This document shows, piece after piece, positions 1-64,000 of a DNA stretch of 64,000 nucleotides; position 1 is the first letter of the stretch; each line of letters begins with the position of its first letter. The notes under the pieces are model-generated. The model searched no databases and was not told where the DNA came from. It saw nothing but the letters and a program-made list of their open reading frames with translations. The position numbers were made by a program, and so were the translations under genes. Source of the stretch: Pegea sp. RAD2-039 (lineage: Eukaryota > Chordata > Thaliacea > Salpida > Salpidae); the NCBI GenBank assembly GCA_034620365.1, contig JAQGEQ010000363.1, positions 930,001-994,000 on the forward strand. Reading direction: 5' to 3'.

Positions 1-1686
1 CTGAGTTGATATGTAAAACAGCTGGTCAACTTTCTTTTCAGCTTGTATAGATTACAAATAATATTTCTAATAGAAAACAAGATTATATTGAAATCTTTTA
101 AATTGATTTACTATCTTTTAGACATTTTAATCAGATGTACCGTTACCAATTGATTTTTAATTTCATGATAAATCGGTTGTAAACAGAAATATCATTTTCT
201 TAATCATACAAATCAAAATCTAGAATAATTTATATTATTTATTTGATTATTTTATATCGTCAATCAATTGTTACATGTAAGAAAAGTTAGAAGATAACAT
301 TTGGTTAAAATCTTAAGAGTTAAACGTTTCATTTAAAATGCTTTTTTACATAAAGTGTCAGACTTTCATAAAACTAAATTGGTTTATGTGTATACGCAGA
401 CAATAAATTGAATATTGTAATTAAGTTATTTCAATTTAAGAAGTTAATTTCATTGACTATGTGTCTTGATTGTTGATGTCATCAGTTTTTTTATACTTAT
501 TGTTTATTTCAATACTCAGCATATAAATCAAATTATGTTTTTACTCCTGAATTAAACTCAAACTTTAGTTCAATTTTATTTTAAGAGTTTGTATTCAAAA
601 AACTTTAACCTTATTTGTAGACAACAAAGTTGTCTTTTTCATCGTTTATTCATTTATATGATTAATGTCAAAAATATGTCTTCTGTAAATTTTTGTCTGG
701 TTACTAATATTTCAAAAGAAGTTTAGTCACACAAAAACATTACTAAGAGATAACAAAACAAATTTTAAAAAGATTTTATTAAATAATTTTAATTGAATAA
801 ATGTTCATATACAAAGTTTCACAATGTTATATACTGTTTAGTTAAGTTAATAACTTGTTCAGTAGAAATATTTTGAACTAATTTTATTTGTAAAATGTTA
901 ACTAAAGTTGTACAAAGTTTTAAGCTTATAGTTAAAAGTAATATTTTACTAACAGCTTTATTGATTATATTGTTTGAGACATGCTAATATCTTATCTGAC
1001 GAGCTTGTTATAGATAAACAAAAACATTTTAAGTTCTTTGTATTACGTAGTAACAAATACTGAAAATAACTATAATAACCAATTTTCAAAGCTTTATAGG
1101 AACTAGACATTAAAAATACAAATTCAAACAAGATATTAATTTTAGGTTTAATCTTATCACTTTGGGTTTCATAAAACTTATTCAAAATTAGAAATAAAAA
1201 TCTCCTTTACGCGACCTAGTGGTAAGAAATATTGTATCAATATCGTAGAAAGTAAACATTTCAAAATATAATCTTTTAGTCATTCAAGATATAAAAATAA
1301 AAAAAGCATAGATACTACCGTTTTAGTAAGTACTTTGCTGTGTACGTTATAAGCAAGTGTGTCTTCAGCAGCTTTAACTATTAAGCAAAATATTTTTATG
1401 TGAGTTTTCATTAATTTGCTGCTGTTGCCAAAGATTTTTACAAGTTAAGGTGCCTAGTTTATCTATTTTATTTTCATTAGATTTTTATTCTTTACACGAG
1501 ATTGAAATCGGTGTTGCTAGTTTTCTGGTACAACTAGCTGAGTAGACACAGCAAGTTATTTACTAAAAGTTGTATAGTTAAAAATATAAAAGAAATCAAA
1601 TTGAAATCTCTACTTTAAAAAATTTTGAAAACTATTATTAAAGTGGTTTAAAAATCACAGTGCTAAACATTAAACGAATTTTGAAT
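1..1686. other. AT-rich non-coding DNA, GPCR 3' flank
   Basis: No gene is supported here. The part just below position 1687 is presumably the 3' UTR of the minus-strand GPCR; minus-strand AATAAA-type signals occur around 1467-1489. A 75-codon open stretch on the minus strand at 958-1185 has no recognisable domain and is not claimed as a gene. Confidence 0.5.
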
Positions 1687-3929
1687 TCAACGAGTCATTA
1701 AATCTAAATCAGATTGAATTTCTAATATTTTTCTTTTTCTTCTTTGCTTGTTCCATATTAAAGAAGTTATTAAAAGCTGAGAAAACTGCTTGCTCCTTAC
1801 ACTATAGATGATGCAATTGAAAAATGAATTTGACAAGAACATCCTTGTTGCTAGGAACAAATATGTTGTATATGCGTTCATGTGATCTTCTGAATAGCTA
1901 TCTGGTCTTCCTTTTGGATCAGTAGAACTAAAAGTAAAAAAAATAACTTTTCCTCACTCGAAAAACTTGTATTAAAAGTTGTTTATTTTTTATAACCGAT
2001 AAACACCACTTTTAACTTTAGATATATTTTTTACAAGGTGGTAATAAAAACTTTAATTTATAACAGAATCTTTGTCTTACTTTTCTAAGCCAAAGGTCAA
2101 AAAGATTACAGTAACAACAGGAAGCAAGGCCATGGTGAAAGCTCCAACCATAACAGTAAGTGTCTTTGTTATAGATTTTTCTGCTAACTGTCGTTTTTGC
2201 AAATTTAGACTTTTTTTGTTGGACTTCTAATAAATAAAGGTGATACGACTTAAATCGTCTAATTACTATTTTTTTAGCATTTTAAGAAAATAATCTTTAT
2301 TTTAAAGAAAGTATTTTATCATCAGCAATACTCACCAAAGTTAGTTTACTTGGTGTTCTTATTGCTTTAATTTGCCTGAAATTGAACATAAAATTTAGTG
2401 ACGAATAAACATCTTAGAATTTATCAAAGTAGAGATATTATTTACTCATTGTTGATTCTTAGGTGGTTCTTCTTGTCATCCACTGATGGAGCACAATCGG
2501 ATCTTCCCACCTTATTTGAAGAGGGTTTGGTTGGCTTGATGTTTTCATAAATTGAATAAATTTTCGTTGCAAAGTTATTTGAAACTGGACTTTTGTAATT
2601 ATGTTTTGGGTTATGAGTAGATTTTGAAGATTTCTTCCAATCTACTCTTACATAATAGAACAAAGAACCGTTTAAGATCCACATAAATATCAAAGGAGTC
2701 CCAAGACATACTGAGTATACAATAGTAGGAATCATACCATCGGCAAACACTAAACTCAAAGCTACAATCTGATATTTAAACTTAATCAAAGGAAAGATTC
2801 CTAACCCAAACGCATAGCACCAAATAAAACATAAAGCATAGCGGGCTTTTTTCTTGGTTAAATATTTACCTCTCTGAGCTTTAAACGGTCTTGTAACAGA
2901 GAGATAGCGATCTATACTGAAAGTAAATAAGAAATTTAAAGAAGCAGTGAGAGACATAAGAGTGAAGAAACCCATTGTGTTTAAATAACTTTGTTTGAAG
3001 TAATCTTCACTTTGTGGTTTTTCTCCGTCTGTACGAAATGGTAATGGCATAAATGATAGTCTGTAGTTTTGATAAACACTACCAGGTAAAACTATTAGTC
3101 CAACCATAAGGTCAGCCACAGCTAATGAGATTTTGAAATATCCAGGTACGTTGCTCATAGTTTTAGTACGAAATGCTACAAGTAAAACCAGTAGATTGGA
3201 AACTACAATAGAGAATGAAATTAAACAATCAATAGCAATTGATATTTTAGTAGCTTGGCCACATGTTTGACGGAAGCATTGATCTGCTAAGCGAGGGCTT
3301 TTATTGTAGCTTTTCAGACCAGCACCACATGCTACTGGTGTACAGAATGGCCTATAAAGTAAAAACCATTCACAATATTTGACTTTATAAAACGGGTTGG
3401 TAATTTCTTTTTCATCATATATTAAACTGCTTTTATTATACGCTCTACTAAATTCAGTAAAAAAATCACTAATTTCAACACAATACTGATATTCGATATC
3501 CGCTAATGTATAATTTTTGGTTACACTTGCTACTGTTGAAGTTTTAAATGATGTTATATTTATAGTCATAGCTGTAGTCCAGATAGCAACATAATTGTCA
3601 ATACTTTGGTATTCATGCCATGAACATTTTCTTAAAAAATTTTCCTCATCACAAAATTTTGAATATGCTGCTCGGTAATAATCTGTAATAGCAAATGTTC
3701 TTTTTTCACATTCTGTTTTTAACCATTGGCTATTTTCAACAATATCACACAAATGTAATCTCATCAGATAAACTAAAATTGAATTTGTGCCGATTTTAAA
3801 TAAAGGTTTAAATTTGCAGAGCCTTGATAAGTCATTTTGATTCCATGAATTTGCTGGCTGGCTTTTGATAAAGGAAATGTTTGTTGTAGATACAATAAAA
3901 AAAAATATTAAAAAGTTTACTGTTGTCAT
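1687..3929 (-). CDS. class A GPCR with cysteine-rich ectodomain, 3 coding exons
   Basis: Spliced model: complement of 2511-3929, 2081-2226 and 1687-1927, giving 601 residues. The second junction has a strong GTAAGA donor and the phases agree. The first donor (GTGGGA after codon 473) is the likeliest of several. Residues 1-23 look like a signal peptide. Residues 24-228 are an ectodomain with 11 cysteines (38, 61, 74, 93, 102, 150, 186, 196, 201, 218, 223) and several N-glycosylation sequons. TM1 (230-252) carries SNLLVL, TM2 has the LAVAD motif, and TM3 ends in SIDRYLSVTRPF, the DRY motif. TM4 and TM5 follow, then a basic Ser-rich third loop of about 60 residues that holds the intron. TM6 (exon 2) reads FTMALLP where CWxP is usual, and TM7 (exon 3) reads SNSFFNCIIY where NPxxY is usual. 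The usual Cys at the top of TM3 and its ECL2 partner are not visible. Family and ligand are unknown to me. It is a plasma-membrane receptor by architecture. Confidence 0.85.
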
Positions 3930-6369
3930 TTTATTAATAATATCGTGACCAGTAAAAAATTTATCTGCATAAAAATATAACTTATCAAATGTCCTTACCT
4001 ATAACTTGAAAACTATTAAACTCAACTTTGCTTAAACAAGAATAAAAAAAAATTTTTAATCATAACAAACAGTCTTTTTTTATAAATGTCAGCGTAATAC
4101 TTACAGCAGTGTATAAGCTTTACTTTTGATAAGAAACTCAACTAAATAACTTCCTTTTTGTTAAAAATATCTTATAATCTTATAAACTGTTTCTTATTTT
4201 ATTATCTAACAGACTAAATATTATTTTAAAAAAATGTAATTAAGATAAATTATAAAAAGTCATTTACAAGTTTGTAATATAATATAAGTAATTACCAAGC
4301 AAACGAGCCACTTTCTTTGTAAAATCTTTCATCTGTAAAGTTTTAGCTTTAAAACAGTCAGTGATTTTGTACCTTGAACAACCTACATTTATATCACAAC
4401 TTATTCAACATTGTTATAGTTTGTAAAAAACTCTCAAACTCAACCAGTTTTAGTTATATGAATAAAATATTATTGAATATCTATAAAATTTCCAAAAAAA
4501 TAGGGACTTTTATTTAACGCTAAAATTTAAAATATCAAAAGTTAAGTTAAACTGTATTGAATCACATGTTACCAACATGATTGTCTTAAAAAAGATACTT
4601 TGTAATTCTGATAAAAATAGAAGAGTACATATATGAAAACGTGACTCACAAGAACTCAAAGTATAAACTTTTATCAGTTACCAAAGTATGTCATAACATC
4701 TAAACAGTTATGTGTGCAGAGGCTTTTTAGCAAAAATTAAAAAATATTGTGAGCAAATAAAAATTAAAAACAATTTCAAATTTTAAGTTACTTTTAACAA
4801 AAAAATTGTTTATATAAACCAAAGCTATTTAGTTTACTTTGTAATTTCAAGTAATCAGCAATTAATCATCCATGCTTTAATCAAAAATCTATAATCGACA
4901 ATTTACTAATTAATCAATCATAATTATTTTTGAAAATAGTCTGTTTGAATACATACAAATTCAATTACAACAAGACTGTAAATTATAAAACTCTATGCTG
5001 ATGTTTCATGCTGACGTCACTATTCTCTGTTAGCTTCAACATCATACAGACTAAAACCATTGTTTAAAATTACTCAAAAGACTATAATCAAAATAAGTGA
5101 AATGGAGATTATTGAAAGTTCCTAAATTGATTACTCTGATTACAATTTATATTTGTCTACTATATATAGAGAGAGAATACACAAAAAACATTATGTTTCA
5201 CAGTCATCAGCAAAAATTTATGATAAACATCAATAACTTTGTACAAACTTAAACACTTATAACTCTTATCTTGGTTCTTATAAATCCATTTTTGTCTTCT
5301 TACTTGTTTAGTTTGAAATATGATCTAATAAACCATTAAAAACATTTCAGTGAATATCTTTTACTTATAACAGCTTTTGCAAAAAAAAAAAGTATATTAG
5401 CAAAATGTTATTGAAGATCACTAATTCATTTTGTTAACTAAAATTTTTTGATCTATGTAATCTTTATTAAAAATTTTGAGTAAGATTATTAAACTCATAA
5501 CACATAAAAAAGTTATAAGAATCACGTTGTATAACCAGAAAAAAATGTTTAAACAGATTCATTTAAAAATAATTAAGTATTGTGTTGCCTGATAATAACT
5601 ACATATCCTTAAAATTGACTTTTAAATTTACTTAAAGAAATAAATTTTTGCTGACCTGCTACCTTCTAACTCTAATGATAACCTCTGTTAATAAGATTAT
5701 AAACAAAATGTTGACTGTTTTGGTCAAGCAATAAGGCTATTTTAGTTTAGTAAACTTTTACAGCTCTTATTAACAAGATTTTTTTAGCTAAGATATTATA
5801 TGACTTCATAAACTGTTTCTATTATAACAACTTAAAAGCTTTATTTTAAAGAGATTTCAAAAATACTTTCTTGTACTAATAACATGATGTGGTTATACAT
5901 CTATAAGTGTGGATATCAAACATGAATAATTAGTTGCAAAGGTACTACGTAAAACCTGTCTGAACCTTAATGTTGTAATTTGTCATTTATATAAAAACTG
6001 TAAACATTTGTAAATAAAATTTAAACTTGTAAAACAATCTGCACTTGCTTAGTTTTCAAAAGTAAGCTATGACAAAGAAGTTGACAATAATAGTAGCTTG
6101 AAACTAGTTTTACGTTAGATTTAATATAATTTGTAAAGTCATTTCCTTTTTGCACTATGATGAACTTAAATCCTAACTGTAAGCAGGAAGAATTTGGTTT
6201 TGACTTTTGTACTTTATTTAATGTAATGTACTTTATTCTTAATATGTGTCACTCTATTTTAGTGAGTCTCAAACGTTTGATAGTACACGACCGCTGACAA
6301 TAAATCTAAATACTTGATTAAAAGACATTCCACACAATCAGTTGTTTCAAAGCAAATTACTCATATTTC
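3930..6369. other. AT-rich intergenic DNA, GPCR 5' flank
   Basis: This should hold the promoter and 5' UTR of the minus-strand GPCR, but no motif stands out and no coding signal was seen on either strand. There is a short tract of AG/TA repeats near 5160-5175. Confidence 0.5.
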
Positions 6370-6800
6370 AATTTATATATTTAACACGTGGCTGCGAGTA
6401 AATAAGAATTATAAATCAAGAATTTAAAATAACAAAATAGAAAACAAAAGTGAAGAAACTGGCAGTGTTATACATCACTTGTTGAGAAAGTTACTCAAAA
6501 TCATATTTTTTAAACAAAGTTTTAAAAGATGTGATAGATTTTGATGCAGTGATGGAATTGGAAAAGGGACTCCAAGTCTTGATTACTTTCTCAAAAAACA
6601 ATGTTACTCCACTGGGTGCTATTAAAGTTATTGAGTGGGTTAATGATAAACCTTTAAGGGTGTATGGGAGATTACGATTTTTAAAGAAGTCATCGAAGTT
6701 AAGATGGAAAAAAACATTAATGATTTCCAATAGTAGAAAATCAATGAACAATTTCTTTAGTTAAAAAACGACTTTTTTGGTCACCATTTATCTTGGTTGA
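6370..6800 (-). mobile_element. LINE family B, 3' fragment (copy B1)
   Basis: The minus-strand translation (best over 6491-6751) matches the last part of the reverse transcriptase ORF seen in plus-strand copy B2. Both have the peptide TLIAPSG/E followed by FF, a conserved Trp/Cys-rich stretch and a final Phe-Lys-rich helix. The DNA also aligns: a near-identical block around AACTTTAATAGCACCCAGTG, and the same terminal CGCAGCCACG box followed by an A/T tail at 6375-6400. This is a 5'-truncated LINE relic, inserted opposite to B2. Its 5' edge is uncertain and may extend to about 6.9 kb. Coding capacity is lost. Confidence 0.65.
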
Positions 6801-7479
6801 TGATAGTGGTAAAATTTTAAATGTTTCTAGACTTAGTCTCTTTTATATGATTTAGAAACATTCTTAAATATGCGCTGATCCCTTTAAATATATTCATTTG
6901 AAGAAACTTCAGGCCTTGAAGTGCTTGTCAATTTTTTGAAATATCAATACGGAAATTATTAAGGAGAATATTAAGTCAGCTTTTATCGAAAGTTTGATTT
7001 ATCTAAATTTGCACATAAGCGTAGTACGAGTATAAATGGTTTTACTTTGCTGGAAACAACAAAATACTAGAAGAAACTTGCTTAAAACCCATCATACAAG
7101 AACGCAATTTGCTAATGTCTGCAAAGTTATATAAAAAATCTTAATACACGGAAGTAATCCATCATTCAAGCAAATGGCAAGAAAAAGATAAATATATATG
7201 AATTTGATAGGATATTTTGAAAACACTTCAGGACTGCAGAAGGAAAAAAAGAAACTTGCTAAAGATAATTCCAAACTAAAGTGAGATTTTAACTGAAGAT
7301 ATAAATACTTACTGGAAGCAGATATCCTTCAAAAATATACTTAACCATTTAAAAAATGTTTTTCAAAAGATTTCTAATTATCTTTTTATATATCTCAAGC
7401 TTGATTCTTATTTAAAATACAAAACTGTAAAAAACTATTTTTATTATTCTGATAAATTATTTTTTGAATTTTTGACTAA

Positions 7480-7660
7480 TTATTGTGCTTTAGTTGCGTA
7501 GGTTTAAATCCCACCTCGTCGTCGAAGATACTAAGTTGTATTACGCCAATATTATCTTTTCCCATATTATCCAACATTATGGGTAGTAGTGCCTTGTGAT
7601 TGCTTGGGAATAGCAAAGGCTGTAGGAGTACACGCAGACAAAAAACTCCAGTTTACAAAA
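7480..7660 (+). mobile_element. possible degenerate tRNA-derived SINE fragment
   Basis: A B-box-like GGTTTAAATCCC at 7501-7512 is followed about 110 bp later by GGAGTACACGCAGACA and AAACTCC, which resembles the AGGAGACGCAAAACTCC segment in the body of the SINE at 15.7 kb. Similarity is short and imperfect. It could equally be the untranslated 5' part of the neighbouring LINE. Confidence 0.25.
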
Positions 7661-8616
7661 AAGTTGACTGAAATAAGTCACTAAATTATCAACCAATTTC
7701 TCTCACTAGTAGCTTCTGTCGTGTCCTTAAATTGATCATTTCACAGCAAATCCTGAATTATCTTCTCAACAACAATTTGCTCTCTGATTATAAATTTGGA
7801 TTTCCTCAAAGATTCTCCAGTGATTAGCTCTTTTCATGTCTGTACCTGTGGAGTTCACGAGCAAATAATTTAATAAGCAACATCATTTACAAGGCCTTTG
7901 ACTCAGTTTCACATCTCACATTTGTAAAAACCTTCAGACATTAACATCTAACATCTAAATATTTAAGCATTAAAACACTTAACATTAACCTAGCTCTGTT
8001 GAATTGAGCAATTTCTTATATATAGACAGCAACAAGTCATAATTAATAATACTTCTTCAAGTTTTTTCGGAAGTTTTCAGTGATGTTCTCCAAGGCAGCA
8101 TTATTGACCCTGTGTTTTTCAACATTTATATCAGCGGCATTGCAGACAGATCTACATCATTAAAGAGTTCTGGAAATTTAATACTTTTTGCCGACAATGC
8201 CAACTTTGGTACAAAATCAGTTGATCTTCAATCTTCTTTGGAATCCACTAATCTATGAGTTTAATCGAGATAACTCAACTTTGCAACCGACAAATGGGCT
8301 TACCTGTCAATAAGTAAAATTCCAATCTCTAATTCAACATCAACTGACTTTATTTAAGGATAATCAGATCAATACAGACTCGGTAATCTTCATCTTTAGA
8401 GACTTAAAATAGACTCACCCCACAAATTACTTATGCTTGGTTCATTAAATTCATACCAAATTCTCAAATCTTTTAAGACAAGAAATCTCCGGAGATAATT
8501 ACTCTACATCACATACATCCTAAATTAAAGTTCAACTCTTTCATAAGAAGTTCTTACCTTAGAAAAGATGTTACAAAGCTTGAATCTATCTAAAGATCAT
8601 TCATCAGAAGCTCTTT
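7660..8616 (+). mobile_element. LINE family B reverse transcriptase, 5' part of split copy B2
   Basis: Plus-strand translation in shifting frames gives ordered reverse transcriptase landmarks of non-LTR (Jockey/CR1-type) elements: LNYQPISLTSSFCRVLK near 7680, a KAFDSVSHLTFVKT motif near 7890, VLQGSIIDPVFFN near 8085, and LFADNANF near 8185, where the catalytic FADD box has become FADN. Several frameshifts and stops are present, so it is dead. It begins in the RT domain (5' truncation), stops at about 8616 where LINE A is inserted, and resumes past 11.1 kb. Confidence 0.75.
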
Positions 8617-9565
8617 CTTTATTTACTTATTTTATTTATTTCAATAAATGCGAAGAAGAGCACCTCTCACTAAAATACATTTTCACGAAAAACATCTATT
8701 TAGTCAAAAATATAGAAAGCAAAAGATGTAACACATAGTATTTCAGTAGTCCTCAAAGCATATAACAGTGAACAATTACATGGAATGTTAATAATATAAA
8801 AAAGAGAAAAAAATCACAGTTTAGAAATGAAAATGTTGGCAATATTGTAACGGTTCAACTTCTGCTTGAACAATGCGAGCGACTTCGACATGGCAATGTC
8901 TGATGGCAGCTGGTTCCATGTACTAATTGTACGGTATGAGAAAAAATTTGCTCTGACCAATGTACTAGGTGATATAGGCTTATTAAGGTGTAATATATCT
9001 CGTCTGAGCTGATATAACTTTATGGAAGGACTAATAGAAATGAAATCATCAAACTGAATGTCAATTAAATTGTGGATAATTTAAAAAATAAGAATTAAGT
9101 TGTATTTAATCCGTCGGATTTCCAAAGTATCTAAATTGAAGAGACTGAGACGATGTTTATAACTATCATATTTAATATTAAGTTTCCTACATACTAATCT
9201 CGTAAATGTGGCCTGAACAGATTCGATTTTTTTGATATCACTAACTTGATATGGCATCCATGCACTAACATTGTATTAGGAATTGGACTTACGTACAATT
9301 TGAAAAGATTGATAAGAAACCATGGGTCCTGAGAATTAAAGGTCTTTATAATAAGGAAGACAAGGTTGATTGATTTTCCAAAAATTTTGGAAACATAATT
9401 GCGCCATTTAAAGTCAGATGATAGAGTAATGCCAAGGTCTAGGACCGAAGATACTCGTTGAACAATACATCTATTGATGGAGTATTTGTTATTTATGTAT
9501 TGGTGTACAGCTGGTTTACGATAAAAAGTTATAAGTTCAGACTTTGTGGACTGAATTCTGAGCTG

Positions 9566-10400
9566 CTAATTCGTAGACAGATTTTCTACAGTGTGTAGTG
9601 CAGTTTGAAGTTTTGAAGGATTACAAGATAATAGCTTGATATCATCTGCATACACAAACACTCTGACATCATCTACTGCTACTAATCTTCTGATGAGGTC
9701 TTTGATGAAAATTAAAAAGAGAAGAGGACCCAGAACAGAACCCTGCGGAACACCACTAGTGATTTGACTAGAAGTAGATAAAAATCTTTCTACACGATTT
9801 TGTTGGGTTCTACCTGATAGGTAATCTTCAATCCACTGTAAGATAAAGCTGTTGATTTTTAAGTTTTTCAATACAGTAACGAGCTTAGTGTGTGGGACAG
9901 AATGAAGCGCTTTATCAAAATCGAGATATATGATGTCACAGGGAGTATTACTTTCGTAACGGGCTGTAAGCTCATTAAGAAAAGTGAGATGTTGAGGCAG
10001 GGAAGATCTCCGTTTCACAAAGCCATGCTGGACATCAGATATTAGATGGTGCTCCATTAAATAACTGGTCATATGATTATATAGGATATGTTCTTCAGTT
10101 CTGCAGATAACTGAAGTCAGTGAAACTGGTCTGTAGTTTAGTGCAGTGTTTCTGGGACCCTTTTTATGAATATGAGTAATGATAGCTTTCTTCCAAATTT
10201 GTGGAGCTCTTCCTCGCCTCAGAGTCATGTTAAAGAAAAGCGATAAAGGTAGTGATAAAGAGGAAGTAGTTTTTCGTAAAAACAAAGCTGGGATCTGATA
10301 TTGAAAAATGATGATTTTAAAGGAGAAATAGCCTTAGATACCATATCGACCGTTATGTTAAGATCTATCATCTCAGAGACAAATCTACAAAATCAAGGCT
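9566..10400 (-). pseudogene. reverse transcriptase domain of LINE A ORF2
   Basis: The longest open stretch is 9566-10285 (239 residues). It carries non-LTR reverse transcriptase blocks in order: WKKAIITHIHKKG and NYRPVSLTSV (residues 31-60), DIIYLDFDKALHSVPH (117-132; Ala replaces the usual Phe), TSGVPQGSVLGPLLF (176-190) and VYADDIKLL with the YADD catalytic box at 212-215. Another frame upstream (to about 10400) supplies the preceding LK-rich linker, and frames downstream of 9566 continue the thumb region, so at least two frameshifts interrupt it. ORF2 is therefore non-functional although the catalytic box survives. Confidence 0.8.
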
Positions 10401-10487
10401 GATTTGGTTTGATATCATCATCTTTATCAGTTTAAGAAAAATTAAAATTGATGTAACATCTTTACTGATGATGACTTACTTTATCTT

Positions 10488-11045
10488 CTAAATTAAGTTT
10501 TTTGTACTTGTAATTTTCTTGGCAAAAAGCTGCACCATATTAGCATTTTTTTCGGAACCGGGATCACCAACCACCGAGGCCCATGTGACTGGTTTCTTTG
10601 TAGAGGCATTCAGTTTGTCCGTTGATTTGGACAAACTAGAAATTTTTTTGTTGGTCTTGGGAACATCGTCACCAATTTCAGATTTGAATTTGGCAAACTC
10701 AGCAGATACAGATTTGCTGATGTCGGATAATAGGTTTTGATCAGAATTGGTTGAGGGAGCTGTTGTGTCCATGGCTCTACATTTAATGCAAAACCATTTA
10801 AATCCCATTTACTTCATCTGGTTGTTATCAAACATATCATAAATTTACTTGCTCACATCACTACCGGTGAGATGAAAGCAGGAGAGACATTTAAAGCATT
10901 CAATTACCAGATCTTCACCAGAGCAAATTTTATTCCAGGGTTGGCAATTTCAAGCTTGCTTTGATCAAGTCGGTTTATCAGGATTTTCCTTTACATTTGA
11001 ACGTAAGGTCTTGCCACTTTTATGTGGATCCACCATAGTTTTCAT
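10488..11045 (-). pseudogene. LINE A ORF1 with PHD-like finger
   Basis: Starting at the ATG complementary to 11043-11045, the first 26 codons read MKTMVDPHKSGKTLRS and onward. After an interruption comes a cysteine/histidine cluster, CSGEDLVIECFKCLSCFHL, then WFCIKCRAM, a spacing typical of the PHD fingers in CR1-type ORF1 proteins. The rest (10488-10808) is a Ser/Lys-rich, coiled-coil-prone region with TWASVV. In-frame stops split the reading frame, so no protein is expected. The role in related elements is RNA/DNA binding during retrotransposition. Confidence 0.6.
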
Positions 11046-11109
11046 GAAAAGTTTTTAGTGTCACCAATCACAATATATAATATATATACAATATACAAAT
11101 CTTTTCCTA

Positions 11110-11765
11110 TAAATAACTATGTCACAACTTATAATCAGTTATTCAAATAGAATATAGCCTATAACCTGAAACTTATTGAAATAGAATGCGGCATACTATT
11201 TATCTCATACGAAAACCGCCTTTATATGCTAAATATTAAATCCTTACAATATTAACGCCTTTTGTATTACTATTTAAAATCATTAATGCTTTTTAGCATC
11301 TTAACTTCATAGAATACTTTAAAGATTGCAATCTCCTATACGTCCTCAAAGACTCTTCATTCAAAATTAAACCGCTCAAGAACTTTAATAGCACCCAGTG
11401 AAGTAGCAGCTTTTTTTAGGGTAACCATGGTTTGTAATTCCCTTCCTGATTTCATTAATACATCAAAATTCATTGTATCTTTTAAAATTAAGCTAAAATA
11501 CAAAATTTAAGTAGTTTTCTTAACAAGTAATATGTAGCACCGCCAGTTTCCTCACTTTCTTCTTCTATTTTGTCATATGATATTTTAAATTTATAATTTA
11601 CGTTTTACCTATACCATATAGAATGCTTCTACTCTTTCTGTATTAATCTTAAACTGTGATATCTTTCAATTATCTTTCTACTCGTAATATTTGGTTTTTG
11701 TTTGCTATAAGAGCTGTTGAATTTGTTCCTCGCAGCCACGCGTTGAATAAAATAAATAAAATGTA
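11110..11765 (+). mobile_element. LINE family B, 3' part of split copy B2
   Basis: This resumes the plus-strand LINE interrupted at 8616. The fragments SYENRLYMLNIKS (about 11190-11230) and TLIAPSEVAAFFRVTMVC (about 11385-11430) are the C-terminal reverse-transcriptase tail, matching copy B1. It ends at CGCAGCCACGCG followed by an AATAAA-type repeat at 11740-11765, the shared 3' end of the family. Stops and frameshifts are present. Together with 7660-8616 it forms one old 5'-truncated insertion. Confidence 0.7.
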
Positions 11766-11829
11766 AAATCAGTCGACCACAATTTCACTGTTGTAGGTAA
11801 ATCAGTCGAGTCATCAAGCATCGGATCTG

Positions 11830-13340
11830 ACGAGTGGAAGTACTTCAGCGCATACTAATAATCAAAGACTAAAGATAATTCGAAGTATCTTCTTTGAATA
11901 GTGAAGCCCTCTTGCTTCGACTCGTAGAATAGATTTAGGATTTTGAATAACTTAAGAAGAATATTGGCAAGTCAGCACTGCAAGCTTCACAGTTGAATGT
12001 GATGCAAGTGATGAAGCAACCACTCTTTGCAAAAACGGACGTTCAGTGACCTCTATTTCAAGATCTTTGCAAGGATCGGAGTTATTATACTAGTAGTGGA
12101 GAAGCAGGATACTGTCATTATTAAATTGGTTTGAAAGCGGATCCATTTGTTTACCATTTATCACTTCCTTATAACAGATCAAAGATCAGTGATGTTTATA
12201 ATAAACTGGAAGAAGAAGTCGAAGATCAAGAATACTAAAATTATGGGTTGGAAGATGGAATTTACTACAGACCAGGGGATAAGAAGTAGACACACTGTTG
12301 GGAACCTACTTTGGAGTCACATCGACTCATTCGAGGATATTTCACCTTTCTGTTGTCTGGGTATCAGCTCCAAAACCTCCCATGCTCTCTTGTTGATCAT
12401 AAATAGTGTCTCAGTAAGTGCGAGATTAGCTCGGAAGTTTTTCCAAAGTTTTATACAATGGATGATGACAGTCTCATCAAGGTTACGTGATGGATGTAAG
12501 AATCTAACTTTGATTTCAAGAGTCTTATTCTAAATAGTAAGGATGTATTTTTGCTGAGCATTTTGATGAAATTTGGAAATTTTATTTTTTCTGTGTGATT
12601 AGGTAGATTCAAACACGATAGTTAACTGTTTGGAAGCACCCTACTGGCAATTCCTCCTCTAATCTTTTAGTTGTCGAGAAATAATAGCAAACCCTCGATC
12701 TGAAATGATTTAAATGCAAATTTTAAAGAGTGAAAACACCTCTAGACAAGCCACAACGGCTAGGATCAAATCGAGAAGTAGAATAGGATAGTGAGATCTA
12801 CGTTAAGTTCAGAAAGCTACAAACTAAAGATTGGGAAAATGTGTTTTGATCTTTGTTGTGTCGACACACGAAACTGCTTACTCAAGAGTCTTCAGCTTCA
12901 GCCGAAGAGTATCCCGGGGACACAACTTACCGGATTGGTTTTGCTAGTCAAGACTGGTACTCTTACTAAACTTTGTAGATAAAATCAAGGATGATGATAG
13001 TTTGAGGAAGGTACACTGGAGGTTAAAAAATGCATGTGCGAGTTCGCTATAGAAGGATGTCTAGCGTTGATGAACAGGACTTTGACGTTCCTTCCGATAG
13101 TCCCTGACCTGGTCCACAAAGTGAAGTGAATGATGGTCTAAAAGATATAATGGTGATAAGAAAGAAAGATGGAAGAGGAGGGAGATGTCCATTCCTGATA
13201 AGGAAAGCTTTGATTGTCGAAGTATCAGGAGCTGTGATGCTGATCCTAGCAGCAGGAGAAACAGTCATGTGAAGGTTAGACGGCTTACAAAATCATTAAA
13301 AAGTGTACCTCCAAAGCGTTACGGATGGGATTAATTTGGG
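11830..13340 (+). mobile_element. Ty3/Gypsy LTR retrotransposon fossil, pol part
   Basis: A broken remnant of a Ty3/Gypsy element in plus orientation. Recognisable parts are the end of the reverse transcriptase and RNase H (about 11980-12300, with the ECDASDEA-type and TDQRSV-type peptides of Gypsy RNase H), and weak integrase-region similarity to about 13340. The RNase H end resembles the other Gypsy fossil at 61 kb, so both come from related lineages. No flanking LTR pair was recognised. The element is clearly broken, with many breaks, and looks old. Confidence 0.65.
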
Positions 13341-13399
13341 CTTTTTAGTTTTTCGCTGTTTATTGTAATTGAATAAAACTTGAAACAGATGATAACTTG

Positions 13400-13690
13400 T
13401 TGTTGTTTATCTTTAAGAAATTGATTCATCCAAAAGTTAAATGTTTGGTTGATGTTAAACTGCATAAATGATATTAGTTGTTAGTTTATTCACTGAGGAA
13501 CATAGCAACTGATGTAGGACAGCAGTTGATCATCGGAGGACCTCTGAGGAAGGAGCCAAAATTGATATTTCGAAAGTAAATTTTTGTAGAAAAAATGAGT
13601 CAGAATTTTTTGTGAAAGAATCAAAAGAAATTGAATATATCTGTTTCATTTTTTATTAAATGGTTTATGATGGAGCTCTTGCGTTAAGAA
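13400..13690 (+). repeat. possible retroelement 3' UTR relic
   Basis: Around 13535-13585 there is a GGAGGACC / CTGAGGAAGGAGCC / TTTCGAAAG arrangement. Many retroelement 3' UTRs (LINE and Penelope types) carry a comparable 'gaggaagg..cc..cgaaa' hairpin signature. No coding part could be attached to it. The call is by pattern only. Confidence 0.25.
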
Positions 13691-15480
13691 GGTATATAAC
13701 TGGAGGATGATGTAGAATTAAAAGCATGTAATACATATATTAGAGAAATAGATTTATTAGAAAGATCGATTGATTGAGCGCTTTATAAATTAGGGAAGAT
13801 TTTTTAAGTGTACGAGTTAGTTTGTGTTTAATAATGTAGACGGCGGCGAAATTATCAAGATCAATGATAACAAAATCATCAATAATATTTGATCTCTTTG
13901 CTTTAAAAATTACATTTGTAGAATTGTTGTGTTTGGTGACCTTTTAAACGTTTAAGTTGAAAAGCAAACCTATTTCGAGATCAATTAGATAAATGTTTTT
14001 ATTTTCATCAACTCGGGGTAGTAGGGATAAGCGGAAATTTTATTTGGATTAACCAAATTTATATAATTTAGAAGATGAACGGCCACAAATCTTTATTTTC
14101 TCTGTAATTGTGTTTTTTATTAACTTCAATTTCGTATTCCTCGCATTTAAGTTCGTTATTTCCATTATAGAAACATTTGACTTTCTGTAGCTTTTCATTC
14201 AACAATTGTTAAAGTTAGATGAAGTTTGAAAACAGTTAAAACGGAAAGAAACTTTTAATGAAACAAACCTTAAAAAATAATTGGTTGGAATCTAGATGAA
14301 CCTGTCATATGAAGGCTGCAAAGATTCATTGGTCATCAACCTCAAGTTAGATAGGTGTTAAATTTTTCAAAGTTAGCTTTAAAGAAGTTAGTATAAGCCT
14401 CAACACTATTCGAGATATTTACATCTGGATTCAATTGAACTATAAAAGAATTAACAAGATAAGAATGGGGAACAGAATACAGCATGTTTTGTTCTAGGGA
14501 TATTGAACTTTTGATTGAACAAATTGAGCTTGAGTTAGAAATCATCCAAAAATCGAGGAATACTCTAATCTGTATCAGAAAGATTAAAATCTCCCAATAA
14601 TACTACTATTCATAGATATCAGGTAATATTGATATATTCTGAGATGTTAAAGTAGGAATATAAATACAAAAATATCAGACTTGAAAGGTTCAAAATGGTT
14701 CAGAAAATAGGAATTAATCTAAATTGTTAGAACTTTCTGAACTTTAAGGTCATTTCTGTAGAGTTATCAGACACCACTTCCTCTAGTGTCAATACAATTA
14801 TGTTAAATTATAGTATCCGACAGTCAGCACTGAGAACAAGAGTAAACCGGTTTCGTTGGAGTCACGTTAATTCAACATCTTATTTATCTGTCTTATTTGC
14901 CATAAATCTGATGCTACAATAATTGATTGATAGGTTACGAAAGATAGGTTGGTTGATGGTATTGGTAGTATACATGTTAGTTTCAACCCTAAAGAAGCTT
15001 GAGGTTGCCATAAAAGGACGGAAATCTTAACGACCGAAATAATGATAGATAACTTAACGTCTTCGATAATAGTAAATTTATCATCACTTTTACTCATCTG
15101 GATAGTTACCCGTACTTCTTTTATTAGTTTCTTGTGAAGCTCTTGCTGCTTTTTGGTTTGATCTAGTCGTATATAAAAACAAATCGTTTCATTAAAGCAA
15201 TCGACACTGAGGTTTTGGAGTTTAAGCAGTTTATTTCTGGTTAATAAAAAAGAGAGCTTCATATTAATTGGTTTCTGAAAATCTTTAACTAACTTGATAA
15301 GACGCGTTAACATCGTGCTTAGAGCTATTATGCCTTTCACCGACTTTAGGAAAGTTTGGAAATTTTGACTTGTAATTAGAGTTGGATTATCTGTGACAAA
15401 CTTGGGGATGTTAAAGATGCATACGTTGAGAGCTCAGGAGCTCTAACTAAAGTTGCTTTTCTGTAAGACATTTTTATTAA
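13690..15480 (-). mobile_element. LINE family C, ORF1 and endonuclease region (copy C1)
   Basis: The open stretch 14867-15340 on the minus strand (157 residues) contains LLTRNKLLKLQNLSVDC, then DQTKKQQELHKKLIKEVR, which resembles the C-terminal part of LINE ORF1 proteins. Further along the minus strand, near 14573-14611, VVLLGDFNLSDTD is the GDFN active-site motif of the apurinic-like endonuclease that starts LINE ORF2. Stops and frameshifts break the frames. Support is good over 14340-15480 and weak below, where only basic, LINE-linker-like peptides are seen. A second piece of the same family lies at 19.0-19.3 kb. Confidence 0.6.
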
Positions 15481-15689
15481 GCTGCTTTGATTGAATCTTC
15501 AAAGTTTTTTTGGTTCCGTCAGCCTATGAAAGCTTGGATCTCATTTATCAGTTTTTCAAACGTCAACTTTTTAAATTAAGTTTTTAATCTCCATATGAAT
15601 GTCGATATTTGGTAAAATGCAACTACTTCGACTTAATTTAATGATCATTTTATAATTTTTATACAAAATATGTGAGAAGATACTGTCCA

Positions 15690-16003
15690 TCTATGTGGCA
15701 TAGCAGTTACCATACGTACCTACCAGGCTGGAGGTTTCAGGTTCGAACTAAGGTGGACATACATTAGTGACAAGGAAAAGTCCATCAAGAAGGGCCCTGC
15801 AAGTTTGTTGTATGAGGAGACGCAAAACTCCGAATTTAAAGCTCGAGTTTTACAGGCAGTTTATCACTGCACTCAGTGTCGTTCTGCCAGCTCCTGTGAC
15901 GCCAGCTAGGAGTAACTGCATCATTTCGTCCGTTCTGCTGCATAACCTGGCTGGCATGGAGAGTGGAATTCGTACTGCATGGGCAACAACTGGATCTCTA
16001 TAA
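15690..16003 (+). mobile_element. tRNA-derived SINE, older copy (S1)
   Basis: The 5' head (15690-15755) is a decayed tRNA-like module with an A-box remnant (TGGCATAGCAGTTA) and a B box (GGTTCGAACTA). The body aligns with the copy at 21.99 kb, with shared blocks GAGACGCAAAACTCCG, CCTGTGACGCCAGCT, TTCGTC, GCTGCATA and GAGAGTGGAAT. It shares the 3' end GGGCAACAACTGGATCTCTATA. There are no long poly-A tails. Short open frames here (15767-16003 plus, 15850-16044 minus) are by-products of the unusually GC-rich repeat. Confidence 0.8.
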
Positions 16004-17034
16004 TTTTTGACCGGGCACGGCCGTTCTCGGCTGAAGCAGACCAAAAAATGTGAGAAAACTGAAGGTAAACAATGTATTTTTTGGAACTTCTTACCTTGGA
16101 CATTAGGTCAAAGACTTCTTTTTTCATTTAAAATGTAGTCATGTCGCAAAAAAATAATTGGATCAATAAAAATTAATAATAATTAAACATTTATTCAAAT
16201 ATAATATCGATTTATTTAAAGAGATATGTTTTTTCTATATTTTTAATTTATTTTGGTCAATATTTCAAATGGTTTATATATATATTTGGTAATTATTTTA
16301 TATAAAAATAATCATAATTACAAAATTTTGTCTATTTTTTGGATAAGTAATTTTTTAATCTTTTATTGTTGCTATGATTTTTTAAAAGCTTACGATTTTC
16401 TAATCATTTTCATTTTGAAAAATTTATGTATATTTCTTTTACTATTATTAATCATAGTATGAACTTGTGTAAATTTTTTAAATATTTTGTTTCAGTTTAA
16501 GTTATCTAAAAATTGTAAAACTGTTTTTTAAAGTAAGTGTTTATTTAGGTTAATTTACAAATTTTTTTAATCTATTGGATGATATAATATTCTAAATATG
16601 TTTCAGTTGCTTTTAATAGTTTAACTTTTCAAAAGCACACAACTTTTTTAGGTTAACTAAATATATTGTGAATATTTTACTATATAAGGCTTTAAAATAG
16701 TATCTCTGAAGATGTTAATGATGAAGACAGTTGTTTTAAAGCAATTTTTATTGATAAAATTTTACTGTTAAATGTTATTAGCTAAATTTTGAATTATTTT
16801 CCATTAATTGTAAGTGTAATATAAAATTTTCCTGGTTTTTGTAAACCATTCTGAGTAATTTCTGATTACAAATGTTATCGCTTATATAGGAGGAAACGTT
16901 AGGTTGTCTGTTTTAGCTTCAACTTCTTAGCTTGGTATAAAGATTCTTGTATTACTTTTTATGTGCAACAATATTATGAAATTACAGAACTGTTTTTATT
17001 ATTAGAAAGTTTTAAGTAAAATATTTCAAAAACT
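16004..17034. other. AT-rich DNA upstream of the kinase gene
   Basis: The first 40 bp (GGGCACGGCCG) may still belong to the SINE. The rest is strongly AT-rich with no coding signal. A TTTGCAG at 17034-17040, 24 bp before the kinase ATG, could be a 3' splice or trans-splice acceptor for its leader. Confidence 0.4.
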
Positions 17035-17064
17035 TTGCAGTTTAACATCAACAACAAGATTACC

Positions 17065-17991
17065 ATGTTTGCTATAAAAAGAAGAAGAATGCAACAACCC
17101 CGTTTCTCTATCGAGACTCTAATAAAAAATGGAAGTTTTACGAAGGTGTACAGTGGAACAGATCATTTTCACAACCAGCGTGTAGCAATAAAAATTGAGA
17201 TATTAAAAACAAAGGAGTCAGAATCTCTGATAATTTTTGAAAATGAAAACTATAAACCTTTAAGGAATATCTACGGCATAAGTAAGGTCATTAGCCTGAC
17301 ACAGTTTAATGGATATCGAGCAATGGTTTTGGACTATATTGGCTTTTCTTTGAAAGATCTTTTTCGTGAATGTGGGAATACTTTTTCTCTCAAAACAGTT
17401 TTATTAATCTTAGATCAGCTCCTTTGTATTTTGGAAGACATTCATGAAAGAGGATATATTCACGGTAATATAAAACCAGCAAATTTTTTATTTGATGCTT
17501 ATTCAAGACAATTTTATATCATCGATTTCAGATTGATGAAAAAATTTCGAGGTTTTCGTCCGTTAGATGATTGTAGAACAGAACTCTCAGAAAATTATTG
17601 TTATGCTTCACTAAACTCGGCCATGAAGTACGAATCAAGTCGTAGAGATGATATGGAGTCTCTTGGTTACATGGTTATTTATTTGCTTACTTCATCTCTT
17701 CCTTGGATGATCTTTAAGAACTTAGAGCGAGAGATGCGTTGTCGTAGAACTATTGAAATGAAGCAGAAGACATCTTTAGAGGAGTTATGTAAAGGAGCAC
17801 CCAGTGAATTTTTAGTATTTTTACAAAGCTGTCGGCGAATGAGATTTGAATCTAAACCAAAATATCGACAAATAATTTGCAGTTTTCGTAAACTTGCAAT
17901 GAAAAACAAGATTGCATACGACTTCTGTTTTGATTGGATGAAGCCAAAAATAGAAAAAAAATCTTCCTCAAACGGACAAAGCTGGTTGTAA
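17065..17991 (+). CDS. casein kinase 1-like protein, predicted pseudokinase
   Basis: An intronless gene of 308 codons. I chose the ATG at 17065 because the frame upstream of it has no ATG before a stop. The CK1 fold is clear: a modified glycine loop (NGSFTKVYSG, residues 22-31), VAIK with the ATP-binding Lys43, and the CK1-specific SRRDDMESLGY (192-202) and SLPW (211-214). The catalytic loop reads HGNIKPAN (133-140) where CK1 has HRDIKPDN, so both the Arg and the catalytic Asp are replaced. The metal-binding DFG reads DFR (154-156). Lys43 and Asp154 remain, so nucleotide binding is possible but phosphotransfer is unlikely. Length fits a CK1 kinase domain with almost no tail, ending in a short Lys/Ser-rich stretch. 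An AATAAA overlaps the stop codon (17990-17995). No intron suggests origin by retrocopy or a fast-evolving CK1 side branch; the long intact frame argues it is under selection. Confidence 0.85.
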   Translation: MFAIKRRRMQQPRFSIETLIKNGSFTKVYSGTDHFHNQRVAIKIEILKTKESESLIIFENENYKPLRNIYGISKVISLTQFNGYRAMVLDYIGFSLKDLFRECGNTFSLKTVLLILDQLLCILEDIHERGYIHGNIKPANFLFDAYSRQFYIIDFRLMKKFRGFRPLDDCRTELSENYCYASLNSAMKYESSRRDDMESLGYMVIYLLTSSLPWMIFKNLEREMRCRRTIEMKQKTSLEELCKGAPSEFLVFLQSCRRMRFESKPKYRQIICSFRKLAMKNKIAYDFCFDWMKPKIEKKSSSNGQSWL

Positions 17992-19005
17992 TAAAAATCA
18001 ACGGAAAAAATTTAATTTTAATTTTTATAATCATCAACTTTTGTTTTTTTAAATTAGTTTTTAAAGTTTTAAATTTCGTTGACTAAACTGTCACAAGCCC
18101 TTTTCTACTTAAAAAACTTTCTGTTTATAAAACTTGAACAAAATTTAAATAAAGAATTCAAATAATTTACGAAAAGTATATTTCCTAAACTTTGATGGTT
18201 GATTAATAGTCTAGTTGAGTTTAGTAAAACTTTCTTAAGTATAATTTTAATCCAAAAACCTTTTATCTGTGTGATTAAAATAATAGCCTGCTCAAAAAGG
18301 TTTGTTTAAGGAAGTTTAACAAGTTATATTTTACTAAAGTAACAAGTTTAGTCAATATACAGAAACTATAATAATATTAACTTATAAAAGTAGCTTGGAA
18401 AACAATCATTAAATATAAAAACTTTCTCTTTCATGGTTTAAACCAATGCTTATTTACTTTAAACAAAGGAAAAAATGTATTCTATCATATTGTGGGCTTG
18501 ACACTAAGTGATCATGAAAAAGTTCTAATTAATCATTACTAGGTGTTTGTATATCAAAAAGTTTTTTTTTGTTATTAAACTTATTGAAAAGAAATCATTA
18601 AATTTAGTTGAAAAAGTTTCTCGCAAATCAGATCACGTTGGTTTTTCTACAGTCAATTTTTGCCTCATGAAAATTTGTTAAAACACTCGATTTACAAATG
18701 AGAGCAATTTGACTTATAACATTTTTTCAGTCACTTTAAAGCCCTTATGTCAAAAGAAAACCAGTTTTAAACATTTCAGTTTTAGAAACATATATTTTAG
18801 CTGATTAAAGATACTAAGATTTTTACATATAATGTATAACTGAATGTTTTAGTATTTATATTATTGTGTTTGAGTGAATCTATTCGATATTTCCGATATT
18901 TGAGTTAGCAAGTAGAGAATAAGAGATAGAAGTAGGAGCCAGCACTTAGTTATTAAGAATAAATTTGATATTTATTATTCATTATACATGTTTACTTATT
19001 TGGTT
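17992..19005. other. AT-rich intergenic DNA
   Basis: Downstream flank of the kinase gene. No coding signal, RNA gene or recognisable repeat was seen. Confidence 0.5.
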
Positions 19006-19335
19006 ATACATGTTGGTATCAACCCCAGAGAAGCAAGGGGGTTACACAAATTACTTAAAGCTTGACAATTGAGTCATTGATTATGGCAAATTTAGAATCA
19101 CTCTTACTTCCTAGAACGCTATCTAATTTCACCTAACTTTCTTATCAGTTTTTTGTGAAGCACTTCTAGCTTTGCATAAATACGGATAGTTAGGTCAGAG
19201 TAATCGATGCTGAGGTTTTGGAGTTTCAGCAGTTTGATTCTTGTTAATTGGTCAGAGAGTTTAATAATAAACATATTGTAGTTACTTGTAAATACTATTT
19301 TATTGATCTGAGTTAAAATATGTTGATTTATTACG
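19005..19335 (-). mobile_element. LINE family C fragment (copy C2)
   Basis: This segment aligns with 14960-15290. Shared blocks include GAGGTTTTGGAGTTT near 19213, TTTTTTGTGAAGC near 19150, and the CATGTTRGTWTCAACCC boundary near 19008. Minus-strand peptides include LLKLQNLS, LHKKLI and ASLGLIPTCI, matching the ORF1 end and ORF2 start of copy C1. It is a short, decayed, non-coding relic; flanking DNA to about 19570 may also belong to it. Confidence 0.6.
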
Positions 19336-21991
19336 TCAGGAAAACACTTACCTTATCAAAGTCATTACAGATGCCTTATATTTGATGATGCATTTGATCT
19401 TTTATTAGATTACATAAATTCCTATAATTAACACAAATCATAGTTAATACAAAATAAGCTTGCATAAAATAATAGAAAACTTTTAAGTGGTGTTTTTCTA
19501 TCTCACGTTTACTTAAAACGATTTTCTATTTGCTTCCATCTTAAGTTTTTTCCCGGATTTAGCTTAAATTAACTTTAGAAAGTCATTGAATGATTTGAAG
19601 TCCTAAAATTGAGCATCTTTTGATAAAATAGCCGCTTAATTGCGACACCAGGCGGTTGATTTTCAGCTTATCATTTCAGATACAATAATGTCCTGAAAGA
19701 GATTAGCTCTTAATGCAAAATTTGCTTTAAAAAATCTAGTGTCGAGAAACAAAATAATTATCAAGGAATAAAAGGATTATATTGAAGCTTATTTTATGTA
19801 TTGAAGCTTCACACAAAATATTTTTGTGCGTTTTAAACCAATTGAATTATTCCACAGAAGCTTATGTTATTAAATGACAAAACAAGTTTTTAATTGCAAC
19901 CAATTCTCTAACCATCAAAACCTGATGACCAACATTTATCAAATTTTGTAAGTTTTTAAACGTCTTATATTAATTCACTTTGTATCAACTAGCTTTTCTA
20001 AATGATTTTGCTTTTTGTGTTACAGTAAAGTGCAATTTGAATATTCTAACTCCTTGTTAAAAGACTTTGTTTTGATTAAATCTTTAGCCAACATTAATCT
20101 TAAATATAATTTAAAAATTTATGATTAAAATAATAGTTTCTACAAAAGTGAATTTAAACTGTTGTTATTAAAAGCCTAAGTCAAACTTGCTTAAAAGCTT
20201 TAATTAAAGTCTCAAAAAAGGAATTTAAAAATAAACTTATCAATAATAATCAAATCTAATTTTAATTTTAATCAATTTTAACTTATTAATGTATCAACAC
20301 TTAATTGTTTAAAATTGTATTTAACGTTTGATTTCAGGATAAGTTTATAGCTTCTTTTCTTTATTTCTTCATAAGTATTTATTAAAAAATTACAAAAAAC
20401 TTTTTTAATGATGATTTTAGGCCAAACTAATATTTTCAAGTTCAGTTTTAATTCAACTTTGTCATGAAAAAGTAATTTGAATTCTCGATGAAGATACTTT
20501 TTATTTCTGAATTTGATTTATTATTTGATTTAAATAATCATATCGATTGACATTCTCAAATAAAAATATCAAGAACTCATTTTATAAACTTTCTAGATAA
20601 ATGATTAACTATATCTATTTTGGATTAGAATTTTGTAATCTAAATTTATTTTAACTAAAACCGTAAACTTTGATAATTAGCTAACTACTCAAGGCTGGTG
20701 AAAAACAAAAAGAGGGTAACATTATATTTACTTTTACAATTTAAAAGCAACTTTACTATTTGAATATTTAAAACTTTCATTCAAAAATTACTGAATTACC
20801 AACCAAAATGAAAAACCAAAATGTTATTTAAAAATTTTACTAGAAATAAAATTTGGTTACTTTTCCAGCAACTCAAACAGACTTTTAGTGATTCTAAATT
20901 GTAGGAAAAGGTTTTGATTTTTATAGAAATTATTAGTTAGAGATATGACTAAAAACATATATTTGTTATCTTAACCTTAAAACCGAACAGTTTAACAATG
21001 TATTTTTTTTAAATTAGAAGTTTAGACTTAAATTTACATCAGCTAAAAATATTTCATAAATAAATTAAAAAAAAATAATTAATTTGAACAATTTAGATTT
21101 TTCTGATTTTAATCATTAATAATCTAGATAAATAAGAATCACGAATGGCCATAAAGACTGTTATAGTACATCCCGTAATTTGAGTTCAACTTTTAAAAGC
21201 ATAATTTCCAAATCTTGCTGATGTAATTTTCAAGCTGAAAAGAAAGCTCTCATTTGCTTTTGAATTAAAATTAAAATTTAATAATCACTTATTAAAAGAC
21301 AATAGAAGCAAATAAAACTATAATGATTAAAAATAAATTTTTCATGGTGTCATATAACTTAAAAACTTGTTTTTACCAAGAGAGAATATTGATGAATAGA
21401 CAGAGTAGACTACTACGAATAAATGTTGCAATACTAGATAGGCATAAACAATGGAACTAACCCCAATGAAGATAAAGTTTATTAACCTGAGAATACAAAG
21501 CATTCAAATTAAATTTATGAATGAAGCTAAAGAAATAAACTTAAGTTATATTTCTCAGCTTTGCCAATTCATCTAAAAGCTTTTAGATATCTTATTTTTG
21601 AAGTATCAAGCTAAAAAGGAAGGTACAAAAGTACTTGATGACTAGTATTTCCTGTTTTATGATATTTTTACTAAGGACTTATTGAGCTCTTGTGGGTGAG
21701 TTCCTCTTATTTTTTAATCTTACACATGAGCAACAATTATTTGATATCTTATATTGTTAATTCTTCGAAGTTATTTTCGAAAACATTGCATCTTACGATT
21801 GTAATGAGTTTAGTTAAAAAAAGAGTTATTTTAAAGTAATTACTAATTGCTGGGAAAAGTAATCAAAATTTAGTCGTGTTTTTCATAAAAATAACAAATA
21901 TTTAAAATCTTTTCAATAAACTAAATTTCTCACAAACAAAAATCTGTTAAAAAAATATTTATTTACTTTTTAAAAAAACTGTAACAATTCC
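19336..21991. other. AT-rich intergenic DNA
   Basis: No gene or RNA gene was recognised. The first 230 bp may be decayed LINE C sequence. A slightly less AT-rich patch at 21380-21700 has no open frame or repeat match that I can see. Confidence 0.5.
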
Positions 21992-22328
21992 ACTTCGCAG
22001 TGTAGCGGTCATTGCGCCCGCCTAACACGCAGAAGGTCCCAGGTTCGAGCCCAGTTGGACTTTAATTTGCAACAAGAAAAGGTCCTTAAAAATCCCATGT
22101 AGGAAGGTCCCTTGCTAGTCTGTTTTATGACATCAGTTCTAAGAGACGTAAAACTCCGTAATTAAAGCCAGTGCCTCGTAGGAAGTTCGTCACTGTAATC
22201 AGAGCCGTTCTGGCAGTTCCTGTGACGCCAGCTGGGTGTAGCTGCACCAGTTCGTCTGTTCGGCTGCATACCTTGTTGGCGTAGAGAGTGGAATCCATCT
22301 ACATGGGCAACAACTAAATCTCTATAGT
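21992..22328 (+). mobile_element. tRNA-Val-headed SINE (S2)
   Basis: The head (21992-22060) closely follows a tRNA-Val with an AAC anticodon: A box GTGTAGCGGTCA, anticodon arm CGCCTAACACGC, and B box GGTTCGAGCCC. These would act as the internal RNA polymerase III promoter. The head does not fold into a clean acceptor stem and runs straight into a tRNA-unrelated body, so it is a SINE and not a tRNA gene. The body and 3' end (GGGCAACAACT...ATCTCTATA) match S1 at 15.7 kb. It is the better preserved, presumably younger, of the two. The element likely borrows LINE machinery, but I could not match its 3' end to the LINEs here. Confidence 0.85.
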
Positions 22329-22466
22329 GGTTTGATTTAGATGTAAAAATATTTGAGATATGGTTATTTTTAGTAACAAAAAAAGTTTAGCCTTATTTTA
22401 AGCAACAAGGAATAAAATAATATTTGAATTGATATCAAACATTAAAAGATAATTAACAACTTTCTA

Positions 22467-23098
22467 TATTATTTATTTATTTATTACAATAAATGCGAAA
22501 AAGGGTACCTGTAAAGAGCACCTCTCGCTAACACAAATTCTCACAAATAACATCTATTTAGTCAAAAATATAGAAAGTAAAAGATGTAACACATGGTATT
22601 TCGATAGCACTCAAAGCATATAACAGTGAACAATTACATGGAATGTTAATAATATAAGAAAGAAAAAAATCACAGTTTAGAAATGACAATGTTGGCAATA
22701 TTATAACGGTTCAACTTCTGCTTGAACAATGCGAGCGACTTCGACATGGTTATGTCTGATGGCATCTGGTTCCATGTATTAATTGTACGGTATGAGAAAA
22801 AATTTGCTCTGACCAATGTACCAGGTGATATAGGCTTATTTAGGTGCAATGTGTGTCGTTTGAGCTGATATAACTTGAAGGAAGGACTAATAGAAATGAA
22901 ATCATCAAACTGAATGTCAATTAAATTGTGGATAATTTTAAAAATAAGAATTGAGTCGTATTTAATTCATCGGATTTCCAAAGTATCTAAATTGAAGAGA
23001 CTGAGACGATGTTTATAACTATCATATTTAATATTATGTTTCCTACATACTAATCTCGTAAATGTGGCCTGAACAGATTTGATTTTTTTGATATCAGT
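22467..23098 (-). mobile_element. LINE family A, 5'-truncated copy A2
   Basis: About 630 bp aligning end to end with 8616-9245 of copy A1, with the same orientation and the same ATTT-rich 3' tail (22467-22490). It ends abruptly at 23098 inside the ORF2 C-terminal coding region, the usual result of incomplete target-primed reverse transcription. The minus-strand translation retains KYDSYKHRLSLFNLDTLEIR, the RT C-terminal tail. It has a 12-14 bp insertion relative to A1 near 22500. The 5' end abuts a tract of TA-rich simple sequence. Confidence 0.85.
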
Positions 23099-23160
23099 AA
23101 TATATAATGTTATAATATGATATAATAGTATATAATATAATATTATCGTTGTTTCAAAAT
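23099..23160. repeat. AT-rich simple sequence
   Basis: Irregular ATATAATRTTATAATAT-type repeats at the 5' junction of LINE copy A2. It may be the pre-integration site or an expansion after insertion. Confidence 0.5.
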
Positions 23161-23542
23161 GCAAAAATCGATTTATGGCAAAAGAAACATCTTAATGGGT
23201 TAACTTTCATAATAGATTTGAAAGTGGAAACTTTTAAACAATCAAAGTCTTTTGTTTAAAGATTTCTTCTTTAGTCATACCACGTTTGACTAACTGATAA
23301 AAGTTAAATTACTTGCTAATCAAGTTGCAACATACGTAAGTACTAAACTACAACTTCAGCACTTATCTATTAACAACGTGCCTTTACTTAATACAGATAA
23401 TTTAATAAAATAGATTAATTTTAAGGAATTTTATAAGATATAAAAATTTTAGCCAATCTTTTGACAAATTGTCAGCATCCTTTTTTAGTTATTATTCAAA
23501 AATATATTGTATACATTTTTTGTAATCTTTAAGATTAAACTA

Positions 23543-23698
23543 ATGACTTTTGTGAATAATGGGAAGAAGTCAATTAAAAAAGTAAAAGATATTCCTAAAA
23601 CTATGTGTTTCAGAGATTTGTTTAACTTCTTCAGGCTTGTTAAAAAGCAAGAGTGTCTGAAAGAGATCTCATTTGATATTTTTTTGCATAAAACTTGA
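23543..23698 (+). other. small open frame of uncertain status
   Basis: An ATG-initiated 51-codon frame with less AT-rich codons than its surroundings (peptide includes KDIPKTMCFRDLFNFF and KKQECLKEISFDI). No homology is recognised, no splice signals are obvious, and the opposite strand is open across the same bases. It could be an exon, a small gene or chance. Confidence 0.15.
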
Positions 23699-23699
23699 A

Positions 23700-26600
23700 T
23701 ATACATAAAAAACCAATCTGTTGATTATAAGACAAAAATGTGCCCATTTACAGCAGGATCGAAAGTACTTAAAATATCACGAACAATAACTAGGTTATTA
23801 AAAAACCAATTTGGTTCATTTTATACTTTGATCTATAAAACCTCTTCCGCCAACTAAACTATTTCAACAAACTACTTTAACGTACTTTGAGGTAAACTTT
23901 GAGTTTCTTCCTTAATGATAGTTTCTAAGCTTCTAAACTTACAGAAGAATTTAAAAATAAGCAAGACTTTATAAATTTAATAACAGAAACAATATTTATA
24001 TAACATTAATAATACAATTATCAAGTTTTAAAGCAAGAGCATCAAAAAATTGTTCTTTTATTTTGTGATAGTAGACTTTTACATACAAATACTAAATAGT
24101 CACAAATGAAGCTATGTAGTCATTTAGGTTTTGCTTTTAACCTTTTTTTGCATCATTAGTGTAATTAGAAAGATTATTTTAGTAAAGCAATCTAACAGTT
24201 ATTAGAAAGCATAAATTTAATATGAGTAAGCTGAAATTTTTTTTATTTTTTCTAAGTAATTAAACTTTACATAAAATAGAAATTTTTATCTTTTTGTATG
24301 TGATCTACTACTTTCTAATCACCATAACATTCATCAGCAAAACAAATAAGACGTTTACCTCTTGTTTATAAGATTCTTTTCATTAATCGAAAAATTCAAA
24401 TAACAAAATTCAAATATGCATGTAAGAATATGGGTTTTAAATTAATTATTTAATTTATTAAAAATGTTTTTCAAAATATCATAAAACAAGTATATAAGAT
24501 CAGAATAACGTTGAATAAATTTATTTCTTTTACACCATTCTAAAATTAAGTAAAACGTAAATTGAAGAAAAAACATAGAATTTTGTCACAACGTTTTTCT
24601 AATATTTCCAAAACAAAACATTTGTTGTATCAAACTAGGTAAGTCTGTTCAATTTAAAACTAAATAATAATTGTCGATTTAATTTCATATCTAAACCGTG
24701 ATAATCAAAGTTTCATATCAAGCTTTATGAGTTTATCTTTCTTGAAAATTTTTAAACAATTTCATATAGTTCATGTTTTTATCAGATTTTTTAATTCAAA
24801 AACGAAAACAATTTAAAAGATTTTAAAGTGATTTAGATTTCACGTAAAGTTTTCAATTTAAGAAAGTATTTACTGTATACACCAAATTGATAAGAATGTT
24901 CAAATTGTTGAAGAAATCTTTCATTAAAAACAATTTTTTTCTCTAAAGAAGAGTTTTTGAAATATTTTTTAGTATCTTTTAAAGGCTACAAAATTTGGTT
25001 GCTAAATTTATTTACTTCGATTTGAATGAAACTCATTTTAATGAAATTCTATTTTGATTCTTTCATCTTTTATTAAATATGATTAAATTTAAAATAAATT
25101 CAGGAAATAAACTTCCAAGTAATAAGTTTATAACGTTTTTCACTTACAATGAATCTTTCAACAAATAATTATAAACTAAAATTTATAAAAATATCAATAA
25201 AAACTCAAAAGTTTAATTGACTTACAAAAGCATCTTATCAAATAACTGAACTGTAAACAAACTGTTAAGATTTTGTTGAGATCTGTGTAAGCAATGAAAA
25301 GAAAAATCATTTATTTTAAAAGTATTACAAAATGTCAATTTACTTTGGTCTAGTTTAAGAAAGATAAAAGCTTAAAACTAAAAGGAGAAGCTGTTTTGGT
25401 TTTGAAAGCTTTGAAGAAATTTTTAATGTGAATAAAGTATGATGCAAGTGGCTTTTAAGGTCAGGTCAAATATATTTTATATTATTTGATAGTTTGTGAT
25501 TAATTAAACATTTCTACTTTCATTTCCTGATGATGTCTCATATTTATTTCTCAAATGTTACCTTAAGCAAAACCTAAAACTTATGTTAAAATAATCTTTT
25601 ATTTTAAAATTCATAAGATTAAAAAATATGAAATTTATATATATACGTCAAAAGATTATATATTTCGAAATTTTTTTAAAAGATTTAAAAAGCATAAAAT
25701 AAAACAAATATAAAAAAAATCATTTGCATATAAGCCCATATTTTTTGTCAGTCATATATCAAAAAAATTAGTAAAGAACATGACTATGTAATCATGTATT
25801 CTCATGACCCTTACTAATCTTTGCATTTTTAAAAAGGAGATCTGAAATCAGGCAATGACATTAACTCATGACCTTTGTCGCTAATGTATGTACATTCGAA
25901 GCCGATTATAGATGCATTAAATCATTTGTATAAAGCATTTATTTCAGTACAATGTAATTTTACACTGCATTTTACTGTTACATAATACAAACAAGGAGGT
26001 TTTATCTCTAAAATTTGCTGACAACAATATAAGGTTTCATTTTTTAGAAATCTAATTACTTCAAATGTTTTTTTAGAACAAACTATAAGAATTAAAAACA
26101 AATTTTGTAAATTTTAAGCAAACTTTAACAAATCATAAAGATAATTTTTTTCTTAATTTGTATAAAATGTTCAAAGTAAATTTTTAACGAGCTTCTACCC
26201 CTTAATCAAAAAAGTTGGTTTACTCCACGTAACAAATTATAGATGTACCTTGCACCGTAAACTGTTCGGCTGTAAAAAAATATTTCGAGTTTGTTTTGTT
26301 GAGTTTAATTCACCAGATATAGTAAATGATAAAGCTGAGAAAAATCTCCTTTTTAACTTGAATATTTTTTATTGTTCTTATGATTATTTTCTACTTATTT
26401 TTTAGTAAAAACTAAAAACCTTATAATTAACTGTAGTGAATTATCTGAAGTATTATACAAATATTCATTGTGATTATTTCCTTTAAACACTGCAATTGAA
26501 AAAAAGTTTTTTCGAAATCGTTATATGCTTACAGTTAAACGTTCTTATCTCTTTCAAATTACCCTAAAAAGGTTTATTTTTCATTCATTATCTAATCGAA

Positions 26601-29600
26601 TTTAATTGATACTTTGGTAGTTTCAAAACATAAATCAAACTCACTCTTTGTAAATATTTTAAGAACAAATTAAATCTTATTTTCAAATACTTTTTCATAT
26701 TTGATTATGCAACTAAAAAAGCCATAAGAGTAGAAATTACTAAATTTATAACAAAAATATAAATGTTAAGTAAAATGAAAGGTGATAGGGTTTTATAGAA
26801 ATAAGTTGAGTATTTTCACTTTTGGTATACAAAAAGTTACATAGTAATGTTGAAAATCATTATAATATAAACCCTGTAAACTTTGATAAAATCAAAATTA
26901 TAAAGTATAATAATTTTATAGCTATAAAGCTAAAATATAAATAAACAAACTGTTAAAAAGATTAAATAAAGATAAATTTAAATGCAAATGAAATTAGTTT
27001 TATAAATAAAAGTTAAAAAACTCAGAATAAAATTAAAAACAATTTTTAAATGTCGAAAATAATTACATATCTACTGGATTTCAAATACACCTAAACGTTT
27101 TATCATTAATACTTAAATGGTACATCATTTTTGGTTATAATTAAACAAGAATCAAAATACGAAGGTTAACTTAAGGCATAATTTTCGACAAATTTGCAAT
27201 AAGAAACTTTTTATTTAACTAAAATATATTTGCAAAATAGTTTGATTTAAATTACTTTTTATTATTCACGAACAAATTGACCTTTGTTAAAACAGCTTCA
27301 GATTTTTATTACCCATTGAAGCAAAGAATTTTTTAATTATTTTTAAACCACATCACAGAAAACTTGTACTTCAATTAAACTGAGCAAAATTGAGCAAAAA
27401 ATAATTTCCAGCATTTAAAGAACATTTTAATTTATTTGTGAGAAAAAAATGTTTTATAAATGTTTTATATTTAACAACATTTTAAAGTTTATAATAATGA
27501 ACGATGAAGAGTAACTTGTCGGCACCAGAAGTAATTAAACAAGTGTTCAATAAAAACAAAAGTCATCACAAAATATTTTTGGTTAACTAACTAAAAAGCT
27601 AACAGATAAAAAACAAATTACTTAAAATCCCAGCAGAGGAAGAGTAGTTACCCACCAAATCTTTAACCTAATCATCAATTTGTTGAGTTCTGAAAAAAAA
27701 AAAATAAAAACTTCTATTTCTTTGAAATTTTACAAAATTATCAAATCTGCAATTGCTGTGCTTTTAATAGTTTTCGCACATTGCCTAATAAAGTTGAAAT
27801 TATCACCAAAGTTTATTTCCTTGTTTTTTATTTGCTGGTATTTATTTCTATTCAATTTATTTTCGTGGATTTAACCAGTTTTAGAAAAAGATTATATTCT
27901 CTGAAATTTTCTTGTTTCAAAAGTTACTTTAATACTATTTATTTTTAGTTTTTATCTTTACGTCTCGTAAAGTAAGCTTACAAAAAGGAATAGTCAAACA
28001 TTAAGACATTTATTAACTTGTTAAGCAGATAAAAAACCCTTAAAAAATAATTGCACAAAAGCATATTTGTTTCTGAGACAGAAACTTACAAAGCAAGAAC
28101 ATAAAGAGAACATAAACATTTTTGCACAAACCTCAAAAAATATTTGCCATTTTTTGAGTGGTTGCTATCCAATAAGTTTAGTCAGCTTAAAACAATTCCA
28201 TTTTAAATTCATTGCATCTAATGACGCTTTCTAAGAGTTATGAGTCATTTTAAAATTATAAGCTTGTTAAGTTATAAATTTTTTTTATATTAAGAGATTT
28301 ATTTAAACTAATTAATTCCTATTGTTTTTTTTTTCAGTCTTTTTCAAGTTCTGCTTTCTCACATTCAAATAATTTATTACATGCTTTTCTAATTCCTATT
28401 TTAAGAACTTTAATATTTGATGTGCATAAATAAGTTGATGAGTTGATTTTACATTTGGTTTTCCGGATTCAGTTTTATCATACTGACAGATTTGGATAGT
28501 ATTATAAGAAGTAAAGAACATGTTTTTCAAAAAAAATTGTCAGTTTTTTGTCACTGTATCATTTTAGATCTTTTTTTATTTCTATGCAGTAGGAAATCTT
28601 CTTAACATTGTGGCTTTTTAGTTTTTTAGCTTACGTCAAAGCAGTCTCAAATTAAATTAATCTTTTCAGTAGCAGTTGAACACTTCTTGCATAAAAAGTG
28701 AATAATATCATCTACACTACACTAATCTTACATGATTAAGTTCTTGTACAATTAGAATTGCTTTTTTATAATTTATTACAATCACAGCTTGAGTTACATA
28801 ATATTTAAAAGTTTGCTTTGTCACCAAGTTACATGATAGTACAACCCTTTTCACCCACAAATCTTTACATATTACCTCATTAATCTTCTAAAACTACTTA
28901 AATGTCATTTTAATTTTACAGTTCATTAATATTTTTTGCAATTTTATACAGATACTTTTAATGCTTTTTACAAACTGTTTAATAAATCACAATGATGCGC
29001 AGACTACTCAAAACATTTTGCATAGACTTAAATACATGACCAGCATTCAATACAAGCAAATTACAACAGTTGAAAGATTTTGTTAGCTTCTGAAGCCGGA
29101 AGCAAGGAGGTCGACAATAGAAAATTTGGTGCAATACACATTATCTATTGTAAACTAAATTACAATGGTATATAGTTCGTGCATATTATTTTAAGTTGGT
29201 AAAGATTTAAGCTACTAAACATTTAAGCTAATTTCTTTTGACCCTTTTAAACTACATTGATAATATTCATTTATTTTTATTTATTTATTTCAAATAATAA
29301 AATGAAAGCTTTTCTGTTTACAAGCAAATAATTTTTAAAGATTAAAGCTTGATGCACGTTACTTTTAATTCAAATAAGTTTTAATTGTAAAAATAATTTT
29401 TAAAAATCAGTTCCTATAGTTTTACTGTTTTATAAATAAAACTCATCATTTTTGATAAATATCAAAAATTTAAGCTGGGTGTTTCTATTTGAAAAAAGTA
29501 AAATTTGTTAAGTAAAAATCGTTTCTAAATAATTTTTCAAGATAAAAAATTAACCAAAAGCTCTGACAGATGTTATAATAAAACTGGATCTTTGTACTTT

Positions 29601-32600
29601 AAATGTAATTCTTAGGTTCACTTTTACAACGAGTTCAACAAGCTAAAATGTAAACATTGTAAGTAAGCTCAAACACGATTTCATTAAAGTTTTAAGGTAT
29701 TGATTATTCCAAATCTCGACAAAAAGTATACAAAGATGTGCTGAAGTTTTATGAAAAGAGTTTTAGTGTGAAAAAAATTCTTTAAAACTGTCAAAAAACA
29801 TTCTTAAACCGGTAACTCTCAACAGTTAATCTTTTAATGTTGTTATAAAATGAACCATTATTGTACAAAAAGTTAAAAACCTTTATAAAAAAGTGTTCAG
29901 TTTGTTTTTTGTCAGTTTTTTTATCATTTTAAAAACTCTTTTTTAAGCTATTATAACTAAGTAAGCTTACCAAATGAATGCTGCAAAAACTTGATACCAT
30001 TAAGCAGCCTAAAATAAGCTTTAGTTTAAATAACCGCAAAAAGCAGCTTGTTGACAGTCCGCCAAGAGCTCTATAAGTTTATTATGATCTATAGCAGGTC
30101 TTAAAAATAGCCAACTTTAAACTACTGGCTCTATAAAAATTATTTGACAAAATAATTTATTTTGCTATATTTGCAAATGCCTGAATTCTTCTTGCTTGTC
30201 TCTCTTATTCAACAATGTATTTATCTATGCTTATAAAAAGTTTATTATTTTATACAAAAATTGGTTCAAAACACCCTGAAGGTTTTAAGTATTTACTTGT
30301 AATCATTAATAAATCAAAATAAGATATAGTTTTGACTTACATCAATTGATTTGAAAGATTATAAAATATTTGAAGAGAATGGTATGTTTTCGATGAAGAT
30401 AAAGTGAAACATGATCTTGTATTTGTAACTAATATTCTAAAATGTAAGAAATACAAAAAATGTTTTCATAAAATGCTGAGAATGCTGATACAGTAAGCAC
30501 AAGCTAAGTATTTAATAACAAAACTCTTTTACAATACTCAAAGCTGATAGAGTGATAAACATGAACAGATTTAATTAAAGTTAACTGAGATTTTAAATGT
30601 AATTTAATAAAACTACTTTGAAACATTTTCAATTCAAGATTTGCTTTTCTTTATAATTTTTACTGTTATTTGTCAAAATTCGTTCTATCTACTGTTAAAA
30701 GCTTCTTTTATAATTTATCAAGTTGAAAAAGCAATAAGTTAACTAAAATTAATTCAAAAAAACTGTTTTTTTTATTTACATTTAATCTTCTAGAAGAGGA
30801 ATAAATTGTGAAAAAGTCATCTTCGACATTTTGTCAATGCCAGGGGCATTTTTTGGGCATTCATACAAGCGATCACTTTAAAAGCAAAGTTTTATGTTAT
30901 TCATTAACCACTTTATTCAAAACTTAGGCTTTTAATCTCATCAATTTTTAGTTGGTTACTAAATGATTAAGTTTTTTTAATCAGATAAATTTAAGTTTAG
31001 TTTATTTACCTAAAATCTGATACCTATAAACTATTGTTTAATTAAACTTCGATATAATTGCAATCTCGTTTTTGTTGTCGTATTGGCTTAAAGTTAAACC
31101 TAATGTGCACAGAGTCTAAGATAAAATGATTGCAAACGAGTTTCTTTCTGTAAGTGTTTTGTCTATTTGATAGTCCAACTAAACAAATAAACATTTAATT
31201 CCATTTTGATTTATTTATTTTTAGTTTAGTTTATTTTATCAACTCAAACACAAAATCAGTTTTCAATCATCGTTTATTTATTCAACAAACATTAAAAGGC
31301 ATTTTACAAGTTCTGTTTTGAAGACCATAATTTAAATTAATTCAGAAACTCTGCTTTGACAGCTTACTTAAAAATGTAGCAATCTTACTTTTCGTTTTTA
31401 ATAATAAGAAATTAATTAAATGACTGATAAGGTGTTAAGTTGCTTACCGGTAGACAGACTAACTATAAAATTGTTACTTATGAAATAATTGTTTAAATTT
31501 TCATGAACTTATTTGTGATTTTGTTGTGCATTTGCTTTGTACATTCAATCTATATCTTCATTTTATCATTCTCTATTATTTTTTTGACTATGATTTTATT
31601 TACAATTTTGGACAGACTTATGAAAAATTTTAACAATTGAAAAAACTGTTACTTGTTTTTTATCAAGTAATCACTTACAGTCGAACAAAATCATGATTTC
31701 AAAAGAAAAAGTAAATTAAAAGTTTATTTTCAGAATCAAATAGAGCTTACTGCGATTGTTTTATCCTATCTCTATCGAATCGATCGACCATTCTGATCAG
31801 GAAACCAGGTGATTCAAGTCTCCTAAAACTCCAATGAGTTTTTTTTTATAAATAATATGTAGTAGAAGCAACCTGTATCTATGATACAATTAATTTGTAT
31901 GCTTAGATTTATATTATAATAAATTATAACAATTTTTGATGATTTTAAACTAATTAACTGACAGGACAATAAAATAACAGATATCAGAGCTTGCAATATC
32001 TTCTTTCATTCTATAAAATAATTGAAGCTTACCTTTAAGTGAAAACTGATGATCACACACTTTATACTTTTAATAAAGTAGAAATAAGCACTAAGCAAGT
32101 AGATAACAAGAGGAAGAGGTAGTTAGCATTTCCACTATTTAGAAATATATTTAGTCAAACTATAAGAAGATGAATATAAAGAAAATAACTGATAAACTAC
32201 AATAGCAATAATATTAATTTATGACTGATTTGATACAAAAGTGAACATTTTACAAACTTATATTCAAGGCAACTAAATAATTTTTATTTAGTTTGAGGAG
32301 AATCCCTACCGCCTACATTTTGTGACGTATTTTTTAACGCTTGCTGATTTCATTCTAATTTGATACTTTTTCAAACTTACTGTAGGTTGATCTGTATGTC
32401 AACCTAATTGAAAAAAAAACTTTAGCTTACTTTTAAAACATGCATACTTTGAATTTCTTAACGATGTATATTTACTTAAAGAATCAATTCATGCATAAAT
32501 CAAATGTGTGGCTTCAGAGTTCAATGATACCTGGAGTTAGTAGTGATAAACTTATTGGTTGAGCTATAGAGCAAAATATCTTAAAACTAAGCAACCAGCA

Positions 32601-32776
32601 GTTTCGTACATTTTCACAATTACTTTTAAAACAGCCTAAGCATAAAGAAAAATGAATAATTGGTTACACAGAGCGAATATTTTGAACATTTTTTAGAAGT
32701 TAACAATTTACGTTTCATTTGAAGAAAGCCAAAATTACTTGAAGATAAAAAGATCCTACCGCTAACAGCAAAATTA
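23700..32776. other. gene-poor AT-rich tract
   Basis: About 9 kb with no supported gene, RNA gene or recognised transposon on either strand. Open frames are short and biased to Phe, Lys, Ile and Asn, as expected by chance at this composition. Minor less-AT patches (near 29090 and 31740-31830) show no domain or repeat match. Confidence 0.5.
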
Positions 32777-32953
32777 CTTGTAAATGTCGAACAAGGCAAA
32801 CAGGACATCTCTAATAGCTTGGGGCGTTTTCCTGTGTACAATACATACTCCAAAATATGTTGTATCAAGTTTTACTGCTGCAGAAGCATCATGGCCTCTT
32901 TTTTCATGCGCATAGCCTGTATAGATTGTATGTGCTTGTTCGAGCACGCGTTT
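32777..32953 (-). other. exon-like coding island, unassigned
   Basis: A 59-codon open stretch on the minus strand whose composition is very unlike the surrounding noise. It reads through HTIYTGYAHEKRGHDA (residues 8-23) to TPQAIRDVLFALFDIYK (43-59). It ends at a GTAATT that would serve as a 5' splice site with two bases of the last codon on the exon. A candidate acceptor (CTATACAG) lies inside the stretch, near residue 13. I do not recognise the family. An overlapping frame is also protein-like over part of the region, so the reading frame is not certain. It may be one exon of a gene with distant partners, or a relic of a captured gene. No neighbouring exon could be joined in phase with confidence. 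Confidence 0.3.
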
Positions 32954-33089
32954 TTACTTCTCTCTTTTTTATCTCATTAAGAGTATTAGTGTTGCGAACT
33001 CAGCTGAACTCTTTTTTTACTTTTAGAATTCTTTTTTTACTAGCCTACATCAATCGCCAGGCAGTTTCTTTCTTGTCAACTCAGTAAGA

Positions 33090-36000
33090 TTATAGTACAA
33101 GCACCATATGAGGTTTGTAGATTTTAGTTTCTATACAGCTTTATAATTTTGCATAGAATATTATTTTGTCCTCCATTTTGCTTAAAAGTACGGCAAAAAC
33201 TTGGAACTTTTGTTAATTAATTACATTTTAGTTTAGATTTCAATTTTGTTTTAAATTTGTCTTGCTAAAACTAGAATATGATGAAGTTTTTAAGTAAGGT
33301 TACTATTATATTCAATCACTCAGAAGTTGAACTAAATGTATAAAAGGAAGCAGCTTTTGATATTTGTTTGAGGTTAATTTGTTAAGTTACATCATACTTA
33401 ACAATTTTAAACTGTCTTAAAAGCTATCTTTAATAGACCAATGTATATGCTGACAAAATAACTTGCTTAAAATTCCCATTTAAACATATTAAAGATGATT
33501 GGAATGAGTTTGAAGATATGGTAAAATTGTAAAACTTACTTTTTGATATTGACTAAAAATTGAAATGAAACTAAGAAGCCGTGTAATATGTATTCTTGAT
33601 TAAAAAAATATCAGTTTACTTTTTAACCACTAAAAGTTTTAACAGATTAACTAATATGTAACGAATTGAATCATCAGAACACCTAAAAGTTTGCTTGGCT
33701 ATAGCAGCAGCTTATTATATCACAAGTTTTGACTGATAAATTTATTTTGTTTGTAGGTTTTTAGATCTATTGGGTATATTTTATTGCTTTTAGGCATGTT
33801 ATACTTGGATTTTTAGTTTATTTTTATCAATAAACATTCTATAAATCTAATTAAAAATTTCTTTAAAATTCTTTTTGCTAAAGAGATTTATGTTATTAAT
33901 AATTTATAATAAGTTTTTACACTTACTAAATTATACAGTTATCTTTTAACGTTCGATATTTACTCTAAATTTTATAAAAATTGTTTTCTAAATCTTAACA
34001 AAATGTTAGGAAAAGGCATTTATAGCAAACATAAATTTTTGTAGAAAATATTTTAATTGTTTGTATATTATGAAAGTTTTTTTATAGTTCATAAATCAAC
34101 TATTGTAGAAAGTTGATTTAAAATGTTTTATATATTTTTGCCAATCAAGTAACTATTGCAATCATTTCATAACAAAAGAAATTTCTCTACCGGGGAAGTC
34201 AAGAAATACTTTGAACATATATATTTAAAAGTAGTCTAATAATTTTGATAATGTTATCGATATCGACTATTTAATTGATGTTGACTAATTATGCTGATGG
34301 CTTGATAATTGATATCTTATTGTCTTTATTTTTCTTTTGTTAATTAATCTTTGAATATTGAATTTAACTATTTCTATTGTTGTCTAAGTTGAAATTGCTA
34401 TTCAAGTTCTACTTACCTAATTTGTTTAATGGATGTATAATTGAGATACAATTATTCTCTATTATATTAGACTCACACAATAAACTATTACAAATTTCCT
34501 TTTTGCAAAACATATTTGCAATTTTGTCTAGTAATGCTATCTTTAAACATGAATAGTAAACTTTTAATTATAAATTTGTTGAGTAGATAAATTGATTGAA
34601 AAAACTCATTAACAATCTGAATAATTTTAAATAAAAGGTAATTTTGTTAAAATATTAAAAGAGTCACTTTGGTAGTATATAATTTATGACAAAACCTTAA
34701 AGAACCAAAACTGTATCCACAACTATCCTTTAACTGACTGTCTAAGCCTGTCTGTAAGCTGCTGGCATTTTGAAATCAATCATAACTTTTACTCTACTGC
34801 TGGTAAAATAAATACTGCTTTAATCTATCTACAAAACAACTGACTTGAAATTCTAACTCGTATTTTTACAACTCACAATCAACACAAGTATTTCCTTTTC
34901 TCTTAATTGATTTGATAGGACCATGTTACTTCATTAAAGACAAAGCTTTTTAGAATTATATTGTTTTAAGTATACTGTAAACATTTGTAATAACTGACAA
35001 GTTAGCTTGTTAAATTTAAACGCTAAACTGAATAACGAAACACTAATAAATTATTTTAGTATAAATTATAAATTAGAATTTTAAATCAGTTAGTTTTCTG
35101 TAAAGAAGATATTTTTGTTTTTTAAATACTTTGTTTTATATTTAGTTTGTCAATTTATTCTAGACATGAAAACTTGTTGTTTTTATAAAATATGATAACA
35201 AACTTTTTTTAAATCTTTATTTGTATGAATTTTTCAGTCTTGTGATTTTTATGAAACAAAATTCATCTTCTTTTATTCATTGGCACATAGAAATCCATTG
35301 TGTCGCTGTAAAGATTCATTTTAAGCTTGAAATCAATTTTGGGTTTTAAATAAATATGCTAAAGTGCTTTATGTCAATATTTAATTATAAAATAAAATGT
35401 AAATAATTCTACAAGACCGGAATCTCTTAAAACCGTCAGAATCTGGAAAACATTTTTTATTTTTAGTTTTTTTTTTAATTATTACATTTTTGCTGGCATA
35501 TTTATGATGCAACTTTTTATAGCTTACAACTAATTCTCAGTATTTGAAGATAAATATAAATAAATTTAAAGTTATCAGCCAGTTGATTGAGTAAAACAAT
35601 TAACCACCATAGTGTTTTCATTAATGTCATTCACTCTTCAAACTTGTGACTTTCAAATTGAACTCAGATATAACTTTACAGAGTTATATTTTGATAAATT
35701 CAAAAATTTACATAAAAAACTTTCAAACTAAAAATGAGAGAATCTGAAAGCTTTTGAATGTAAAAAGGTAATCACATTGAGTTGTAGTAATTTGTGGTTA
35801 GTTTTGTAGACCTTTATATCTTCGCTTAAAATTCACGCTTACTTCTGACTCCAGTTTTTCTTTACATCTCAAGTTTTGTGGTTTTAAACTTATTTTTTTG
35901 AAATACTTAACACTTTCTTAACTTATATGCTTCTTTTCTGATTTAAGAACAATTTAATTAACGATAAGTTGTTATTTAACTTTAAAGTTAATTTAAAATC

Positions 36001-39000
36001 AGCTTAAAATAAGCTTTATCTTTTCGAATTGTTTATGTATTTTCAATAAAATACTTTTATAAAAATACCTCGTGTCAAATTAGATTTATCTTAATATTTC
36101 ATAAGATTTCTAAATCATTATTTAAAACTAATTTCAGTTGTAAAATTATAAACATACCTCATACTTTTTAATTAAATTGATTGATTGTGTTAGGCCCCGT
36201 TGGTTATGAATGACTATTTGTTATATATTAAATGTAAGAGATGTTTATAAAACTTTTCTTTTAGTTTTCAATGAACAATATTATGAAAAATAACATCTGA
36301 TTTTTATGGAAGGTATACTGTTAAGTCTATAAATAGTTTACACCTAAATTTGTTTTATTGATTTATAGAGTTGTATGACCTTAATAATATTTTCTTTGAT
36401 TTTATTTACGCTTCAAATCATTTATGACATATGGTAGTTATATTATTGCGACTACAATTTGTTTACTTTCTATATTTTTTTTTCAATTAATCAAATGATG
36501 ATAAAACTATTCAAGATATTATTTTGTAACTTAAACATTGTTGCGAAAATGAATAAGCAAATATAAAGCTTTATTCGCTTAATGGTTGCTTTATTTTGAT
36601 AATTGTCTTAAGAATGAAACCTTCAGAAGATAGAGTCTGACTTTAAATACTCAAAAATAAGTTAATTTGTAAGTTTTAATTCATTTTTTGTGTTTGTCAC
36701 ATTTTTGATTCGATAATTTCTATTTGTTTATTTTGAAGTGGTTTTAGTTTAAAGTTCAACAGATAATGCTCAATACCAAAAAGTGTGTTTATAGGTTAAA
36801 TAAAGTCTTGAAAATAGTTGTACAAACAACAAAGTTTTTACTAATTACTAATAGTCAAGTGTCAGCTGTTGTTTGTTTGCTAAAATATTATGCAAGCTTC
36901 GATTATGGTTCAAATGATGGAAAATAGTAAGTAAAAGATGTCTTTCAAAAAAATCTTATTAATTTAAACAATCATTACTGATATTTCACAATTTAAGCAA
37001 TCAGAATCCTTGAACTATTCAATAAACTCTTGCTAAAATAAAAAGTAAAACCAAAACTTTGTATATAACCCAATTTGTAATACATTTAATCATTAGTTAC
37101 TTCCAAAACAACTCATCAAATACACCCTTTTTCTTTTTTATTATAGGAGAAAAATTGTTTTGGCATCAATGAATTGGCTTTAGATTGTTTGTTCACTTGA
37201 AATTCCAAAACTATAAGAAGCTACAGTGGTCTCTTTTAAGAACTTTATTTAGCATGACAAAAGTAGCTTGTACCTATAAGAGCTCAACCATTTTTTCTAG
37301 TATCACAATCATTAAATTTTACAGTGATGAGAGATGCCACGAGAACCTCTGAACAGACTAACGTAAATACGAAGCAATTAGTTAAGAATTTCAACAAAAC
37401 TGAAATGACGCAGCTATAGCAGAAAAAAAAGTTTTTTCTTAGTGGTAATTTAGTGTTGTTGCAGGTTAGAACATTTAATAGAAAATTTAAGGGTGTATAA
37501 GAGCTTTCAATCTTAACTTTTGGCATTTGAAAAGAAAATGCTGAGGAGGAACAACAACTTTTTTTATTTTTATAAAGTTTTTAAAAAGTATTATGTATTT
37601 TTTTCAAAGAAAGTCTTATTTTCGATGAGCATTATTACCAATATCTCGTTAAAGGTTAATAATATTTCAGTTTTAATTAAATAGAAATATAAACAATTAT
37701 GTACTAAGATACAAAATGTTTTAGTTTTTTTCAAGTTTGAAAATAAATATTAAAAACTGAAATAACTATACCAAAGTACACTAATTGTTATTAAGAGCTT
37801 AAACATTTTCCGGTTTCATGACTTTAAAACATTTTCATTTTAATGCCAAGCAAATTAAAATTTGATAAGTTGAGTATCAGGTTCAAATGTTTTTTTAGTT
37901 TGTTTATATTGTAATTTTTCTGTAATATTTTTGTGTTTTGTTCAAATACTAATGTTAAACATATTTGATTAGAAATATTAAGAAGTTAGTAAATTTACGA
38001 AAAGCTTTTAATTTTAAAAAACTTGCAGTTTGTAAATATTTAAATCCTGTGTTAGGACTAATTTATATTTGAGCTTACTTTACCAAATCCAGTATAATCC
38101 ATAATGTTTCAAGGTTTTAACAATGATCATCTGCTATTTTTTTAACATTTTGTTCGTTTCGCTCTATTTAGAAAATATATTTTTATTTTAGATGCTAAAT
38201 TATATATAGAAATAAGTTGAAGCTTTAAAATCTGTAGAAGATATTATATTTTATGAAATATAATTGTTGTTTCAATTTATTAAAGTGCCAATCAAAGTAA
38301 TGAATATTTTTCTACAAATAAAAAGCATATATTTGAGCATGTAATTACTAAACAATTTTAATATCTAATTTCTTACTTTTTGAAAATCAAAATAATTACT
38401 TAATCTGGTTTTCAGCCTGTGTAAGAAAGCCTTCAAAGCTTTGTTCTTATCAAGTTGTAAGTGAATCTAAGCCTTAACTCTTTGGAATAGTATCAAAATC
38501 GAATTAAGTTTTTCGTTGAGTTAAATCTAGCTTTTTTGAGTCAATTTATTAGTGTAATTTAATGGCATTTAATGTTTATTTCAGAAATTTTGCTTTGATA
38601 ATTCTTTAAATGCTTTAAAGAGATAAATTTAATTTGCTTAGCTTTCTTTCAATTTAATAATAAGTACTTTGGCATAATTTACTTAAGTTAGAATTTGTTG
38701 GTAGTCTAATAAAACTTTTATGAATTTTTTGCTACTTGAAATCAACGATTTTTGCTCTATAATTAATCATAAGTGCTTTTTGAGACAACTTAAAATACCT
38801 TTGTTTCTTTTTGATTCTTGAAGCAGCTTGACTGCTTTTATAACAATCTAAAATTAAACAAGTAAACTACCCAAAATAACTGAACAGTTTACAATCAAGC
38901 GTTAACACATTTTTTGATGAGATGGAATAAGACTTTGCTTCAATATCATAAAAGTTGTTATAATAATTTAACTTCTAAAAAATTCTGTTTCACAATCTCC

Positions 39001-40974
39001 TACGAGAGATAAAATAAAATAAGAAAAACTGTAATATCCAAAATTGAAAAAGTTTGTTGTCTGCTCTCACTACCCAAGAATAGCTTTATGCGACCGGGTC
39101 ACACAAGGACAGCACATATTGTGGCTTGTTCTCTATTATTTGGGTGAGCAAAGTTCAGTTCTTTGCTCTTTAACTAGCAGATAGGAGTAAAAAGAAGTAT
39201 TTTGCGGAATCTTTCATTGATTTTAAAGAAAGAATTTTGTATTTTGAGAATTTTTAGTGGTTGCCTGAGTATGAAATTTTACAGTTAAGGCAGACAGTTA
39301 ATTACAGAGTCAAAAAGAGAAAGAAACTTTTTGTTTATCTTTCCGCTGAGTATTTCAAGTAGTTTGTATCTTTAAAAGAAACCTATATTAAATAAAACTG
39401 TCTTTTTACTATAAGGCAGTAAAACTTAATTTTTAACAGCAAGATTTTGTTTAAATATCTGCTAAAATAGTTTTATTTCGATAAAAAATATTAACCATAG
39501 ATATTTTAAACTTATTTTATTATTGCCGGACAATTTGTTGGCAATTAGTCTCTATCTTAAGCATATATGTGTTAGTATGTAAATGAGTCGGTATGTGTTA
39601 TAGAGAGTGCTATCATACAATGGTAGCAACAGGAAATTTCTCAAAGTTTTCATAATCATGCAATCTGCATTAGTAAGTTCCATGTTCCTGCTTTATGGTC
39701 ATTTTGTGGTTTTATGAGCGTGCTTGCAAAATATGTTTTTAATTTACAGCTTATTTGAATGAAAAATTGTTTGCTACTTTATGCTTGTGACTGCATAGAG
39801 CCAGTAAGAAATTTCAAATAATATTTTTTTCAAACTTAATGATAAAACTTAAATTTATAAGAAGTGATGATGACTAGAGATTGATGTGGCTGTGAATTTT
39901 AATTTAGATGAAAGTTAACTTGATATCTAAACTATTTTTAAAGACTAAGAGTTTCAAAAATTATTTGTAAGAATATAGACTAAAACCAATATGCCTGCGA
40001 GTAGCAAAACTCAGATAGAAATATATCAGATGTAGTATTCTATGATAAAACAATTTTGATGAATGTTTTTTAAGCTGTTTTTATCTAATTAGGTTTTGCT
40101 CTTAATGTCAGTTCTTTAACATAGATACATGTATCAAGCTGACTCTGAATTAAGATAATAAATAAACATACAAAATTTAATTTGCTCTCTCTTAAGTTTA
40201 TTTTTGTTTTTTTTTAAGATTTAGGCTTAAAAAAGTAACTTGGTTTAATTTTCAAGAAGTTTTAATTTTTTAGAACAAGAATTTAAAAAATGACTTCAAG
40301 ACCAATCTTAGTTTAGTGGTTACACGATTGCATTCTACTTGTATCGTTAAACCAGCCAATAACTTTTTTATTCAATATTTTACAGAAAAGTGAAATTAGT
40401 TTTCTGAAACTAGTATTGCTTGTTTTTAACTACTTCAAATTACCTGAATTTATTTCAAGTTCTTCATCAAAATTACAGGTTAAATTGGATTTAAGGTTTA
40501 AGATATATCAGATATTTAAGTTATTTTAAGTAAAAGTATATTTATCTTTTCGCCTGCTGTAATACTTTTACCAATTTTCAAGTTTATATAATTTCAGTTA
40601 TTATATTTGAATTTTACGTATAAACAGAATAATGTAATTAGTCAGCAAAAAAAGGTTTATACTTGTGTTGCTAAGAACGAAATAATAAATTTTAATTTTA
40701 ATTAAAGAATATTATAAGTAAAAAAATAGTATTGAAGCTTAATTCTTTTGTTATTCTTGGAAACTCTAGACATTTAATAAAAAGTATATCTAAAATTAGA
40801 GCCAAGATATCTAAATCTGTGTAATCACAAAACGTTATAATTATATGATTGACAAAATTGTTGCTAACTTTGCAATTGAAACTAATATCATAGTAGCTTC
40901 TGTATGCTTATAGACATTATAGTTGGGTTAGCTCCATAAATAATCAATTTTATAACTTATTTTATAACTAACAG
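33090..40974. other. gene-poor AT-rich tract upstream of the nuclear receptor
   Basis: About 7.9 kb without a supported gene or recognised transposon. It should include the promoter and any 5' non-coding exons of the nuclear receptor gene. A less AT-rich patch at 39060-39190 has no open frame or repeat match. A short tRNA-like stretch at 40310-40355 is discussed among the rejected items. Confidence 0.45.
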
Positions 40975-40988
40975 ATCACGTAGTAAAG

Positions 40989-43900
40989 ATGTTACGTTCT
41001 TATAATTCTGGACGTAAGCCACAATCCTCTTGTGAAGCAAGTAGAGATGGCTCTATTGTTACAATTGGTAAGTCAAAGTTTGTAATATAATCTTACTTTT
41101 TAAATCTGCATCAACTCAATTTAAAACTTTAAAATATTTGTCTTTAATTTAAAATTGATTTCATTCAGTCGTAGAAGAGATAAAGGAAATGGCCTGGTCC
41201 ACAGCTAGTTTTAAAGTCATCTAAAATCTTTTACTAAATTAGATTATTGTCCACTAATGTGGATCAATTCGAAAAAATATGTTTCATCTTTTAATAAAGT
41301 AAAGCGTTATGACTAAAGCATTTTATTTAGATATAATTTTGGTGATTTTTTGCTATTCCCAATTCAAATACTTTGAAAGTGTTTAAAAGACTTTTTTGAG
41401 TTATCCTCCTAAAACAAGTTCCCTGATTTTTATTGAATATAATATTCCCGAAAGACAAGCTAATTGTTCTAATTAGCAGCAAGACCAAAAACCAATTAGC
41501 AAAATGACAAAACTCCTTAAATAAAAGCTGACAAAATCTCCACAAAAATGTTCTCTTTAATTCTGTTTTGAGCTTTTTTACCGGAATACTTGAAAAGAAT
41601 TTCTGAATCTTATAATAAATTATTTGGAGTCTTTCCAGATAACTTACTCTCATGTCACTCCAGCTTCACTAAGAGCTTTTTTAATATCTACAACTACAAC
41701 AATTGACTTCATTTTTCATCAATTATTTTTAACTTTTTAGGTGTTTCTGCACCTTCTTCATACGAAGCAAACTCATCTTCATATTCAAAGCATGGAGATA
41801 TAATTGGATTTAAATCTCGAAATTTAACTGATTCGTCTTCATCAACTGATTGGAGCTCTCAAGATGGTCAACTTTCATTAGCATCATCCAAAGATCAAAG
41901 CTTTATGGTTAAAGGTCTTTAAACTTTGCAATTAATAACGTATTTTATCTTCTAATTATTTTCTAACTGTCTTAGCTAATGGAATATCTACTATTGAGCT
42001 GTTGGAAATGGAATGTAAAGTCTGTGGAGACAGGGCTTCAGGTGTTCATTATGGAGTATATTCTTGTGAGGGTTGTAAGGTGAGAGTTTATTTAATACAC
42101 TCAAATGTTTTGTTACACTACAATAAAACTGATTTGTTTTTTAAGCAGCGCATTTTCTTAATTATTCGATTTCAGTTTCTACTGTTAGTTAAAACAAACT
42201 TTGAAATGGTGAACTTTTGTATTCTATATTTTGATTGTGGTAATACTAAATGCTAAATATGACTAAAATCTGTTGATGAATAACCTAAAGCCCTAGTTTC
42301 GATTTGTTATTTAGGCTGTTTAAGCTCTTTTAATAAGATTATGGATAAGATATTTGTTATTAAATATTGATTTTAAAAATAATCGCTAAAAATAAGTTTA
42401 CAATAAACTTTAGTCCTTGATACTTAACGTCAAATTTGTAATTACTTTAAAGTTTTTTTATTTAACTTATTTCAAAACAAGTTTTTTGGAACTAATCACT
42501 TTTACATAGCAAACAAACTGCTATACAAGTCAGACTAACAAGGGTTCGTATTTAACAAACAAAATTGTTTGAATTTTAATCTGCTATTCGATGACTGATG
42601 AACTAGCTAACTTCAACTTTTGTTTGCTATGATTGAATTAAGGGATTTTTCTATGTTATTAAGCGGTTACTCTCGAATCTAATAAGGAGTTGTAGTCTTA
42701 GAAATAACTTAAACAAATTAGCTAAAGTAAATCCTGCACACCATGACTGGATTTAAATGCAAAAGTATCTTTAAAGTTTTTGTATCAGTTTAAAACTGTG
42801 GAAAAACTGTTATTAGGCTAGTAAGCTTTGTTTTAATCATTTTAAGGCCACATTCTTAGATAAATATATTTAGATTTAAGTGAATAGATCCCTACAATAA
42901 ACGTAAATAAGACTTACCTCTAACAAATACTTAAAGCAAACAGAAAAACAAACTGGTTTTTTAATTACAAAAATCCCTTGGCTAAATATTGTGGTTTTTA
43001 ATATTCAGATTCTGTTTCAATTCAAGCGATAAGCCTTTTAAAATGATAATATTCAGAGTTATTTCAATAAAAAAAATTGATCCTTGAATTCGTTCTTATT
43101 TGTTTATTAGTCCTTATTCCTCTTAAAAAGTTTACTGCTCATTGAAACAGTTTATATGGTTCATTGTGCCTGTTGTAATGAAGTAGTTTAAACATTGACT
43201 AGCTGTAAAAACTAAGTCAATTACTTTAGATAGTCACTGCGTCATCCTATTAAAAATACAAATACAAGGTTTGGGATATTAAAAATAACCTTTTTCTTAG
43301 ATTAATTAAAACGCTTTGTATATAAATTATAGGTCATTATACTTGGTTTTAACGATGATAGAAAATGTTGGTTTATGACAGCGTGCAAACTGTGATTAGT
43401 TAAAAATGACATTTCAAATTTTCTAATATTTTGAAGCTGATAAAGTTTTTTAAAAATGTCAGAAAAGAAAACTTAGAGTAATCTTTTCTTTTTAATTTAA
43501 CTAATTTACTTCTATTTATCAAAATTTTTTCAAAATATTTTTTAAAATACGTAGAAAAATTTATTAAACTAATCAAAATCTGTTCTGAGAAAAATTTTAG
43601 CATAATTACAACAAAGTTGATTAATATTGAAGAAAATATGTTTGAAAATTAAACAAAGATTTACCTTAAAAAAGTATAAATTTAATGTTATTAACTTTTG
43701 CTTTTTATCTGTCTTCTTATATAATAGTAAAAACTCGATTTTCATTACATTTAACTCAAACGTTTTCCTTTTAGGGATTTTTCAGGAGAACTATTCACAA
43801 ACAAATAAGTTACAGGACGTGTTTAGATGGAAATTGTGACATTACTAAGTTAAATCGAAACAAATGTCAGGCCTGCCGTATTCGAAAGTGTATGGAGGTG

Positions 43901-46900
43901 GGAATGTCAAAAGACGGTGTGTCCACCATTTTGTTTTTTTGTCAAGCCGCATAGTTTAAAACAGTTAGAATTAAGCTGGTTATTAAAATAAACAAACTTT
44001 ATTTTTTACACTACAAAACGTCAAAAGGTATTTTTATACTTGACTTTTACTGAACTCACACAGATAGCTAAATCTGCCCAGAGGCTTTTTTCAAATAAAA
44101 ACACAATTTGTAAGACGACATAAAAAAACAAAATGGTTATCTTTTGCAACTTATAATTTGTTATTATAAATCTTTAATAAAGTGTTTAGCTCGGTGTAAG
44201 ATTTGTTTTAATGAAGCCAAAAAATTGTTGTTGTTACAGAGATTAAAACAATAAAGAGTTTTTAAGAACTTAATAATTGTTTCTCAAGTTTTAAAACTAT
44301 TGTAAAAATCAAGATATAACTGTCAGGGTTGATTAAGTTTATATTAAGTTATATCGCTTGCTATCTAAAATAAAGTATAAAGTTTGTTGTCACTCTATGC
44401 TTGTTAAAGTCATTCATCTGTTATTGTTTGTTTTATCATGAACAATTTTCCGTTTATTATTATGACTTTGCAAACAACTTAAATTTTCGAGAACTTCAAA
44501 CTTATTTTATCTATACATTATTGAATTTCTTCCTTCTTCAATTAATCATTGGTTCCTAATAATTATTGACAGCCAGAAACAAACTTCATGCCCTGCTGGT
44601 TTTACATAGCAACGACTCGATTTGATAAGCTTATCAGAGAATGGTTAACCACAAGCTTTCATAAATGAAAAACACTTTAAATAGGTTACCAGGCTACAAG
44701 AAAAACTGAAATCAAATCACATATCGCAGCACTTGTGTTTAAACATTTACTGCTGTCCAGATTTGTCATAGTTGATGCTTGAAATACACTCTTAAGTCTT
44801 ACAAGTCTTGAAGATTTTGTTTAAATTTATAAACTTGACTCTTTAGTCTGTAAAAAATCTAAAGCTAACTTTGCTAAGTTGCTTAAGAGTTTGCTATTTA
44901 TAGGAAACAGGTTACAGCTCTTAAATTTCATTTTTTATTTATGCTTTTTTTTAAAGAATCAAGTTTCAATTGATCTTTTAAATTCAAAGCCAAGCATCTC
45001 AGCTAGCCAATAGTATACAGTGATTAATCATTTCAAGAAGCCATGATTGCATAAACTCTGAAAATTAAACTTAATTAAAATGCTAATCAAGTTGCTAACC
45101 ATAAAAACATTTTTTCTGGTATTATTCTCAACATAATTCCTACTTCAAACTATTTTCAAAAGATTTTTTGCAAAATAGTTTATTAAAGTTTTACAAAAGA
45201 CATGATTTGTATGTTTTGCAGCCGTTAAATATGGAAGAATTCCAAAAACTCAAAAAGCCAGATTAATTGCTGAAAGATTGGCGATGAAAATGAGGTTTGA
45301 AAAACTTGTTTGCATACTTTGACGCTTAACAAAAAAATCTTTGTTTCACCATAAGTTATCGGAATTTTTATCAAATTATCTTTTAGATTGACTAATCTGA
45401 TAAAAATTTTATGATAGTATTTTTAATTTTTTACTTATTAAATTTCTAGTTTTATCATCATTTGCTCAAATGGTTTCAAACTAATCATCAAATAAACTAT
45501 TAACTTAAAGCAAACAGTATATAATCAAGCACTGAAATAGTTTCTTAAAATGCCTGTGTAAAACAACGCCTTGTAAATATATATTGATATAAAATTAATT
45601 GTATTAAATCGAAACTAAAGTTTTAATTTTGTAACTCCAACTATATATTTATTCAGGTGACTTGATAACCTAAATAAGTTAATATCATATGTATCGTTTA
45701 TTTAGATTTTATTCAAAACTTTTTATTTCAAATTAAACAAATAATAAAAAAATGTAAACATGAATTTCTTGATTTACTTTCATAGATTAAATCAGCATGA
45801 ACGTACCTACCTCCAGACAGAAGAAATATCAACTGGGTTTCCACAAGAATATAACGAAAATGAAAAAACCTCCACTTCAAATCAAATAACATCAAATTCA
45901 TCTGTAGAGATGGATATGTATTCAACAAGCGTTGATACATCCAACTGGCGCTGGCCCAATCATCTAAACGCAGACGGTGTCCACCCCTTATCTCAAATGC
46001 GAAAGATGGTTGATGAAAATTATGAACCACGAAATTTGTCCAATTCTACAGATGAAACAGCGCCCAAAGAAGCCTTTGCTGGCTGGAAAAATAGTGATAC
46101 AGAAAAGCGACTAGATAGCAGACAAAGCCAATTGGCTACAGATGAAGAACCGTTATGCTTGACAAAATATTCCAACGTTCCATCATCACATGTTCCTGAA
46201 AGCTTGAAGTCTTCGGATTTAATCAGCTTTCAACCTTACAGAAGAAATGAAGGCTCTAGTAGTGATAAAGAAGCTAGAAATCATGATCAAATCTTCTCTA
46301 CTGACTCAGTAAATAGAAATGATCTCAAGCAATCTAGGCAATGCTTCCAGCCGTGGCTTCCTGGTACTGCCCCCATCTCTAGATCTTCCCGTACCTCTAT
46401 TTCTTATTCTTCAAATCTTTTACACCGATTTCGAAACGTTAACTCAATTTTTGGCAACAAGCGTTCAAAAAATCAAGTCTTTCTTCAACACATGCCTGCT
46501 TTTCCAGTTCATCATTTATCACCTTACTCTGCAAGCACAGATTATTCTAACCATTCATCTCAATCTTCATCAACGCCATCTGATCCCATCAAAGAATCAG
46601 AAGATACTGAGCCTACCCCAACTATTGATTCTATTCAACATCGACCCAAGTCATCATCTTCTTATGACAGCGGATGTCCTGATGCTGTTAATGGCAACGA
46701 CGGGTCAATGACGTCAAAAAGAAAGATCAGCGGTGATGCAGAACAGCCTGAGGATCTTTCAGTTTCTTCTGAGCAAAGTCTGCTTCAATCAAAGAAGAGA
46801 ATGACGGTAAGTCAATTGCTAATATCTGCAGATAACGTTTTGTAAATATTTTCATAACTTAATTTGAAGTTTGTCATTTTAGCTCTTTGATAGTCTTGCC

Positions 46901-49900
46901 TACGATGAAATGAATAATGACTCGTTGAATATCTTTTAACTGATGTTTTAAGCCATTCAAAATAGGATAATTTGATTTTAATATCTGTAATCGATCTGTA
47001 AATTGTTTTTTAGGATTTTGAGACGTCTGTTTGCAGCGCACATTTAAAATCTATTCAAAGTAACTCAGCTTCTTTCACTCTAATCAATTTTTTCATCAAA
47101 GGCCTAGAAAAACAGGTTAGAACTTTTTGTCGTTTGTTTATTTTGCTAATGTGTTTCAATTATGGAATATAGTTGCTTATGTCAAAAGTATATATTGTTG
47201 TGGTAAAGTATGAAATTCTGGCTTTTATGTGAAACAAAACATTGTTAAAAATTGATATGTTTAATCTTTTTTTGTATTAGAAAGTCAATATAAGTTTTAT
47301 TATCAAACATACTATCAGTGAAACAAATGCAAATACTTTTTACAATGCTTGGCTCTAAAGGTCTTAAAAAATGTGATTACTACAACAATAGTGAAAAAGA
47401 TTTAAAATATTTTTTTAAACTCGCTTAAAGATGGAAACCTAGAAATTTACCAAATAGTTTAGAACTTATTCAGTTTAAATGTTATGTGAAAAAAAACATA
47501 TTTTTAACTTAAAGTTATAAAATTGTTATTGTGTCAGCTCTACCACACGAATAATAGCAGCTTTAAAAACAAATCTTTAATTTGTTGTTTACTACAAGCT
47601 TAGAAACACTTAAAATCGCATTTAATGTATTTATTTACGAAAACCTCTTTGCTTAATTAATTACCTAAAAGCAATACGAGCAAAAAGCATTTTTGGAGGA
47701 TTTGCTTAGGATTCTTTGTTGTGATATTTAATGTTTTAACTAGAAAACTGTGCAATGAAATTAGTCAAAACAAGATGAAGTGCTTGAGGTCTCTTACAAA
47801 ATACTCTCTAAATAAGATTAAATAAATTGTACCTACTTCAAATATGACCTACATAATCGCATTTATTTTAAAGTAAGTAAACTAAATAGCGTTTTACCTA
47901 AAATTCACTTTACTTTGAAAGTTAACTTAATTATTAGCAAGCTATCTTTTAAAATTAAGTAAACCAATAAATTTAAAATGTTTAAAAGATTCAGCTGACT
48001 GTTGCTTCGTTGTTTTTGGCTTGAAGGTCAACAAGGCTTGTTATTTTTTTCTAATCACGTCACTTAAATTTCATAACAGCCACAAATAGATGTATTTTGA
48101 ATGCAAGATAGCAGAGGTGATCCATAGACTTGTCAATAAAGCAACAATTAACCAGTAGATAGATGAACAGTGGTGCGTGAAGCAGTAATTGAAATCATAA
48201 TATTTTATACAATAAGTTACAATTCAACTAAACCATAAAAACTAAGAGTTTAGATTTATTTTTCATACTCATGAAAATTATAATAATTTTTCATTTTGTT
48301 TCGTTTTCATGTTGAATTGTTTTTATTGTTTATTTTGTAATAAGTAGCTGGTTTGAAAAGCCACATATAAAACTATGAGGACAAGTCAAGATTGGACTAA
48401 TTGTTTGTAAAGCAGGTTATTCATGTTCTCTTTTTTAGCAATTACAAAGTCAAATACAAACGATAGCTAAAGAACGTCAGCTATAAATACAAACTAATAG
48501 ATGACAGTCAGCTGTATGTATGACAGCTATTATCTTATCAGTTAAACATTGAATGCTTATATGCATCATCTGTTGAAATTATAAGTAAATGTTTGTTTGT
48601 CTGGTTTGATGGAGTAACTTTATAGAAAGACATTTTCATTTAAGAAGATGATGTGCTTCAAAAGAATTCTAAGAAATTGACACCTAATTATCTTTTAGAA
48701 TTTCAAATTTTTACAAATTAAAACTTTTTCTATAATCAAATTAAAAAATTATAAAACTTCTATTTACACATTTAGCTATTTTGGTAAAATAGTTATAAAC
48801 GCAAGAGGAATGCCAAACGAAAAATGTATTAAAAACTAATGTCATCTAAAAACAACACCTCTAAAGATTTCTGGATTGATAAAAAACAACTAAAATCACA
48901 CTTAAAATGTCGTACAAACTCAAGTGATTGAATTAACGTGTACCAAAAGTGTGTTTCGCCAGAATTTTCAGCTTATACTGAACTGTCAAAACGGTGTCAC
49001 ATGAGTATATAGTAAATTACAAGAGTTTGTTGGTTCACCGCCATTATTTGATGAGTTAATCGAATTTCTTACTTATGTGCATCTCCTGGAAACAACTTTT
49101 TGACAAAGTCACAGAAACATGAACAAAGTATTTGAAAAAGATATGATGTTAAAAGTTGGCTTGCTCTGTTTTGTGATAAATTTAAGTCAAATGTACGAAC
49201 GAGCGTCAATTGTTTGACAGAAATATTGTTTGACGTTTTTATTTTCTAAGATCCCTGTCAAAAAGTTCTTTGGTTTGAATGTTCAAAGAAAAACTAATAA
49301 GTAGACTTCATGTTTTACTGAAATTTTTTTCAACCTTTAAATGAGTTGAAGGACTTTTGCTTTAAAATGTAGTTTGCTTGAAATTCTGAGAGAAATTATT
49401 TGCAAAATAAAAAGGTTTAAAAGTTGGAACTCAATTATTTTCTTTTAATAAAAATTGATAAAATATTTTATTAAATTAAAATTGGTTTTTTATTTATTCA
49501 ATGGTTTTAAGCAGTTTTCTATCAAATTTGTCATTTCAAATAATTTTTTTACATAATTAGCGATTATCAAAATCAATTTAGACAATTAATTTTACTTTAA
49601 AAAACTTTATAACAAATGAGATTTAGTCTTTAAAACTTATCCCTTTCTATATTTGTAATTAAATTAAATTCTATCTTTTTTAAGCTTTTCTTTCTTTTTT
49701 ATATCTTAAGAATATATTGTATTCAGATTTTTAGAAATGTGTAACAAAAAAAACAAGATCTACAAAAGCTTTACAGTGATGTATTTCAGCGTATACTTTT
49801 ATGATTTGAAAAATTCAGCAAATTTAAATTTTTGAAAATTGTTGAAGGCTGATATTGAAGTAAAAACTCAAATTTAAAACCCGCAAAAAATAATCAAAAA

Positions 49901-52900
49901 ACAGTTTTACTAAACTTAGAAATTATAGTTTGAAAAAAGGTTTAACAAATTGCAAATGTAAAAATAAGAGAAATGAAAAAATAAGCCCAAATAGTTTCTG
50001 GAAGTACCAAATAAAAAAGAAACAAAAAGAAGAAACCACAGTAGAGAAAACTAGTTTGTATGCTCATCATTCGACAGAACTATTTGCAGAGTATTGCTCA
50101 AAGTATTCAAGCCAAAGTACTCTTTAGTGAAAGAAATGAGAAAGAAATAGAAGATATATAAAAGAGGAAAAACAAAGCTGGGAGCAGCAATCTTGTTCCA
50201 CTACGACGGAGCAAGCAAAAAGCAGGTCATATGTTTAATTCTTACACAAGAGCAATAGTGCTCTACCCTTTGTGCCTAATAGAAAAATTCAATTTGAAAT
50301 TGAGTTGCGAATATGAGATTGAATTTCAGTTTTGAAGCTAGAAAAAGCTTCTTGGTGTTTGCAAGCTCATTTTGGCTTGTTATTTCCATTTAACCTCTGG
50401 CTGTTATAGAGCGCTGATTTCAGTCCTATAGATTTTAATATTATGCAGTTTTCAGTTACACCAGCGCCGATCTATCGATTTTACTTAATGTTGAAATACA
50501 GATTGATTAGATTTAGGTTTGTTTCACTATATTAACATCTAACTACAACAAACATTTAATAATTGAATCATTATTTAGACATTTCTAGGCTTTTGTAATA
50601 GAAACAAGTTAAAATGTATTTATAAACCTCTAAAAATATGTTGTTATGATAGTTCTAAAGACCTAAAGTTTTAAATAAATTATCATGCCAGATTTATAAT
50701 CTTAATAAATCTACTTTTAAAAGTTCAATTAAACAAGTGTTTTTTACAACTATGAAAAGCTTGGTTGATATAGTTTTATTTCCAGTTAATCATAAAATAA
50801 TACCTTTACTAGAAATACATACTTTGGAAATTGATTTGCAAACAAATTCTTTTAATTACTAGCAAAATTAAAGTAAGATAGATTAGAATTACAACGTTTA
50901 CTTTTGTAATGCCTTCAACATTAAACTCATTATTAATGGTCAATGTTAGCAGTTGGTGAGGAAATAACTACTTAGTACTTTCAGATGTAATAGAATGCCA
51001 AATTATATACTGAGCAGAATTTGCTGATTTATTGCCTATTTAGCTGTTTTGTAAACCTGTACCTGTTTAACGTACTGTGAAAGTAATTTTTGCTCAAATT
51101 TTATAAAAAGAATTGAATTATTGATCAAAGTACAAAATGTAATTTCAGTTTGTGTAAGTTTGTGTAGTTTCATCATCACTCAAGTTTTATTTGATGTTTT
51201 ACTTTTTTGAAAGATATTTGATAATTCGAAAACCATTATAATTTTAATATTGATTTATAATTCGAATTTTGTAAACTATTTATAAATAGGCCGATAAACC
51301 TTTATTGAGTTTATTCAGCAACTGCAGAAGCTAATACAAAAATAAAACAGTAGCATAAATGTAATCAAATGATCGAACTTTATTTAATCAATTATAATAA
51401 GGCAGTCCAATTTAATCTGATATATATTCAAACTGTAATGAAACTATAAGTCAATATATTTGATAATACTTAAATTAATTTTAATTAAGAAATTCTTTTA
51501 AATGCCTCTATAATGTTTCGTGATATTTTGTCATGAAAGGCAAATTTTGTATGGATTTTTTTTTGATATGTCAATTCAAATTATGACATTAGTTATACCA
51601 CCAATTAATTTCGGTGACATAGTGTTCTTAGATGATCGCAATTGTAGCTTTTATGTAAAACTTTTTAATACTTGATAATCAAATAAAATGACGATTTTTT
51701 CTAACACATTTAGAAATTTATTTTTTTAAGTATACGATGATAAGAATCAAATTAAAATGTTAGTATTAAATACAAATTTAACTTTTGCATAAGATATGTT
51801 TTAAACAACTTTCCAAATAAAATCACTTAAGATAGTGAATATTTCTAACCAAAACTGAACAAGTGTAGTTAAATTAAGTTTTAAAATCTAACTGGTTTTA
51901 TTTAAACAATTTTTCGCATTGGTCTTTAGTTGATTCTTTAGGAAGTCAAAATGTAATTTAGAACAATTAAACCATTGAAAAAAGTGGAACTTGAAACTAT
52001 TAAATAGTCTTCTACACTCTTTGTTTTAGTGCAGTCCTAGTTTTTGTTTGTCTTTTGAATGATGGTGTAATAATAATGTTTTCAATTATAATATTAATGA
52101 GTTTTTAGCATAATTAACAGAGATAATAGATGTTCTTAGTTTAAACTTTCACATTTAAATTTGGGATTTATATCGCGAAAGAACTTTTAAGTTAAAAATG
52201 GTTGCAAAGACAAGTGTTGAGTTGTGTTTATAGTGTGAACATTTTAAATAAAAATGTTTAATTTTATAATACATGTCGATGTGTTTGAGATCACCTGTTT
52301 CAAAACATTTAAAATACGACATTAAAAGCATAATGTTCCAATAGAAACCAGACAATCTTGAATATTTTTTACTAGCTATTTTTATTTGGTCTCTTTGGTA
52401 CTCACGTAAAATAAAAACAGATTTTTAAACTTTTTACAATTAAAGTATGATATACGATTAAACTTATCTTTCAAAAATTAATAGTTTTTTAACCATTCAG
52501 TTCGATTCTTTAATATTTAGTTCTATTTTAAGCAGTTTTGATAAAAACCTATCATAAACTGACTAATGAATAGTACTACTAGTAAGAAAGTTCATATTTG
52601 TTAGATCGTTTTCTCTATCTAAATCAGAATAAGGATGTTTATATACTTTTGGTTTTTGTAATTTAGCAGTTAATGGTAAAAATTTTAACAAAATTGAACA
52701 CAAATTTTTACAAAAAAATAAAAATTGTTTTTAGATAAAAAGGCAAAAAACTTTGAAAATATTTGTAGTTCTATGAAATGGTATTTAATTACACAAAAAT
52801 TCTGATATTATTCTCAAAACTACTTAAAAAGTAATTTACAGTCTTCTTGTAGGTAGAATTAGGCACAATAATTTGCTTGTTTTAAAAATTATTTGTAGTT

Positions 52901-55483
52901 TTAAGGTATTTTGAGATGTTTATCAGATCTAATTTCAAATTATTTTTAGTTTTATATTTTTTTATTCTGTTTATAAATTATAAATTTTGTAGAATTGAAG
53001 GCATTTTAGTTTCTGTTTTACTCGTCTTTTGAGATTGTGTATAACTTACAAGCTAAAAGTTATTAAGCAATTAACAACTTCTATATTATTCATACGACAA
53101 TGCTAACACAAACAAAAAGCAAATTACTTTCATTTAACTAAAACTAAAATAAAAAATACATTTTTAATAATTGGTTTTTTTAAATTTAGATTTTTTTGAA
53201 GCTTTTTATTAATATGATAACTTCTATACAATTTTGTAAAATAACTGAAGTTACTGAGTAATTAGATGAAAAACAATCTATTAGTAGAAATCAAGATGAA
53301 AAACTTCTTTTATTGAGAAGTCTTAGAGATCAATGATTTAAAAAACATAAGATCTTTTGTAGTTTGTATCACACAACAAAATGACTTGGTTTATTTTTAT
53401 ATCTAATTCTTTGTTTTTAAGTTTATTTTGTAAACTACTTTTCAAGTTAAAATTTTTCTCGGAAAATGCCAATAAGATTTTTGATCAATTATTTTGAATT
53501 TAGTGTCACCCGCAAATAGTTTTTGGTTTAAAAGCTCCTTCGTTAGAGACTTTCTAAATTAAAATACTTTTGTAAAAATATAATGACGAAATAAATGCTA
53601 AACTAATAACTAATTCATACTTATTTAATTATTTTCAAACATCTTCTTTTATTAACTTACAAAACACTATTTATGTATTCATGCAGACTATCTAACTGTC
53701 AAAACTTAGCATTTAACAATATTCTTTTTCATTAGGTAACAAACTCGCCTGTCAGAACTGAAAATATTGTATCTACAAACAATTCAACTATTTTTGATGA
53801 TGAAGTTATGTTTCAAAGAGCAGTGCTTGATGTAGTTGACTTTGCTCGGGGAGTGCCTGGATTTTCATCTCTTCCTTACGAAGATATGATGACTTTGTTA
53901 AATGAAGGAACTTATGAGGTTTATATAAAAGTATTAAGTACTTAATAGTCTACTTATTGCATTGATTTGCAAAAAAGATAAGTATTTTATAAAAATTGTT
54001 TTGAGCTAGTGATTAGATAATTCAATCTTAGAAGAGTTCATTCATTTTCTAATATTAGTAAATACTAAACTGCTTCATCTAAACAAACTGACATTTGGAA
54101 AGTTTTAGTTGTCTCATAAAACTGTTATCTTGGTTAAAATTTTACCTCTTTAATTTTTTGTTTACTTTAAGACGAAGTTTTTTTTATGTCATTAAATGAA
54201 GTTGCTTGGGTTTATAAAGAACGTCAATTAAAGATTTAATTTAGCCATGCTTATAATCATTAAATAAACAAATATAAATGTTGAAACTATGATAATTCAA
54301 CTATCAATACCCAGGGATTTTTTATAAAAAGCCAATTTTTTTGAAGCGTAAAACCCTATTTATATATACATTAAATAGAAGGCTTGAAAAATTAATTAAG
54401 AAAAACTTCAATTATTATTTTTGAAAATCAAACTGTAAGCAAATTCCACAGTTAATCAAGCTTAACTATTGTATTGTTATCCTTGTCGAAAAACAATTCC
54501 TGGATTTATTTTTTAAGATTCAACATGTTTTCAGTTTAGCTAAAATTGTTTTAATGAGAAAAGGTTAAAATTGTTTTGAAATGGCTTCTTCCTGTATTTA
54601 TTTAGAGTTTTTTATAGATGCTCTTAGCAAGAATGACTCTTTTATATGACCCTACCCACCGTCAGATGGAGATTATGGGAGGCAAGTTTACCGTCGACTA
54701 TTTGAAAATAGAAAAAGGTATAATGTTTTGAAACTTTCCATTTTTACTTAATCGTTTATAATAAACAAATAGATTGCTTATAGATGTTAATAATTTTTTT
54801 GTTAGTCAGTAAGGTAAGTTGAGAAATAAATAAATTAATTAAATTGTACTGTACTATCTATACTCATTATGAAATAAAGAGAATTCAAGAGTACTAAGCT
54901 TAAAGTAAAAATAATAGAATTGTATCTTTGTTTTACTTTATTATTTTATAATTAATCCAAAAGTGTAAAATTTAATTTATTTGAAGCTTAAAAGTTTAAA
55001 GACATGTAATTTTAAAAATAAAAGATTAGATATATGAGTAAAACTTTAAAAAATTCTTTTACATAGCTCTAATCAATAAATTTAAGTGCAAAATACAAAA
55101 CTTGCGTTCATAATATCAATATAAATAATCATCAAAAAGCTTTCTTTACCAGGTGCTGAACCTTTTGTACATTCATGCTTCGACTTTTCACATACATTTA
55201 GTGGTTTCAACTTAAATGATCAAGATTTTTCACTTTTCATTGCACTAATTCTATTTTCACCAGGTATAAAGTTACTGTAATTCAATTAGCTTCATATCAG
55301 TTCTATTTAGATCGTTCTGGTCTAAAAGATGTTGCTGCTGTAAAATGCGTTAATGACCAAATACTGAACAGCCTAGAAACATCCACAAGCAAACGTTTCA
55401 ACACAAAAGTACTCTTACGTCTGCTGTTAAGACTTCCAGAGCTCCGAACTCTTTCATCTAAGTTCAAAGATCTTCATGGCTGA
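40989..55483 (+). CDS. nuclear receptor, NR1 group (Rev-erb/E75/E78-like), 11 exons
   Basis: Spliced model: 40989-41067, 41741-41914, 41976-42079, 43775-43916, 45222-45294, 45786-46806, 47014-47115, 53736-53918, 54618-54717, 55153-55263, 55311-55483, giving 753 residues. All junctions are GT..AG and in phase. Ligand-regulated or orphan transcription factor, nuclear. Residues 1-97 are a Ser-rich A/B region. The DNA-binding domain runs 98-163: first finger C-X2-C-X13-C-X2-C with P-box CEGCKGFFRR, second finger C135-X4-C140-X9-C150-X2-C153, then a GRIPK T/A-box extension. A Ser/Thr-rich hinge follows, mostly in the 1-kb exon 6 (191-531). The ligand-binding domain (about 535-753) has the signature [13 protein letters not shown] (599-611) and [12 protein letters not shown]. 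It ends with [16 protein letters not shown] and no AF-2 helix, as in Rev-erb, which suggests a repressor. Exon 2 uses a weak GTCTTT donor. Intron 7 is about 6.6 kb and intron 10 only 47 bp. AATAAA lies at 55605. The exact subfamily (E78, E75 or Rev-erb) is not settled. Confidence 0.92.
41165..41720 (+). mobile_element. possible decayed LINE fragment in intron 1 of the nuclear receptor
   Basis: Plus-strand peptides [18 protein letters not shown] and a following KVKRY resemble the LEYC..VW..KKD...LEKVQRR block found after the catalytic region of CR1/Jockey-type reverse transcriptases. Flanking frames are broken and no 3' terminal box of family A or B was found. Base composition is less AT-rich than the rest of the intron. 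It does not contribute to the receptor model. Confidence 0.3.
47116..53735 (+). other. 6.6-kb intron 7 of the nuclear receptor
   Basis: AT-rich intronic DNA that separates the hinge/helix-1 exon from the core ligand-binding exons. No nested gene or clear transposon was recognised. A less AT-rich, Lys/Ser/Thr-rich open stretch at 49930-50127 and a patch at 50160-50240 have no identifiable family. Confidence 0.6.
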
Positions 55484-57527
55484 TTTTTCAGTGTTTATTG
55501 GCAAGGTTTTGTCATATAAATTGCAAACAGTTTGATGGATTTCTGCTTAAACTGATTTTAACTTCGGCTTTTCAACCAACTATTAAACCAACTTTGTATC
55601 TATGAATAAACTTCAACAAAGTAGTATTCTTATCACATCACCTCTATTTAAAACCTCATTGGATTTATTCCTTATTTTTCTTTTTATGTTTCTTGTGCGG
55701 TACGCTTTAATATCTATTTTTGTGTAAAATTTGTTTTTATTCTAAGTTATACCGAATTTAAACAATTTTTGAAAACATCAGATTTTTTTTAATTGAACAA
55801 ATGTTTGCAGTTAAAATGTTTGAATAGGGGTGAAAAAATATTGTTTCCTTTTAATTATGTACATATAACTTTTATTGAACTGACAACTCTTTTTACTGTG
55901 CTTTCATTTTATCACAAAGATAACTAAAAGATGGTTAACAATTTTATATTTATTACTATGATATTAACTCTTCAGAAAACTTTAAAAAAGACAAAATATT
56001 TTTGTTTTATAAAATAGTTTTATAAATCATATTTTGAAGTCTCTGTCATCTGTTTCAGGTGGCAGCAAATTAATCATCACTTTATCATAAAGTTGATAAG
56101 TTTGTTTAACATTTTTGTGGTTTTAACCTCTACTAAATACCTTGCATGCAAACTGTTTAGACATTATTTCAAAAATAAAACAAAAACAGTAGACTGCATG
56201 AAATGTATGAGTTCATTATAATAGAATTACCAGATTCTTTGATAATCTCAACCAGGCAGATTATTCGTAAGTCACTGTGTAATCATGTATCAGGATACTG
56301 CATTGTACTCAAGAAACTTGCAAATAGAATTTTTTGCAGGCTTTAATGAACACTTATTTGAATACTCATAAATATGTACAAACCAAATAGTAGTAAAAAT
56401 GAAATTTTATCAAGTTTGAAATAATTTTAAGAACATACAGCAGTAGATAGTTTTCTAGATTTAAAAATTGAAAGTGATAAAATAATATTTACAAGAAACT
56501 AACTATAGTTCCTTAATTTATAAAACATTTTTGAAATTATCCTTTATTAATGTTATATGTTCTAACCTGGTATAAAAAGTTAGTCAATTTTTCTTAAGTA
56601 TTAACAAAAAAATAAATTACTGATTTATTTCAAACCTAAATTTTATTTTGAAAATTCATTCTTTTAACTTGTCAAGCATAGGCTTTTCTTGAAATTTCAT
56701 ACTGTAGAATTTCATATGAAAAGTCATATTTCTTGAATTTAAAACCATAATAAGAATTTTGTCGTCTTAAGCAATTTAATAACTTAGATTTCGAGAAAAG
56801 TTTGAATATATAAAACTATATTTCATTATGAGTTCAACTATAAGAAATAAATCAAAATTATTGATTGAAGTAAAACTTAAAACTCAATCTTGTCAAGTAG
56901 ATTTTGAACAGTTTATTTTAGTGCAAAATCTAAATATTTAGTATATGCACATAAAGCATAAATCAAACCTTTTTATATAACATTTAGCAGGATTTATTTA
57001 CTAAATAGAAAGACTAGGTAATAAAATTGAAATAAAATTATTTAAATAGAGATTTTGAAGAAAGCAATTAAATAGTTTTATTTAATTTTTATTTATCAAG
57101 AAAGCAAATGTTTTCTGTAAGTTCAAACCAAAACCCTGTTTAGTGGAATAATAATTAATTTTAGAGGTTAGAACTAAAAATCTAATTGATTCATGCATTA
57201 TTTATGCTAAAAGCTTAAGCCTAATCGTTAATGGCACTTTTTATTATTAGCTGAAAAATTAGAGTATAAAAGTTTTTTAGATTATTTGTAAGACTTCTAT
57301 TTACGAAAGAGTAAGACTTTTCTAAAATGTCTTTATTTTTTTCTGTAATATCTAGAAGAATTTTTTTACTGTAAAATTTACACTTCAGGAAAATTCACTA
57401 AGTCAATTATAAAAATTCTTTCAAAATATGCGAAAATTGTTTTTCCTTTTATTTGACATTTTTCAGTAAGGTTAATAATAGAATTAAAGCTTTGTTTTAT
57501 TTGTTGTTTTGCTATTTTCAAGTAAAC
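55484..57527. other. 3' UTR and AT-rich intergenic DNA
   Basis: Begins with the 3' UTR of the nuclear receptor; a canonical AATAAA lies at 55605-55610. The rest is AT-rich with no coding signal seen. Confidence 0.5.
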
Positions 57528-57573
57528 TTTTGAAAAGTAAAAATTTTGAAAAGTAAAAATTTTGAAAAGTAAA
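57528..57573. repeat. short tandem repeat, 16-bp unit x 2.9
   Basis: Three consecutive units of TTTTGAAAAGTAAAAA (57528-57543, 57544-57559, 57560-57573), the first two identical and the third diverging at its end. A simple minisatellite-like duplication with no coding role. Confidence 0.85.
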
Positions 57574-59740
57574 TGTTTCATGAAAAATAAAAACGCAATT
57601 TAAGTGAGTATTTGTGAATAAGTCAAAATATGACCCAAAAAACTGTAATTTATCATTAGCTATAATAAAATTATAGTATTTTTAGATGATTAGTTTCTCA
57701 AAGTAAAATAATTAGTAGATAATTAGTCAAATAATTAATTAATTTGTATTATGATTGATAATGCATTTATTTTCAGGCTAAAAAAATATCATAAAAATTA
57801 CACCTGCTTCATATATAAGTTTAGATTTAATACAAATGTTAGTTGGCAATTTTGATAAAAAGACTTGATCTCAGTCAGAAGCGGTTAAGTTTCACTCAAT
57901 TAGCTAAGATTTCACTTTAAAGCTGAAAAAGAAATATAAAATAGATTACAAGAACAAACCGAAGAACTTATAAAAACAACTTTTTTGATTTTACTTAAGT
58001 TATTAAAATATTACTATTTGTACAAAGTTCATTTACTTTAAGTATTAAACAAAAATTAATTCAAAGAAAAATAATTTAAACTAAAGTTCATATTGATATT
58101 CTTATATTCTATCTCATATATTAAATCTCATTATTCTCATTTATCTTCAATTTTTGAAATTTTGAGGTCAACTTTCATTAAATTAACATTCTTATCGGTT
58201 TATGGGTTTCAAACCAACTTGCTTTTTGAGTTGCTGTTTTAATTTTTTCATAATTTCTTATAAATAATGAAAATATTGAAACCCTAAATAAAGTTTGAAC
58301 TCACTACCTCATTAAACCAGCTGCATATTTTAGTTTCATTTACTCGAAGAAATCGTAAAAAAAAATATCTAAGCTTACCACATTAACAGTTTTGTTTATT
58401 TACAAAATTCTTTTTTGCTTATTGTAGTATTTTAAGTATTTAAGTAGATTTTTGTGTAAAGTACTTATGCTTTAAGAATTGCTGTTTCTCAACAAAACTG
58501 ATTTACTTGTTTTGATAATAAAATTAAGTTCAGAGTAAATAGTCAAGATTTTCTTGCAAAACAAAGTTTTGTTTTGTATATCAAAAATTCTTTGAAATGT
58601 AACTAAATTTGAACTGAACGTTTTGCCTACACTCTTACAGTTCTTCGTTTTTTAAGTTATAAAAGATAAAGTTATAGTAGAAAATTCAGTTGATTTGGTC
58701 AATATTACTTTATAAGACCTTCAAGTTTGTTTTCAAACTATTTTAATAACTTTTTTTTATATCTTCTTAAAAATGTGGTTTGAGATTGGTATTTAATGGA
58801 AAAGGTTTTAACTTCCTAGTTTTATTTCATTGAATTTAAACTAAAGTAAATTAATTTAATGTGAATATTAACATGAGTTTAATTCATTAAAAAGTTTTAT
58901 AGATATATAAAGAAATAAATAGATTAATTAATAAAATATAAAGATATAATGTATATTCAACTTCAATTTTGCGTGTATAAATCAAACCGATGGTATTTCC
59001 TGAGTCAAAACTATGTAACAAATACTTAAATATATAAATATATTGTAATAAATTTGAATAATATGATAAAAATACCAAAACTTATAAGTAAATTTTATAT
59101 CATGACAATAGTGTCGTCAGGTTTATGTTTAGTATTTTCTGGTAAATACTGCTTTTTTTCTGAGCTTATCTTTTGATAAAATAAAGCTATGTTAAAGACT
59201 TCTTATCATTTCATATATGAAGAGCAATTTTGAAGGTGGAAGTCAGTTAATCCAAAGATCGAAGTAAGTTAACGTCAAATCTGATCTATGCTATCATATA
59301 CAAATTATATAAACGCAAACATAACTACAAAACTGACTTTAGACTTTGTACAAAGAATTTGTAAACAAAAATAAATGTTTTTAGTTTATGAAGTACATGC
59401 AATAAGTCAATTAAAATATTTAAATTTCCAAATTTATATAATTATAAAAGAAATTTTAGCTGGCAATTGGGTGATTAAAGTAGCAACTTTTAAATATTCA
59501 AAAAAAAATTAGTTTAACTTTTGGTATTAAGCTTTAATTAAAGGTATTTAAAAGAACTGTTATTTTCATATGCAAATTTATGTGTAATATTCCAACTTCT
59601 ATACTCGATTGTTTTGATTTTGATTTTCTTATCATATATTTTTGATCAACTGTAGATCAGTCTTCAGTTATCAAATATCAAAATGAAATAATTAATTCTT
59701 TAAACATTTTGAAATTTAAAAATGTTTGATAAATATTACA
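57574..59740. other. AT-rich intergenic DNA
   Basis: No gene, RNA gene or recognisable transposon was seen on either strand. Confidence 0.5.
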
Positions 59741-59956
59741 ATGCTTTTTTACTTTCTTTTACTTTTCTTAAGTTGTTTTATTTACTTCCCCTCTTTTTTC
59801 AATTATTTTAAAGCAAATTTTGACAAAAAGAAAACAAGTATTGGTTACACTTATAGTAACCCAACACAAACCTTAAAAGTAACAATAAAAGCAGTTCAAG
59901 CTCACCGTAGAAAACTTAAATTTATTAAAAACCAATCAGGTGAATTTAACACATAA
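59741..59956 (+). other. open frame of uncertain status next to the Gypsy fossil
   Basis: An ATG-initiated frame of 71 codons with a very hydrophobic start (MLFYFLLLFLSCFIYF) and a basic, more coding-like end (TLKVTIKAVQAHRRKLKF). The hydrophobic start may be AT-rich chance. The second half may be the outer edge of the adjacent retroelement or an isolated exon. No family recognised. Confidence 0.15.
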
Positions 59957-59989
59957 GCTCCTAACTTTTAGTAACTTTGGAATAAATTT

Positions 59990-61795
59990 GAGCTTATGTA
60001 TGCATTAGATATAAGGCAAAAGTTGTTGGCTGGTAAAATTTTAGCACTAGAGGAAGCATTTGACCAAGCGGTAAAACTAGAGAATGCCCGGCGGGACAAC
60101 CAATACTTTGAGGCTGGCAGATCGGTTGTAGCTGCAGAAGAAGCAGTGAACTCAATGAAACTCACGAGGAAGACCAAGCGTAACCGACAGTAGCGGCTAT
60201 GAAAAGAGTTTGCGTAAAATGTGGAAGTAGCAAACCTCATGATTTTAAAAGATGCCGAGCTGGTTCCAGAATTTGTTTCAAATGTGATAAAAAGGGACAC
60301 TATAGTCGATCGTGTCATCTTCAGAAGAAGTCTCCCAAGAAATAGCTAGAAAGGCAAAGAAATGAGAAAGCTGCAGTGACTGGCCAATGACATGAAGTAC
60401 TGAGATTTACTAAATGGAACCCAGGAATAGTAGACGTCTCGATATAAGATAGGGTATTCAAAGCCCTTATTGATACCGGGTCCTCAAAAAGGTTTGTAAG
60501 TGGAAAGATTGCTCGGAACTTTAAAGTTCACAAGATTCAAAATGAATTTAAATTAGAAATGGCTCAGTCGTCTAATGCTTGTGGGATAAACAATTTCTGT
60601 AAAGTAAACCTCCAACTGTTTGTCATGAAAGTACCTTCGTGTTGAGGTGTTGCTAGGAAGAGATTTCCTGGAAAGTCACAATAAGGTGGTGTTCAGGTAA
60701 AGAGCTTCAAAAGAAGACTTAATAGTAGAGACTAAGTATGTTTGTGCAGTGGCAAAAGCTAACTAAGCATATCATTGTTGTTTGCAAACCTTAAACCAGA
60801 CTGGAGGCCGGTAGCCTCGGGAAGGACCTAGAATACATTCAAGGAAAGATGAATAAATAAGAGGGGACAGTGAGGCCCAGCAATAGTCCATGGAGGACTC
60901 AATGTGTAGTGGTTGAAAATGGAGGAATGACAGAAAGACTGGCTTTCTGCTGACCATAGTCAGACAGTGAATCTTTTCAGGTCAGAGTTACCTGCAGTGG
61001 AGAAGGTTCAAATCGGTTCGAAAAAGGAGTCATTTGCTTATGAGGCAACACTTCTTTCCGATAATCGAACAAATGTCGGTGGCGTTTATGCTAGACTATA
61101 AGAAAAATTCGAAAATCAAGAATAGCAAGATTATAAGTTGGAGAATGAAACTTGCATCTTTTTCGTATTCTATAATTTATAGACCAGGAGACAAAAATGT
61201 AGAACCAGATGCGTTATCGAGAACATACTGTGAAGCTATACCGACGACAAAATCAGGTATCAAGATGCTTCACTAAACTATGTGTTGCCCGGGTGTCACT
61301 AGAAAATGTGGCATTATGTGAGGTCAAAAAACCTCCCGGGGGATATAAGGAGATGTTGTGATGAATGGGAAGTCTACTCGGAAGTTTGCCCAAAGTTTTA
61401 CCAGGTGAGCGATGACACCCTCACCACCGATGGAAAGATTTAACGTGGATTTTAAGGGCCCACAGTGAGTAGTACTAAGAATGTATTTTCTTTTGCATTG
61501 TTGACATATTTTCTATATTTCCTTTTTATTTTCCTTAATAGGTTCTAACACGGTAATTAGCTGTTTGGAGGAATTATTTTCACTGCTTGGAACTTACAGT
61601 TATATCCATTCAGATCGGGGGTCGGCTTTTATGTCTCGACGACTGAAGGATTATATATTACAAAAAGGAATTTCAAGGAGTAGGCCAACTCTCTACCACC
61701 CACAAGGTAATGGCCAGGTAGAGAGGTATAAAGAAATAGTCTGGAAGGCAGTGAGGTGTGCCTTGAAGTCCAGAGATCTACCAGCCAAATGATTA
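59990..61795 (+). mobile_element. Ty3/Gypsy LTR retrotransposon fossil, gag-pol parts
   Basis: A broken Ty3/Gypsy element in plus orientation. The recognisable parts are in the family's usual order: a gag end (about 59996-60190), a CCHC zinc knuckle of the nucleocapsid (about 60200-60320), an aspartic protease with its ALIDTGSS motif (about 60450-60560), the end of the RNase H domain (about 61060-61240), and an integrase core piece (about 61560-61790) with the HSDRGS and HPQGNGQVER peptides. Most of the reverse transcriptase is missing. I found no LTR pair. It has many breaks, and long open patches suggest moderate age. It resembles the fossil at 11.8-13.3 kb over the RNase H end. Confidence 0.8.
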
Positions 61796-62423
61796 AAAGG
61801 TGTTACCACAGAATTTGAGTGATGTCCAGTCTTTATTGCGTAAATAGACAAACGAAACTCCTAACTCAAGGTTAGAACTAGTAATCTTGCAAAACTTTGT
61901 ATGCAGGAGCAACAAGGATGACAACACAATACAACTATTAAATATTAATTCTACAAAATTGATTAGACAATGAAAATCGTTAGTTATAACTTTAAAATAA
62001 TAAAGTACTTCAAAATTAGGAAATTTCAGAACCAAAATGCAAATATTATGAATAATACCGGATAAGATAACAAAACTAAGAAAATACTATTATATCTTTT
62101 AGAAATTTGGATTATAAGACTTATTAGATTTTTAAAATAACAAAAGTATGGATCTCAATTTAGACATGATTTTGAAAAATTAATTTTACAATCATTAGAA
62201 GGTTCTAAAATAGAATTCGATTCTAAAGAAAAATATCCATATAATTTATAATATTGCCAAATAAATAAATTCATTTTGACGTTTTTGACTTTAATCTTTT
62301 TTATAAACTTTTATACTGATTATTACTATTTATTTGTATAAATATAAATTTGCCGAAAAAGGTGTTATAGATATTAAACATTTATTTATTATAATTGTTA
62401 CTAGGTTTGGATATACGGCATGA
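61796..62423. other. AT-rich DNA
   Basis: Flank of the Gypsy fossil; part may be decayed retroelement sequence. No coding signal seen. Confidence 0.45.
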
Positions 62424-62689
62424 ATGAAAGGAAATATATTTTGGAGACGTTGCCGACCTAATAAAGTCTATATTTCGTGAGTACCAAAATCGTTAAGGTA
62501 ACTTACTTTTAACAAGTATAACGGTTTTAGAAATAGAATCGCACTTTTTGATGATTAGGTTATTTCAGAGGCATCGTTGATGCAAATGGTCCAGAAACCG
62601 CAAATGATGACTATAAAAATCTCAAAATTTGGATTCGTGCGAAAGTGTTCTATATATCTTGCAAAAATTTTTATACATTAATTTTATTC
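62424..62689 (+). CDS. candidate two-exon coding segment, unassigned
   Basis: Proposed exons are 62424-62476 and 62569 to about 62689. The first starts with ATG and reads MKGNIFWRRCRPNKVYI, then a strong GTGAGT donor. The second follows a TTATTTCAG acceptor in matching phase and reads GIVDANGPETANDDYKNLK, then IWIRAKVF. The end of the second exon is unclear: a GTAAGG at 62690 or an earlier weak donor could be used. A further exon-like stretch rich in Cys (CRNCNDLTNLTLPWC) follows an acceptor at 63106, but its phase fits only with a weak donor. I do not recognise the family. It lies tail-to-tail with the MRGBP-like gene. It could be partial, with other exons outside what I can join. Confidence 0.35.
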
Positions 62690-62699
62690 GTAAGGTTTG

Positions 62700-63286
62700 T
62701 AGTAAGAATATATTTTGTAAATCGATATTTAATAACTCTTATACTGTTTGTAGTTAATTTAAATATTCATTGTTTGATAAATACTTATAAATATTAATGT
62801 TTTATTAAAAGCTTTAAAGTTGATTTGTCTTGATTCACTAATGCACCCCTCTTGTTTATCACCTCTCTCTCAAGAACTACCTCAAGATGTTTCATATAAG
62901 ACACAATTTTTTTAGAGTAAACTATTGTTATATTGATAGCCTGCTTATCATAAGTTTTCAATACTAACTTAACCATTATCTTTGTTTGTTACAATTATTT
63001 ACTTATTAATATTTTTATAGATATTTACAGAATTTATATCAGTTGCATGTTTTGTTGTTGTTTAAAATTTATTGTCATTATTTTTATATAAAGATGATAA
63101 CTTTAGAATTTATCAACCAGTGCAGAAATTGCAATGATTTAACAAATCTAACGCTACCTTGGTGTAAATTTTTCGAAATCCAGACATGATTCGAAAAACG
63201 TTGATAATATTTATTTTCTTTACCGTTTCAATTGGTTTTTATCTAGACCGACAAAAAGGCCTTTTTTGTCAATTTTTTATATTGAT
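62700..63286. other. AT-rich DNA between convergent transcription units
   Basis: Intergenic or 3' UTR sequence between the plus-strand candidate at 62.4 kb and the minus-strand MRGBP-like gene. It includes the possible exon at 63107-63188. Nothing else is supported. Confidence 0.4.
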
Positions 63287-63732
63287 TTATTTACGAGCTG
63301 ACGCAGCGCGGGTAGGAATTAAACTGAATTCAATTTTACGACCATTTTTCCATGGAAGATCAGGATGTTGATCTTCCTAACAACATAAATTAAGGAATGA
63401 TTAAGACAGTTTTCAAGTTAAAAATATTTTAGCTCTCTTACAAGTAAGCCCAAGTCATACATACTAGCAAGATGAAGCCATAAATCTTCACCACAAATAT
63501 CCTGTTTAACTAATTTGTTAAATTCGTCATGAACAATTGCCATGTGGAAATGTTTTTCTATTCCTGAAATCCAAACAAATGTCACTTGTTGGTAAGCAGA
63601 AAGATTTAAACAAGACAAACCAACTACTTTATGTCCAAGTAAACACATCATAAATTTCCATTCGTTTTCTTTATTCCAAACTATTTTATTTGTTTTTTTA
63701 TTTTTAGATTTACTGGATCTATTATGTTTCAT
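63287..63732 (-). CDS. MRGBP: MRGBP/Eaf7-like subunit of the NuA4/TIP60 complex
   Basis: Spliced model: complement of 63621-63732, 63442-63563 and 63287-63376, giving 107 residues. It matches the Eaf7/MRGBP domain: VWNKENEWKFMMCLLGHKVVG, then IEKHFHMAIVHDEFNKL, then a LWLHLASMYDL helix, and an LPW...IEFSLIP tail comparable to the LPFPN...F.LP end of that domain. In other animals MRGBP bridges MRG15/MRGX to the nuclear TIP60 histone acetyltransferase complex. Intron 1 is 57 bp, a multiple of three without a stop, so the unspliced frame stays open and hides the splice; removing it restores the family alignment between HKVVG and IEKHF. Intron 2 is 65 bp with a GTAAGA donor. The protein is about half the length of vertebrate MRGBP, lacking the acidic/Lys-rich tail. 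AATAAA overlaps the stop codon. Confidence 0.75.
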
Positions 63733-64000
63733 ATTTCATAAATCTTATAAAAATTCTACAAAACACAAAATTGTTGCTATAAGAAACAAAATTAAAGAAA
63801 AACTTGAATAAGAGGTTTATATTTTTCCCAGCATCTTCAATATAAGATTATAGAAACAGATTAAATATAATACGATAATAATTAAATTTATTTAAAATAA
63901 ATGTAATGCTTCGTTGTTGAAATCGATTAGTTGCAGATATATACTTACAAATGATGCAATTTTAAAAATATTCTTTACAAAAATTGAACTAAATTTGATA
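63733..64000. other. upstream flank of the MRGBP-like gene
   Basis: AT-rich; should hold the promoter of the minus-strand gene. No motif stands out. Confidence 0.4.

Follow-up and report, generated by a model that had tools for sequence, protein, structure and literature searches.

The gene on the minus strand of the window (the 64,000-nucleotide stretch of Pegea sp. RAD2-039 DNA analysed here) is predicted from its sequence to encode a class A (rhodopsin-like) G protein-coupled receptor (GPCR) that carries a cysteine-rich outer head ahead of its transmembrane domain. Homology searches place it in an expanded family of such headed receptors, with at least 11 members in this genome.

The gene (1687-3929, minus strand) looks complete and specifies a 636-residue product. 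It comprises four coding exons separated by three GT-AG introns: two interrupt intracellular loop 3, the third falls between TM6 and TM7, and the head and the seven-transmembrane (7TM) region are not separated by any. The open frame that holds exon 1 extends over 518 codons from stop to stop (2442-3998, minus strand), with a methionine codon at 3929. An earlier, sequence-only reading of this DNA had proposed a 601-residue product, which is 35 codons shorter and which, judged by eye, results from the use of a phase-0 donor (AAG|GTGGGA, 2511/2510) together with the skipping of the 40-nt exon. The two models differ only in intracellular loop 3, and therefore neither of them restores the canonical motifs discussed below. 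The features of the gene are collected in Table 1.

Table 1. Features of the receptor gene in window coordinates (splice model 3929-2446, 2375-2336, 2226-2081, 1927-1687; sites picked by eye)
Feature	Positions	Strand	Basis
Coding exon 1: signal peptide, ectodomain, TM1-TM5, most of intracellular loop 3	2446..3929	-	open frame, splice model, 7tm_1 5.6e-21
Predicted signal peptide, residues 1-23	3861..3929	-	hydropathy peak 3-21; boundary by eye
Cys-rich ectodomain (head), residues 24-224, 11 Cys	3258..3860	-	homologous to heads of 10 paralogues
DRY (D3.49-R3.50-Y3.51), end of TM3	2904..2912	-	motif table
40-nt mini-exon, intracellular loop 3; may be skipped with donor 2510	2336..2375	-	GT-AG sites
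Coding exon 3: end of loop 3 and TM6	2081..2226	-	splice model, Pfam alignment
ALLP at 6.47-6.50, replacing CWxP	2119..2130	-	splice model, motif table
Coding exon 4: ECL3, TM7, C-terminal tail, stop	1687..1927	-	splice model, Pfam alignment
NCIIY at 7.49-7.53, replacing NPxxY	1804..1818	-	splice model, motif table

Elsewhere in the window, whose G+C content is about 27%, two adjacent open frames occupy positions 9194-10333 (minus strand). The frame at 9566-10333 encodes a reverse transcriptase (RVT_1, 1.8e-26) while 9194-9565 gave no Pfam match, and the pair is probably the remnant of a non-LTR element. On the plus strand, a 323-residue open frame at 17020-17991 encodes a protein kinase (Pkinase, 3.4e-20), and a 365-residue open frame at 45748-46845 is serine-rich by eye and matched nothing in Pfam at E up to 1. 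In the assembly as a whole, cytochrome oxidase 1 was not found, and neither a rotifer spliced-leader pattern nor two Brachionus manjavacas primers (PMC2746195) gave a match, which makes an origin in the B. plicatilis complex unlikely; the best PDB matches of a GAPDH (L055) are vertebrate entries.

The joined product of the receptor gene matches the Pfam 7tm_1 model with 93 bits (cut-off 30.5) over profile positions 2-260 of 260. A comparison of the spliced product with GPCR families had been proposed by the sequence-only reading, and it is the 636-residue form that fits the whole model; 7tm_1 is moreover the sole Pfam match of this protein at E up to 1. Since exon 1 alone scores 75.6 bits over profile positions 2-126, exons 3 and 4 contribute to the match. 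The hydropathy profile displays a signal peptide and six transmembrane peaks; TM7 falls under the 1.25 cut-off, yet lies inside the Pfam alignment. The core anchors D2.50, R3.50, W4.50, P5.50, P6.50, N7.49 and Y7.53 are present in the window gene and throughout the family (11/11). The departures from the class A pattern that had been described from the sequence all hold. About 205 extracellular residues with 11 cysteines had been placed before TM1, and I count about 200 residues and 11 cysteines (residues 38, 61, 74, 93, 102, 150, 186, 196, 201, 218 and 223), none of them in the signal peptide. The cysteines of the TM3/ECL2 disulfide are missing, position 3.25 being Leu and ECL2 being devoid of Cys. 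The motif table likewise bears out the replacement of CWxP by ALLP, which removes the toggle Trp, that of NPxxY by NCIIY, and the retention of DRY. The C3.25-ECL2 disulfide, W6.48 and P7.50 are usual in class A receptors and do not define the class, so that class A membership rests on the Pfam score.

A sequence search of the PDB returned beta-adrenergic and cannabinoid receptors at the top of the best 60 of 215 matches, mostly through the TM part. Such matches are what one would expect of an ordinary, if divergent, receptor for a peptide or amine that belongs to a known family and whose N-terminus has grown into a spacer without a binding role. I regard this explanation as quite unlikely. Within the same best 60 of 215 matches there is no clear orthologue among solved receptors, the top score being 45.6 bits, to the beta-1 adrenergic receptor. 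Furthermore, amine receptors feature an Asp at 3.32, and the window gene has a Thr there. Two further observations bear on this explanation, one on each side, and are given below with the head cysteines and the tree.

Heads and the TM half served as separate queries against the genome from which the window comes (105.7 Mb in 387 contigs). The head of the window gene gave eight non-self matches, each of them weak (E 0.003-0.07), and all eight lie less than 1 kb 5' of a 7tm_1 match. Two paralogue heads used as queries added C209, C103 and C8, each again near a 7tm_1 match. With the first of these queries all ten non-self matches belong to the family; with the second, 13 of the 16 rows do (E up to 0.02, two rows being one broken gene), and the other three (C15, C63 and C91) are weaker. 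The seven best of the 11 non-self matches to the TM half are C12, C103, both C58 genes, two C21 genes and C209, and the three C23 genes are absent among these 11. The head-only and TM-only queries hence reach largely the same loci. In addition, the window head obtains 33.1 bits with a profile of nine paralogue heads that does not include the window gene, and the highest score among 2000 shuffled versions of this head is 12.2 bits. Both the head and the 7TM region of the window gene are homologous to those of the paralogues, at an identity of only 21-25% to any of the ten in either half.

Including the window gene, the family has at least 11 members, that is, ten paralogues, with frames open in the exons examined (for C23_168 and C23_196, those that follow the signal exon), plus one frame-broken copy. 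These counts are lower bounds, because the search scores only the best candidates. Five of the 11 genes sit in two clusters. A phase-2 intron of 77-266 nt can join head and 7TM region just before TM1 in all ten paralogues, five of these sites having been chosen with the shared position in mind. A relative of the C23 headed receptors at C8:1577000-1584500 (L054) is frame-broken, with stops within its head and TM pieces.

This broken relative, and the fact that the window gene is without the head/7TM intron that the others have, could be taken to mean that the gene is decaying or mis-joined, the head being a separate secreted protein and the receptor a pseudogene. That is very improbable. The head and TM1-TM5 of the window gene lie within one open 518-codon exon, so that no joining is needed; in the ten paralogues, the intron can link the two parts at the same place; and the spliced product spans the whole 7tm_1 model.

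Beyond this genome, pattern scans for relatives of the head gave 106 matches in GTDB prokaryote genomes and 123 in IMG/VR contigs, none of which is a relative by tblastn. This headed receptor family was not found in the literature covered, which consisted of titles and the openings of abstracts and took in a minority of the subscription journals. Restriction of the family to one lineage is likely.

In addition to the core anchors, S3.39, D3.49, F6.44 and N7.45 are conserved in all 11 members, and N1.50 is found in nine. Not one of the 11 has C3.25, W6.48 or P7.50, and the "altered switches" are therefore a family trait. Position 3.51 is Tyr in the window gene only (Leu in eight members, Phe in two), and the stretch from TM2 to position 3.25 spans 34-54 residues without a Cys. 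The resulting family patterns are DR[Y/L/F], F...[L/I/V/F].P and N[C/F/I/Y]..Y. As a control, the same motifs were read by eye at 21 loci of other GPCRs, which are mostly high-scoring and so biased towards canonical sequences; L056 and L057 were treated apart, and L059 repeats L005. At readable sites, C3.25 was present in 8/8, W6.48 in 11/12 (Tyr in L070) and P7.50 in 10/11 (Phe in L069). GPCRs outside the family being mostly canonical, the drift of the motifs is not genome-wide. L069 (C44:813500-819500) combines, on neighbouring ORFs, CWTP with NFILY in TM7, so that P7.50 may be lost without W6.48. Of the two loci treated apart, both outside the headed set, C75 (L056, C75:230500-237000) and C17 (L057, C17:149500-156000) are without P7.50, and C17 is also without W6.48.

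The sequence-only reading had left the choice between an unusual activation mechanism and a lineage-specific receptor family with a folded ligand-binding head. The second part is supported as regards a receptor family and a folded head. The first is not supported, the same three residues being missing in 11/11 members. Loss of W6.48 and P7.50 has a precedent in PROF1, a group of flatworm orphan rhodopsins, and therefore does not by itself constitute evidence for a new activation mechanism.

In the head, C74, C93, C102 and C150 are Cys in all 11 members, whereas C196, C201, C218 and C223 are Cys in 9/11, 6/11, 6/11 and 9/11, respectively, and nine members have a Cys just before TM1. A family Cys lies three columns away from C61, the partner of C38 is plausible but unsure (three C23 rows have signal-peptide or intron residues in that column), and C186 has no partner. 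A mere spacer would hardly keep four cysteines in 11/11 members at 21-25% identity to the window protein, which argues against the ordinary receptor with a grown N-terminus considered above. Structure prediction of the ectodomain, also proposed by the sequence-only reading, was informative for a paralogue head: a helical core was predicted with fair confidence, together with two short strands at the N-terminus (pLDDT 69.8 on average, and 79-95 in the blocks covering residues 61-150). The model of the window's own head was poor (pLDDT 48), and its fold is for this reason deduced from the paralogue. The head is thus predicted to have a folded, helical, Cys-rich core.

A Pfam scan of ten heads at E up to 1 yielded no convincing domain and no Fz. 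Among solved structures (PDB), no sequence match to the head was found and no confident fold match to the partial paralogue model, which does not imply that the fold is new. Weak Pfam matches to single heads were taken as chance: Tox-PLDMTX (E 0.0022) in one of the ten, and C4_MG1, C5_CUB, AJAP1, R1_ABCA1 and SET at E 0.11 or weaker. The stretch near C38-C61 of the window head bears what we take to be a resemblance to a Frizzled CRD. A Frizzled-type head was nevertheless set aside, there being no Pfam Fz match and no such PDB chain listed for the partial paralogue model.

The closest TM relative of the window gene is C75, with 34% identity and joined to it at 88/85 support. C75 has only a short Cys-rich N-terminus, in which the spacing of the cysteines somewhat recalls the last segment of the window head. 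A nearest relative that is short at its N-terminus is in keeping with the ordinary receptor with an extended N-terminus. It also means that the head and the TM region may have had different histories. In the tree, the 13 sequences formed by the 11 headed members, C75 and C17 are separated from the controls at 82/89 support, with several long branches and with only 38% of columns filled for L056. Within these 13, the 11 headed members do not form one group apart from C75 and C17 (moderate support), and in the history of the wider group heads may have been acquired or lost.

The tandem genes C58_98 and C58_92 share a 566-bp tract that is 95.4% identical and covers about 85% of the head. It starts 12 nt upstream of the start codon and ends at codon 185 of the 216-codon head exon. 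In blocks of 20 codons, identity is 83-98% up to codon 180 and 35-75% thereafter, and 3' of the tract it is 65% over the best stretch. The two proteins are 81% identical in the head and 43% in the 7TM region, with synonymous divergences of 0.20 and 1.5, respectively. A third gene, C21_2239, has its 5' flank in common with C58_92 and its body in common with C58_98. On the strength of these shared tracts, heads have most likely been moved between receptor bodies by recombination or conversion. This exchange offers the best indication that the head forms a functional module; in the searches of this genome, the head was found in no other kind of protein. As to selection, dN is lower than dS for C58_98/C58_92, for C21_2239/C58_92 and for the C12/C21_2239 head (ratios of 0.20-0.73), three of these five values being obtained at a dS of 1.4-2.4, near saturation. 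One recent pair of heads gave a dN/dS of 1.03 and the C23 TM pairs gave 0.89-1.56, in both cases on few changes, and therefore constraint is not uniform. A bolder possibility, which I put forward tentatively, is that the family is a recombining repertoire in which gene conversion places a new, Cys-stapled helical head on various 7TM bodies and thereby mixes recognition specificity and signalling. It is conceivable, at much the same level of doubt, that such mixing would suit a system for the recognition of a mate, food or self cue.

The reading that I consider probable is the following: the window gene would encode a lineage-specific orphan class A receptor of an expanded family, in which a Cys-rich, mainly helical head captures the ligand. 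In this scheme, disulfides would staple the head, which would join TM1 through a Cys-rich juxtamembrane stretch and would capture its ligand (a peptide, a protein or another large or polar cue) outside the membrane. The head would then present the ligand to the loops, or press on them, the long ECL1 and the extracellular mouth being the parts acted upon. The signal would be routed through F6.44/P6.50 and N7.49/Y7.53, without the Trp toggle, and the DR motif would couple to the G protein. A role in chemosensory or peptide recognition is likely, because the family is expanded and partly clustered and because its heads seem to recombine.

Alternatively, the protein could be a headed decoy, scavenger or adhesion receptor devoid of G-protein signalling, whose switch is frozen by the loss of C3.25, W6.48 and P7.50 and whose head only captures or presents the ligand. 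Three activation-linked positions are indeed missing in 11/11 members, and the head is the part that has been exchanged nearly intact. Yet D3.49-R3.50, F6.44, P6.50, N7.49 and Y7.53, which a decoy would hardly need, are kept in all 11, and the similarly drifted PROF1 receptors are described as transcribed (RT-PCR, PMC3261222). A decoy therefore seems unlikely, if less so than an ordinary receptor with a spacer. Should the signalling receptor with a ligand-capturing head be correct, a class A family would tolerate an otherwise conserved core in which the TM3-ECL2 disulfide, the toggle Trp and the proline of TM7 are all missing, and would serve as a natural experiment on the extent to which these switches are needed. 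A head without a detected Pfam or solved-structure relative, swapped among bodies, would likewise offer a clear example of modular ligand recognition by rhodopsin-type receptors.

Among known systems, class A types with a large ectodomain include the LDLa/LRR receptors (relaxin, glycoprotein-hormone and GRL101 receptors). The headed receptors would resemble them in having a folded head outside a rhodopsin-type 7TM region, but no LDLa or LRR match was found in the ten heads scanned or in the window protein. This genome also has at least one LDLa-7TM receptor: the open frame at C47:434646-437639 (L060:647-3640) carries six LDLa repeats ahead of a 7tm_1 domain in which CWLP and NPIIY are present. 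Further ORFs, about 900-1020 residues long and containing 7tm_1 fragments, occur on C81, C39, C1, C265, C38, C12 and C179, and their length alone would suggest a multi-copy family of long single-exon receptors. Cannabinoid and lysophospholipid receptors are also without the TM3-ECL2 disulfide, and they retain both W6.48 and NPxxY and are not known to carry a Cys-rich head. The absence of C3.25 is thus a point in common, and cannabinoid receptor 1 ranks with the better matches in the PDB (36-39 bits), whereas adrenergic matches are at least as strong; both statements refer to the best 60 of 215 matches. The two paralogue 7TM exons scanned match Srw or Srx, chemoreceptor-like rhodopsins of nematodes (PF10324, PF10328), at E 1e-7 to 4e-7, but 7tm_1 scores far better in both exons and is alone in matching the window protein at E up to 1.

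PROF1 provides a further comparison. These lineage-expanded, motif-drifted orphan rhodopsins (PMC3261222; PMC6114109) display, in groups I and II, the patterns DR[L/V], F...[S/A/T].P and NF..Y (PMC3261222, Table 3). Their genes are described as intronless (PMC3261222), in contrast to the four coding exons and the head of about 200 residues found here, and the main text of that paper nowhere uses the word "cysteine". Like the window family, PROF1 consists of lineage-expanded orphans in which the TM6 Trp is gone and the TM7 motif has drifted, and the paralogues resemble PROF1 group II in DRL and NF..Y, with L/I/V/F at 6.48 where PROF1 has T/S/A.
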